Part shown: one piece after another, positions 1 to 64,000 of the stretch
Layout of the letters: each line of letters opens with the position of its first letter
Numbering within the stretch: position 1 is the first letter of the stretch
NCBI GenBank assembly: GCA_021234155.1
Contig: JAJEKV010000034.1
Coordinates: 9,561,614-9,625,613, forward strand
Source: Isoetes taiwanensis
Lineage: Eukaryota > Streptophyta > Lycopodiopsida > Isoetales > Isoetaceae
Length of the DNA stretch: 64,000 bases
Direction of reading: 5' to 3'
Notes under the pieces: generated by a model
What the model was told of the DNA's origin: nothing
What the model saw: the letters and a program-made list of their open reading frames with translations, nothing else
Databases searched by the model: none
Translations under genes and position numbers: made by a program

Positions 1-489
1 CCTCTCTTTTTGCTAGATCTGCAGGGTTCACATGCTGATGCTCGTGCTCACGGCTGCTGATGGTCCTCGTCCTCTCATGCTCCGCTATGTGGTGCGCGAC
101 TCTGCTCCACATCTCGACGTTTCTCGTTGACTGGACTTGTAGATAAGGAAGTTCTCTAGTGGTCGGCCGGTTTTGTGTTCTCTGTGAGTCCCTTCCCAGA
201 ATAGCTTCTTAACATTCTTCATTTGTTGCAATACAAAAGTTATGTCAACTAGCAGGGTAGGTCCTCATGTTAAAATACTCAAGCCTTTTTACCCTTCCTA
301 GCCATGCAATTAAAATGAACAATATTGGTTTTTCTGTTTTGGGATATCCAAATAAAAAACTTAATATCTTCATTTTCCAATCACACGGATCTAAAGGCAG
401 ATTTTTGTGGCAAGAAGGGCATCTATATTTTTTTTAATCAGGAAGGACACCTATTATTTGTAGCATGGATGCCTAGATCTTCCTTTTGC

Positions 490-2270
490 AACAACTAGGC
501 ATACCACAGTCTTTTCAGAATGCAGTTTACCAGCTTTATGAGAATGTATCGGTATTGTTGCCTCCCTCGCACCACCATATTAGAAACAATATTGGAGTCC
601 GTCAAGGGTGTCCCTCCGCGAGTCTATTTGGCCGTTATATTGATCAAGTAGAGGAATGATTACAATCTCATGGAGGTGGACGCCCCCATCTGGCACAAGT
701 AGTAACTAGCTCCCTTCTATATGCAGATGATGCAGGCATGTTATCTCATACAACCTCAAGAATGCGGCAACATCTTGGTGCTTTCAGCACATTTTTGCGT
801 GACTACATGCATGACAGTTCACTTGGATAAAATCATACTTGGATAATCAAACTTAAATACATTGCTATGATGCTACCATAACATAATACACAATTCTATT
901 GAGCGCGACAATGCCGGGCACATGTTTACTAGTTAATTCCCAGGGAAGAATTGAATTGAATTGAATACTATCGTCCATGGAGACCACCAAACAAAGAACA
1001 TCATGTCTATTACTGGCAAGGATTTAAAAACCCTCGCCCTGAAGAGTTTTTTAGGGAAAAGTACAATAACTATTGGAACAAAAGGAAATTATAACCACTG
1101 ATGATGTGGACCACCGAGCTCACACTTCGGCGGACATGCAATGCCATCTCCACATCCTGGACACATTCTGCCAGGTGATGGACATGGGTGTCAACCTAGT
1201 CAAGACTAATGTGGTCTTTATATCATCCTTACGTCAGCCAAGAAACCCCTCCTTCAGTTACCGAGGGCAAAATGTGGAAGTGGCACCCACCTATAAGTAT
1301 TTGGGAGTAGATGCAATGGGATGCTTTCATCCATCTAGGAGCGACAGCGGGCTGGAAGACACTATATGCAATGCTAAAAAACAGTCATAGAGCAAAGTTA
1401 TATGACTAGGTCCATCCATCACACCTGTTCAGAGTCTTGGTGGAGCCTGTCCTTTTATACGGGGTCGAGATCTGGGCCCCCATTGTATCCCTCACCACCT
1501 GGAATGACTTGGAGCAGGTACAGAAAGCCTTCTTGACCCATGCACTGGGGGTAAAGTCCACGGTCCCATATCAGATCTTGTTGTAGGAGACAGAATCTTA
1601 TCTCTTCAGAGGGCTGCACTTGATCGGCACATTGTCTAGTTTCAAAAGGTGGTCACTATGGACGATGCTTGTCTCCCTAGTCGGGCTTATACTTTGGCAA
1701 TGAAGCCACGATGCCTCAAGGCCCGTTGGAAGGAAAAGCAAGCTCAGTGGTTCGTCAGATGGAATGTGCAGGAGCATAGGTGCATACAAGTGCAAATAGA
1801 GGCAGATCACCACAACTTGATGCAATGCTTTGATGCATGCTTCCTCAATAAGCTCTGGGATGCCAGCGCTCTTGAACAGGTCAAGACAACATAATACCAG
1901 CATCACATAAACCCCACATTAGAACATGACCCGCAACGCTACTTGCATACCCATCTGTCCATGAAAAGATGTCAACTCATTGCCTCGATTTGCACAGGTG
2001 CACACCGTCTCCGAATTGAGACATAATGGATTGGGGAGCCACGACAGGACGCTGCCAAATGGGAGCCATTAAGGATGAATGTCATGCCGTACAGGGCTAT
2101 CTGGCATATGATCAAATCCGGGCACGCTACACTGAGTTGCACACGCCTGACCAGTCGCTACATGTGATATTGAGCACGAATCCAGTTCGGGTGCTAGGAT
2201 CATACCTCCAAGAGGTTATGGATGTGTGAGATCAGCTATGTCCCCAAACACTCGTCTGACTTATATGTGT
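490..2270 (+). pseudogene. LINE ORF2 relic: reverse transcriptase and C-terminal part
   Basis: Broken frames together spell a non-LTR reverse transcriptase. Around 595-640 the translation reads GVRQGCPSASLF, and around 712-735 it reads SLLYADDAG, the YADD catalytic box. From 1073 to 1390 a frame continues with the post-palm region (DTFCQVMDMGVNLVKTN, then TYKYLGVDA). After 1390 other frames give LVEPVLLYGVEIW and ALGVKST, typical of the thumb/connection region of plant LINEs. The piece at 2026-2229 (STNPVRVLGSYLQEVMD) resembles the extreme C-terminus. Several stops and frame changes make it non-functional. Bases about 830-1070 interrupt it and contain a minus-strand LINE 3' tail, so the copy was hit by a later insertion. 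The endonuclease half is absent. Confidence 0.8.
940..1070 (-). mobile_element. Short LINE-type 3' end with (TTCAA)n tail
   Basis: Read on the minus strand, this stretch has a conserved block (TTTTCCCTAAAAAACT, then GGGCGAGGGTTTTTAAATCC), a gap, then GGTCTCCATGGACGATAG and a tail of TTCAA units ending near 953. The same order of blocks occurs at 40075-40215, where it follows a LINE C-terminal-like frame. I read it as a strongly 5'-truncated LINE, or a SINE using a LINE 3' end, inserted into the older LINE copy around it. I could not settle a target duplication. Confidence 0.55.
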
Positions 2271-2299
2271 ATTACACGATATGTATATTTGTACAATTT

Positions 2300-4520
2300 G
2301 ATACCACTCTTATTATTGCCACAATTATTTCCTCAAAAACCTTTCAGGTCATTGTCTCTCAGAATCTCCATCTCTCTGGTTTGAACAAGGTTGAACAAGC
2401 TGCTCATCCTCTACCAATTTTCCCCAAATCGATTTGTGGCAAAAATTGGGATGGGCCCCAATTTGGTTAACCCTAGATTGGCAAGTTCATTAGGGCCAAT
2501 CAATTTGGCCCAAGTGGCACTTGCTTAATTAGCCAAATTAATAATAATAACTATTCAATTAGTTATTAATTAGCTAAGATAGCAAAATTAGCTTAATTAA
2601 TTAATATAATTTTAGCACAGCCAACTTTAACACTTTTGGTCTATTTTATAATGGCAAAAATACCCTTGGTGACGTATCATGATTTGTATGTGTAGCATAT
2701 AAATACGTGGAACGTCACATGGCTAAATCGTAAAAGGGTGGTGAGGTGCTGGAAAAAGCAACCTGTAACTTGAGCGTGGTAATTTCAACATCAAGTTGAG
2801 TACTTTGTGTTGTAGCCTCTTGAAGGTGGTTCTCAAGGGTCGTGATGCAAGCCTGAACCTCGACATGTGTGGCTTCCAGATGGACAATGCACATCTAATG
2901 CTTCACATTAGCATAGGTCTGAGCACTTAGTTGAGTCTGCAGTGCATGAGATCCTCACTGGCCTTCTGTAATAGTTGAGCCTTGGCCAAGCCACTGGACG
3001 CGAGGCATTCAAATTCGGCAGATAGGGCAGCGTGGATCACACGTCATTAGCTCCAGTATTTGGGGTCTGAGGGGGGTTCAAGACAGCCTGTAAGAAAACC
3101 CTCGTTGAGGACCCTTGAGTCTAACAGCCTAAGTACAAATTGTCACGTAGGATTTTGCATAAAGAACTAAGAATCACAACCCAGGAAAAGAAAATAAGAA
3201 AGACACCGATGCCAAAATGAGAATCCCTTGATACCTTAATTAAAACAATAAGTGATCTTGCAAAACACAGAGATCTGCAAGAAGAAGAGAATACTTAGTC
3301 TTGTCTAGCTTCTAAGTCTAAGCTACTGATATATATAGTACAATGGCCTTGGGCTCATGATAGCAAAAATATTCGGTAGGTGAATTGGCCATTGACCTCC
3401 ACAATCTCTGTTGATGAAGCTGAGCGGTCAACCTATTGTGGCAGTTAGAAGGCCTTGAGTCATGGCAGAAAAGCCGTGGTAAAATGGGCCCGCCACAAGC
3501 CATGGCAAGGAAAAGGGAACGGTCATGCAGACCATCGTGCCATGAAGGTCATGAACATTCTACCGTGGAGGATCCACGCCAAAAGAGACTGTGATATCCT
3601 CACGCACAGTTGTCCCTTTGTTTCTATATTTAGAGACTTCATGGCAGAGGCAGGTCCCGCTACACATTTGTTGCATAGCTCTCCATACTTCGTGAATAGT
3701 CATGTGCCTTGGCCATGAAACTAACACAGTAAATGCAAAGCTCAATCCATGTCCAAATACTTTTATATCGTGGATACAACAAAAATTGTATTTATAAAAC
3801 CTTCCATGACAAAAAAGTTTTCACTTTCATATCAAGTTGCAAGAGTTGCGATCCCCTCAAGGTCCCGTATTTTTGGGCCTAGTTTTGGAAGAATGAAGTT
3901 TCACCAACTTCTCAAATGGAATTTTCATAGTCTACTTGGTCTCCATAGTCTATATCTCATTGCATTAGCAACATTGATTGCATAATATGTTCGATTGCCA
4001 TCCATGATCGTGAAGATAATTTCTCTAACATCCAACGTCCCTATATGATGAGCTAATCATTCAATTCTCGGTATGGAACTTTAAAAGTTGTCATAGAATT
4101 GTTAAATCCTTTAGCTTTGTTTTTTTTTAATGGATATCAATGTTTGCTTGTTGTTCCAACCACAAACTCAACAATTCGTTGGTCACAACGTTGAAGACTT
4201 GCCACTTTGAAAACAATCACTTTTATTGGAGATATGGTTTTTACTACTATATGTTAGTCCTCATTCATTTCATTGGTCTAACGCTGGAGCCCGGGCTATT
4301 TTACCATCTTAGGTTATTAATTTTATATAGTTTGTGCATACTTTAAGTGGTCTGCAGTTGACAACACCCATGCAGTTGACAACACCCACTGCATATTTTG
4401 CTCGTGCATCATCCATGATTGGCAGATCATTTCTCCAACATCTAACGCTCACTATACGATGAGAGTAATCATGGAACTTCTAGAAATTGTTATGAACTTT
4501 AAGAATACTTTTTATCTTAT
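2300..4520. other. No supported gene; AT-rich repeat debris
   Basis: Only short frames without recognisable domains occur here. At 2443-2467 there is one isolated palindrome-like sequence (AATTGGGATGGGCCCCAATT) that resembles the units of the arrays at 36.9-38.9 kb. Near 4356-4390 the phrase GCAGTTGACAACACCCA is repeated directly. I see nothing else I can name. Confidence 0.5.
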
Positions 4521-4528
4521 TTCTTCTA

Positions 4529-5215
4529 ATGCAGCAACATATCAATGTTTACATTTCTGTTCCGATTACTAATCTAAACAATTCATTGGGTCACGAGAAA
4601 AAACTTCTCCCCTTAGTGGAGAAAACAAGATCGCAACATAAGACACTATATTGCTGCTTTGTGGATTTCAAAAAGACGTTTGATACAAAAGGAGAAGGCA
4701 CAACAAAGATTAATACAAGATTTGGAACTCACCCATAGTATCTTAATCGCAATAGCCAGATTATATGAAAGATGCAAGCAAGAATGGGGCTAGAAGAAGA
4801 AGAATAGAATAGAATATGATTTTATCGTCCACGGGAATATACTTGATATTGGGGTTAAACAAGGATGTTCCCTGTCACACAAAGATATTCAGTCTTTATA
4901 TTAATGCCCTAAGAGAGTGTGCATGAAGGGGGAAGGGGGAAGGGAGGGGGGCAATTATGGGCAACAAAGGTGCCAAAATATGTTGTATGTGGATGATTTA
5001 ATAATGATAGCAATAGATAAGAGCGGAATAAGATATGGAAGAGTCTTGTGAGCGTACATGCTTGGCAGTATATTTAGAAAAGAGGAAGATAATACGTTTT
5101 GGGAAGACAGTAAAGGAAGAGGATGGTCAAGTACAAGAGAGTACTTAGAATATAAAACAAGGGTATCTAGAACTTGGAAACAAGATTTGGCTGAAAAATG
5201 ATAAATGACAATGAA
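4529..5215 (+). pseudogene. LINE reverse transcriptase relic
   Basis: Three RT landmarks appear in order but in shifting frames: LYCCFVDFKKTFDT at about 4649-4690 (first catalytic aspartate region), DIGVKQGCSLS at about 4847-4880, and a degenerate active-site box LYVDDLIMIA at about 4983-5012. A trace of the following region (YLEKRKIIRFGKT) is near 5070-5110. Stops and frame changes show it is dead. Within it, at 4800-4842, the string GAATAGAATAGAATA followed by TTTTATCGTCCACGGG resembles the LINE 3'-tail motif seen elsewhere in the window, which could be another small insertion or chance. This copy differs from the 0.5-2.3 kb one in sequence. Confidence 0.72.
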
Positions 5216-5452
5216 TATTACTATGGACCATTTAGGAGAGATAACATCAAATTCATATACCACTTGCCACTTTTCACAACGCACTCATGATGTGCTTGAT
5301 CAATGGGAATATAAATACAAATATGTGGACTATCGATAAAAGATTGTGAGAAATGTGCATGTCCACGCCATCGGCAATGGCTATTAAAATTCAGCAAATT
5401 CAGGGACGGAAAAGTAGCAAGGCATCTTGAGGGGTTGAAAGCATGCCAAGAC

Positions 5453-7100
5453 TGTGACGTTCCAGGGAAATATACGCCATAAATACGTATATTTCCAGGT
5501 CCGTCACTATACAAATCTATCTTCATAGCCTTGTATACCATAGATTGTGGCACTAGGGGGCATGACTAAGTTATTCATATAACTTAGCCAACCTTAGGTT
5601 AAGACCATTTTCCACGTGGCCTTAACCTATTGGGCATCCGCCACACGGACTTACTCTATTAGAGCCACGTGGCATAACATGTGAACCCTAACCTATAAAG
5701 GCCTAAACCCTAACCCTAGGCCTCTTTTCTGGCTCCAACAGTCTGGGAACCTTCTTCGCGCTCGAAACTCCGTTTCGAGAACCGTTTGCTGTGGCACAGC
5801 ATAGCATGGCAGCCCCCAGAGCGTGAGTGCATCAGCAGGAGTGGGAGCTACCTCGAACACTTCGAAGACCATGGAGACGCCGGGATTGGGAGGGAGTGCT
5901 TCTGGAGCAGGTATGTAGAGTAGTGCTCTTAGTAGTTCATCTGGAAGTTAGCACTCGAGATGGGTTAGTATTTCGTATCTAGAGTAGAGCCATCCTAGAA
6001 CTCTTGTTGAACATCTTGAACCCTAATCAAGGAACCCTAACTGTAAGTTAGATATGTATGATTAGGTTAAGATGTTCTTATGATGATTATCATGATATGA
6101 TGTTATGTGATGCTGGTTGATCATGTTTGCTCCTCTTGTATTGGGAAGGGGGGTAGAGAACTAGTAGCCATTACGTAGTATGCTCATAGTTTAGACCCCT
6201 TATTTCCTATTATATGCAGCCTGTGCATAAGAGCCCACCGGGCTAAGGGGGCTATGATGTGACTCAGCACTACACAACGGGGCTAGAGGCAATACGGAGG
6301 GAGGATCCCTACTGAGCGTGGTTACTGGGGATCCCATAGCGGGCTAGACCTATGGTCGGTCACTTTCTGTGGGCCGGGCATGGGTCTGACACCTCCTGGG
6401 GCAATAGTGTCGCCCTGCCTCTCAGGAGTTGCAAGTGTCGGCTTGGCTCCTATTTTGGGGGGTTAAGTCGGGTACGAATCGTGTCTCGCCACGATTCTCT
6501 AGCCGCCCGTGGAACCTCTAGACCCCGAGAAGGGGAGATGCAACCCTTCCTGCCTCAACGGACCGGGGAGATGCAACCTGGAGTAGTCTTGATGGGTGAT
6601 GCCATGAGATTGCGTATCCGGAAGGCTAGAGTCATGCCAGAGCTCGATCGAGCTCATTCTGCAAAGTATGCACAGGAGGGGCGGATGGAGTGATCAACCC
6701 TAGCCATTGTCTATAGCCAGCCCCGCCATTGTTATGACTCGGTCTGCTCTATCTTGAGGCCTAGCCAGTCAGTCAACCTCCTCATGAGTCGGAGCCATGG
6801 GTAGGAGCTCTCATGTTTTATGGCATATGTTTATCTTCTTTGTAGCTATGGATATATGGATGGGCTACCCTTCGAGGTAGTATGATGTGTTGTTATTGCT
6901 AGTTCTAACGTTGTTTATGCTTCCGCTGTGATAGGAGCCCATAGGGGAAGGGCGCGCAAGACACCTTCGTGTGCCCTTCCCGCACTAAGGTCATCCTAGA
7001 GTGCGGGATAGACGGAGGGCCCGTGCGGTCGAAGGACCGGATGGGGGATTTCCTACGGAGTGTACGGTCGGGTGCCGTATATTTAATAGGGAGCGTCACA
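5453..7100 (+). mobile_element. Solo LTR with 5-bp target duplication
   Basis: The segment begins TGTGACGTTCC and ends GGAGCGTCACA, giving perfect 7-bp terminal inverted repeats (TGTGACG/CGTCACA) with the usual TG...CA ends. The 5 bases before it (5448-5452, AAGAC) equal the 5 bases after it (7101-7105, AAGAC), the target duplication expected for an LTR retrotransposon. There is no second LTR or internal coding region, so it is a solo LTR left by recombination between LTRs. Length is 1648 bp. The middle (about 6120-6330) matches, in reverse, the LTR at 31923-33314 (shared CTCTTGTATTGGGAAGGGG and CCTGTGCATA). Plus orientation is set by the promoter signals at 5612-5713 and by the minus-strand LTRs, where the TGTGACRTT end adjoins the polypurine tract. 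Superfamily is probably Ty3/gypsy, inferred from the polypurine tract beside the related LTRs. Confidence 0.9.
5612..5713 (+). promoter_or_regulatory. LTR promoter: two G-boxes, TATA box, telo-box
   Basis: Inside the solo LTR, two CACGTG G-boxes (5612-5619 CCACGTGG and 5664-5673 GCCACGTGGC) precede TATAAAG at 5694-5700, followed at once by a telo-box AAACCCTAA at 5705-5713. G-boxes are bound by plant bZIP and bHLH factors, and telo-boxes are common near transcription starts of plant growth genes. The order and spacing fit a U3 promoter with transcription starting shortly after 5720. Activity is not shown by sequence alone. Confidence 0.6.
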
Positions 7101-7105
7101 AAGAC

Positions 7106-8330
7106 CAGATGTGTAACATTGGTAGAGGATGTACACAGTACCAAAAGCATCCATACCTCGAGAGACCAATTTCTTTACTGCCTCAGCACTATTAAACATT
7201 ATCAAGAACAAGCCCTTGCCTCAACACTATACTGAGGAGCTAGACTTGTTGAACCAAAGGCATCTTTTTGCATCTAATCAGAGAATGATATATGTGAAAC
7301 CCTTGCCGTGAAATCAGAAGTCAGCCAAGCTCGAGGAGCAGCATGTGCATGGAGACACCTTCAGAAGCTGCTTGACTAACATGCACATTATGGTCCCGCT
7401 CTACGCGTGAAAGTGGCTTGCCAACCCACAAAAACATGTACCAAAGAGATATCAACAGATTTAGAAAGAGGTAGAAAGTGCTACAAATCCGCACTCATAT
7501 TAACAGAACATAATCAAAAGCAAGAGGATTGAGGCGAGATCATATCAAGAGGAGTGTTTGGCATATGATCATATCAGGAGGAGAGTCAATGGTATACAGT
7601 GGGCAATCGAAGTGAAGAAAAGGAATGAGAAACACAAAATTGGTTGGAAGAACAACAAAGGCAATACAAGACGAACATAAGACAAGATAAAAAAGAAAAG
7701 AGGGATCAAACAATCGAGTCGATGGCACGGGCTGAGCACCAATAGCCATGAGTGGGTTTCTTCATCACAATCTCAACGAATCTGTGACTGTTATACACAG
7801 TCGCCCACTTGTATAAATAGTAAAGTCTTTGTTGTAAATTTGGTGTTGGAAGCTTCTGCTCATACCAATTTCAATGTATCTGTCATAGGACCTCATTGGT
7901 CAGCAATGACAATAAAGCTTATCTTAACTTATTTTATTCTATTTTATCTTACACTGAATTTGATATCATCCGATTAGACCACCTTACCACCTTATATTGG
8001 ATTTGAAATACCTGATTGGACATAATATTACTTACTGGGTGCTGATAACAACATTTGTTTAGATACATATATGATGCACACAACACACTAACATGCGCAT
8101 TAGGTCTTGCATGCAATCACCTTATTTCAAATTTGGTAGCATCCATTTGGATATATGAGACCTTTTTTTGAATGCTGCCACCCGAAATATACATCTTCAG
8201 GGTATAATGTGTTATCACTAGATCAAATGCACTTGACTAGAGTAAAAAAGACACAAATATGACGATCAGAAATTTCTAAAATTGTTTAATAATATTTCTT
8301 TTAGCTCCAAGATTGTTATGATCATTAATC
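7106..8330. other. No supported gene
   Basis: The short frames here lack recognisable domains. The stretch continues the sequence into which the solo LTR inserted, then becomes AT-rich. I see no repeat or RNA gene I can name. Confidence 0.45.
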
Positions 8331-8682
8331 TCATCGATCCGAGCCATCGGATCGAGATTCTAGAGAGGGCGAGCATGCATGTCTCGCATGCATGCATTGC
8401 ATGCTTTCTGTGATTGAGAGATCGCTATATTAGGCAAGGTTCTTCATCAACATCTCATCGGCGCTTCCTCTTCTCAGCAGTACCTTATTCTCTATCCTTT
8501 GAAACCATGCAGGGGAGGAGCTTCTCCCTGCTTGGATTGACCAATTTGGCGTTTCTTTCATGGCCTTGCCTCTTCTTTGGCCATAATCTTTTGACCTTTC
8601 ACCCTTGATCTCGTTTTTGATAAGGAAGTTCTCTTCTATTTGGGAGCTTTTTGTCATTTTCACGCGAGCCCCATTCTAGAAT
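8331..8682 (+). repeat. Dispersed repeat R1, copy 1 (internally deleted)
   Basis: Begins with CGATCCGAGCCATCGGATCG, then ATTCTAGAGAGGGCGAG, a run of RY repeats (GCATGCATG), and ends GCGAGCCCCATTCTAGAAT. Copy 2 starts directly after it, so the two are head-to-tail. Compared with copies 2 and 3 it lacks the central part with the hairpin and the LINE-like motif. No protein function can be assigned. Confidence 0.75.
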
Positions 8683-9366
8683 CCCATCAATCCGAGCCAT
8701 CGGATCAAGATTCTAGAGAGGGCGAGTATGCATGTCTCACATGCATGCATTGCATGCTTTCTGTGGTTGGGAGATCGCTATATTAGGCGAGGTTCTTCAT
8801 CAACATCTCATTGACGCTTCCTCTTCTCTCTCAGCAGTATCTTATTCTCTATTCTTTGAAACCCACTCTCCCCCCCTTAATTGTTTAATGTATTTGTCGC
8901 ATGGCACGCGTAACCAGCCCCTCTATTGGAAGAGGTTTTTCTTTTGTTGCCGCGTGGCACGTGTGATCAGCCCCTCCACTTTGGGAGGTTTGTTTTTTCA
9001 CATTTGTTCTAGTGTTAGTGATGTGCAGGTACAGGTTGGCAAGCGACAACAACTTCGACTTCTCCATTCGTGGTTTTTTTGGAGCGATTTTTCAGCATTA
9101 CGTTTGTCCAAGCCCCTTGCCGAAGGCTTACCACTAGGGTTTTTCCTCGAAAACCTGTAAGGGCGGGGTTTTTTAATCCCGGTGATAAGCTTTCGGCAGG
9201 TACACAAACCAAACATCTATTAGCATTGTATTTTTTGGGATCTAAGTTGTATAATTGGACATTCCCTTTACTTTTTCGTGGATTGTAGAAAATCTGCTGA
9301 GATGAATGAAAAGCCTATCTATCGGGAGGTTTTTGTCGTTTTTTCATGCGAGCCCCATTCTAGAAT
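8683..9366 (+). repeat. Dispersed repeat R1, copy 2
   Basis: Full-length copy of the R1 repeat, tandem with copy 1 and homologous in inverted orientation to 60740-61400. It starts with the ATCCGAGCCATCGGATC palindrome and RY repeats and ends in CCCATTCTAGAAT. Its centre holds a hairpin: GCCGAAGGCTTACCAC at 9119-9134 faces GGTGATAAGCTTTCGGC at 9181-9197. The loop carries GGGTTTTTCCTCGAAAACC and GGGCGGGGTTTTTTAATCC, closely related to the 3' region of the LINE ends at 1.0 and 40.1 kb. Small frames in it are not convincing genes. Confidence 0.75.
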
Positions 9367-10431
9367 CTAACAGAAAGGATAACAACTCAATGATTGTCAA
9401 AAAACTAGAAGGGTACAATTTGAATGCATGAACATATCCACTTCGATGATGTCTTAAAGATTATCTTTAAGGGTCGTATATGTTGGATGGAGTTGGATAT
9501 AACAAATCCAAGAAATGGCTAAGACGACAAACCCACTACTTTTGTGTCTAGTCATGTTATAGCCAGGGAATTTATACCATGAGAGATGCATGATACATGA
9601 GAGTCGAAGACATTTGCATGATAGATAGATAGACAAAGATCATTTTAACATCCACGGGGACCTTACAATACAGAGATAAGTGGTTACAGAGCTCCTGCAA
9701 TATGGCTAAATAGAAAAACTGTTGGCTAGAGGCCACATGCATAGACATGAACTAGATTAGGACACGAATCGAGCTAGGACACGAATCGAGCTAGGATGAT
9801 AGGATAGGAGTAGAGGAAGCTAGAGATCAAGTGTGTTGAGGAGCTAAGAAAAATGGAAATGGAGTTTCCCACTAGGCTAGAATGGGAATACATATATTTA
9901 TACATAAGAAAGCACATTTGTACACCCGAATTGTTATATGTGCTTTGGTTCATTGTTTAAGATATTTAAAATTTCGGGGGAACAAAAAAAAAATTGAGAG
10001 AAATGGACAACACAAACAAAGGGGTGCAAACCGTTTAGACTACAAAAAGTGGACGTTTCGAAATCCATAAAATGCAAATTCTTCTGCCATCGAACACCCT
10101 CCAAAACCTTGGCGCTGCCTCCCTTTTCTTCAATCCTTTGCTTTCAATTCCGTCGATCCTTCAAATCCCGGCGCTATCTGGATAACATCGCCATTTATTC
10201 CTTATTGGGTCCTTCCCAAACAGCCTGCATTTCCCCTTTTTTTCCCCTGGTTTTCAATCTGCCCAGATTCTTCCCTTCTGAATCCGTTTCGCCATCGCCG
10301 CATTTCAATTTTTAAACCCTCTTCTTCAAACCCTCTACCTGATTCCAGAAATTTCCCAATAATTTGCGCCATTTCTGGGTTTGAAGCCTCAAATCCGAAC
10401 AGGTGTTGGATTTGAGGGGTTAAATCCGGCG
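9367..10431. other. Upstream region of the AAA-ATPase gene
   Basis: Contains a (GATA)n-type run at about 9622-9635 followed by ATTTTAACATCCACGGGGACC, another likely LINE 3' tail (minus orientation). A 17-bp phrase GACACGAATCGAGCTAG is repeated directly at about 9761-9795. Nearer the gene the DNA turns C/T-rich (10080-10380), as in many plant 5' leaders. No clear TATA box could be chosen. Confidence 0.45.
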
Positions 10432-11955
10432 ATGGAGATATGGGGATATATGGGTTCTCTGCTAGGATTAGCGGCATTCATCCAGGCAGTGATGCCGCCG
10501 GAATTCAGGTATATGCTAAGCCGAGTTGGGCGCTTTATATTTGAATATCTATCGGTGTACAATTATTTCGACATATATGAGTTTGATGGGATGAATTCAA
10601 ACGAGCTATACAGCTGTGTACAGCTACATCTAAGCTCATCGGCCTCTGTTTCGGCACAAAGGGCAACTCTGTCGCGCCCCAAGAATTCAAACAAGATCAC
10701 ATTCGGGCTGGCCAAATCTGAGCGGGTCACAGAAAATTACAAAGGGGCCCAAGTCTGGTGGCAGCATATTATCACAGAACGGCCCGCCCAGTTCAGCCTC
10801 TGGGAGCGTAGCTCTGATGAGAGGAGATTTTACACTCTCAAAATCAGAAAACAAGATCGAGAAAGGATTCTTAATTCCTATCTTGATTATATTCTTGACC
10901 ACGCCAAGGAATTGCAGCATGGAAATAGGGATAAGCTTTTGTATACCAATGCCAAAAATTCTTACAACTTCCATCGCCAGCCATGGGAGTCTGTTCCTTT
11001 TAAGCATCCTTCTACATTTTCTACCCTAGCGCTGGATCCGGCGAAGAAAGAAGAGGTTCTGAATGATTTAAGGGAGTTTATGAAGGGGGAGGATTTTTAC
11101 CACCGTGTTGGAAGGGCTTGGAAACGAGGTTACCTGCTCTATGGACCTCCTGGAACTGGAAAATCAAGCATGATTGCCGCCATAGCCAACTTCACAGGTT
11201 ATGATGTTTATGATCTTGAACTAACCGAAGTTTCTAGCAATGCAGATCTGAGAAAGCTTCTCATCAAAACTACCAACAAGTCTATTATTGTTATAGAGGA
11301 TATAGATTGCAGCATAAATCTTGGGGATAGAAATAAAATGAAGAAGGATTTGAGCCAGAAAAAGATCCCTGATCCAAGCTGCAGCGGTATGCCTTTGCCT
11401 AACAAGTTGGAGGATGAACCTAGCAGGGTTACTCTGTCTGGTTTGCTCAATTTTACAGATGGGTTATGGTCTTGTTGTGGAAGTGAACGGATTATTATTT
11501 TCACTACTAACCATATTGATAAGCTTGATCCTGCCCTTCTTAGGTCCGGCAGAATGGACATGCATATCTTCATGTCCTCTTGCAGCTTTTCTGCCTTCAA
11601 AATCTTGGCCAAGAATTATCTCAACATTCTGGATCATCCTCTTTTTTGTGAGGTTGAAAAGGTTATTGATTCTGCTAAAATGACCCCCGCTGAAATTAGT
11701 GAGATCTTGCTCAAAGGAAAAAATGGCCCTACAGCTGCCCTCGAAAATTTGATTCAAGTTTTGACCTCTGCTGCAAATACAAAAGCTGAAGAAGATATTA
11801 TCCAAGCTGACGAAGATGACCAGTGTGTTGTTGATTCAAAAAATTGCGGTCCTGCTTCAAAATCTATTGATTCTTTTGTTGATCTTGCTGCAAAAATTGT
11901 TCCAATTCATGTAGCCGAAATATCTGAGAAGCAAGACCAGGCTGCTGCAACTTGA
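10432..11955 (+). CDS. BCS1-like AAA-ATPase (AATP1/ASD family)
   Basis: Intact single-exon gene for a 507-residue protein, a normal length for the plant family of AAA-ATPases related to mitochondrial BCS1. An N-terminal hydrophobic segment (about residues 5-19, GSLLGLAAFIQAVMP) is a likely membrane anchor. It is followed by the AAA-associated N domain (about 25-130), then the AAA core: Walker A GPPGTGKS at 238-245, Walker B IIVIED at 285-290, sensor-1 asparagine in FTTNHID (357-363), and the arginine-finger region DPALLRSGRMD (366-376). The C-terminal 60 residues are acidic and low-complexity. Known relatives sit in mitochondria or ER and act in stress and seed development; the substrate is unknown. 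I chose the ATG at 10432 because it gives the family start MEIWG next to the anchor; the frame is open further upstream but without family-like sequence. The lack of introns is usual for this family. Confidence 0.93.
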   Translation: MEIWGYMGSLLGLAAFIQAVMPPEFRYMLSRVGRFIFEYLSVYNYFDIYEFDGMNSNELYSCVQLHLSSSASVSAQRATLSRPKNSNKITFGLAKSERVTENYKGAQVWWQHIITERPAQFSLWERSSDERRFYTLKIRKQDRERILNSYLDYILDHAKELQHGNRDKLLYTNAKNSYNFHRQPWESVPFKHPSTFSTLALDPAKKEEVLNDLREFMKGEDFYHRVGRAWKRGYLLYGPPGTGKSSMIAAIANFTGYDVYDLELTEVSSNADLRKLLIKTTNKSIIVIEDIDCSINLGDRNKMKKDLSQKKIPDPSCSGMPLPNKLEDEPSRVTLSGLLNFTDGLWSCCGSERIIIFTTNHIDKLDPALLRSGRMDMHIFMSSCSFSAFKILAKNYLNILDHPLFCEVEKVIDSAKMTPAEISEILLKGKNGPTAALENLIQVLTSAANTKAEEDIIQADEDDQCVVDSKNCGPASKSIDSFVDLAAKIVPIHVAEISEKQDQAAAT

Positions 11956-14900
11956 TTTCTACGAATTGGGTGGAGGAAATATTGATAAACTCGGCAAAGT
12001 ATGATGTTTTTTTTTGGCAAAGTGAAGATCTGTCATGATCTTTGCGCAGTTTTCCTAGGTGGGTTATTCCACATTTTGATTTCTACATAAAGTTAAAGCT
12101 CTTCCTCTTCGGCATGTACTTATAATATGAAAAGGCACTCTTGGTTTTCTTACTTTTTGCTGTCTAGACCGCACTTCATGATCTGTTAGTGCGTCCTGCC
12201 ATGTTCTATATCTCTATTCGTTTTGCTTCTCTTAAAAAATTGCATCAATCTAGGGGCAATCTCTTTGTTCTTTCCTTCGCATATTTAAATCGATGAGCTT
12301 TTTATTCGTTGATTCTTTCAAAATCTTAGAACCCAGCTGAAAAAATCCTCTCTTATGTCTGGAAACCTAGTTGATTACTCCGTGTAAATGCCTGAGAATC
12401 TGAAAACCCAGTAGAAAAATCCTCGCCTATGTCTCGTTTCTCGTCATTTCTGTGTCAGAAGTTGCAACGCTTTGGATTTTTCTCATATTTTGCATGATTT
12501 GGTTAGCAGCTTTATTGAAGAAAGGGAATTTAAGCTCATATCTGATCTCAACTGTAGATTATATATTTATTTGCTGCCTGCGCCTCTGTAGCAGGCAGGC
12601 ATAATGCAAACGCTTTAGGCCATGCTGAGCATAAAACTGTTTGAATTTGGTTTTTGGATCGATCCAAGTTTTGGGTTTATTCAAGGCTGTCTGCAGCACA
12701 TGCATGCACATGCACATACTGTTGTAATTAGCCAACACTTTTGTGTCTATCCAAGGCTCCTGCAACACTATTCTAGGAATTGGCTTCTTTTTTTGGATTT
12801 AAGGCTGCAACACTGTGTAAGGTAGATCCACAATCTACATCCAACTTTTAAGTTTTTACTAAGGCTGCAGAATGCACACTGTTCTAAAATTGAGCTTTGG
12901 ATTCATAGATTGGATTCATAGATTGCTAGGGACTGCAGAACAGTGTGTTGTAAATTTGCATTTGAATTGATCTTTTGGATCGGGTTTAATTCATCCTTTT
13001 TTCTTTTTCCTTTTTCCCATGATCACTCTGTTACACTTTCTGACTGCATTCTGACAGATTTCATTGCAGAGTCTTGCAAACAATGAATGTCTGCAAGAAT
13101 ATATTGGATTCAATCAATGCTTCCTGGTTATCATGCACTGGCATTTGACTTGAAAGCAGAGCAGTGCTGCATTGAAGATCAAATATGAAAAATTGTGGTC
13201 CTGTCAAGCTTATTGGGTTGCAGATTTTTGCATCATTTCAGCTTGTGCAGATCCAAATTTTGTGAGTATATTACATACCAGATTCAAGTTAGTTTATTAT
13301 TCAATATAGCTGCTGCAAGAATCATTGTGTACCCTGCGCCTAAAATGTCTGCTACTTTTATTCTAGTTTAACAGCTTAAACGCCATGATTCTCTTGAAAT
13401 GAGAGCTCATGCATGAGAGATTCATTTCTCTCTCAATCAGCAGGTCCAAAACATCCTGCTGAATCTTGTAGAACAGGTCACTGTTTCTGTTTTCTGAGCA
13501 AAATGGTGGTCAAAATAGTGTTGTTTTTGCATTTTTTTTCATGCCAATCTTCAAGAGCTGGCTTGGATGGCAACGCATGTGCTGATTATTTTAACAGGGT
13601 GGTCTTCAGGAAGCTTAAATTTTGTCTTGTGGCCATTTTTTTATGAGTAAAGTGTTCATATGATTTGGAGCAATGAGTAAAGTATTGATATCTTTGCAAG
13701 GACAGAAACAAAAACAAAATGAGAGGCTGATGAATAAGGTAGGCATTCATACATCCCTGCTACTTGAAGAATCATTTGCAAATAATGATTGTGTAAATAG
13801 GAAGTGCAGAAGGTTTATAATAAGCGAAAAGATGGCTATGGCAGGCACCTCAAATGAATGCCTCCTTGTTTCTGTACTCTTGTACAGTTTTTATCTTTTC
13901 ATATTTTAGTTTCATGAAGTCAACCTGTTTCTTTGTCTTTTGTGTGTCAACCAGAATATTTATCCATGCCTTTTGATTATGACATTTGTATAATTGCCAA
14001 ACCTTGAACCTCTCTCCTCTAGGGGCTGCTACAAAGACATCTTGATGTTGTTTATTGGTTTTGGAAGCCCAAGACAATCTAGCAACCATAATTCTCTACA
14101 ATTGATCAGAAATCTCAAGACTTTCCTAGAGTTTTATCTCGACAAAAGGAATGTGATTATTCCTTGTCGATCTTAAACAGAAAATAGGAAACCTCCCTTT
14201 CATGGAGTGCATCTTAAAAATGAAAAATGAAAAATAAAAAAACTCTCTTTCATGGAGTGAGTTGGAGGAATTGTCTACTCTTGCCATTGGCATATGCAAA
14301 CATGAATGGCAAGCAATTTTTTAACTCTAGACAAGTATGTTTCATATTCGGGAGAAGAATTAGACATTTATTTTGTAAGATTAGAATGCCCTTAGCTCTT
14401 AAGTTTTAATTTTGAAATCAATTATCTAAGTTTTTGCTTACAAAAAAAAGTGTTTTACCACGTTTTTCTTTTGTGGATTATTTAACTCGGTATACAAAAA
14501 GGCAAGACCCCACTTGAATAAATAACATGTAATCATTGATTCATAATCACACTTGATATAAAAAGAACCAAGAACTGCGGCTATCACTTGATGATAGGCC
14601 CAAGAACCCTAGAAAAAGATAAAAAAAGAAACACTTGCTCCTCATTTAGAGTTGAAAGCTTAGAATATTTTCTAGATAGACACCACCACAGTATCCCTGT
14701 TGTTGACCGTACTTGCTTACTAAACTCTAGAAACACATGAAGCCATTTATATACATTTTTTTAGATTTAAAGTGGGATTCATTGTCCTCCGTGACCTTTA
14801 TTGTTTATTGGTGATATAAAGAAGCTTTACAATAGAACATTTGAGTTGCTAAGTTTTAATGATTTTTTTATGATTGCGAATTCTCAGTAATTTATAGTTA

Positions 14901-15100
14901 GTTATTCAATGTTGAGAACAATCAATATGGTGTTTCCTTAGAACTTGTTGAAACAAATGATCAAATGCATTTTATCAAATGATCGTAATGGTCGGGCAGA
15001 GGCTCTTTCACCTAATTATCTCTGATAATGGCCTCCTCTCTTGGCCTCTACGAGATTGCAATTATTCTCTTGAAATCGTTGCTCTCTGCCCCGAAGCATT
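11956..15100. other. 3' flank of the AAA-ATPase and non-coding DNA
   Basis: No convincing gene. From about 12650 to 12960 a degenerate unit recurs about four times, each with AAGGCTGCA or a close variant followed by a CACTGT-like phrase, at about 80-bp spacing. The 3' UTR of the ATPase probably ends within the first few hundred bases, but I cannot fix a polyadenylation site. The small frames between 13.4 and 14.4 kb show no domains and are ignored. Confidence 0.45.
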
Positions 15101-15109
15101 ACGTTAGAG

Positions 15110-15194
15110 AATGTGCCAGGGCAGGCAATTTTGCCTGGTTCAGACCTTGGCTCGCCAGGACCTTACCAGGAGAAATTGCCTGCCTTGGCACATT
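15110..15194. other. 85-nt perfect-stem hairpin (miRNA-like or mini-MITE)
   Basis: The arm at 15110-15131 (AATGTGCCAGGGCAGGCAAT plus TT) is the reverse complement of 15173-15194 except for one position, which becomes a G-U pair in RNA. The stem continues after a small bulge with CCTGG/CCAGG. The loop is about 25 nt. Stem length and loop size fit a plant microRNA precursor, but also a very short inverted-repeat element. The 3' arm contains AGGAGAAATTGCCTG, which resembles but does not match the miR399 core as I remember it. No protein-coding frame explains it. Confidence 0.5.
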
Positions 15195-15199
15195 ACCTA

Positions 15200-16955
15200 T
15201 ATCAAATAATTGCTTGCTTATGTGTTTTTTTTCTGTTTTGCTTGATATTTGTCCACATTGATAACAACTTATAAGGGATATTTAAATTGATAAAGTTATG
15301 AAACCTTCTATGACGAGCCTTACCCTGGATTCGATGATCTCAGCTTGAAACAAATCCCTGCTTTGGGATCCCTCGCCTATCCCCCAAGGAGCCCATTCTT
15401 TCTCTCCCGTTCTGTCGTACTAACATGCATCAAGTGCGCCCGTCAACTCTGTCGTCGACGAGGCCAGAGCATCACAACCATCCATGCTGATCCCTTATAT
15501 TTTCAAAACTAGATAAGAAGGATTCGAAGCTGCCGAATCTTTTTGGAGGCTATTTATAACATAGGAAGTGGTTAGTTTCTAATGTACAGTACAGAAAAGG
15601 GATACAGAGTTAGAGACTTCCAAAATTTGCTGCTATTTTCAAAATCTGCGGCCAAAAGGTATTTATAATGCAGCAGTATTGATTTAAAGCGGAGCCAATT
15701 AAACTTGTATCTGGAGTTTGTTGGAAACTGAAGGCCAGAAGTGATTCTTGACAGGTTTGTGTAAAATCCAATAGGAATCTTTTTTTAAGGAGAGAAAAGT
15801 TTCCCGAACCAAAGCTGACGCCCCACTCCAGGATCCGGGGGATTTGCCTTCTTTATACAAGATATGCCACCTGCGTGCATACGGTAGCCAAAAGACCTCT
15901 AGTAGACATGTTTCAGATATGCAAATTTGACCCCTTTCCATATGGTTTTACAACTAGAAAAACAAATAAAAACCCCTATGACCCTTAGTAGATTTACGAA
16001 ACAGGGAAAAAAACCACTTTCTCCCATTCATGCATGTGGTTTTCACAAGTTCCATAGGGGGAAGCACCTGTGCTCCGGGATCGCAATTGGATACTATGGA
16101 CCGGGATGTGTCAATGAGGAAGCAAGAATCCGAGATTCCACAGGGGATATCGGCCACCAGGATTCCCCAGCTGCAAATCCCGATGTCCGAGAATACTAAG
16201 TTAATGACACATGAGCTTGAGATCACCAGCCATCTCTAAATTCCCCGAAATGATGTCTTCCTTTAGGATCCCAAGTTATCCCACTCACTGATTTTCCTAT
16301 ATTTCCCGTTCGCCTGGATGTGTAGATGTGCCTATCCTTGGAGATCCAGAACTGAGGTCAATAGCGGGGATCGCCATCTTGAGGGATCTTGGTGGGAGGT
16401 TTTGCATAAGCAATACATGGCAATTTTAGGCAATGGCTTTTGAATTTTGTATGCATTACAACTATAAAGAGAAGTAGTGGAGAATTCAACATGTACAAAT
16501 CGCTATCCATCAGGAAGAGGACAGACGTCGAGCACTTTATCAATGGAAGATGGAACAAGTTGTTGTCGGATCAGCGGATGAAGGGCATCAAGTTTTTCAA
16601 AGGTTTGCCTGCCTTTGCATGTCTTGAAGTTCGTGTTGCCCTTGTGCCACAGACATAGATCAAGGGTGAGGATCTCTGAGATAATTTTGCACCATCTAGC
16701 TCAATGTTGCTCAATGTTGCTTCTAAATTCTGCCAATAGAATATATGAATCCTATAGGCAAAATGTCTATTACAAGTCTGGAATGAAAAAGAATGTGTAG
16801 GAGAGAAATACGTGATGAATTGAAAAAGAACTTCTAGGAGAGGACACATGACGAATGTAATGGTATTCTGGCTTGCAACCACTAGACCAAGCATTAATTC
16901 ATTGAAATAATTGATGTTTAAAATATAATTGGGTAATTATTTGAATATGTAGCAT
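15200..16955. other. No supported gene
   Basis: Short frames on both strands overlap each other and carry no domain. I see no repeat structure beyond scattered simple sequence. Confidence 0.4.
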
Positions 16956-16960
16956 AAAAA

Positions 16961-18858
16961 CAGGGGGTTTTCTTTGTGTTTTTGTACGCTTTTCACTAAG
17001 GTTTTCCTATGATTTCGTGATGTATTCAAATGGATGTACTAATGCGTACATCTAGAGTGCACCATTTCTGAGCCATTGATTTTAGCCTTTTTTTTTCCAA
17101 TGGTCAACAACCAATGGCTCACAACAAAAGCCCTTTTTTGTGCGTGTGGTGCATAATGGTCAACAACCAATGGCTCACAACAAAAACCCTCTTTTTGTGT
17201 GTGTGGTGCATAATGGGCACATGAAGGGCTTGAAGGGCGCATGTAGTGCAGTTTCCCCGCCGGCAACACATTTCTTATCATAACTTTTGATCCAGAGCTC
17301 TGTTTGAGATGATTTTTATTGAGTTGGAAAGCTCTCTCCGAGATCTTTTTGATAGTATATGATATGGATATGTTTGGTTAATTAAGTTATCTATGCTAAA
17401 ACATCAATTTTTCGGCCGGGTTGGTAGGCTTTCACATCCTACCAGCTGATTAATACAGGATTGCGCTATTGCATATTGTTTTATAGCTCATTCCGAATGA
17501 AGCTTGCAAAAAATTACCATGCATTTTTAGATTTTGAGGCAGTTATTAAGCAAATTCCAAGGCTTCTAGATTCTTGTGCTAACAAGCAGTGTGTATGGTG
17601 CATAATGGGCACATGAAGGGCTTGAAGGGCGCATGTAGTGCAGTTTCCCCGCCGGCAACACATTTCTTATCATAACTTTTGATCCAGAGCTCTGTTTGAG
17701 ATGATTTTTATTGCGTTAGAAAGCTCTCTCCGAGATCTTTTTGATAGTGTATGATATGCATATGTTTGGTTAAGTTATCTATGCTAAAACAACAATTTTT
17801 CGGCCAGGTTTGATAGGCTTTCACATCCTACCAGCTGATTAATACAGGATTGCGCTATTGGATATTGTTTTATGGCTCATTCCGATTGAAGCTTGCAAAA
17901 AATTACCATGCATTTTTAGATTTTGAGGCAGTTATTAAGCAAATTCCAAGGCTTCTACATCCTTGTGCTAACAAGCAGAAAAGTTTCCCACTTTGGTTTC
18001 TCACCACAAGAATCCATGGAGGCCAAAGGCTGCTGTTAAATTCCAGTTCAAAAATGTTTATGTATGGGTGTTGCAAACTTTATGACTTTCAGAATAATGG
18101 GATCAATCTGCCCTATCTTTATGGTAACTTTTACTTATGTTCTATTTGTTTTATTGTGATGAAATTCAAAAGCTACAGGTGATGAAAGCCTCAAATGAAT
18201 TCTAGTTTTTTTCTGGTTTGAATTCTAAAATTTTTTTGTCACGGGAGGGGGGGCGTCCTAAGGCCCGAAGGGCCAAAAATTTTTTTGCAACACAAACCAT
18301 TAACATCCAACATATAAAAAATAAATCCCCCAACACATAACAACTAACATATAACAACCATTGACATTAATAACCAACACATAACTACCATTGACATTAA
18401 TTAACACAACCATTGGGTCCAACACATTTAAATTAAAATCCCCCTTAAACCCCCTTTGGTTTGGGTGCATATTCACACGGGAGGTGACGTAGGGCAGCGA
18501 GAGCCCTCATAATTGTATTTTGCACGTACAAAATCAACACCATATAGTATTCCGCTTGAAATCTTATAGTATTTTGCGAATCTTGTTATACAGCATAGCA
18601 AATTTTGTACTTGCATACCGCACAAACGAGGAACTTTACATACGGTGTAGATTAAGGAATAAGGGGTGAATATGCCTATCCAACAGCTCTCGTTGCCCGG
18701 AGTCACCCCCCGTGTGAATATGCACCCAAACCAAAGGGGGTTTAAGGGGGATTTTAATTTAAATGTGTTGGACCCAATGGTTGTGTTAATTAATGTCAAT
18801 GGTAGTTATGTGTTGGTTGTTAATGTCAATGGTTGTTATATGTTAGTTGTTATGTGTT
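16961..18858 (+). repeat. 1.9-kb dispersed repeat R2, copy 1
   Basis: Starts GGGGGTTTTCTTTGTG and is nearly the same as 45720-47597. Inside it a unit of about 390 bp is tandemly duplicated (from about 17201 and again from about 17591; each begins near TGGTGCATAATGGGCACATG and ends near TGTGCTAACAAGCAG). After this come a unique stretch and the left and right arms of a fold-back element; here the right arm is cut short at 18858. The frame at 17850-18182 is preserved in both copies, but so is the non-coding DNA around it, and I recognise no domain, so I do not call it a gene. Confidence 0.85.
18289..18858. mobile_element. Fold-back (MITE-like) element, right arm truncated
   Basis: The left arm 18289-18488 (beginning AACACAAACCATTAACATCC) pairs with the right arm 18702-18858 in reverse complement. 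The right arm stops about 43 bp short compared with the complete copy at 47025-47637. The loop between the arms has no coding content. The truncation joins directly to the sequence leading to the HAD pseudogene. Confidence 0.8.
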
Positions 18859-19159
18859 GGTTGATTAAGATAGTAGTACCACTTGATGAGGGTTTAGATG
18901 TTTCCAATTTAGCTTCCAGTGTTATGACTTTTTAATTTGAACTCAAGTTTTATAGATCCACTGAAGCTGTACTCAATTAATTGTCTGAATGGTAGGTCTA
19001 CTGAGTTGAAAAGTAGAAATGTAACTAACTTGCAACTCAGCAAATGTAAATTCGAGGTTAATGGCTACTTCTATATTTCAATTGTGCTCTTCTCTTGATT
19101 TATGTATTCGCTGAATTTAATTTCCTTTCACTTATTAGGTGTACTGAGTTGCAAGTTGT

Positions 19160-19930
19160 ACCTATGGAAAAGAAATTATTGACACTAGATCTCAATGGCG
19201 TGCTGGTTAGACTTATAGAAAAACCACTCACTTAAGAGAAGACTTAAGAAGACTTAGCTCTCAATTATTGAGATCATCCATCAGTGACAAAGTTGTTATG
19301 TTGAGGCCAGGTGTGCATAGGTTCTTGCATGAAGCCACTAAATTGTTTAATTTGACCCTCCATGAACAACTTCAATGTTCATGAAGTTCTTGACATGGTC
19401 TGTCCTGTGACTAGAAATAGCTTTGCCTTTGTTTAGGACCAAAAATTTTGTGATGAGATGCCACTAAGTATTGCAAACTCACTATTCATGAAGCCACTTC
19501 ATAAAGTGTACGAGGCTTTACCATAATATGGAAACAATATAGCTCTTGCAGATGATGACGCATACAAGACTTTTATATCCCCACCATTCACCTTCATCAT
19601 GGTGCCTACTTTTATGAGGGATCCAAATGATAATATTTTAAATACTTACTTGCTTTCAATGGTTAGACATGTTATATAGGTTGAAGGCATGTATTGAAAA
19701 CCAATACCATGGTGGAAGCTTACATAAAAATGTCTCTAAGCATTCTTGATGCACTATTTGAGCAAAACATTAGTGAGGAGCATAAACTATTAGTCAAGGT
19801 CTACTGCAAGGATCAGATTCACTGGTTAGTAGATCGCTTTGGGAATGTTTTCAATGTTGATCAGTTGGAGCAGATGATGAAATATTCAACTAATTGTGAC
19901 GCACTTAGGGGGTTGAGGGGTAAGTAAATG
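19160..19930 (+). pseudogene. HAD (FCP1/NIF-like) phosphatase-fold pseudogene
   Basis: Broken frames spell the fold in order: LLTLDLNGVLVRL at about 19177-19215 (nucleophile motif; the usual second Asp is Asn), VVMLRPGVHRFLHEATKLF at about 19292-19350, then a QDQKFCDEMPL stretch, and ALADDDAYKTF at about 19546-19578 corresponding to the acidic motif IV. A last open frame (19694-19927) covers a helical C-terminus ending RGLRGK. Stops and frame changes interrupt it between motifs. Plant HAD proteins with DLNG in place of DLDET are a known group. A second, better-preserved member lies at 26.7-27.5 kb, so the family has multiplied nearby. Confidence 0.72.
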
Positions 19931-21352
19931 ATTTTTATTTTAGTCTTAACCTTAGGTTAGGAATTTTTAATTATGAAAATGAATTGCAATAGTTGGGAAA
20001 CAAATTGAATACAGTATATATACTAAGGTACGGTAGATATCTGAGGAAAAATAGAGGGAATATTTGAACTAGAATAGCAGAGCTATGATTAGAGGAGATA
20101 AATTAGATAAGAATCTATAAGAATCGGAAGATATTTCCTATTAATAGGAAAGCAGAGGATATTTTTCTAACTTTAGAATCCTAATAGTATAAAAAAGGTT
20201 CTTTTGTGGGCTGAAATCCAAGCCTCTACCAGCACCAACATAGGGAGAGAAATCTGAACTGGTGGGTTAACGGGAGCTAAAACCCATGGGAATCTGTGAT
20301 GGCGTGGAGCCATTAATATTGGTTTATTGTTTGTTTTTTCTTTTCCTTGCTTGTGAATCTTCTTTTTTCCATAAGAAACCATTGTTGGGTGAATGGATTC
20401 ATACCTTTGTGGGGAAGCTATGAAGCCTTGTGTTTACACTCGTATGTCGAATACCATTCTCAAAACCTCAATAGCCATAGTTGAATCCAATATCTTGATG
20501 CCCTGTATCTTCTCCTTCGCATCAAATTCATGGATTATGATGAATCACCATATCTCACATCTATATTTGCTTTAAAATCAGCCATGTTCCTTAAGATCCG
20601 ACTTCATTCTGGCCTGTTCCAATCCTCTTGGTCATTCCAATATGCCCAGCGCACAGCAAACCTCTGTATTCTTCCTTTATTTCCTTATTCATCCTCTTTG
20701 ATGGTTATTTGCCTTTTTATTTCATCAAAAAGCTCATAGTCTAGTTGGTTGGTATCTTCAGTTGTTGTCTAGAACACTCGTCTTTGTCTCACTCTTCTTT
20801 TTAACGTTGGACGATGTATTTCTTTTACTATGTATTTCTTTCCTATAGATTATTTTGTAGTTATATTTTGCTTGTTTATCTTTGAGTTCTTATTTATTGT
20901 GGTTGTACATGGTTTAAGCGAATGATTATAATAAAATTAAAGATTAACTGCTTGAATGAACCCGCCCCTTTGTCGATGCCGAAGGGGTCCAAGCGAAAGA
21001 GCAACGTGCATATTGGTGATTGGTATGTAAGTGTATATCGTGTCGCAAACGATATACGGGTGAACTCGGGTGAAGGACTGATCATCTGTGGACAATACTA
21101 ACTGATGAAGTTGTGTTATGATGATGTGTTTATTTCTCTCCAGATTACTTTGGACCCAGGTGACAGTTACCCACTTAGTCTTTTTTCAGGACTAACCCCA
21201 CCCTTACTTCTTTTTATCTTCCAGATGGAGTAGAACCAGAAGATGTCGCTGACCGGTAAAATCGACTAAGAGCTTTGGAGCTTCTTACACGTTGCCTTCC
21301 ATCCATATGGTTGTGCACGTGATATGCATGACATTTTGATTAAATTCTTTAG
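19931..21352. other. No supported gene
   Basis: AT-rich DNA with short, domain-free frames. I see no repeat or RNA gene I can name. Confidence 0.4.
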
Positions 21353-21733
21353 TGTTCCCTTTCCTCCTTTCGCCACCCTCTTCCCCTTCTCCATGTGCCC
21401 ATTCCCCCTCCCTTTTTCTTTTTTCCTTTTCCCTTTTCTCATGCTCTTTTTACCCTTTTTTTTTCCCTTTTCCCACCCTTTCCCTTTTTCCCTCTCCTCT
21501 TTTCCTCTTCCCCTTTTTCCCTTCCATTTCCCACCCTTTCCATCTTCCCCTTTTCCCGTTGTCCTTTTTCCCTTCCATTTTCTCCCTCCCCCCTTTTTTT
21601 CTTTTTTTCTTTCCTTTTTCCCATGCCATTTTTTTCCCTCACCCCCTTTCCCCTTTCCCTCTTGTCCATTTTCTTATACCTTTCTGCCCTACACTTTTTC
21701 CCTTTCGTCCTCCCTTTTCTCCTTTTCCCTTAA
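21353..21733. repeat. 380-bp polypyrimidine tract
   Basis: Almost pure C and T on the plus strand, built from variants of CCCTTTTTCC. Three plus-strand frames stay open through it only because C/T codons never form stops, and they encode repetitive Phe/Pro/Ser/Leu peptides; these are not genes. Long mirror-like polypyrimidine runs can adopt triplex (H-DNA) structure and expand by replication slippage. Confidence 0.9.
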
Positions 21734-21749
21734 AGGATAAAGCATGACC

Positions 21750-22770
21750 AATCATGGTGGTGGGAAGTCGTGCAATAAATCTAGGCTTTCGGATGCAACC
21801 TGATGATTTTAGCATCAAAATTAGGGCGTGGTTCATTACGAACTTACGCTATAATATTATAATATTAATCTAGAAGAATACTTGTTTTTCATTTATATTC
21901 TGTACATATATATTAGAGGCATGTGAAAATATGGCAAGGTTACTAAGACTTTAATTTTGCTAAAAGTGTCCTGAAGTATTGCCAATAGTATACAAATGCG
22001 GATATGCCTCAATTTTATTATCTTTTAAATATGGCACAACTTGTAATTTTGTAGATATTCTTCAAGTTTTTGTGATTTTTAAATACATTGAAGCTCTCAA
22101 TTTTCGCAGATATATGTTGCTCAATTTTGTGTGTCTTGCTCTGTTAACATATTGAGTCCTAAACTGCAGATATGCCCGACATTTGTTATCTTTTAAACAT
22201 ATTGAAGTGTTCATTTTTGCAGATATACCTCAAGTTTGTAATCATTTAAATACATTAAAGCTCTCAAATTTTACAGATATGTGTATTGCTCAATTTTGTG
22301 TATTTTGCTCTTTTAAACATATTGCGTCCTAAACTGCAAATGGTAATGTACAATTTACCTTCTAGGAGGCAGATGGAAGACTACTTATGACCTGCTGACA
22401 AATGTCTTCTGCCATAAATACAAGTTTGAGTCATCTGCATCTGCAATAATGTTAATCTTAGAAAGTCTAACAAGAACTGGCTTGTCCTGCAATAGTTGGA
22501 ATCTTAAACCATCAATTTGTTTAGGGTAAAAGCATGAAAGGGTGTCTATAAATGTAGCCCTTTTTGTACATATACATATGTACCGAATGCACATTTTTGG
22601 AATAACTGTCATCATGACCCGCTAGTAACTGCCATGATTAATGGCTATCCACTACTCTGAACCCGCAATTATCGGATTTTGAAATTCTTTCCCAAATTCT
22701 TTCTTGGTTTGCCTCTCGTTCACTATCCCGCCCCTGCCTTCTCTGCTTGAATTCCGATCATGAATTCTTC
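21750..22770. other. AT-rich spacer with a repeated phrase
   Basis: Between about 21960 and 22330 a degenerate phrase recurs: a word like TTTTGCAGATAT, then a 'CTCAATTTTGT'-type stretch, then TTTTAAACATATTG. It looks like a decayed tandem array of roughly 100-180 bp units. No gene seen. Confidence 0.4.
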
Positions 22771-22778
22771 ATCTAGCT

Positions 22779-25700
22779 ATGGCCCCAAAATGCCCCCAGA
22801 TGAGTGCTTGCTCATCACCACAGCCCAAGCAAGAAGCCAGTGCTTCCGGCAGTGGAATTTTACCTCCAAGGAGTTTACGTTTGGGTTCTGAAGTGATCCA
22901 AGCCAAAGACCTCCGTGATAAACATGCAGAGGCCCACATACCCAACCTAGAGATGGTTATGAACGAGGTATGGGGTGAAGCTCAAAAAAAATGACGAGGA
23001 TTCAAGGAAGGGAGAATCCGTAACGCATGGAAAGATGATTTTTTCAAATATTATGAATTGGTTTATGGCAAGAAACAAAGTTACAAACCATTATATTTCT
23101 ACCTATTTTGCGAGCATTTGCTCTTCACTTGAAGGGACGGCTTGTTGATTGGATGGACGTGGCTAGGACCGCCAAAGATCTTGCCAAAACCCTCATTTCA
23201 GACGTTACAGAGGACCCTACAACAGGTAAATCCTCAACTATCAAACACGACATCGTATTGCGTGAGAATATTAGAGCCCCGGGTTATTCTAGATCGATGT
23301 TGACACAATAAAGCGATTACTTAAGCATGGGTTGGAGGAGAAAACTAACCTATTGAATGAAGTAGAAGCAATCGGAAGAAAAAGGAGGGATGCATTGAAG
23401 GTCATCGGCCCGATTGAGGGTAGAAAGGATATGCTATCCAAGATCTGCAGCAGAGACCGCAAAAAATAGATGAGATAAAACAGAATTTGACAAATTGTCC
23501 TAGGATCCCACGGAAATCAAGTTATCTTTGAGTGTTGAAGTTCAAGTTGGAAGACTTGGTTATGAGTAGACATGATAAAAGCAAAGCACTCTTCTAAGCT
23601 AGAAATTGGTTTGCGGTGAAGCAACTAAAGAAATTGAAAGGCATGAAATCTCAATTGAACAAGCAAAGGAAAAACTTAATTGCATTGAATTGGTTCAGCA
23701 AAGGTATTCACAGATTTTGGATTTCATGGGGAGAGCGGGACCTATTGTTCTCAAGCACCCGAGGCCCTACCCCAGTAGGAGCTACTTCTATAGAGCAGTT
23801 CATCACATTAGGTTCATGTACTGTTGTGGCCAAGGCTTTGGCAAACCGGTTTGTTCTTTTAACTCCATGCGAGAGATGCTTATTGCCTCTTCTCGCTTGT
23901 GTTATCTCCGTCCATGAAAGGTAATTGCATAAAAGGTTGCATCTGGAATGAGGGCATTCGAATTCAGCTTGGTTTCCCTGCTGGGAAAGGTATGCATTGC
24001 TTTCAACTAATTTAAACTTATATTTCTCTTAATTCATATTTGTTATTGTAATCTGCATAGTTCTACATGTATGGCTTTCAGTGCATTGCTATTCCTTGTA
24101 CATGTATAACTTTTAGTGTACATCTGTAAGCAGAGGTACATAGGCTATTGATGCTTTTATTTTTGAGCTTGGACTGCAGTTGTATCAGTTGTACATGTCT
24201 CTAATGGAGTCTACATCTGCAAATAGATGTACATGCATTTATCTTTAGAGTGCATCTGTAGATGGATTCATAAGTATGTGCATTTTTTACATATATGTGC
24301 TTTTTTTTGGGCATAGATCTACATTCCCTAACTGGATACCTGGGTACATCTGGGTACATCTGGGTGCATTGAGGTACCTCTATGTACATTGAGGAACATG
24401 TACATGTACATTTGGCTATAGTTAAATGTAGTTACGTACATTTGGCACATTTTATGTACATGAAATGTACATGCTTGGCAGAATGTACCAGATATTTCTC
24501 ATTAGTTCTGTTTTCATGTTATTTTATGTCTATTGAAATTTAGATCATTTGTTTGTTTGCAGATGAGGTCGTTCCTATCCCGTAGCGGCTTTAATGGCTG
24601 ATGTTCTTGAGCCATCTGCATCGACTCTCTTTACAGATTTTACTGAGCATAATAAGCAGACCGAATATGTAGACCCTCAACCTTCCAGCTCCAGATCACC
24701 AATGACATTTACAGTGCCATTAAAGTGCCTCCTCGAACATGGCAAAGTGAAGTTGAGGAAATTGAGAGGATGGCACTTGAGAAAGCTAAAGCAGTTGCAG
24801 GTGCAGAGCCTTCAATGACTGCTGCAACAGAAACTCTTTCATCACCAAGTGCTAAATTAGTAATTGGAGAAGCTCCTAAGAAAGATTCAGCTTCTGTCTC
24901 AGCATCATTTGCAGGTGCCAGTTCTGGACCTGTTACAGAAGAAGCTACAAAGGACACAGATCCAGATTTTATCCCAGGAGATACCAGGGAAGAGGAAGTT
25001 GAGTTGGTTGTTGAGTCCACTCCAAAGAGGAGGCAAAAGAATGCTGGTGATGGCACTCCAAGAGGAAAAAAACAGGCAAAATCTCCAGCAACAAAAAAAT
25101 GTCCTCCGAAAAGAAAATCTCCAGGCAAAAAAGTGCCACCACCACCAAGAAAGAGGTATGTCCAAGATGAACTAATTTTGTTAAACATCTCAGATTTATG
25201 ATAATTAACCACATTTTTTTGTACATAGGACACGATCACAGGCCGTGAAGGAAGCTGATCCTGATCCTTCTGAGTCGGAACCGGAAGAGGAAGAGGAGCT
25301 ATAGGCAAATATTGATGTGATAACAAATAAGGTGCAGCAGTCCACAGAAGATGTTGAAGCAGGTGATGAATTTACAAGGTGAGTAATATACAATTGATTA
25401 CAATAGATATATTCTTTTGCTAATCTTTGTTGTTTCCTTTGTGCAGTTTAGTGAACCGACCGGAAAAGGTTGGTTCCATTCACTCCTTATAGGGACTGCC
25501 CCTCCTAAGCCTGCACCCTCTATCTTTCAAAGTGATGTTGACGAAGTTCACTGGAAGTGGACTTGACCTCTAAGATGGTAGATGTCTATGGGAGGTAGGC
25601 TAGCATTTCAACATATTTATGTTATTTCATTCCCTAAGTCACTCATCTTATGTATTAATATGTATTCTGGATTTGTGTGCAGGTACCTTTGTAGCGGTCT

Positions 25701-26490
25701 TCCATCTGATTGGAAACACAAGTTTTTATGGTTCGACCGACACCTTCCGAATTTTGTGAATTCCCCCTCAAGGGGGAGGGGGGCAGATGCACAAAACACT
25801 AACATAAAGGAAGGGCTGGATGGCATTTTGATTGCAAGATGCCAATACATATTTGTTCCAATTCTGCAAGGCCCAAATGTGGCATTGGCAATACTTGTGC
25901 TTGCTGGTCCAGTGAAAAGCACTTTTCCATCTATAGCTAGCCCAAGTATACAGATCCTCTCTCCTCAGTCTCCTGTCAAAGGCTATGTACCCGATGCTAA
26001 AGTGGTCCAGAAGTAAGTATGAGTTTCTGTTTTGTTTTTTATGATTTGATTATTCTCATATTGCAATTTCTTATGCTTGATTTATTCTCACATTGCAATT
26101 TTGCAGGTTTCATAAGCTTGTGATCAATAACATGATGCTCGGATCCAACAGCTTAAGCCATGGTAGGAAGAAATTTGATGCTCCTGTGTTCTGTCCTAAA
26201 ATGCCAGAAACTAGTACCAGCAACCCTTGCATGTACATTGTGGCTTACATGCACAAATTCATAGATGCCGTGGTTGATGCACAGCCAAGCTCCATTTTTG
26301 TAAGTAGAACATGTCATTTTCCTATTAGTTATTTGCTGGTATAGTCCTCTAATACTTGTGCACCATGCAGATGACACCCAGTTGGTTCACTGATGCCTAT
26401 GCCAAGTCACGGAGGGATCATCTAATGGAGGCATTAATTGTAGAAGGCGAGATGAATATACAAGCAGTTGTTCCTACACAGGGTAGATAG
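22779..26490 (+). pseudogene. Multi-exon coiled-coil / RING-like / Lys-rich / Ulp1-like locus
   Basis: Pieces read in order on the plus strand. 22779-22994: Ser/Pro-rich N-terminus, then EVIQAKDLRDKHAEAHIPNL. About 23296-23470: charged coiled coil (TIKRLLKHGLEEKTNLLNEV). 23606-23920: further coiled coil, then a decayed cysteine region (LTPCERC, or in the next frame AYCLFS). 24725-25201: Lys/Pro-rich disordered segment with DPDFIPGDTREEEVE, ending at a GT donor. 25680-26015: SGLPSDWKHKFLWFDRHL and ARCQYIFVPIL, matching the region before the catalytic His of Ulp1 (C48) proteases, but the expected HW is NV. 26100-26300: NPCMYIVAYMHKFID, matching the catalytic-Cys block, but the expected D-C-G reads N-P-C. 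26371-26490: final exon to a stop. The Ulp1-like fold has lost its His and Cys, and early frames are broken, so this is a pseudogene or inactive homologue, probably of transposon origin. Confidence 0.6.
24110..24480. repeat. TGTACAT-rich tract in an intron of the Ulp1-like locus
   Basis: Short words TGTACAT, GTACATCTG and GTACATTT recur many times between the coiled-coil and Lys-rich exons. The same words dominate 28207-28275 and 30165-30500. Each tract lies in or beside a transposon-related gene, not in coding sequence. Confidence 0.6.
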
Positions 26491-26696
26491 TCCCATTGAC
26501 TTGTTTGTAAATTACAGTTTTGTATGAGCCATGCTCCGAGCTTCTTTGTACTCAATAAGTAATGAAAAAATTAATTTATTTGTCTCACTTACACCTGTGC
26601 AAATAACAATCGTGTAATTATCAATGTGTTTTCTCAATTGTGTGATCTGAAATGCAATTGTAAATTGTGAATCTCAAGTGTTTTCTTGCTGACAGG

Positions 26697-27486
26697 TGAA
26701 TCATCTAATTTAGGGAGAAAGCTCATTATCTTTGACTTAAATTCTGTGTTGGGCAAGAGTGTGCACAAGAATGAAAATATTAACTCAAGATACCAACAGA
26801 TCCAGAAAGATGAGCTTCAATTTAATATAGGAAACAGGTTTTTTTACTGCAGGCCAGGGTTAGCATCACTGTTAGCATTTGTAAGAGAAGGGTTTGATGT
26901 TGCCATCTGGTCTTCACTCACTTCTAAAAATCTTCACCCAATTGTGGAACATATTTGTGATGTTTTTTCCATAAAGCTGAAGTTTGTTTACAGCCAGGAG
27001 CAGTGTTGGACTCTGCCACACAGACACCCTACTGAACCTCAAAAGGGGTTGTTTGTGAAACCATTAGCTGTGGTATGGAAAGAGTACCCAGAGTACTATG
27101 GACATACAGTTCTGATCGACGATGAAATATACAAATCCACTTTGAATCCTGTAGGAAGCTACATATGTCCTTTCTCTTGGACACCGATATTAGCTGGTGA
27201 CAGATTGCTTGTCATGGAGCTCATTCCATGGCTTAATGGATTCAAAATGGCCGAAGATGGTATAGTTTATATGAAAGAGCATCCAATGACTAATGCGGCA
27301 GATAGCATATATCGAAAGCAGTGGAACAGATTTTACCGGCAAACTATGGCAAAGAACTTGGGTGCTCTGCCTAAATTTAGTCAATATACTGAGCAAGGAA
27401 TGGAGAAACCGCCATCATGTTATTGGCCTCTCGACCGCCCATTGTTGGTACAGACTTTTGGTGATGTACAAATTCAAATGTTATGA
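26697..27486 (+). CDS. HAD-superfamily FCP1/NIF-like protein (last exon)
   Basis: A long open frame enters through a likely splice acceptor (TTGCTGACAG ending at 26696) and runs to a stop at 27486, about 263 residues. It holds the whole NIF/FCP1-type fold: KLIIFDLNSVLGKS near the start (motif I; the general acid/base Asp is Asn), FFYCRPGLASLLAFV, AIWSSLTSKNL (motif II), FVKPLAVVWKE (motif III Lys region) and VLIDDEIYKSTLNP (motif IV). The C-terminal ILAGDRLLVMELIPWLNGF is a typical helix. FCP1-type enzymes remove phosphate from proteins such as RNA polymerase II tail; without the second Asp of DxDxT catalysis should be weak or absent, as in a plant subgroup with DLNG. It begins about 200 bp after the Ulp1-like exon, so it may be a separate gene with an unseen first exon or part of the same transcript. 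It has no internal stop. Confidence 0.68.
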
Positions 27487-28206
27487 ATATATATATCAAA
27501 GTTTTTGTTCATTGCACTTGAGTACTCTGTTTTTACTGTCTTTCTTATTGGTACAATTATGAGTGTGTATACATAATTAAGTGATCTTCATTTGCTTTGA
27601 AGATGAATGGACTGAAACACAAAAGACTATTAAAAAACTAAGAGATAGAGTTCTGCGCACCCAGAGGTAATACAAACCAACACAAGCTGCAAGTACATAG
27701 GGTTGGGGACCGATTATCACCTCTATACTGCTGTTCCTGAACTTTGGGAAAAGGTTGAGCATATTGAAAATTAGGAGGAACGAGCAACCATGAAATGCAT
27801 ATTGGCAGCAAATCACTTGTTGCACAACCCTTGGGGGAAGGCACGTGTTCTGGAAGATGCATGCCATGTAGGATGGAAAGGTTTGCCAGTGGCACGTGCT
27901 ATAGAAACCGCATGGACTACTGCTTTAGAGGATATCTCTTCAGCCTCTACAGACATGATGCAATAGTCATAAGATATCAGGCTCCTACTGACATTTTGAA
28001 GCTTGGTCATGAATTATGAGCCATGCTCATTTTCGGGTGTGTTGTATTTATGTCCACAATATAAATATATCAACCATTTGTACATGAAAACCTGTCCATT
28101 TCTTATCTTTGCCATGACTGAAACTATTTTTAATGTTTATGCAATTCAACTTTCTTGTGTTCAATTCTAATCAACTTACACTTGAGAAATTTTTATAATA
28201 TTTTTC

Positions 28207-28275
28207 GAATGTATAACGGATGTACATAAGATGTACATTTGTTGTACATCTTATGTACATTGATGTACATAATGC
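28207..28275. repeat. TGTACAT-rich palindromic tract
   Basis: Contains ATGTACATAAGATGTACAT and its near mirror ATGTACATCTTATGTACAT within 60 bp, then GATGTACATAATGC. The two halves are inverted copies and could form a hairpin. It lies just downstream, in transposase orientation, of the relic at 28.5-31 kb. Confidence 0.6.
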
Positions 28276-28489
28276 ACTTCAAGTAGTCCGTTCTTGGTTC
28301 TTATCTTTTATATGAACAAAGTATTACAATATTTCGAAAGTACTACAGATCGACTTAGTCCATGTCATCTACAATTCTTTGGAAGTTGTGATAACAATGT
28401 CTCATGGACTTCATCCGGCAAGTGAAATGTTTGGGCTTGCCCCTTCAAATTTTTGTGTTTTACTTTCTTGAATGGGATTCGAACCCCAA

Positions 28490-31080
28490 TCACAGATTCT
28501 GCAGTACTAAAACATTCTTAGTAGGAAGCGGTTTATACTTATTGTGGCAAACTGGGATTAGTTCATAATATTGTCCTTCAATGACACTAGTGCCAGCAGA
28601 GTATTCATTTCCATAGTCATCAATTGAATCTTCTTCCAATGCATACTTTTCCCCGGTGCACATGAGAACATAGTATGAAACACCTTCCACATTGTCCGGT
28701 GGCCGCAAAAGACACAAATACATCTCAAACAAATTTCTGATTGTCATCTAAACCAGCCTCATCCTCTCAAGATACAAAACATCCACATCATTTTCAGCTT
28801 CAACACGAGAGGCAATATGATCCGTGGGCTCCAAACTTTTAGAGACCATTCTCCACAATGTTTAATGTTCTCACAATTCAACTAATTGAAGTTCATACAA
28901 GCATCACAAAAGCACGAGAGTGGTCTCGTGAGATAGCAACTTTGTTGGATCTCTTTGGGTTTATAGTTGACATGAGAATGTATCTGCTGAGTAATGTGTA
29001 AAGTCTTGCAATTGAATGCTTTTTGCATGTTCACATCTGTTTTTCCAACCTCCCAAAACACCCTTTCACAATCCGATTCCTTGGCCGTTAAAACCGCACA
29101 AGTTGTCGCAGACTGCCACCGGCATGCCATTTTGTTTTCTCTCGCCGCTCTCAAGCCACAACTTTGCTATACCAGCCTACCGCCATCATGTGTGCCTTTC
29201 CCATGGCGGATCCAAAGAAATTCCATATCACTCGAATTTTATTTTCAACATGGTATCTACTGATTCCATACCATGCCCGTCTTGATTTGAATTGAGATGC
29301 ACAACCATCCGACCACACATAATGAAGGTTTATGTGTCCACCTCCATTATTCTTAAGCCACCCCAAATGTAATTTAAAACCATGTTGCACAAAATGAGTG
29401 TCATGCTTCCCGTCATCCCAAAACATAGAAATGCACCGCTTTTTTAAGCTTACCTTCTATTTTCATCATTGAAATATGGACCAAAATACTAATTTGATCA
29501 GGATTCCAATGCTCGGATTGCACTTTACGTCCCTCGGTTTCAATGTGTAGTTCTCTCGCAAAGTCAACAACAGACAACACACTATTATCCCGGGGAGTTT
29601 CTCAACACATCTTTTAAACTATTTGCTCGGCCAAGCAGTCAGTAAAGTTATGATCTCGTAAACTTAGCAAGCTGATTTTTCATGTTCTTTAACAAAACAG
29701 ATGCTTTGTCATTCTCGATCAACTAATCTAAGCCTTCGGATGTACCTTTTTGGATGGCTCATTGACATATGCATATACTTGCGGTCCACATTCTCAATTC
29801 CATCTTTCTCGTTTGGACAGATGTCTAATTTCTTCACTCCACATTCATCACATTCACCTTTGATGCATTTTAGTTTATGCCATTCATCCGTCACATATTT
29901 TCACAAAACCTGACCTCCACAAGATACTAACATTATCAAAGTCTTCTTGTTTGCTTGACATACTCCATTGTTTTCTTTGGGATGCATGATAATCGCAGCA
30001 AAGCAAGTGCAATTAATAAGCTAATTTTGGTATCGGGATTACGATATACAAACCGTTGATAAAGCTCGATCGCAATAACAAAAGCATTAAAGACCATGTT
30101 AGCAAAATGATGTCGGCAACCAGATGCCAAAAGAGTATTGAACTATACTATTGTACAATTAATGTATGTTCTATGTACATAAAATGTCCATCCAACAGTT
30201 CCATCGACTCATATCTTGACATCTAATGTACATCAAGACATCTAATGTACAAGCGGTTCAGCTTCCATCGATTCTTATCAGACATCCAATGTACATCTAA
30301 TGTACATCTAATGTACATCTAATTAACGTTCCAATATTAGTACATCACATTAATGGTACAATATTAGTACAACTAATATACATATGTACGATTTGTTTGG
30401 CTTCATTACCTGAAAGTACACTAAAATGTAAAATGATGTAATTTTGATATTCAAGTACATGTAAATGCAGCTGCATGGACATGTAAGTGTTAATGGATGT
30501 ACATCTAAAAAGTACCTAATAGCACATCACTGCAAGATTTCTGCTACTATGTAAACAATGTAAAAATATAAACAATGTAAAATGCAATACATTTCATGAA
30601 AACCATGTGTATTCATTAACAGGTCACTTGGAACAGAACTAGAATGTACAGAAGAAAGTCATGAAAGAATTTTGGAAGAAAACATAATCTCCAAAACTGA
30701 ATTGATTCAATTACAAGAGCAAACCTGTGAGATATCAAGGTATTGTATTGCTTGTGTTCTCCTCTTCATGACATCTCTAACCTTTGGTGAAACTTTGGTA
30801 TTGTCAAGCCAAAATTCACTTAAACGACATTTGATTGAATCATCGATTCTATTTGATCTTGGCATCCTTCCCCGCCAAAGCCCATACATTTGCTCCACTT
30901 AATGACATTATCTTCCTTCTTGTGCAGCTTTGGATAAATTTCTTGGTTGTATCTTTAGCAATTTTGAAGAAACATTCTTGTTTATATCTTCTTTTTTTTC
31001 CAACAATCATTGATAACAAATGAATGTTTTGCACCAATTTATCTTTGCTATTAGCAGACTTTTTACTTCTTGAAGCCCAT
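28490..31080 (-). pseudogene. Transposase relic with WSDGCASQFKS motif (family T1, copy A)
   Basis: Minus-strand frames follow one protein that matches the relic at 48.6-51.1 kb. 30707-30898: GRMPRSNRIDDSIK, then FWLDNTKVSPKVRDVMKRR. About 29480-29580 in another frame: SVLSVVDFAREL and QSEHWNPDQIS. 29151-29426: FWDDGKHDTHFVQHG, then YVWSDGCASQFKSRRAWYG. At about 29185-29215 the open frame reads SAMGKAHMMA, but one base over it reads HGKGTHDGG, which equals the SHGKSEHDGAG motif of copy B, so there is a frameshift. 28490-28780: C-terminal domain with YYVLMCTGEKYALEEDSIDD. The conserved acids in VDF, WSDG and HDG suggest a DDE-type, RNase-H-like transposase; similar proteins occur in animals and plants, but I cannot give a superfamily name. 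Confidence 0.68.
30165..30500. repeat. TGTACAT-rich tract inside transposase relic
   Basis: The unit CTAATGTACAT occurs several times (for example 30221-30260 and 30290-30322), with many scattered TGTACAT words. It separates two coding blocks of the minus-strand transposase relic, so it is probably intronic. Confidence 0.6.
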
Positions 31081-31619
31081 CTTTCAAGTTTCGATCATTG
31101 ATTTCATAACAATAACTTCGGAAGGATTTCCAATTACAGGTTCGAAAAAAGAAAAAAGCCTGTCATCTTGCAACAAACGAGCACAAAAAACTAATCTTTG
31201 ATCCGGGACGGAAGTGTTTGCCAAAGAATCGAGGATGCAATCCCGAGACATTTGCCAACACGCCGCTTTATTTGTTTTGTGGCATAACACCGCCAATGTC
31301 GATATACTTGCGCTTAGAACCATCACTTCCATTGGAATTCTCACCCTCCATGAACAGATTGAAATTGATTTGTATTTTTGTAGATTCAATTGGCATGTGT
31401 TTGCTTCCTCGGAATTCGCTCGTGTTCGGGCCCCGTGAAAGGGGGAATTTCGGAAAGGGAGGGACGGATCCATTCGAATTGGTTCGGTGGTTCGGTGGTT
31501 AACCAAGAATTTCGGGGGCACTGTCAGGGATGATCTTGCAATCATTGCATATCTGACACAAAACGACAAACCATAGTATCTTGATGTACATCTAAAATGT
31601 GCCCCAAAAAAGCACAAAT

Positions 31620-31922
31620 TCGTCCTTCAATTCAGTACGATGTACGTACACCCTTTCATGCTTTTACCCTTTATAATAACATTCTGTCAGAATAATTTCT
31701 TCAACCCCAAATACATTTCTCCATCCATCCTTATAGTTTTTTAACAAAGTATTTTTTGCTTCAGTGCATTTGAGTACATAAAAATGTACCCCTCCTTCAT
31801 TCTCTTCTTCAACTTTACAATAAAATTGTTACCCACTTCTATCATAGGATTCATTAGATCATCTTCATCCTCTTCTTCGTTCTCAACATCGTGCAAGGCA
31901 TCTTCTTGCAAATCATTGCTAT
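31620..31922 (-). pseudogene. C-terminal fragment of a second T1 element
   Basis: Minus-strand frames give an acidic stretch (HDVENEEEDEDDLMNP), then IEVGNNFIVK, and in the next frame HFYVLKCTEAKNT and VFGVEEIILTE. This matches the C-terminal domain of the relic at 48.6-51.1 kb (VEVGDNFVV, then IIKCTEPKHVVENAF). It lies upstream of copy A, so it comes from another copy. The LTR at 31923 cuts it off. Confidence 0.55.
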
Positions 31923-33314
31923 TGTGACGTCCCCGGCTCGTATACGGTGTCCGAAATATATAGAACTGGAGTTTATCCCTCTTGTCAGCGCATGACTGTA
32001 ATACGAGCTCGTCTACCATTAGGTTCTTGATGGTGGGTAAGAATCAGACGGAGAAGAATAGATGTGCCATTCGTCCCGTCTCCCTCGGGATCTACCTAGC
32101 TGTAGAAGCACTTAAAATATAAGCACATGGCATCACATAAAATATATATCCACCTCAAAGGATGGCTCAAGGCTCAGACTCACGGGGATCGACTGTCGGC
32201 TTGGATCTCCAGAAGTCAATGTAGACAGAATCCATGGCAAATGGATTGGACTGGCATAAGAACATGGCCGTTGGGGGTAGTCCACTCCATCCGACCCTCC
32301 TGTGCATACTTTGCAGATAGGCTGGAAGCTATTGGGGGCATAGTCAGAGGGACTACTCTTAGGTTGCATCCCCCCAGTCCCGATGAGGTAGGAGGGGATT
32401 AGTCCCGTCCAGAAGGTCCATGCCATTGCTCGTCTACGACTTGAACCCCACTGAGGCAACACATCACCTAGGAGGTGTCAAGTCTATACCTTGCCCACAC
32501 TTAGTGGCAAACTATTAGGCCTAGCCCACAACGTTCCCCGGCCATCGCTACGCACCAGAGGAAGCCTTCCTTATTAGCCGGTCTAACCCCGCCACCCGCA
32601 ACCAGGCGGACTCCTATGCACAGGTCGCAATTACTGGGTAATAATGAGGTTACTCTAGGAACATCATCTACAAAGGCTCTGGGTCTCTACCCCCCTTCCC
32701 AATACACAAGAGGTGCGCACAGAGCAATACCATATCATCCAATACTGATAACGGAATAAAGATCTAATCTATGTACTCTAGCATACTTGATTAGGTTCGT
32801 TCGTTAGAGGCTGAGATCTGGGGATCTAGAGGCCCTCTAAGGCTAAGAAAAGATGCAAACTCGGCTCAACACCTGTCAGGAAGCCGACATTGCACATCAG
32901 ATCAACCACATACTAGATCCTTGCCTTGCTCCAAATCCTTGGAGACATCCATGCTGCCGAGATGGCTCGGGTTGGTCAAGTCTTGGCGATCTACTTGGGG
33001 AAGCAACTTCACGAGTGCTGGCAAGTCGGAATGAATATGTCGTTGGTGCAATGCGAGCTCTGGAGGATGGAATCTGAAAGGGATGCTTTTAGGGTTCTAG
33101 GCTCCCTTTAACATGATGATTTTAGGGTTGGAATCTAAAAGATCACGTAAGGTTATACCACATGACAATGGGTTGGTTCTAATGGTCATAATCCAGGGTA
33201 TAACCCTAGATGGTTGCCGTGTACATGTCATTGGGATTGACATGTACTAATGACGTGGCAGTTGTACTAGTCATGGAGGTTGACATGTACTAGTGACGTG
33301 GCTGAAATGTCACA
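31923..33314 (-). mobile_element. 3' LTR of a truncated LTR retrotransposon
   Basis: On the minus strand it starts TGTGACATTTCAGCC at 33314 and ends GGGGACGTCACA at 31923. Directly upstream of its start lies GTGGGGAGTA, a polypurine tract, which marks it as a 3' LTR with a little internal sequence above 33314. Its flanking bases (GCTAT at 31918-31922, TACTC after 33314) do not match, consistent with an incomplete element. The central part is homologous to the solo LTR at 5453-7100. The region 33230-33300 has several TGACGTGGC and GTACTAGT words. Confidence 0.75.
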
Positions 33315-33893
33315 TACTCCCCACGTTGAGTTGATGCTTTCCAATACATCATGAGTCTCCCCACCTTGGAAACCTGCATGATCCCTGTCGGACTCGTTCA
33401 ATGCATTCAAATACAAGAATAACTTTAATGTAACATAACAGTTAGATTCTTTATCATTTGAATATTATTGTTTTACAAAATTATAGCAAGGCGATTAATT
33501 AATGCCTTGCTTTAGACATGTCATTACAGCTCAAGCACATCATAACGTTTCCATGCTTCTTCGTCCCTTATGGTACGCCCTGGCGGTCCATATGCTACAC
33601 GTCCTCCAGCACTGCGCTCCTCCTGTCGTTTTGTCGTTCTATTGGCCTGCAGGTCCACACTATATTAGCATGTTTATTTTATGTAAAGATGGTTATTACG
33701 AAACCACCCTTTTAATTACAATTAATGAATGCAGGCATCACGTCTCGGCGTAGGAAGAGGATGCTTCTTCCATCGTGGCCGTGGAGAGAAGCATCCTATC
33801 ATGCCTAATATGATTTCTATTGCCTACACCTTTCGTCATCCTTGGCGTGGAGGATGGCTTCTTCCTCGTAAAGACTAGAGAAGCACAATTTCG

Positions 33894-36026
33894 TTATTTT
33901 TGAATACCTGAATTTATGCACCATTTTTTAAATTGTCGCATCAATGACTCTTTTTCATACACTAATTGACCCCCCTGCGAGTGCCGCATATGCCTCAGCA
34001 GCATGCACGGGTATCTTGATAATATTGGGTATCTTTTCTTGTTTGACGGCTCCCATGCATAGTCGATAGTCTCTAGTTCTATGCGGTCACTTGCAGTTGT
34101 TGGCCTCCATCTTTTCTTCCAACAATTGGCATAATTAGCTGGGTAGACTTGGTTCCTCATCGGGACTGGCTTCCACCAAGTGACCAGAATAGTCTCAAAA
34201 TTCTCCTTCTTATCATCCATTTGTGGCTTCTCAGTAGCTAGACCTACCCAAGTTGGGCACAACACATCATCAGGGCGTGCCATAATAAACATACCTTTCT
34301 TCAAATCTTTGTATGGATTAAGTTCTGGTACATGTTTGTCCTTCCACGGACCGACATAAGGAGGAGTGATTCTAGCAATGGGTTCCCTCAACCAGTAACA
34401 AGGGTGCTCCAGAAACAGCCAAGTACTCGGCACATTTTACGTCCACAATTGAATATTGGATGAGACTCTTGGAAGAGCTGGGGACGATCACCGGTGACGA
34501 AGGCAGTTACGATGACTTCTGGCCACACACTAGGCAGGAACGTGCTCTACCTGACGTAGTAGTGGTGCAATCTATCATCCCCATCTGGTATGTACCCTTA
34601 TATGAAACCCTTCCTGTTCGGAACTTTGTCAACAACATAGGGTACAGGTGTATTCAAGTTGCATGTGTGGAATTCATACAACAGTTCAGGCATTGTCAGC
34701 ACCTCGGCCTTCTTTAAAGATGAGGATCGATATCCTCATGTGTATGGCCGGGCATCATGAACCCTAGCTCAATCTACCAAGATATACTAGGTAAGAAAGA
34801 TAGGAGAAGACATACCTATTCTTGTTCTGTCCAGATGCGTTGTCCAGCTGCAAATATAATATCCGGGGGAGAGGCTTCATTGATGGTCCCTCTGCCTGTG
34901 GCAAAAAAGCAGGGATGCTGCTATTGGATAGTGGCAACTTTGATTCCAAGGCCGTGGTGTCGCGCAAGGATGATACCCATTTTGGAGCTGATGATTCAGG
35001 CACTGACAGGTGGCCTCCTGCATACTCGTGGACCATCTTTAATCTCTTCAAGATGCTGTTCAAAGAACCTACATGGAAGTTCGAGTCATCTGGCCATAAG
35101 TCCAGGGCAAGGTTCCCATAGCTTCCCTTTCCATGGCCATGAGTGATTGCACCAGTCAATGATGTTTTTAGCTTGTCAAGTCTCCAAAGAGACTTCACAG
35201 ATTGTTGCAATTTTGGAATCATTGTTTTCGCTTGATCCATCTTGTCGTGAATAATACAAAGATATTGGGCAGGATACCTGTGGGAGTATAATCTCCACGA
35301 CCAGTACTGGGTGCGACATGGGGCCTGCTCTAGTCTATGTGCCCTTCTTTGATGATGCATTATCCTCCTCTCTGCTTCATCCTTGGTCTTCAATAACTTT
35401 GTACAGATGACCTCGCACGTATCACATTTAGAGAATGCAATTTTCTTTGCGATACTGACATCCCTGAAGCTCTGCCTCCACGTTCTATGAAACCCAGTCA
35501 GGGATACCTTCTTGCCAGTCAGTGCCATAACTTCTGCATTAACCTCTTCCAGAATGCTAGACTTCGTAAACATTGCAGGCAACTTCCTGATGTTCTCTCT
35601 TATCCTGTCTTCATTCCGGTGGGGTAAAGATTCACAATTTTCCTTGACAAACATGGAAAACACAGCCTCGCATGCCAATGTCGAGGAACGAGGCTTCATC
35701 GTGCCGCAGTTGCCGTGCTCGGCCTTGCTTGCACCCTCAAGGAATTGGGCCTTCCACTTCAAATATGCCGACTTTGAGATCCCGAGACCAAGGTACCAGG
35801 ATCTCTCACAAACGAGATTCCCTTGCAGTACTAGCCGTCCGACTCTTTGACCTTTCATGTTGTTGCCAAGCATGTCATAAACAAAAGTTACATTATCACT
35901 AGATTTCATTGCAAGGAATTCCTTTCGCATGTTAACAACTTGATTCATAGAGAACTTGACGCAACACCTATTTTTGCAGCACAAGCTCCTCCTGTAATTG
36001 AGCATTCTGAGTGATGAGACGAACAA
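33894..36026 (-). pseudogene. Transposase relic with LDNASGQNKN and GHTHEDID (DUF7869-like)
   Basis: A 420-residue minus-strand frame (34764-36026) has a Cys pair region (SKCDTCEVICTKLLKTKDEA), IIHDKMDQAKTMIPK, and near its end LYLQLDNASGQNKNR (Asp about 395). It then breaks: the expected continuation GFMMPGHTHEDIDPHL is found in another frame at 34717-34764 and ends in a stop at 34714. A further frame gives VLTMPELLYEF. The last block, 33894-34433, is the C-terminal part (WKDKHVPELNPYKDLKKGMF, then WWKPVPM). At least two frameshifts and a stop make it dead. LDN..GQNKNR followed by GHTHEDID is, as I recall it, the hallmark of DUF7869 proteins found in plants, oomycetes and animals and thought to be transposon-related. 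The acids in HDKMD, LDN and HEDID could form a DDE-type site (inference). Confidence 0.75.
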
Positions 36027-36263
36027 TCTTCGGTGGCCTCAGAATCTTTCTGGGCTGTCGGGAATGAAAAGTGTAATGTCGTTTCTCATAGTTTGGGTGC
36101 TTCTGGTGCTCTGAGCTACTCTAGCTGGACACTGTATCTGCTTCCTGTTGTGGTGCTGCTGTCAATGTCTCCGAGACCTTCAACACGAACGAAGTCATTG
36201 TTCCACCTCACAAGCATCCCAGGCTTCGGGAGCTGTAAACATCCCTGGCAGCGGTTATTCACT

Positions 36264-36760
36264 TCAGAAGGGGGGGGGGAGGGGGAGGGACCCTTCGGTA
36301 ACAGAAACTCCTACGAACTTCAAACCTAAAAATTGGTCACACAATGCATCATCAGGGCTAGTGAATGATATGAAACCTTTTCCCGCGATAATGGTGTCGC
36401 AAGAGTGCCATATTTCACAATCCATTTCAAGAAGCGTATATCTTGTCAGAGGTTGTGTCTCCTTTCCCACCTCCGCTCACTGTCTTTTTTTCGGGACGTC
36501 ATTAGCAGACGACTCACGAGCATCTTCACTTCTCCAGATAAGGAAGGAGCCCTTGGCTTCTACTATTGTGTTTGTATCTGGAGTCGGCCAAGGAAGTGTA
36601 TGGTGGCCTTCGATCACTTCCTCAACACCAATACTCACTACTCCATTCTGTATTTCCTTGAAGTGACATTGTGTCATTTGCCCCACAACTCCTTTCGCTA
36701 CCAGTAGATCATTAATGAAGAGATACACAACCTGCACAATGATTTCAGTTCTGTTAAACC
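36264..36760 (-). pseudogene. Upstream exon fragments of the DUF7869-like element
   Basis: Two minus-strand frames. 36477-36737 reads VVYLFINDLLVAKGVVGQ and ends GSFLIWRSEDARE, a pattern resembling the DUF8039-type domain found in plant transposon proteins. 36264-36470 reads CEIWHSCDTIIAGKGFISF, which looks like a diverged repeat of the same fold (both have a 'VA/IA-GKG' step). They lie just before the 420-residue frame and share its strand, so they are probably its N-terminal exons. A stop separates them. Assignment is tentative. Confidence 0.45.
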
Positions 36761-36885
36761 CGAATAACGAGAACGAGCAAGCAATGCAAATGAAATAGGG
36801 GCATGGTCATTCAAGGGTTCCACGGACAATCAAATTCGGCGGGTGCCTATTTTCACTTGTGAGGACGATAGATTCTCCTTATTGC

Positions 36886-37268
36886 AAATTGGGCGGCCGC
36901 CGAATTTGCCCAGATGAGGGGGTTTGTTTCCACATTAGTATTAATGCATTCTAGGTCAGATTAGGCGCCCGCCCAATTTGGCCTTCTGGGCATGCCTTGA
37001 TCACGTACAATCTGAACACTGCATGATAAATTGGGCGCCCGCCCAAATTGGCCCTTGGTGGAGGAGAGGACAACCTTTGGGATATTACCATGGATGCCCC
37101 CAGGGGAGTCCTACTAGAACACGAACAAGGAGAGACTCCAAGATCAACTTGGGCGCCCGCCCAATTTAAGGGGGTCTTACTTGCACATGATCATGGAAAA
37201 ACTAGAGATGAACTTTAGGCACCCGCCCAACTTAGCACTGTAAGACAACTTGGGTGCCCACCCGATTT
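36886..37268. repeat. Palindrome array P1: six units of AATTGGGCGCCCGCCCAATT type
   Basis: Six imperfect palindromes lie at about 36886-36907, 36961-36981, 37028-37049, 37146-37167, 37211-37234 and 37247-37268. The consensus core is GGGCGCCCGCCC between AAATT and AATTT. Spacing varies from about 36 to 118 bp, and the sequences between partly repeat (TTACTTGCACATGATCATGG, ACCATGGATG). They are GC-rich islands in AT-rich DNA. The core is not perfectly symmetric, so it has direction; all six point the same way, opposite to array P2. Confidence 0.8.
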
Positions 37269-37544
37269 GGGGAGGGCTTGCTTGCACATCATGATGGAAT
37301 TACCATGGATGTACTTGGGGACAAACACACATGCACTAAAACTAGCGTGCACACATGCTCTGCACACCATCGCCAAGACATGCAAGCACTGCACTAACAA
37401 GCAGAGTAGTTGTAAATCTGACATTAACTGTTAAAGGTCAATCTCCAGAACTGTAACTAAATTTCACTCCAGCAAGCCCTGTCACCCTAGTCGAGCTCCT
37501 CTTGGTTAACACGGCAACTTCTTTACCAATACATATGAAGGGGC

Positions 37545-37615
37545 GTGAATGAAGAGATGTGGATGAATAGACGTGAATGAAAAGGCGTGAATGAAGAGGC
37601 GTGAATTTGAATAAG
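37545..37615. repeat. Short tandem repeat GGCGTGAATGAA
   Basis: The words GGCGTGAATGAAGAG, ACGTGAATGAAAA and GGCGTGAATGAAGAGG follow one another four to five times. It lies between the two palindrome arrays and has no coding sense. Confidence 0.6.
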
Positions 37616-37619
37616 GACA

Positions 37620-38515
37620 AACATAGCCCTTGAGATTAATTTTAAGGCAAATAGACATCGAGCTTTGGTGAATAGAAACTTTTAAACTGTACAAACCTTT
37701 GAAGATTTAGTCGCCATGAGATTTTAAGCGATGAAGATGGTCGGCACCTTGGAGATTCTTGACTAGCTAAGAAGCTAAAAGGATGGATAAGCATTTACAT
37801 TTAAACATAACTTTCCCCCCTAAATTTGAATGTAATTTCCCCCTAAATTTTAAAACAAATTCTCCTGCCTAAACTTGTCAAGCGCGCGCCACGTGTCGTG
37901 GAGTGAATTGCATTAAAAGGGACGTTTGAAATTCAAATTTCATGTGCATTTAATAAAGAGGTCCATATTTAATTCCTCACGGTCAATTATGGAAACGGTC
38001 TATTTTTTTTTAAGATCTATTTATTATAGGCACGACACTTGCATGCATGCATGAAGGGTCCATACATGGCCCCTTTAAAAGCCCTTTCGGCTCTTTGACT
38101 ACAGTTTTGAAATTTTCTGCATTCTCCCTGTTGCCTTGGCGCCTTCTGCTACTCATCACACTGTCGCCTTTGGATCCTCAGGTCGCCAATCATCTTCTTG
38201 TCGCCTTCCTGTCGGCGCCCTCTCCTCCTGAACGAGCTGTCGGCTTCGGATCCCCGTACCTTCGTGCCTTCTGCCCCTCATCCTCTTGTCGGCTTCCTCT
38301 TGGCGCCATCTTCTCTTGATTGCCCTATCGCCTTTCTCTCCCTGTACACTTGGCGACTCATACCAGTTGATGGCATCTTGCCCCACGATAGGAGGCAAAG
38401 GTAACCATGATTATTTGTTTAATATTAATTTGGTAGTATCTCTCAGCGCCTGCTTGATTGATACTGCCACATCCTAAATATAACCCTTGGGGATCCTTAC
38501 TTGCATGGCCCCTCG
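37620..38515. other. Spacer between palindrome arrays
   Basis: No domain-bearing frame. 38085-38395 is C/T-rich on the plus strand with repeated GCCTTC and GTCGCC words, and is preceded by a TTTAAAAG box near 38077-38084 that could be a TATA element. It resembles an LTR or gene leader but I cannot prove either. Confidence 0.35.
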
Positions 38516-38518
38516 AGC

Positions 38519-38940
38519 AAACTGGGCTGGCGCCCAATTTGGCCTCACTGGTCTCTCCTAATGCATATCTCCTTTGAAGAAATTCGGCAGGCGCCCAATT
38601 TTTCTAAAGGGGAGCCTGACTTTCTTCAACCCAACGCATGGCCCATTGAGCAAATTGGGTGGGCGCCCAATTTGTTCTCGGCGGGGGCTTGATTGCTCTC
38701 TTCCTATATGCATAGTCCTGTGAACAAATTGGGCGGGCGCACTATTTGTCCAGAAGGGGACCTTGATTGTGTTCATCTTAATGCATGCCCCTCACAGCAG
38801 ATTGGGCGGCCACCCAATTTGACCTCACTAGTCTCTCCCAATGCATACCTCCTTGAAAAAATTGGGCGGGCGCCCAATTCTTCCAAAGGGAGAGCCTGAC
38901 TTTCTTCAGCCCAACGCATGGCCCATTGAGCAAATTGGGA
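38519..38940. repeat. Palindrome array P2: six units in the opposite orientation
   Basis: Units of the type AATTGGGCGGGCGCCCAATT lie at about 38519-38540, 38580-38602, 38652-38673, 38726-38747, 38799-38820 and 38859-38880, plus a half unit at about 38931-38940. This core is the reverse complement of the P1 core. The block 38541-38660 recurs at 38821-38940 with few changes (both include CTTTCTTCA, CCCAACGCATGGCCC and ATTGAGCAAATTGGG), so P2 also contains a 280-bp-spaced direct duplication. Confidence 0.8.
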
Positions 38941-39032
38941 TCCTGATTGTCAAAGAGGGGGCCACCACTCAACCACAGCCTGAACATTAAATAGCTTTCC
39001 CCCGGGGAAATTCTTACTGGTGTGTAGGAATT

Positions 39033-39603
39033 ATGGCGCGAACAAAACAAACTGCTTGGGTGTGTGGGCCTGGACCAAGATTTGCAGAAGTCGTAGCCGA
39101 AGCAAGGACGAGTGAAGACAAAGAATTATTTGCTGGCATCACTGTAGTGCCGGATGGAGTTATGACTGTAGCTGACTCGTGGACCTGGTGCATCAAGATA
39201 GGGAATTTCCACCCCGGCTCTCAGACGAACCACATAAAGGACCTTTTACTTTACTTTGGCGAGAAAGGGACAACGGAGAATGCACTCAGCCGGAATTCTC
39301 ATTGACATGGAGGTGTCGCCAGATAACAACGACGAGTTCCAGTTGGATGTTGAAGACATCGTGGACAGGGGTTTCGTGCGTTATAAGCTTCCTCTCAGTA
39401 GTTACGAGCCCCAACTCATGATGCAGGCCAGTATCACTGAAAGCCCACATTCTTGCGCTCAGAAAGGATGGGTGCTTGACTCATATGAGAGTTTAGAGCG
39501 GTCTGGCATCAAGAGGCGTTCGGAAATCGTGGATGGCTTTTACGCAGTGCGTCAGTGGATATTTGAGCACACGAAGAACAGATCCAAGGCCTTGTATACA
39601 TAG
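39033..39603 (+). pseudogene. Frameshifted frame beginning with an H3-tail-like peptide
   Basis: The first frame starts MARTKQTAWVCGPGPRF at 39033 and runs 90 codons. MARTKQTA is exactly the start of histone H3. With a two-residue gap a few later positions (G, P-R, A-R, S) also agree, but nothing after residue 30 resembles a histone fold. Near 39290 the sense appears to move to another frame, which carries on as AGILIDMEVSPDNNDEFQLD, IVDRGFVRYKLPLSS and FYAVRQWIFEHTKNRSK to 39603. Together it would be an unrecognised protein of about 190 residues. It follows array P2 by 90 bp. It may be the first exon of a transposon protein. I know no family with this layout. Confidence 0.45.
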
Positions 39604-40070
39604 TATCATGGTAAAACTCAACCCAAAGTTTATGATTAAGTGGCTAAGGCCCAGATATGGGGGATTATTTACATTATGCCATCATTTTAATCAAGCTTTT
39701 TTAATCAAAGTTTCAAGATCATATTAAAATATCAAGCCAAACTTAATATTATTCTTGAAATTAATTTCTTTTTTCCAAACAGACAACTAAGCTTCTTCTT
39801 TTATGATTTCTCTTTCTAACTTTCTTCTATTCTATAGAGGAAGCAATGTAATGTATCTCAACAAAATTTCTTTTTTATGCATTACATAAGATCAAAATTA
39901 AAAGCTTGGAGAGTGCCAGAGGGGATAATTATTAATCCAAGTAGTTGGGAAAGTATAGACAAGAAGCATTTAAGGCATGACTTCTAGGCGCGCACATGCA
40001 AGTGCTTTAGATGCTAGGTGCAGTCGCATTTTTTTGATCACCAGTATAGAATTTACACCCATTGGCGGCC
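39604..40070. other. No supported gene
   Basis: AT-rich DNA with no repeat or domain I can recognise, ending at the LINE tail at about 40075. Confidence 0.4.
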
Positions 40071-40074
40071 CAAA

Positions 40075-40530
40075 AGAATAGAATAGAATAGAATAGAATA
40101 GTTTTTTAACGTCCACGGAGACCAATAGGTCATGGGACCCATACAATGGGCTAGTACAATCATTACTACTAGGATTAAAAAACCCCTGCCTCGAAAGGTT
40201 TTCAAGGGAAAAACCTTTGCAGTAATGACGATACTAGACAAGCTTAGATAATGACTACTGAGGGCTCAGTAATTGCAGACGTTTATCTAGAACCTTAAGT
40301 ATGTATAATGCCAAGTCATGCACAGATGGTGCGCTGAGAAGTTGTGGAAGCGTGGAATGGAATGCTAGGGTCGAAAAATGATTCCGGACTATCTCAAAAG
40401 CAGGGCAACTCAATAACCTGTAACTGGCAACAGGCACATAGTCTCGCTTCTCGCGGCAATTGCGGCTGCTCCCATCTACCTGTCTCAATCCGTAGCCTGT
40501 GGGACCCCGTGCGAATTGATGCAATAGCTA
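40075..40530 (-). mobile_element. LINE 3' end: C-terminal frame, 3' UTR motif and (TATTC)n tail
   Basis: On the minus strand a frame (40524-40255) ends with LSAPSVHDLALYILKVLDKR, similar to the extreme C-terminus of LINE ORF2 proteins. It is followed by a 3' UTR with GGTTTTTCCCTTGAAAACC, GGGGTTTTTTAATCC, then GGTCTCCGTGGACGTTAAAA and five or six TATTC units ending near 40077. This fixes the otherwise scattered 3'-end motif (about 1.0, 4.8 and 9.6 kb) to a LINE. The copy is 5'-truncated and contains frame breaks. Confidence 0.65.
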
Positions 40531-41289
40531 CAAGCTTGTTCATGTAAATGTTTCAAATCCTTGTTTTAGTCAAAGATGGGGATGATAACACTCCAACAAT
40601 AGCACTTCAACTTGGCTAAGGTATACATAAGAGAATGTTGTTTTTGATCTAGATTCTACTAATCATGGCCATATTTATGTATCATGGTGGATGCCCATTG
40701 GACGGGACTAACAAACTGCTTAACTAAGCGTTGGCGATCGAATCATATCGATTCTTGAAGTTATGGAAAATTAGATGTTATTCATTATGCTTGGGATGCC
40801 AATGGAAAGAGGCTAAAAATGTGCAAGTTCCAGAATATATTGTAGTCATGTGGAAGGATATAGCACCCTCCAGTCATGATCTAGATATGCCTCAAATTGA
40901 CACATGTACAATAGAATCATTATCACTGATTAGTCGAGGATATACTCCGTTTCACTTCCTCTCTTCATGCTCCGTGCTTGGAAGGGCTCATGCAACTCGA
41001 GGGAGAAGATGTTAGCAGAAACCTGGAATATCAAGAGAAATAAATAGATATATGGGTACCAAATATACCCATATGGAGGTGAAAAAATGGAGTAAGAGGT
41101 TAAGGAACGGCCGATGTAGCGTGTTATGTGCTCGAGGATAAAATCGTAATGGAATCAGGAATAGAAGAGGGATTATTTGCTTGTACGATTAACCTTATTG
41201 AATAAAGATATATTGTTCTTGATCATAGTATATGTGCAACTAAGATCGTATACATAATAATTTATGCAGATTGGAGAAATCATAAATAA

Positions 41290-41690
41290 ATGGAAGACTA
41301 AAGGAATCGTAATAGGGCTAGGGGACTTTAATGCCAGGAAAGGGGGAAGCAAATGCAATTCGTGTCACATATAGACTTAAGGAAACATATCGAAAAATTA
41401 CATAGGATTTGGCAGGATATCGGAGGATACTAGAAAGTCGAGGAAGCAAGGGAGGATGTTATTAGATATATGTATAGAAGCTGGAATTGTGAAGCTACTG
41501 GGATGAAGAAATGGAGAGGAGGCTACACATGCCAAACATATGCAAGGAAGATCATAGTAGACTACATACTATTAAACCCAACATATGCAGGAAAAATAAA
41601 AGAGATCACTATTAAACTGTCTAGTGGAAATGACGAAAACTCACAAATTGATTAGAGTGCCACTGGCGACTGAAGAAAAGGAATAGATAA
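41290..41690 (+). pseudogene. LINE endonuclease relic
   Basis: The frame near 41300-41365 reads GIVIGLGDFNARKGGSK, the GDFNAR motif of the APE-type endonuclease of LINEs. Further on, MLLDICIEAGIVKL and the frame at 41470-41655 (KKWRGGYTCQT, then DYILLNP) match the following part of the domain, where an SxIDYIL motif is expected. Several stops interrupt it. The preceding 40.7-41.0 kb may be the start of the domain but I cannot recognise motifs. The element probably belongs to the same broad LINE group as the RT relics at 0.5 and 4.5 kb. Confidence 0.68.
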
Positions 41691-42425
41691 GGTATAAATG
41701 GAGACAAAATGACCAATTTAGTATCCACCTACTATAACACTCCTTACTATGTCAAGCTTGCGAATGGATCTGTCATGAGCTTGCAGAAAGTCACAAAGGA
41801 ACTCATGATCAAGATTGTTGACCTTCAAAGTCTTATTGACTTTGGTTATGGCAAGCACATGAAGGTCCTCGTGATTATGAGATGTTGGTTGGCCATTGCA
41901 GACCATTCCTTTGACAAGCTAACAACAACCTCTACTGGGAGCATGCCCAAATAGTTTAATGGCAATCTCAATGTTACTCTAAATTTAAGTAGGTAACCAC
42001 TTGTGCCCTTGCGAAGGCTAATGATCGGCAGACTCTTGAAGATTTTTTGGATCTCTAGGATAAAATTAGGTCTCATGAGTGATGGGAGCGTTGTGGTTCT
42101 TTTGGATCTCTCTCGTGCCCCTTGCAACATGGTGCAAACCATCTCCAGGATATACTTGGCGTAGAATGGCCGTTCTATAAAAAATATACACAAATGCGTT
42201 GTAATATACCAAACATTCCTAAAATGAATTGCAGGGAGAAAGACAAGAGGGTCTTCAATTCCATGTTTGCTTTTCAATTCATGGGTGATCTTTTATCAAA
42301 TTTCATCCAATGATCTTCTAGCAATTTTAGATTAGTTTGATTCTTTTGTATTTTCGCATTCGCCAAGCACCGCATCATCACCGCATCCCCTAGTTTTTTT
42401 TTTATATATATATATATTTGAAGTT

Positions 42426-45400
42426 GTGATGTTTAGGGGAATCTTTTACCCGTCAAACCCTATGGAGCCTTTCATATTACATTCTCACTCCAGTTTCAAA
42501 GCTTCGACATTTATAGAGGGCGATTATTCAAGCTCCATGATGAATCTCAAGGACCCTTACATGGAAGGTACTGAACCCCATGAAGGATCGTGTCTAGAAA
42601 AGGTATGGTTCATTTTTTTTGTTGCTTTGAAGCATAACTCTGTATTCAGGAGAGATAACCCTATCTCTTTGTGCAGACGGCGGCTATGAATATTGTGACC
42701 TCTGAATTGGAGTTTCATTTGTACAAGGGTTTGCCAAATGAAGGTAGAGATCCTTCGTCACTAACTTGGAATGACTGTCCCATGACAGATTTTCTTTCTG
42801 TTTGGAGTAATGAATAAATAAGAATGAAAATCAAACTATATAAAGGGAGAGCTGAATTCCATGACGAGCTGCAAGATTTGGTACATAAGATTTAGCAATT
42901 TGGATTGAAGAATAATGAAGCTAGAACTAACTTTGCTAGGGGTTTTGCTTGGCAACACACTAAAAGGGCGCTTGCTAACCCTGGTAGCTATATAAGCTTG
43001 ATCGGGCAAGATTTGTGGGGCAGCTTATAAATTTCTAAAAGGAATAACAGGAAAAAAACTACAATTGAAGAGTTGGGGTTAAGCAATGTAGTAGCTGCAA
43101 TTTCTACTTCAGAAACTAACCAACAGGACATGAAGCCTAAGATGTCAGTTTTAGAGCAAGAGTTAAAAGTAAAGGAGATGTAGATAGTTGATACTAATGG
43201 AGAACTTACTGGTTATGATCATATGGCAGCAACTCTATCCAAGCGCATCACTGAAGCTAGAAATAAGTTGCAGGATTTGAAGGAAGTATGTCCGGACGAG
43301 CCAATTGCATTGATTCAGTTGGAACAGGAAGAGAATAATACCTATGGCCTTTCATTACTAACTGTTTTGCAGCAGAAAAAAGATGCTGATAACAGGTCTT
43401 CTCTCGAGTATGATATCAACAAAATTAAGTTGTCTCTTGAGATGATAAAAGAAGCAGTAGAAGACTTAGAGACAAGGATAAGTAAATTAGAACATTTAAT
43501 TCTTTCGTGCATGAATCACTAATTAGGCCTATTGCTGGTACTTGGATACAGGCAGATAGGGCATCTGGTTGTTCAATGTATAGCTTGGCTTTAGTGCCAA
43601 TTTTAACTTGCAAATGCATCTGCATTGTGGACATAAGTTCCACTTATTTTGTTTTCAAACATGCATTGAAAACATGCATTGTATAGTGTGCAAAGAAGAC
43701 CCGCCTGCTGAATTATACCAAGAGTTGGGCTACTTTGATTTCAAACCAGTCAATGGCAAGCAAGAAGATGAAAGTAGCACCGAAGGCTCTGATCCAATGT
43801 CAGATGAGGAAGATGTATAATTTGTGAGTGTCAAACCCACTAAATTGCAAGTGAAAAGAAGAATTACAAGGTCGATGACAAGCCCATCAAAAAGTGAGTT
43901 TCATTTATTTCTTTGCTTGCTTTTGAGTGCTTGTTCCATATTAACTAGGACACGTGTATATTTAGAGAGATTGGAGCCTGACCAACAAGTGGAGATTAAT
44001 GAATCAGATCAGGTACATATTTTGTGCATTTGTTGCATTTGAGATTTAATTCAAAACTAATGGTCATAAACCACTTGATAGGTGCTACTTTTGTAGCAGA
44101 AGATGCTGAAGGGGTACAAATCGATGTTCCTGACACCCAAGATCATGAAGAGGCCATCAACAAGATGGGCAGAAAGAAGAAACCTGAATCAGGGTTGCCC
44201 TTAAGGCCAAATTTGTCTAAGCATAATTTAGAAGGTCGGGCGAATAATAGAGTTGCAAGATTAGTTATGCTGGCGAATGTTTTCTAGACATGAATGTTTT
44301 TTATAGAAATCTAGGCGAATCATGGCCAATATTATTTTGCCAAGATTTAAGTGTCTTTATTTTCCAAGTGCAATTTCTATGGTGAAATTTTATTCACCGG
44401 CATCCATATTTAATCAAGGACACAAACACATTATAACTATACTTGCATGATGCAATACCACAACTTAACCTTTGCAAATGAGAACGTGGCTTATCCTTGT
44501 AGATAAAACAAATCTATTAAAAGGGAGGTCTGTAAAAAAAATGCTCTCCAATGCATCCGTAGAAGTATTTGAAACACAATAGCTACAAAAATAACTCTTA
44601 AAATTGTCATATGTACCTGGATGGATATAGAGAATAGATTAGGTTATGAAGAAAGCCTAGAATATTAGGCGATTCCTTAAGAAATCTTCGAGAAGGAGGG
44701 TAGAGGATAAGGCGAATCCATAGTTATGACGCTTAGTGGATGTGGCGAATTTTCCAGTGGAGTGAGATTTGTTTGTAGAAAAGTTGGCTAATTTTATTTT
44801 TTTCATCTATAACGGGCCCTACTAAACCATAGCGTCAAAATTTCTCGATACCCTTAAAAAATAGCCTTTTGGCGAACTTTCGTCCTTAAGGGCTACCCTG
44901 ACCTGAATCCAAGAAGCCACCAAAGAATGTAAGGAAGAAGGCCTCACTATTGAAGAAGAATGGGATTGCAGCAAAAAACAAGGTACATAATTTAGAGGGA
45001 TCAACTAAAAATGTGGGATCTACAACAACTAAGAATGTTGGATCTGCTAAGAATGTTTCAACTGCTACTAAGACTGTGTTGTGGCAAGTATTACAGTCAA
45101 TGTTGAATCCGCTGAAACTAACTTGGACCATACAATCCCAATTAAAGATGCTCGTGCTAGTAAAAAGAAGTTTAATCAAGTGGAGGCCACCACACACCCA
45201 CTGAAAATTTTGAATCCAAAGGTAAGGTCATTGAATTTGTTTATTTGCTTCAAATAAATATTTTCTTAAATGGTGTAATTTGGCGGCTACAGATTCAAAT
45301 CAACAACGTGAGTCATTGGATTCGACGGGGATCCAGAACCAAAAGCATACATTCTAACTTCTTTAGTCCAGAGCAGGTTGGTTTGGCAGCATAACTCAAC

Positions 45401-45570
45401 TCTGTAGGTATTCGGACTATAGGTGTTCCAAATGCTACACCATCAACAGCAAATGAGCAGAATGAAGTTCAATCTCCAGTAGCAAAAGAAGACCCTAAAA
45501 TAGATAAAGAAGATTCTGAAACAGAAGATGACGATGACATTACCTTGCAGCAGTTTGTTGGCATTAGATA
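42426..45570 (+). pseudogene. Paralogue of the 22.8-kb locus: coiled coil, RING-like, acidic/Lys-rich
   Basis: Plus-strand pieces in order. 42426-42600: GDYSSSMMNLKDPYMEGTEP, ending at a likely donor. 42677-43190: IVTSELEFHLYKGLPNEG and SNVVAAISTSETNQQ, with stops. 43223-43522: a strong coiled coil (ITEARNKLQDLKEV through VEDLETRISKLEHL). 43540-43700: a RING-like zinc finger split by a frameshift, GCSMYSLALVPIL in one frame and LHCGHKFHLFC with CIVCKEDPP in another; one expected Cys of the first pair is Tyr. 43710-43820: acidic tail (EDESSTEGSDPMSDEEDV). 44140-45200: basic segments with repeated TKNVGS. 45380-45570: acidic end DSETEDDDDITLQQF and stop. The order coiled coil, RING-like, charged disordered region copies that of 22.8-25.2 kb. 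No Ulp1-like part was found here. Confidence 0.52.
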
Positions 45571-45719
45571 GACACACACATATGTGGAATAAATTTTGTG
45601 GTAGTTTTGTAATGACAGCCCAAATTTTGTTACATCAACTATCTGTGTAAAAGACCATTATTACAATATGTTATCTATTCTCTCTTACTTGATGTCTTAC
45701 CAATATATAGCATAATAAT

Positions 45720-47637
45720 AGGGGGTTTTCTTTGTGTTTTTGTACGCTTTTCACTAAGGTTTTCCTATGATTTCGTGATGTATTCAAATGGATGTACTAA
45801 TGCGTACATCTAGAGTGCACCATTTCTGAGCCATTGATTTTAGCCTTTTTTTTCCAATAGTCAACAACCAATGGCTCACAACAAAAGCCCTCTTTTTGTG
45901 TGTGCGGTGCATAATGGGCACATGAAGGGCTTGAAGGGTGCATGTAGTGCAGTTTCCGCCGACAACACATTTCTTATCATAACTTTTGATCCAGAGTCTG
46001 TTTGAGATGATTTTTATTGCGTTGGAAAGCTCTCTCTGAGATCTTTTTGATAGTGTATGATATGGATATGTTTGGTTAAGCTATCTATGCTAAAACAGCA
46101 ATTTTTCGACCAGGTTTGGTAGGCTTTCATATCCTACCAGCTGATTAATACAGGATTGCGCTATTGGATATTGTTTTATAGCTCATTCCGAATGAAGCTT
46201 GCAAAAAATTACCATGCATTTTTAGATTTTGAGGCAGTTATTAAGCAAATTCCAAGGCTTCTAGATCCTTATGCTAACAAGCAGTGTGTGTGGTGCATAA
46301 TGGGCACATGAAAGGCTTGAAGGGCGCATGTAGTGCAGTTTCCCCCCCGGCAACACATTTCTTATCATAACTTTTGATCTAGAGCTCTGTTTGAGATGAT
46401 TTTTATTGCGTTAGAAAGCTCTCTCTGAGATCTTTTTGATAGTATATGATATGGATGCTAAAACAGCAATTTTTTCGGCCGGGTTTGGTAGGCTTTCACA
46501 TCCTACCAGCTGATTAATACAGGATTGCGCTATTGGATATTGTTTTATGGCTCATTCCGAATGAAGCTTGCAAAAAATTACCATGCATTTTTAGATTTTG
46601 AGGCAGTTATTAAGCAAATGCCAAGGCTTCTACATCCTTGTGCTAACAAGCAGAAAAGTTTCCCACTTTGGTTTCTCACCACAAGAATCCATGGAGGCCA
46701 AAGGCTGCTGTTAAATTCCAGTTCAAAAATGTTTGTGTATGGGTGTTGCAAACTTTATGACTTTCATTCAAAAATATTTGTGTATGGGTGTTGCAAACTT
46801 TATGACTTTCAGAATAATGGGATCAATATGCTCTATCTTTATGGTAACTTTTACTTATGTTCTATTTGTTTTATTGTGATGAAATTCAAAAGCTACAGGT
46901 GATGAAAGCCTCAAATGAATTCTAGTTTTTTTCTGGTTTGAATTCTAAAATTTTTGTCACACCGGGGGGGGGAGGGGAGGGGGATGTCCCTAAGGCCCCG
47001 AAGGGGCCAAAACAAATTTTTTGCAACACAAACCATTAACATCCAACATATAAAAATTAAATCCCCCAACACATAACAACTAACATATAACAACCATTGA
47101 CATTAACAACCAACACATAACTACCATTGACATTAATTAACACAACCATTGGGTCCAACACATTTAAATTAAAATCTCCCTTAAACCCCCTTTGGTTTGG
47201 GTGCATATTCACACGTGAGGTGACGTAGGGCAGTGAGAGCCCTCATAATTGTATTTTGCACGTACAAAATCAACACCATATAGTATTCCGCTTGAAATCT
47301 TATAGTATTTTGCGAATCTTGTTATACAGCATAGCAAATTTTGTACTTGCATACCGCACAAACGAGGAACTTTACATACGGTGTAGATTAAGGAATAAGG
47401 GGTGAATATGCCTATCCAATAGCTCTCGTTGCCCGGAGTCACCCCCCGTGTGAATATGCACCCAAACCAAAGGGGGTTTAAGGGGGATTTTAATTTAAAT
47501 GTGTTGGACCCAATGGTTGTGTTAATTAATGTCAATGGTAGTTATGTGTTGGTTGTTAATGTCAATGGTTGTTATATGTTAGTTGTTATGTGTTGGGGGA
47601 TTTAATTTTTATATGTTGGATGTTAATGGTTTGTGTT
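45720..47637 (+). repeat. 1.9-kb dispersed repeat R2, copy 2
   Basis: Nearly the same sequence as 16961-18858, with the 390-bp tandem duplication again present (units from about 45901 and 46287). It differs by a small extra direct duplication: a 44-bp phrase with GTGTATGGGTGTTGCAAACT occurs twice at about 46723-46811. Here the fold-back element at the right end is complete. It starts 150 bp after the RING-like locus. Confidence 0.85.
47025..47637. mobile_element. Complete 613-bp fold-back element with 200-bp arms
   Basis: The left arm 47025-47224 starts AACACAAACCATTAACATCC and the right arm 47438-47637 is its near-perfect reverse complement, ending GGATGTTAATGGTTTGTGTT. The 213-bp loop has no coding content. 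This is the shape of a long-arm MITE or fold-back transposon. I could not identify a convincing target duplication, so the exact ends may be a few bases off. The same element occurs, truncated, at 18289-18858. Confidence 0.85.
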
Positions 47638-47860
47638 TTACCATTTAGTTCTGCAGAGTTGCACATTTGACATGTAAAAAAATATGTACTCCAAAAGACA
47701 TTGTGTGTTAAGATAAACATTAGTAGTAATTGAAAATAATAACATGATTGTGCATTATAACATGTCGCCATGTTATCATCACATGTGGCAGGCATTGTCA
47801 TCATAGGCATGCCTTGCCACACCAACAAATAAATCTGATTAAACTAGTATCAAGCTGAAA

Positions 47861-48345
47861 TGATCCATGTCAGCAGTCCATATGGTATTTTCTATACAGG
47901 TGGCAGAAATTTTGTGCCATGTCATCATAGAGCTATCATGCCTTGTCATCATGAAGATCCAACTAAGACAAGCAAAAGAAATCTAGATGGATCGTGCCTC
48001 ATAAAGAAAATGCCATGATAGCAGTCCATGTAGCATGGACTGTACATTTGGCAGTACACGTGACACCACAACATGCGCCACATCATCATAGACGTGTCAT
48101 GCCATGTAATCATCAAGTTCAAAGTGGAACTAGTTAAAGAAATTTAGCTGCAATAATGTTGACAACATATATGCCATGTCAGTTGCCATGTCAGTAGTCC
48201 ACGTGACATGGACTGTACATTTGGTCGTATATGTGGTACCATCACATGTGCCTGGTCATCATAGATGTGTCATGCCATGTAATCATCAATTTCAAAGTGA
48301 TCTAGTTAAAGAAATTTAGCTGCACTATTGCTAATTAAACAACAT
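47861..48345. repeat. Three diverged tandem units of about 160 bp
   Basis: Units at about 47861-48000, 48008-48165 and 48177-48345 share GCAGTCCATGT or GTAGTCCACGT, GGACTGTACATTTGG, TCATCATAGA, TGTCATGCCATGTAATCATC and AAGAAATTTAGCTGCA. The second and third are the most alike. The sequence is rich in CATG words. It lies just downstream of the T1 transposase relic. Confidence 0.65.
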
Positions 48346-48639
48346 GCCATTTCAGCAACATATGTGGCTTTGCCACGTCACTTGGTATGCCTAATAAGGA
48401 ACTAATAGAGAAAATTTAACTAACATGTTTCTATTACGTAATATTCTATCATTTGGGATGCAATTACAAATTACACCAGATCATTATTACACCAGGTTCC
48501 TTTTGAACCAGATCATATGACACCAGGTCAATGTACACTAGGCCAATTTATACCAGGCATGTGACTCAATAACTCATACATGTTTTCACCAACAAACTTA
48601 TAATATTTGCAGTTAAGATAACTCCTTGTCTGCTGAATT

Positions 48640-51125
48640 TTTAACCCCATTCATCTCTAAAAGCATTTTCCACAACATGTTTGGGCTCAGTACACTTGAT
48701 AATCCAAAACTCTATGTTCTTTTCATTGTTTGCTTTCGCATTGACGACAAAATTATCACCCACTTCCACAATCTATGCTTTCCATTGGTTGTCACCTTCA
48801 TATTGCACATAGGAATATGATTCTCCATGATATATAGCTTCAATTCTGAATATGTGTAACCTCCCAGCCTCTTTACATGCAAGCATTTATTCCATAAGCC
48901 CTTCCAACAACTACGACAGAAGCAAGACAAACATTTGTGAGCTACCGTAGTGGGTCTGTTTTGACAGATTGGTCTAATGGTGTGTATCTTTGTAGTTCCC
49001 TTCAATGTATCACAGTCATAACGTAATTTCCTGCACACTTTCCCCACCTCTATTAACCAAAAGTGCCTACAAACATAGACATACCAAGTTAGCATTATTT
49101 ACATGAGCACATTTGTACTGTTTGAGTCAGATAACTTATTGTTTGCATACTGGATGATGTTCTTATCTTGCAAGCCTCTCTTTGATATGACGTACCATGT
49201 CAAGAACTTGACCGCATCATCCGCATTACAAAGAGATGTGCTATCCCTCTTTAGCATCTCACTTGTAAGTATTCTTTTTATGACAGCCCCTGCACCGTCA
49301 TGCTCGCTCTTTCCATGCGAGGAGGCAAAGAAATTCCAGCCAATCTGTACTTCATTTTTCTCAAAAAACCTTCCTAAATGATAGAATTCTCTTGAAGACT
49401 TGAACTGCGACGCACAACCATCAGACCAAAAGACATGCCTTGAGTAAGTTATACCTCTTCCAGCCAAATAGTCTGCGTGCTTCTGGAGGCAATGCTGGAC
49501 GAATGAAGAGTCATGTTCTTGATCATCAGACATGTAGAAATGGGTCTCCTTCACCACTTGTGGTCACCAATCTTAATATTTGGAACTTTCCCATTCATGG
49601 CATGCCTATACATAATATGAACTAGCATGGAATATTGATCGTTTCGCTAGTGCAATGTTTGGATTTTAACAGTATAGTTCTCTACGAAGTCAATCGCAGA
49701 GACAATAGTATCTTCTGGAAAAGTTTGCAAGCACTCCTTGAACTGATCAGCTTGCCATCTTGTCGCATAGTTATGAGGAATGAACTGCTTAATTAGAGCA
49801 TTCCGATGCATCCTAAATTCATACGCTGATGTATTCTTATAAACCAACTTCATAACATCCTTCGTATTAACAATTGGCTTTCCACCTTTGCCCACATCCT
49901 TCACGTAAGTCTCTTTCGTCTGCAACATGCACAACAATTCTTTAATCAACAAAAAGTATGTGCAGAAATGCTTAGAAATGCTAAAAAGATACTATTCATC
50001 TTTGATCAACAAACTTATTTGAAGAAATGCTAAGAAATTCAAATAGACACTAATCATTAACATGGTTCATTCACTCAACTAAGGACACTGATTGAAAGAA
50101 ACAACACTTTAAAGATATGCCAAAATACCTTTTCAAAGTTCTTCCAATCCAATCTATTCAATTTACTCCGCTCCTTTGAACATTTGAGGAAAGCCTTCAG
50201 CCCACAGTCCCCGCAATCCATTTGCAAACACGTTGGCTTGTGCCAAGATGTAACATCATCCTTTCGATCGCTCACACTGTTGAAAGTGTACATATATGCT
50301 TCACATATTGGTCCTGGACCACAGATACCGCATTTGCATCTACAGCTAGGCCCATGAAATTTAGAATCTCTTCGTACCTTGTTGACAGTTTGCCTCACAA
50401 ATTCAACTTGCATGTGATAGATGCAGCAACATGTCTCTCGCTCTTTAAGTCGTCTCACGAACTTTGGCTTCAAAGCCTCAAATAACCTTATTCCAACTTT
50501 TATGTTTGGATTATGTTTGGAAATTGTCGTTTGAAACGTTTATAGAATATTACATGCATTGACAAATCTAATTAAGTTATTACATATTTAAAATTGTAGC
50601 ATAACTCATAACATACCTGTGATTCTTCGAGGAAGTGGATTGCATGCAAATTCTGTGGTCTTGCTATCTTCTTGCCATCAAGATTTCTTCTTAATCTGAT
50701 AACTTGTCGTTTATTAGGAGACACCCTTGTCTCAGATATCCAAAAATTATAGATATGCTCATGATTTGCATCAGAAATTCTATCACATCTACCTCTCCTC
50801 TTGAACATTGACCATGATCCTCCAAAGTCAGTAATCTTTCTCTTGTCAAGAGACTCATAACTAGCCTTCCTTTCCAAATTCAGTACTTTTGCCACAACAG
50901 CACGATTGCTAGAAGAACTTACAGCCAGATCTTGCCTGATTTATGTCTTTACTTCTAGCATGTTTATTGATGACGATTGTCTGCTTTACATTATCTACAA
51001 CATGTTTGTAGATATTCAAATCTTTCTTTGCAATCATTTTAAATTCAAGAAGATGTTCTGCTGCCCTAGATCTCCAAAAGACCTTTAGAGTTGCGGAATT
51101 GACATTGTTCAGGAAAGTCAAACAT
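48640..51125 (-). pseudogene. Transposase relic with WSDGCASQFKS motif (family T1, copy B)
   Basis: The best-preserved T1 copy, split by introns or breaks. 50572-50895: FKRRGRCDRISDANHEHIYN, then FWISETRVSPNKRQVIRLRR and HAIHFLEESQVCYE. 50075-50473: a Cys/His-rich part (CRCKCGICGPGPICEAY, then CLQMDCGDCGLKAF) likely to bind zinc. 49647-49952: ATRWQADQFKECLQTF, then AIDFVENYTVKIQ. 49099-49557: FYMSDDQEHDSSFVQH, FWSDGCASQFKSSREFYHLG and FFASSHGKSEHDGAGAVIKR. About 48650-48830: VEVGDNFVV and IIKCTEPKHVVENAFRDEWG to a stop. The three acidic motifs (DFVENY, WSDG, HDGAG) are candidates for a DDE site. The 49.1-49.56 kb exon is uninterrupted, so this copy may be young, but I could not join all parts cleanly. 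No terminal inverted repeats were found. Confidence 0.68.
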
Positions 51126-51129
51126 GCTT

Positions 51130-53020
51130 TTGCATGGAATTGGAAGAACCTACGAAATAAAAAGAGAGCTCGGAGAACTCATAATTCCCATCAAGCTAGA
51201 TACATTCTCTGTCTAGCAATGACAATACAGACTCAACTCTAGTTGTCGTGATCGAATCAAAGCTAAATCTGAAATTTTTTTAGAGATCGGTTGGATTTAT
51301 AAAGTCAAACATTCAAAATAGATAAGCCTATCGATAAAGAAACATATTTCCAACTTAAATACAGTAACATCTTTAAAGGCATCCTAAAGCATTGGGTTTA
51401 ATAAGTGGGCGTTTTTTAAAGTCTACCAAGGATGATATTACAAGCTTGCTATTACAAGGGACCAAAATGGCAAAATGTTGGGATTACCTGACGCAAAGAT
51501 CTTTGGAAGGAAGATAGGTGGCTAAGCTTGAATGAGGCCAAAACCATCCTGAATGGATTCCAAGTACTCCTAAATTATGGATAAGATTACCATCACAAAT
51601 GAGCATGTCTTAAGAATGTTGGACCCTTTGAAAGCATTGACAGTTAACCCAAAAAGCTTACAAAGTGATAGCTAAGGAGAAATCTTCTAAGCATCCCAGT
51701 AGCCGCAATAAAAATTTCCTTTTCTTAGAAATGTTTGAAAAATCTATGTTCGGCCAAAATTTTAATGTTGGCTTGAAAAATCTTGCATCAGGCCATCCTC
51801 TCATTCAAGTCATATTCTCCACAACTGCAATACTGCAAATGAAACTATTCAAGATATTAATTGTCCTTCTAACCAACCATTGTGAGACTGGCTCTATACC
51901 TAGTTAAGAATCAGAGGATATGCTATGGGGAACAATAGGTTACTCAAAAGCTTCTTATGTGAACATCATATATTCCTTAACACATGCAGATTATGCTCTG
52001 AATCGTTTTGCTTCAGAAGTAGAGCTTATTTATCTAACTATAAAGTTAGTATTGCTTGGAAGAAGGTTGCCTTACAGATTGAAATTTCTAAAATTTGCAA
52101 TGATGGCCCATAAACTATCAAAAGGGATGGTCATGGGAAAGGGGGGTTCACTTTTGGGTGACATCTCAATGTGTCTATGTGAGTGGAGTTCCATTTGCAC
52201 GGGATAAGAAGAAGTCAAATTTGTCTTTCAAAAAATCGTATTCGGGGGTGTTTTGGCCCATGGCATACCCCAGGGGAATTATGACATTAGTTGGAATGCA
52301 ATTGGTGCTTTTACAAGAAACATGATTTCTTTTCTAGAATGTTTCTCTCTAGATTATTTTCTGTCTTACAGCCAAGAAAACTGCAAGCCATTTCTTGAAG
52401 ATCTTTCCCCTGATAGTGCTTGGTCCTTGGTCTACTCTTGATAAAGTGGCAATGTTAATTGATACCCATATACGACCTATAATAATAAATCAAAGGATGA
52501 TGGTTATCCTGGAAATGTTACTTTGGATTCAAGGTATATTAACAGAAGAACGGCTTGCTAAATTTCCTTGCATGGTCTACATCCACGAGGAAAAATTCTG
52601 TTGAGTTAGGTGGGCTAAATCCCATTTGGTTATATGTTTTTCCCCCGAATGGGCTGATGCTAGTGGCCTTTCTACTCCTGGTAATAGCCAAGAGGTTTTG
52701 TCTATCTATGACATTCTGCCCCTGCAGCAGCATCCACCTGTTGGTCTCCCTCCAGCTGAAGGTTCTCCATTGTCCAAATGATACTAAGAGGGCAACATCA
52801 ACAATATCGTAAACTCAAAGGGCTGGTCATCAAACATGGTCGAATGATATCTGCAAGCTTTTGGTGGCATGAATTTACAGGGATTATTTATCTGCCTTCT
52901 ATAGTTGGAAGCCAACACGCATTGATTGAACTTAAAGCATTGGGTTTGTTTTCGTTGTCCCAATGATCTTGTGAACCTTCAGGAATATGCCATCAGTGTG
53001 GCATATAAAATTTCAGGTTT
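51130..53020. other. No supported gene; scattered frames
   Basis: Several plus-strand frames of 60-95 codons follow one another (51665-52812). Their order could be a decayed LINE ORF1 or host gene, but I find no motif that fixes it. It is also the 3' flank of the minus-strand WSD gene. Confidence 0.35.
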
Positions 53021-53024
53021 TATG

Positions 53025-56000
53025 TTACACAAGTTGAGAAATGTTAGTGCCTGTTGTGAGATTACTCTCTTTGTTATTGGATGCCAGTTGAATTGATGCT
53101 TTTACCATGTCTTCCAGTGCCTCTACACAATGTTGTAACAACACTTTTGGGTCAGGGATGATACTTGTTGCTGCAGATGCCACTAAATGTATCCCTCCTG
53201 AGTAACTTTGCATGTGAATGGACAATGCCTGTAACAACGAAAAGTAAATGACTGGAGTTAAAAAAGACGCAATTGCGTGTTAAACAATTTGCTTTAAGAA
53301 CGACAGCAAAAAAGTAGGTTTGCCACAACCATGAGTGCCAGTCTTTATGATACAATAATCTTCTTTCTGTTCTCAGAAGCACTAGAGTAAATGCAAAATG
53401 CAGACTACCAACTGACTTGATGGATGTAGGGAGTCATAAATATTTATTGGTTCTACCATAATGGCTGTAAAGACGCAAAGAGCCGACATCGAGGTGCTAA
53501 GCTGCTCCATCCAAATTGCTAAGGAATGGAAAATTCCTCAATGAATCTACTGTAGAGGAGGCAAGTTTGGATAGACTCGGGAACGGTTATACAAACTTCC
53601 TCAGAGACATGAATGATGTCACAAAACATATGACTGTGTGAACAACACACATGGTGATAACTAACCTGAGGTTGGCCAATCGAAGTAGGAGCAATGCTTA
53701 TTACTTCATTTCCCAAAAATGCTACTTGTTCTAATGGTCCAATCATATTTGATAATGAAAGCGTTGTATGCATTAGGGTTCTATAGATAATGTTTGCTGC
53801 AACCTGGAGAGATTATATATCAAAAAATTGGAGTTAGAACTGGAAAATGAAATATTTATTGCCAGAAAAAAATGACAGATGGTATCGTGGTAGAGGCTTT
53901 ACATTTGGACCAAAAAGCTTTACAATCAACGACCCACATGCATATGTGAAATATGCTTCAATGGATGTTTTCTTTTGAGTACTTATTAGCTTTGCCTTTC
54001 GGACATGCTCAAGAGGGTCTTCACAGTCACTTAGTCTTAGAGGAACCAACATGTAACCCATTTGATTGCCCCAACGTGCTTGTGATCCCTTTCTCAGCAT
54101 TTGGCTTACTTCCTGCAGGATGGCACTCAAGATCAGATTCTGTTGATTGTTTATAACAGTTGATTTTGCTAAAATTCAAGTTCTAGCATTCCAAATTTAT
54201 AACCCCTGAGTTAGTACTTTCATTAAGTTCACCGTTGGAAGAACTTAGACACATATTAAGGAAAGCGTTGAAACCATTTCAGCATAAGACGAAATATTTC
54301 TGTATATCAGAAGAGGAACTAAGTAAAACTTTAGATCTCTGTGAGTCAGGTCTCATGTCCTAGCCTTATCAAGCTATAGATCCAACAATAAAGTGAAAAT
54401 CTTATCCCAAATCCTCATGCGCAGTATCTAACAAGCCTGCATAGTCTATACTGTAGTAGTAAACAACATTAAACATTGATAACTTGATATACTCACTGAG
54501 CATTGCCCAATGGATCATAAGAGGCATACCCACTGAGAGAATCTTTCCTACTTCTCCCATTATTCTCTGGCACTCTAAAGATGAAATGACAATTAAAGAA
54601 CATTATCATAAAATCCCAATAGAAGACCAGAGCATATGATAAAGCAAGAAAACCTAGCATTTGTCGATTACAAATAGTAGATGAATAAGAGTAAATGTAA
54701 TAGATTGGGCAAATACTGAACCTGTAAGCCAACTGATGGTCTAATATTCATTAACGATGTTGCGGTAATTTGAAGGCCTTTCAAATTATATCTATCGTGT
54801 TCTCGGGCTTCCTTTTTCACACTGAGATCTACATAAAGAAGGAACATGGAATTTCAAACAATTTTAGTTAAAACAGTTGGGTGAACAAGTGCAGACCCTT
54901 TTCATTGATGGAACACCTGAGATTCTGCAGTAAATAACGTGTAATTCCAGCAGAAATCATCCCCAATAGGACATCATTTATGGTCTGCCATTCAAACAAC
55001 AAACTAAAATTCTTGATTAACCAAAGCCTTCAGCTCTAAAAGTATGAAGAAAACAATATCAGAAGCTTACCCCATCAACCGCAGCTTTGACAATTCTCAA
55101 CTTATTCAAGGAGAAACTTAAAGATGAAATTTTGTATGGCAACTTTTCGACTCCTGCGAACCCTTTGATAGGAGTTAAGCTATCCTCCAAAAATAGTAAC
55201 GTAGCCAGGAACTTCACAATACTTATCAAACTGTACCATATAACAAGGAAAAGGTTCCATATGACTTGCAGATGGGACCTTTGAGTTTTTTTCCTAGCAA
55301 TGGGAACAAGTGAAGGTGGCTTGTCAGGGTCATCTACTCTCCTTGTGCAGGACAGAACGAATGACATTATTGAAGTACCATCCCCTAAAGAATGATGTAG
55401 CCTTAAAATCATTGCTGCAGCTGAATTTTCTGATCTTACATTGAGAATATGGATATTCCATAACGGTCTAGATGGATCGAATGATTCAGTCAAAAGATGA
55501 GATGCATAGTCTTCAACCAAGTCACTTGAATCTACTTCGCTAGGAGGAATCGATGGCACAATTACATGCTTATCTATGTCGATCTCTGTCTGTACCCAAG
55601 TTTCGTGTCCCCGTTTATCTAACCTCTGAATCATGATCATTCATGTTAGAGATCTCGACTCAAATCAGAACGAGAATTTTTTTTTTCCTGTTTTTCTGTC
55701 TAGAAGCAAAAGTTGTGATTCCTTTTAAAAACTAAAAACTGTACAACCCTCATATTAACAAAAGAGAAGAAGTACCATAACAGAGGAGAATCGTTTTTGT
55801 AGAATCAAGGTATCGAGGATACCCTGTTTGAAAGCAGGAATGTCATGGATTGGGTCTTTGAATTTGATGACGCAACTAATGAAGATAGACATTCGAGGCT
55901 GAGAGAACATGCGGGCTGCTGGAGACAAGGGCTCTGCGTTCTTATAATCCTTTCCTTCATTGGGCAAGCGCAACCGCAGTTGAGGCAGCTCCATTTTCTG

Positions 56001-56045
56001 AGTCTTCACTTGAACGGGCGGCCGTTCTTTCCTTTGCCGTGCCAC
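53025..56045 (-). CDS. WSD-type wax-ester synthase / diacylglycerol acyltransferase, 7 exons
   Basis: Minus-strand exons with GT/AG borders and compatible phases: 55776-56045, 55071-55625, 54917-54984, 54722-54821, 53903-54112, 53666-53803, 53025-53228. Joined they give 514 residues, the usual WSD length. Exon 1 has EPLSPAARMFSQP and RFSSVM. The catalytic HHxxxDG motif is HHSLGDG at about residues 167-173. A hydrophobic segment at about 211-236 probably lies in the ER membrane. TINDVLLGMISAGITRYL, ARWGNQMGYMLVPL and TTLSLSNMIGPLEQVAFLG are family landmarks in the right order. WSD enzymes join fatty alcohols to acyl-CoA to make wax esters, and some make triacylglycerol; in plants they serve cuticular wax on aerial surfaces. 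The ATG at 56045 opens the family-like sequence. A stretch at 54.49-54.58 kb looks exon-like but would break the frame, so I treat it as intron. No stop or frameshift was seen. Confidence 0.9.
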
Positions 56046-56051
56046 AACTAG

Positions 56052-56879
56052 AGCTGTTCAATCACATAAGTCGCAAATCTCATTAGTAGTACTTAAGTTT
56101 AAATTGTTGCGTGCTTGTACCTATTCATAATTGCTTGCTCGCAAAACAGAGTATTTTGTACGTGGCATGTGCTAGCTACTTAATTGTCGGAAGTTTTGCT
56201 GGGTTCTGGCGAGCACTACGTAAAAACCAGCTTGTTGATGTTCAGCCTTACCTCTAATCGCATTTTGCCACGTGAACGATCCTAATTCCAGCTTGATCTC
56301 TAATCACATTTTGCCACGTGGACGATTCATTCCCAGCATATGCGTCACAGTTCTTTGCCTCTGGATTGTTCTTATAGAAATTTTTATTGCTGTATCCCAA
56401 CGACATTTCAAAGATTTACATGTGATTCTGGCATCCAAAGATTTGCCTGCGATTCTCGCGTGTTAATCTGTGATTCTGTTGACCCTCTGTTCTGCACTTT
56501 TCACTTGCATCTGAAAGAAATTAAGGGAGGGTGCCCACCTACAGTTTGCTAGTGGTTAAATCATAATTACTAGGGTCTGAAACATGCCAAACCTAGATTT
56601 TTCTCTAGATCCAATGCACATAACCAAGTTTTTTTTTTTAGAAAATTAGTGGCATCGTCATGCAATTTGGAATCAAAACAAGGAAGTTTTTTGCCTCATG
56701 GTGATATGCTGGCCCTCATGGTATAGGAGTTTGGTGACCTCCCTGCCTTATGTGGTGAGCTGCAAGACCTGAATGGTGCAGCGTAGTGCCATTATGGTTT
56801 ATGATGTGCCTAAAGATGGTGCACCTGTTCTCAGAATGGTGCAATGATTGTCCAACATGATGTGGCAGTAGGCTTGCAT
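56052..56879. other. Upstream region of the WSD gene
   Basis: Intergenic DNA between the WSD start codon and the CACTA element. A phrase CTCTAATCGCATTTTGCCACGTG at 56252-56275 is nearly repeated at 56300-56322, each holding CACGTG (G-box-like), which could be promoter elements. TATA position not resolved. Confidence 0.45.
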
Positions 56880-57419
56880 CACTAATAGAATATAATATAG
56901 TTTGTCACGCTTTCTATAACGAAAAATACATTAATAAGTATTTTTTTATTTGCGTCACAAAAAGTGATTTCACGCATTACCAACGAAACACTACTTGTAA
57001 CACGTTACAGATATTTTATAACACGTTATTGATACAATATTTGTGACGTGTAACAAAAGTTAATCATAGTTGTCGCGTGTTACAAGTTATAATTTTTATA
57101 TTACGTGAATTTACCTTTGTTACGTATTACATTCATCATGCTTATTACTAATTGTTTCATAGTTAGTTGTCATATGTGTCAATTACAGATAAATCAAAAT
57201 AAAAAAGGAGAAAAAATATTTAATTGGAGCCTCCAAAAAAGAGTAATAAAAATCACCCTGAAATCTTGATTACATGATAGAATATGAAGCATATAAAAAG
57301 TATGGCTGAAAGTTTTTCAACACATTTATGTAGTATAATCTATAATATCTTTCGCTGCTTTAGAAGCTCCAAGCCGTATCCCAAAAATCTGTGGTGTTCA
57401 TCTAAAGGTCTGGCCTAGA

Positions 57420-59040
57420 GTTCTCACATTCTGGCTTTGAGACAAAAGTAGCCACAGAGAAGTTGCTACTACTATGCCTGGAACAACATAAACCAAAAAA
57501 ATAAAGTTTACAATCTGTCATACAACAAGCAATTCCGAAAGAGCCATAAGGTAACCTACCAAACAAATTGCATATATCTCCAACCAATCTTTTCTTAGTC
57601 CGGCTCTCTAGAATCTGCTCAATGTTTTTTTTTTTGTAAACTCCGCTGTAGTTGCCACATCTCCATCCTCCTACTATAAATGTTATTAGCAAAAACATTG
57701 AGAAACTTGGGTCCTCATTATTGTGCACAAGAAAATCCTTTGGCACACCTTCAAGATATCATAGGCTCCATGCTTCAAAAGGCTTATTTTTCTCATTTTT
57801 TTTGTCATCCTCATCAAATGGCATATCACCTAGAATAGCCTCGTCTAGTCCATATTTATCAAAATATGTCGACCAACGTCCTTTGGCATAGGCAAAATTT
57901 TGCCATCAATAACATCTTCTCAGAAGTTTGTCACATGAGAAGTGTATTAGATCTGGCCCATCACTCTGTTCCAACAAAGACATATGTTAGATAAAAAAAA
58001 AAAACATGCCAGGTACACACAGAGATCTATACCAACATTTTGATTTTGAAGACCGGCTGCAATGTACTTAGTAACCAGGTCTTCTTGTAAACCTTGGCAC
58101 AAGAAAGGGTGATTGTAGAGCTTCTGAAGCACCATAGTCTGCTTTTCAGCAAGATCCTATGTCAAAGATCAGACACGAAAAAAACATTATGTAGCTAGAT
58201 GTATGTCAAGTATCTGACATACACCTATTTTATGCACCTAGTACATTCTCTTGTACCTCCACCTAAAAAGACATATAAAAAAACAGTTAAATAGAATGTT
58301 TTAGTATGACGGAAAATATAACAGAAAAATTTTAAACCATCTTACATGCTTTGCGTCTTTGAGATTTCCATACTTTTCAAGAAAACTGTCTTTGAGATTT
58401 CCATACTTTTCAAGAAAACTATCCTCGGAGTCAAACATTTCAGGATTCAATAAATTTAAAAGACTACTAAAAAGTGAACAAAACTAAGGAGATGTTACTG
58501 AATGCAACATCAAAACAAAAACCTAAAGCATGCCTTTTGTCCTTACAAGATCTCCTTCATGTTGTTTTGAATAGGTGTCCCTGTTTGAAAAAGCAAACCC
58601 CTTGTCTCGCGTCTATTTGCCTAAGGGCCGAAGTTGTTTTGGAGTCCTTGACTTTAGCTTGTCAAAAGAAGAGAGTGTAACTTCGCAACAAGCTAAATAC
58701 ATTGTAATATACCTGTGAGCCTCATCAAGTACCAAATGCTGCCATTTCAACTTCAGAAAGATATATGATCTTACATCAATATCTCAAAAGTTGTCACTAA
58801 AACCTGTAGTGCAATAGAATGAATATTTGTTTCATGAATGACACATGCATAATAACTACAAATTTTGCATTAAATTTTGAAGCATTTCTCTATTTAGAGT
58901 GCTAGAATTCATGTTGCTGGACAACTGATATATCCTGATGATTTCCAGCATATACCACACAATTCATGTCAATCAGGGATTCTATCTCCCGTTGCAGATG
59001 CCCAAGCATTGACACTGGAGCCATTACAAAAAAATAGGCC
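57420..59040 (-). pseudogene. CHD/SNF2 chromatin-remodeller gene fragments inside the CACTA element
   Basis: Minus-strand pieces follow the order of a CHD-type remodeller. 58907-59040: YFFVMAPVSMLGHLQREIES, then DMNCVVYAGNHQ (motif Ia region). 58712-58803: VLVTTFEILM, stop, DHIFLKLKWQHLVLDEAHR (motif II, DEAH). 58515-58660: LLFQTGTPIQNNMKEIL (motif III). 58060-58140: VLQKLYNHPFLCQGLQEDLV. 57765-57870: FDKYGLDEAILGDMPFDED. 57570-57640: NIEQILESRTKKRLVG, as in the region after the helicase of CHD6-9-like proteins. The C-terminal helicase lobe (motifs IV-VI), which should lie between the NHPF and FDKYGLD pieces, is missing, and stops interrupt others. Intron-like gaps remain, so it was taken up as genomic DNA rather than as a retrocopy. 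Such fragments in a CACTA are known as gene capture. Confidence 0.75.
58363..58430. repeat. 33-bp direct tandem duplication
   Basis: GTCTTTGAGATTTCCATACT and the following TTTCAAGAAAACT occur twice back to back. It lies within the captured remodeller segment of the CACTA element and probably arose by slippage. Confidence 0.7.
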
Positions 59041-59479
59041 TTCAGTTCTCCATGTATGACATAAGTTCTTCAACATAGCAATACTGCATCATGAAACAAT
59101 TTTCAAAAGACAGTTTGCTACGATTGTGGCGCAAATAAAACATACATGAATCTTTTTACGTGAGATCTTTCACAACGATCCATCCATATATTTTGTACCG
59201 CGGTAATTTTCATCAAAATTTTCTGGGCCCTTCAGATGCGTGATGCATAAATTCTAGATTGAATGTGAAGGATTAGAAATACCTGGAAAGATGATGAGGA
59301 GCGCCTACGGATCGACCCGCACCGCAAACAAGATTGGCCAACAAGATTGGCGGGAATCAAGTAACAGAGAGCATTTTCGGAATAATTTTGTGGCCAGGCC
59401 GTGGGAATCAAGAAAAAGAAGAATTTCAGAATAATTTTGTGACGCATCTGAGCCACTTATGATGCGTTACAAAATTTTG

Positions 59480-60275
59480 TATTTCTTCCTTAGCTTAATA
59501 AATCTACTTTTGTCTCCATGTTATTGGATTTATGGCATCATGTGCAACTCACATGTTAACTAGCTCATGAGTTATATTATATCGTCACGTATAATATAAT
59601 GGTTCCTAATGTTTGCATTGAATAAGTACATGTCAATGTATTTATATGTCCGTGGAGCAACCCCTTACAATATATTAACATGCTAGCTATCTAGGTGGCA
59701 TGCATGTGTAGTATATTGACATATCCTATGCTTGACATGTCAATCTGCTTGACATGTACTGTGATGTGATAGTATAATATAGGTATTTATACTATATAAT
59801 ATATTGGAACGTCACATTCTCCCCACCTTGAATTGATGATGTCCTCAGCATCATGCATCTTTCCATCTTAGACATGTGGCTCTTATTCTCCACCTTAGTA
59901 GAGAGATGCATCAACCTTACACATATAGACTTACAATTTCTATATTTAGAATAAAACAATTTACTGATTCCTATTTACAAGTACCTTAAAGGTCATTTAC
60001 CTATCCTTGGAGTGAATTATATCCTCACAAGCTTTAATCATATATTTATGTAACATTATTATCTTTAATATTTAACATATCTCAACCAACATTTATAGAC
60101 AAGACATAACTTTATGTACTTAACATTAACTTTTGACTTATATGCATGCAAATATTTTAACCTTATAACACTACTGCTGGTATGGGGTTCTTACAAATTT
60201 ATCCCACAATAGTGTACTTAGATTATATAACTAATGTGGTTTAGAGGATCCACCTCCCTAATTACTTTAGCTAAG
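59480..60275 (-). mobile_element. LTR retrotransposon fragment nested in the CACTA element
   Basis: Read on the minus strand, AAGGTGGGGAGAA (a polypurine tract) is followed at about 59818 by TGTGACGTTCCAATATA, an LTR start of the same type as at 33314 and 5453. The following 340 bp share AGTACATGTCAA and ATTGACATGT words with the 31.9-33.3 kb LTR. CACTA subterminal motifs resume on both sides (59440-59475 and from about 60280). The LTR's other end was not found, so it is partial, and I saw no target duplication. Confidence 0.55.
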
Positions 60276-60739
60276 AGACGGCGTAACGGATGGCAAATTC
60301 CCGCTACTGACGCATTACAAAACCTTTAGTTATTTGTCACACGCTACAAATTACATGTGTAACAGGTCGCAAATCTTAATGTTTATCACATGTTATAAAT
60401 TTCATTTGTAACGCATTGCAAAATTTAATGTTTGTCACACGTTACAAATGGGTTCGTATAAATCTTAATAACGCGTTATAAGTCTTTAACATTTGCCACT
60501 CGTTACAAATTTCATTGCTTTTTGTCATGTGTGACAAAAATAAAATAGTGTGGCAAATCAATATGCGTCACAAATCAGTACGTTACAAACCCCCATTAGC
60601 CTTTGTAGTGCATGATGATCCAATTACCTACAAAAGTTAACAACCTTTCCAATTCAGTGCATGTTCAAACTATGAACTTATATTAAATTGTAGCAGAGCA
60701 TTTACCTTTTATTGCATTCCAATTGTGGACATGCTAGCT

Positions 60740-61400
60740 CATTCTAGAATGGGACTCGCATGAAACCAACAAACCGCCCGACTTAGACTTGCTTCTCATT
60801 CATCTCAGCAGATTTTCTACAATGGTGGATAGTGGGTAGCCGCACACATGCGAACTACCCATAAAAAATAAAGGGAAAATCCAATTATATCATTTGGACC
60901 CCAACAAAATACAATGCTAATAGAGATTGGGGTAGTGTACCTGCCGAAAGCTTATCACCGGGATTAAAAAACCCCGCCCTTTCGGGTTTTCGAGGAAAAA
61001 CCCTAGTGATAAGCCTTCGGCAAGGGGCTTGGACAAACGTAAGGCATAAAAATCGCTCCCAAAACCCACGAATGGAAAAGTCGAAACAGATGCCGCTCGC
61101 TAACCTGTACCTGCACATCACCAACAAAACAACAAGACAAAACAAACCTCCCAGAGTGGAGGGGCTGATTACGCGCGTGCCACGCGATAAAAATACAATA
61201 ACAAAGAGGGGGGGAGGGTGGGTTCAAAGAGAATAAGGTACTACTGAGAGAGAAGAGGAAGCGCCGATGAGAAGTCGAAGCAGAAACGCGCCTAAAATAG
61301 CGAACTCCCAACCAGAACGAGCATGCGCCGCCCGCATGCATGCAAAACATGCATGCTCGTCCCATTCTAGAATGGCGATCCGATGTCTCGGATCGATGGG
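60740..61400 (-). repeat. Dispersed repeat R1, copy 3 (inverted)
   Basis: Reverse-complement homologue of 8683-9366. Read on the minus strand it starts ATCCGAGACATCGGATC, then CCATTCTAGAATGGG and RY repeats, and ends CCCATTCTAGAATG. The hairpin arms are GCCGAAAGCTTATCACC at 60943-60959 and GTGATAAGCCTTCGGC at 61006-61021, which stay paired although both arms differ from copy 2. The loop has GGATTAAAAAACCCCGCCC and TTCGGGTTTTCGAGGAAAA. It starts 130 bp beyond the CACTA element. Confidence 0.78.
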
Positions 61401-61814
61401 ATTAAAGTACTTTGCACCCTTTACCCACTGGAATGAGGGGAATTGGACCCCTGTAGCATTGTGGCCGCTTCCGAACATCCCAGCTGCAAAATCAGCAAAC
61501 ATGTTAAAGTGGGAAATGGGCAGAGGATCACCTTTGCTCATGAAAAAAATGGGATAGAAGGGTAACTAGTCCAAACCTGATAACAATTGCTTACCTTTTA
61601 CATCAACAAATTCTTCTTGCAGCAACACAACTTGTATACCACTATCATTTCCATCATATTATTACATCAATTAAAATTTAAAGTTCCAATGTACGTAAAT
61701 AATAGCAAACTAGTTTACTTAATGCATTTAATTTGTCATTTGTCAAGCCATAAACATGCTACCCCAAACAGAACAATTCATTTTGATAATTACAATACAA
61801 CACATTCATTAGAT

Positions 61815-62252
61815 TTAAGCCTTTACATGTATACAAAATTGTGCTGGCCCAGTAAGATCATGTGCTTTAAGTGCATAACCCCTTCTCAAAAGTAGCTTCA
61901 TCTTTGCCATCTTTCTAGCCTCAATTATCTCCTTTTGGAAAGTCTTAGAAGGCCCAAAAATTTGATCAACTGTTAATTTCCTCTTACCACTTTCATTGAA
62001 TAATACAACCCTCATTCTCTTAGCATTTTCCTCTAGCCTTTTTTCAGCATTCTTTTCTGCTTCCCTCATAGCCTTGGCCTCTAAACTTACCTTTAGCACA
62101 TGCTCCTTGGCAATTCTTTTTAGAGCTTGAAGTTTTTTATTCTCAACTTCTTCCTTTAGTCTACTAGCCTCCACTTGCCTATTATTATTATTATTATTAT
62201 TATTTTTTGAAGGACGAACAAAAAGTTTATTAATCAGCAAGAATAAGTACAA
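61815..62252 (-). CDS. Unrecognised coiled-coil protein fragment
   Basis: An open minus-strand frame of up to 145 codons. Its N-terminal part is not reliable, because codons for a run of Asn come from an ATT/AAT microsatellite at about 62179-62203 and the sequence before it looks like transposon debris. From RQVEASRLKEEVENKKLQAL onward it is a charged helix typical of a coiled coil, followed by LTVDQIFGPSKTFQKEIIEA and a short C-terminus. I do not recognise a family. It may be the last exon of a plant gene or transposon protein. No neighbour suggests a function. Confidence 0.35.
   Translation of the reverse strand: MYLFLLINKLFVRPSKNNNNNNNNRQVEASRLKEEVENKKLQALKRIAKEHVLKVSLEAKAMREAEKNAEKRLEENAKRMRVVLFNESGKRKLTVDQIFGPSKTFQKEIIEARKMAKMKLLLRRGYALKAHDLTGPAQFCIHVKA
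62179..62203. repeat. (ATT)n microsatellite
   Basis: Eight ATT units in a row, on the plus strand, at the boundary between the coiled-coil frame and LINE-like sequence. It may mark a retroelement 3' tail. Confidence 0.75.
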
Positions 62253-62379
62253 AATGAATATCTCTCATCTAGTTGTGTAAGCACAAGAGGGTGCTGCTGG
62301 AACACGAGCCTGCGACACCATGTGCTTACTTCATACTAGATAAGTAAAAGGAGATAAGGCTCTCTGAGCAAGGTAAGAA

Positions 62380-62956
62380 TGTTGACAGGCATTGATGGAT
62401 TGGAGGAGGTATGGCTGCTCAATAATAAACATGCATATTCAGTTCATGAGGTCTATAAAGCCTTGGCTGATGATGACCTGCGTAGTATCCACCAGAATTA
62501 ATCTCTCTACGATTGAATACACGAGACAAACTAAAAAGATGCTGGAACTCATTCTGTGCTAAGAAAATTCAAATGTTCATGTGGCTCAGTTGGTGTTGTG
62601 GCTTAGCCACCAAAACATGGTTGCTCCAGAGGAAAATTGTAACAGACACTAGCTGCCCTCTTCTTTGCGGCGAGCAGGAATCCGTCAATCACATGTTCTT
62701 TTGCCCAAAGGTGATGGCTTTTTGGGAATGGGTCTCTCCCATTCTACAAGTTGATCATGTACAACTACAATGGCCGCAGATTGGGCTGGTGGAGTACTCA
62801 ATCATTTGCGTGGCACTTTGGGCTGTCTGGAAGCACAGATGTGCCGTTGCTCTAGGTGGAGAGGAAATATCTACAACAAAGATAAAAAAATGTTTTCAGC
62901 CATGCAATTGCCTTAATGGCTATCTCCCATATCAGAAAGATGGGACGAGATTATGA
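62380..62956 (+). pseudogene. LINE C-terminal zf-RVT (zinc-binding) domain relic
   Basis: The lead-in near 62395-62470 reads GLEEVWLLNNKHAYSVHEVY, as upstream of zf-RVT domains. The main frame (62513-62956) has KKIQMFMWLSWCCGLATKTW, then CPLLCGEQESVNHMFFCPKV with the Cys and His residues of the zinc-binding domain, and ends near VALWAVWKHRC. This domain sits at the C-terminus of many plant LINE reverse transcriptases. The reverse-transcriptase part is not present upstream, so the copy is truncated, and a frame break separates the lead-in. Confidence 0.78.
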
Positions 62957-63189
62957 TAAAGCCTTTGATCGACTAGGCTCTATTCAAGGGTTCTATTTGC
63001 ATTTGAAGTGTTCATGGATGAGAGGTGAAGGTGGATTCTCCTCTTTACAATCAGATGAGTAGCAGCTTGGGGTCTTGTGCCCAGCACGTGAGCTTGATAG
63101 CTCATGCTCCTTAGGGGCTCCTTTCTTTTCTTTGCCCACAAGCCGCTTCAACTTGCTCTTACGATCCCTGAATCTCTTCCAACCTTTGC

Positions 63190-63992
63190 CTCTGTTAATC
63201 CAGCAGCAGAGGCATGGGACCAGTGGTTGGAGTAGATGTAGAGGAATTCACAGGGGGACGAGAGACATCCATTGAAGAAGGAGCAGAGCTAGGAACAGGA
63301 TTGGTAGCAGAGGCAACTGGAGGAGCCTGCTGGTAAGACTTACGATATTGAGCAAAGAGAGAGGCCTCAGAGAACATGAGAGCCAGCTCTGGGCCATTTA
63401 ACAATCGTAGCTTGAATGGAAAGAACATGGACCCACTTTGAACAACAATTGTCTGAGGTAGATCACGATGAATGGAGCGTGCTACACAAATCTTAATAAT
63501 GCCATTGGTTATAGCATGTTGCAGGTGAAGTCCAATCTCACTAGCAATAGCAGAAATGAACTCAGAATCCTGAAACTCTGGCTTACCTGGAAAAGAGCCA
63601 GAAACATACTATTGATACAACAAGAAATATTTCCACAGAGGATCAACACCTCGTTCTATGAGTTGAGCCACTGGCTCAGGAGACTCAAACATCCGAAGAA
63701 AACAACGTTGATCTTTGGCCACGAGCTTGACAGATTGATATGCAGGAAGCCCTAATTTGTGTAGATGCCCAGATAACCAAGATCCCACACGCTTCGGATC
63801 CAAGAAGAGTGCAGTGAAGTAACATACAATAGAGCATGCAACTAATTGCTCCACATGACGACGGTGAGTCTCATGACTGATCTGCATGACAGGGGCCCCA
63901 AAGCGCTCAAAGGTTGACCTGCACTCCTGAATCTCATAAAAAATTTCAGCTGGTGGTAACAAAATATCTATGGATTCTTGCTTGGCCTGCAA
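63190..63992 (-). pseudogene. LINE ORF1-like (DUF4283-type) relic
   Basis: Two minus-strand frames. 63609-63992 holds LVAKDQRCFLRMFESPEPVA, the pattern of the DUF4283 (gag-like) domain of plant LINE ORF1 proteins, followed by RGVDPLWKYFLLYQ and a stop. The continuation in 63430-63600 reads EFISAIASEIGLHLQHAITN and CVARSIHRDLPQT, and 63195-63428 ends in a Pro/Ser/Thr-rich tail (VPSSAPSSMDVSRPPVNSST). A stop also lies just upstream of 63992, so the protein does not continue intact past the window edge. It is on the opposite strand to the zf-RVT relic, so it comes from a different insertion. Confidence 0.6.
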
Positions 63993-64000
63993 CTACTAAA

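Follow-up and report, generated by a model that had tools for sequence, protein, structure and literature searches.

Palindrome arrays within a DUF7869 DNA transposon of Isoetes taiwanensis and its gene with a histone H3-like start

What are the two arrays of a GC-rich 22-bp palindrome that flank a spacer of about 1.25 kb in the genome of the lycophyte Isoetes taiwanensis, and in what kind of element do they lie? They were noticed in a stretch of 64,000 nucleotides (positions 9,561,614 to 9,625,613 of contig JAJEKV010000034.1; referred to below as the window) by a sequence-only reading, in which they were described as twelve near-palindromes of two motifs (P1 and P2), six on each side of the spacer. 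The explanations offered were that they are bound by a dimeric protein, that they form the ends of a fold-back element or that they fold as structural RNA hairpins. All twelve palindromes are present where they had been described, together with a weaker thirteenth at 36832 (Table 1). These 13 palindromes were identified within positions 36801-38960 with up to 5 mismatches (the first at 36832, the last ending at 38880), compared with 0.07 on average, and never more than 1, in 200 dinucleotide shuffles of the same region.

Table 1. Features of the transposon copy and of the palindrome arrays in the window
Feature	Position	Strand	Remarks
Left half of DUF7869 transposon copy, right half missing	33881..39662	.	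edges common to many copies
Left terminal inverted repeat	33881..33905	+	5 mismatches to the 25-bp pattern
Gene A (DUF7869, presumed transposase), broken	34044..36899	-	Pfam PF25273; extent by tblastn
Gene A piece inverted in the window copy, 181 bp	34387..34567	.	minus-strand matches to two copies
Weak palindrome	36832..36853	.	4 mismatches
Left array, six 22-mers at 36886, 36958, 37028, 37146, 37212, 37247	36886..37268	.	
Spacer with gene B promoter region (putative)	37269..38518	.	matching part of E6 without codon periodicity; TATA-like site
TATA-like TTTAAAAG	38074..38081	+	in 7/7 copies
Predicted 5'UTR intron of gene B	38401..39027	+	donor GGCAAAG/GTAAC, acceptor TGTGTAG
Right array, six 22-mers at 38519, 38580, 38652, 38726, 38799, 38859	38519..38880	.	
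Gene B start, MARTKQTAW..., with frame change	39033..39662	+	ORF, tblastn in two frames, start pattern

The consensus of the motif is AAATTGGGCG-NN-CGCCCAATTT, in which the arms are self-complementary and the central dinucleotide is free. Its core, GGGCGCCCGCCC, has 19 matches in the window with up to 2 mismatches, compared with 0.44 expected. The separation into P1 and P2 had to be abandoned, since a CC or GG centre is all that gives such a palindrome an orientation, and the centre varies. Among 379 sites collected from 56 loci (202.8 kb; chosen at up to 4 mismatches, with L026 and L029 excluded as duplicates of the copies E3 and E6 introduced below), the central dinucleotide was GG in 143, CC in 126, TC in 30, GA in 25 and GC in 19, others being less frequent. 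The description of the arrays as opposed holds as a tendency in the window copy, but not as a rule, since the centres in the right array of copy E2 are mixed (GG, CC, CC, GA, CC, GC and GA, in this order). The surroundings had also been called AT-rich; the three kilobases that contain the arrays have a GC content of 43-50%, and values across the window range from 33 to 51%. In the whole genome (1,658,258,908 bases in 1110 contigs) 7248 palindrome sites with up to 2 mismatches were counted, a rough figure or a lower bound, and none was found with the reversed control pattern. A related copy reported near position 2443 was recovered as a lone variant with 4 mismatches (2443-2464), around which searches for homology to genes A and B (described below) and for a terminal repeat found none.

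DNA searches revealed that the arrays form the middle of a repeated element, and the window was compared with six other copies of it (E1-E6). This element is a DNA transposon, approximately 12 kb long, and the arrays lie in its interior. In the sequence-only reading both the transposon and its H3-like gene had gone unnoticed. Those copies that were read far enough (E1, E6 and, after subtraction of a 2.8-kb insertion, E2) continue beyond the equivalent of window position 39662 and end approximately 12 kb from the left end. Terminal inverted repeats of 25 bp were found at both ends in all end pairs from two comparisons (8/8 and 3/3), and 4-bp target duplications were exact in 8 of the 11 pairs, the exceptions being E1, E2 and E6. 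The duplications include ATAC, AAAC, TATT, TTAT, AAAT, GATG and GGAT, and the element ends begin with AAGCA.... An origin of the arrays in the LTR of a retrotransposon, a possibility raised by the sequence-only reading, is rejected by these terminal repeats and 4-bp duplications. The fold-back explanation is rejected as well, since the actual ends are the 25-bp inverted repeats and the arrays are internal. Membership in Kolobok/piggyBac was considered and discarded, as the TTAA duplication by which these elements are recognized is absent from the observed duplications. The same applies to CACTA membership (4-bp duplication and AAGCA... ends, as opposed to a 3-bp duplication and CACTA ends).

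The element carries a divergent gene pair, gene A running leftward and gene B rightward from 39033. The gene A open reading frame (ORF) of the window matches Pfam PF25273 (DUF7869, a domain of unknown function) with an E-value of 4.1e-16, and that of copy E2 with 2.6e-42; the gene A product is the presumed transposase. The window copy is defective, with part of gene A inverted, a changed frame in gene B and no right half. In L003/L010 and other copies the right half contains conserved coding stretches with no known domain, located beyond the first exon of gene B. A PDB search with the gene A ORF and an NCBIfam scan of one ORF each of genes A and B gave no useful match, and domain scans of the ORFs found no DNA-binding domain above the curated cut-off in genes A or B. 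A search of the open-access literature for DUF7869 found no paper. A downstream ORF containing VLDxFSGG was considered as a possible methyltransferase; this reading was rejected, there being no Pfam support for that ORF.

Further repeated sequences were observed in the window outside this copy. The stretch 30020-31672 is a repeat with at least 14 further places at 90-94% identity and adjoins a second repeated stretch (29001-30016). Regions 17817-18805 and 46492-47541 contain nearly identical open frames and tandem repeats, which points to an element that has been duplicated inside the window. Several minus-strand open frames lie in succession at 49099-50940, and two of these frames were scanned with no Pfam match above the cut-off.

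The position of the palindromes was then compared among the copies of the transposon. In E1 and E6 the first palindrome lies approximately 3.0-3.3 kb and the last approximately 1.0 kb from the element ends; in E2 the last one is 3.8 kb from the end, and the insertion lies there. With up to 3 mismatches, 22, 24 and 17 sites were found in E1, E2 and E6, and 17, 10 and 10 in E3, E4 and E5, respectively, the latter three copies having been followed only short of their right ends. Clusters occur at about +3.2 to 3.7, +5.0 to 5.7, +6.8 to 7.4, +8.0 to 8.6, +9.3 to 10.3 and +10.7 to 11.4 kb. Fourteen of the 17 sites of E6 fall in stretches without codon periodicity (the coding windows were set by hand from this periodicity), and the other three, at 12415-12627, are located where only about one copy aligns. 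In some copies the gene A frame reads through the first palindrome without a stop.

Upstream of gene B the same order of signals was found in all seven copies, i.e. TATA-like TTTAAAAG, splice donor GGCAAAGGTAA, right array, splice acceptor and ATG. This conserved order places the right array most likely inside a predicted intron in the 5'UTR of gene B. Judged by these signals, the arrays flank the putative promoter region between the two divergent genes and recur in intron-like gaps further to the right. The spacer between the arrays also contains a 14-bp tandem repeat of about 5 copies (37535-37606).

Constraint on the palindromes was assessed in aligned copies, in which the arms differ at 115 of 1920 positions (6.0%), the flanks at 844 of 6059 (13.9%) and the centres at 51 of 192. 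The impression that the palindromes have changed less than the intervening sequence was therefore correct, and the opposite possibility, of a core no more conserved than its flanks, is contradicted. Among the nine pair comparisons, which share sequences, there was one (E3/E5) in which the arms had changed more than the flanks. Across the 379 sites the consensus base is kept in 89-99% at each arm position, a value favoured by the choice of sites with no more than 4 mismatches; the base immediately outside the arms is G in 63% of sites, and further out the signal fades. Arm CpGs were changed in 43 of 384 cases, compared with 53 of 336 for flank CpGs; their decay is nearly as rapid as in the flanks, and these rates give no sign of unmethylated arm CpGs.

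The 24-mer can fold into a 10-bp hairpin (-13.9 kcal/mol), which would suit palindromes acting as hairpins in RNA or single-stranded DNA, whether as a small-RNA source, a terminator or a replication structure. Such a role is nevertheless very improbable. Over the 379 sites, two-sided changes number 16 against 10.9 expected (9 of them compensated), 375 pairs have changed on one side only, and an Rfam scan of the window gave no match. Two-sided changes so close to chance favour recognition of the sequence and not of a hairpin, and the lack of compensatory change disfavours the structural RNA that had been proposed. It is also noteworthy that the spacings within the arrays cluster near 37-38, 43-44 and 67-70 bp, which indicates that tandem duplication built parts of them. 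These spacings would be expected if the arrays were neutral tandem-repeat debris of the transposon, an explanation that is scarcely credible given that, next to gene B copies with 47-51% identity, the 22-24-bp core is unchanged and its flanks are not.

To what extent the palindromes are confined to this transposon was estimated from 15 perfect sites, which were the first listed, on low-numbered contigs, and so form a non-random draw. All 15 link to the transposon family, 14 directly and one (C32) only through its similarity to C112. Seven of the 15 loci align with the element at the DNA level when the palindromes are masked; C20a, C20b, C63, C105, C112 and C130 show homology to gene A or B at the protein level, and at C68 both terminal repeats and a 4-bp duplication were recognized. 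Between their terminal repeats C63, C68 and C130 measure 3.6, 4.1 and 4.4 kb, respectively; these derivatives have exact duplications and have retained palindromes. Moreover, palindromes with up to 4 mismatches occur in the 1.2 kb preceding the gene start in each of the 16 gene B copies that are 47-51% identical to the query.

Retention of palindromes in non-autonomous derivatives, one of which (C68) has a site 210 bp from its end, is compatible with sites at which the transposase (the gene A product) or a TnpA-like accessory protein assembles the transposition complex. We consider this function unlikely, as in full-length copies the sites stand approximately 3 kb and approximately 1 kb from the ends and crowd around the promoter region and the intron-like gaps. 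The placement of the arrays on both sides of a TATA-like promoter region might instead speak for enhancers bound by a host transcription factor (E2F-like or TCP-like), which would drive the element in dividing or germ-line cells; in addition, part of the core was called E2F-like in the sequence-only reading. This is improbable in view of the constraint, which covers a 20-bp dyad with a free centre and is longer than E2F or TCP sites, and of the 15 sampled sites, every one of which lies within the element family or is linked to it.

A fixed dyad with a free centre, clustering by promoters and in intron-like gaps, and retention in shortened copies together give the palindromes the look of binding sites for a dimeric protein. 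That they are protein-binding sites in general is highly probable, and among the explanations first offered the dimeric-protein one is left standing, in agreement with the fixed arms, the free centre, the sharp edges and the absence of a clear compensatory excess. As to the protein, we lean, with moderate confidence and by analogy with a known system, towards a dimeric, element-encoded factor that would keep the element's promoters active. The dyad consists of two AAATTGGGCG half-sites around a free 2-bp centre. A sequence-specific dimer, in all likelihood a product of the element itself, would occupy many of the clustered sites at once and keep the promoters expressed, as VANC does for VANDAL elements.

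Gene B raises the question of whether such a factor might also affect chromatin. Its protein starts with MARTKQTAR, which is the start of histone H3 (host H3 frames were seen at L096 and L097). This start (H3 residues 1-8) is exact in 22 of 32 gene B copies; six others depart from it at one or two residues, and in four this part is decayed. In the window copy R8 is replaced by W. Each of codons 2-9 occurs in two or more synonymous spellings, and the residue is kept in 26-30 of 30 copies, so it is the amino acids that are held and not the DNA. The position of H3 lysine 9 is occupied by valine in 23 of 30 copies. In the remainder of the protein no known domain was found (Pfam, PDB with a gene B profile, NCBIfam); a PDB search with the 31-residue H3-like peptide gave no match, H3 itself included.

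The start is not restricted to this transposon. A codon-degenerate MARTKQTAR pattern has 904 + 984 exact sites genome-wide (1888, again a rough figure or a lower bound), and its reversed control has none. From these, 20 sites were picked for differing codon spellings, of which two are H3 frames (L096 and L097) and 18 are not. Thirteen of the 18 non-H3 frames were long enough to be compared without the tail (five being too short) and form 7 groups, which show no BLASTP match to one another at E 0.001 and none to gene B. Examples of the non-H3 MARTKQTAR frames are those at L081, L084, L089, L093 and L101-L103. Six non-H3 sites were read 4-5 kb onwards. In three of them (L101, L102 and L103) Retrotrans_gag and Ty3_capsid domains occur approximately 3.6-4 kb downstream on the same strand, and we infer that the H3-like ORF and gag belong to one Ty3-type element; for the other three, the domain scan covered the first ORF of L104. 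No palindrome was detected in the six extended stretches at up to 4 mismatches. The H3 mimic is consequently more widespread than the array, and they do not necessarily act in concert. Long tracts rich in pyrimidines and alike in composition were observed in the window (21266-21747) and at L105 (1134-3104), where the tract follows an H3-like start.

That two or more kinds of element in the same genome carry the H3 tail suggests that this trick has been strongly selected for. In the least certain step of the proposed mechanism, the gene B product would supply the chromatin effect by presenting its H3-like tail at the arrays, where the tail would recruit or decoy readers, writers or erasers of H3K4. 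A still broader proposal, tentative and rather doubtful, is one of counterfeit chromatin, in which unrelated DUF7869 and Ty3-type elements would each encode a protein with an H3 start, and that of the DUF7869 element would be brought to its own promoter arrays, creating an H3-like patch that defeats silencing. Counted against the preferred reading, of arrays bound by an element-encoded dimeric factor with the H3-like protein acting there, are the lack of a DNA-binding domain above the cut-off in the scanned ORFs of genes A and B, the motif that is undiversified between subfamilies, the decay of arm CpGs, the E3/E5 comparison, the gene A frame that crosses the first palindrome and the H3-like starts without palindromes.

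Several known systems share parts of this organization. Sola and some other DNA transposons produce 4-bp target duplications, and it is by the length of the duplication and the presence of terminal inverted repeats that the present element is set beside Sola. CACTA/En-Spm elements carry subterminal TnpA sites, at which a protein of the element binds a short motif present several times; the element described here differs in its 4-bp duplications, its other termini and its sites far from the ends. A copied histone tail can capture chromatin factors, as in the SNAG domains, which bind LSD1. Gene B resembles such mimics in that a non-histone protein copies a histone tail, and differs in that the first nine residues, including the initiator methionine, equal those of H3 and in that the gene is multicopy and transposon-borne. 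Among the titles listed in searches of the open-access literature, none describes a transposon-encoded H3-tail mimic.

The closest parallel is offered by the VANDAL21/Hi elements of Arabidopsis and their VANC anti-silencing proteins (PMC5735166, PMC10398659). In VANDAL21, the arrays bound by VANC21 are located in introns and upstream of genes (PMC5735166). VANDAL21/Hi elements share with the present one the organization as a multi-gene DNA transposon with dense arrays of a short motif, partly in tandem, in introns and upstream regions. The differences are as follows: (i) the present element has DUF7869, and Pfam scans of the gene A and B ORFs show no Mutator-type domain; (ii) its motif is a 20-bp palindrome, whereas that of VANDAL21 is the 9-bp YAGTATTAY; (iii) its motif is conserved between subfamilies, whereas VANC targets diversify; and (iv) its second gene begins with an H3 tail, with binding and demethylation as putative activities. 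The array fits a known kind, in which a regulator encoded by the transposon binds arrays of a motif; here the transposon is of a different type and the host a lycophyte. How transposons survive silencing has yet to be fully explained, and VANC is one of the few worked examples of sequence-specific anti-silencing. The DUF7869 element would be a candidate for a second such system, in a lineage probably far from Arabidopsis, combining a precise DNA site with a protein that copies the H3K4 region.
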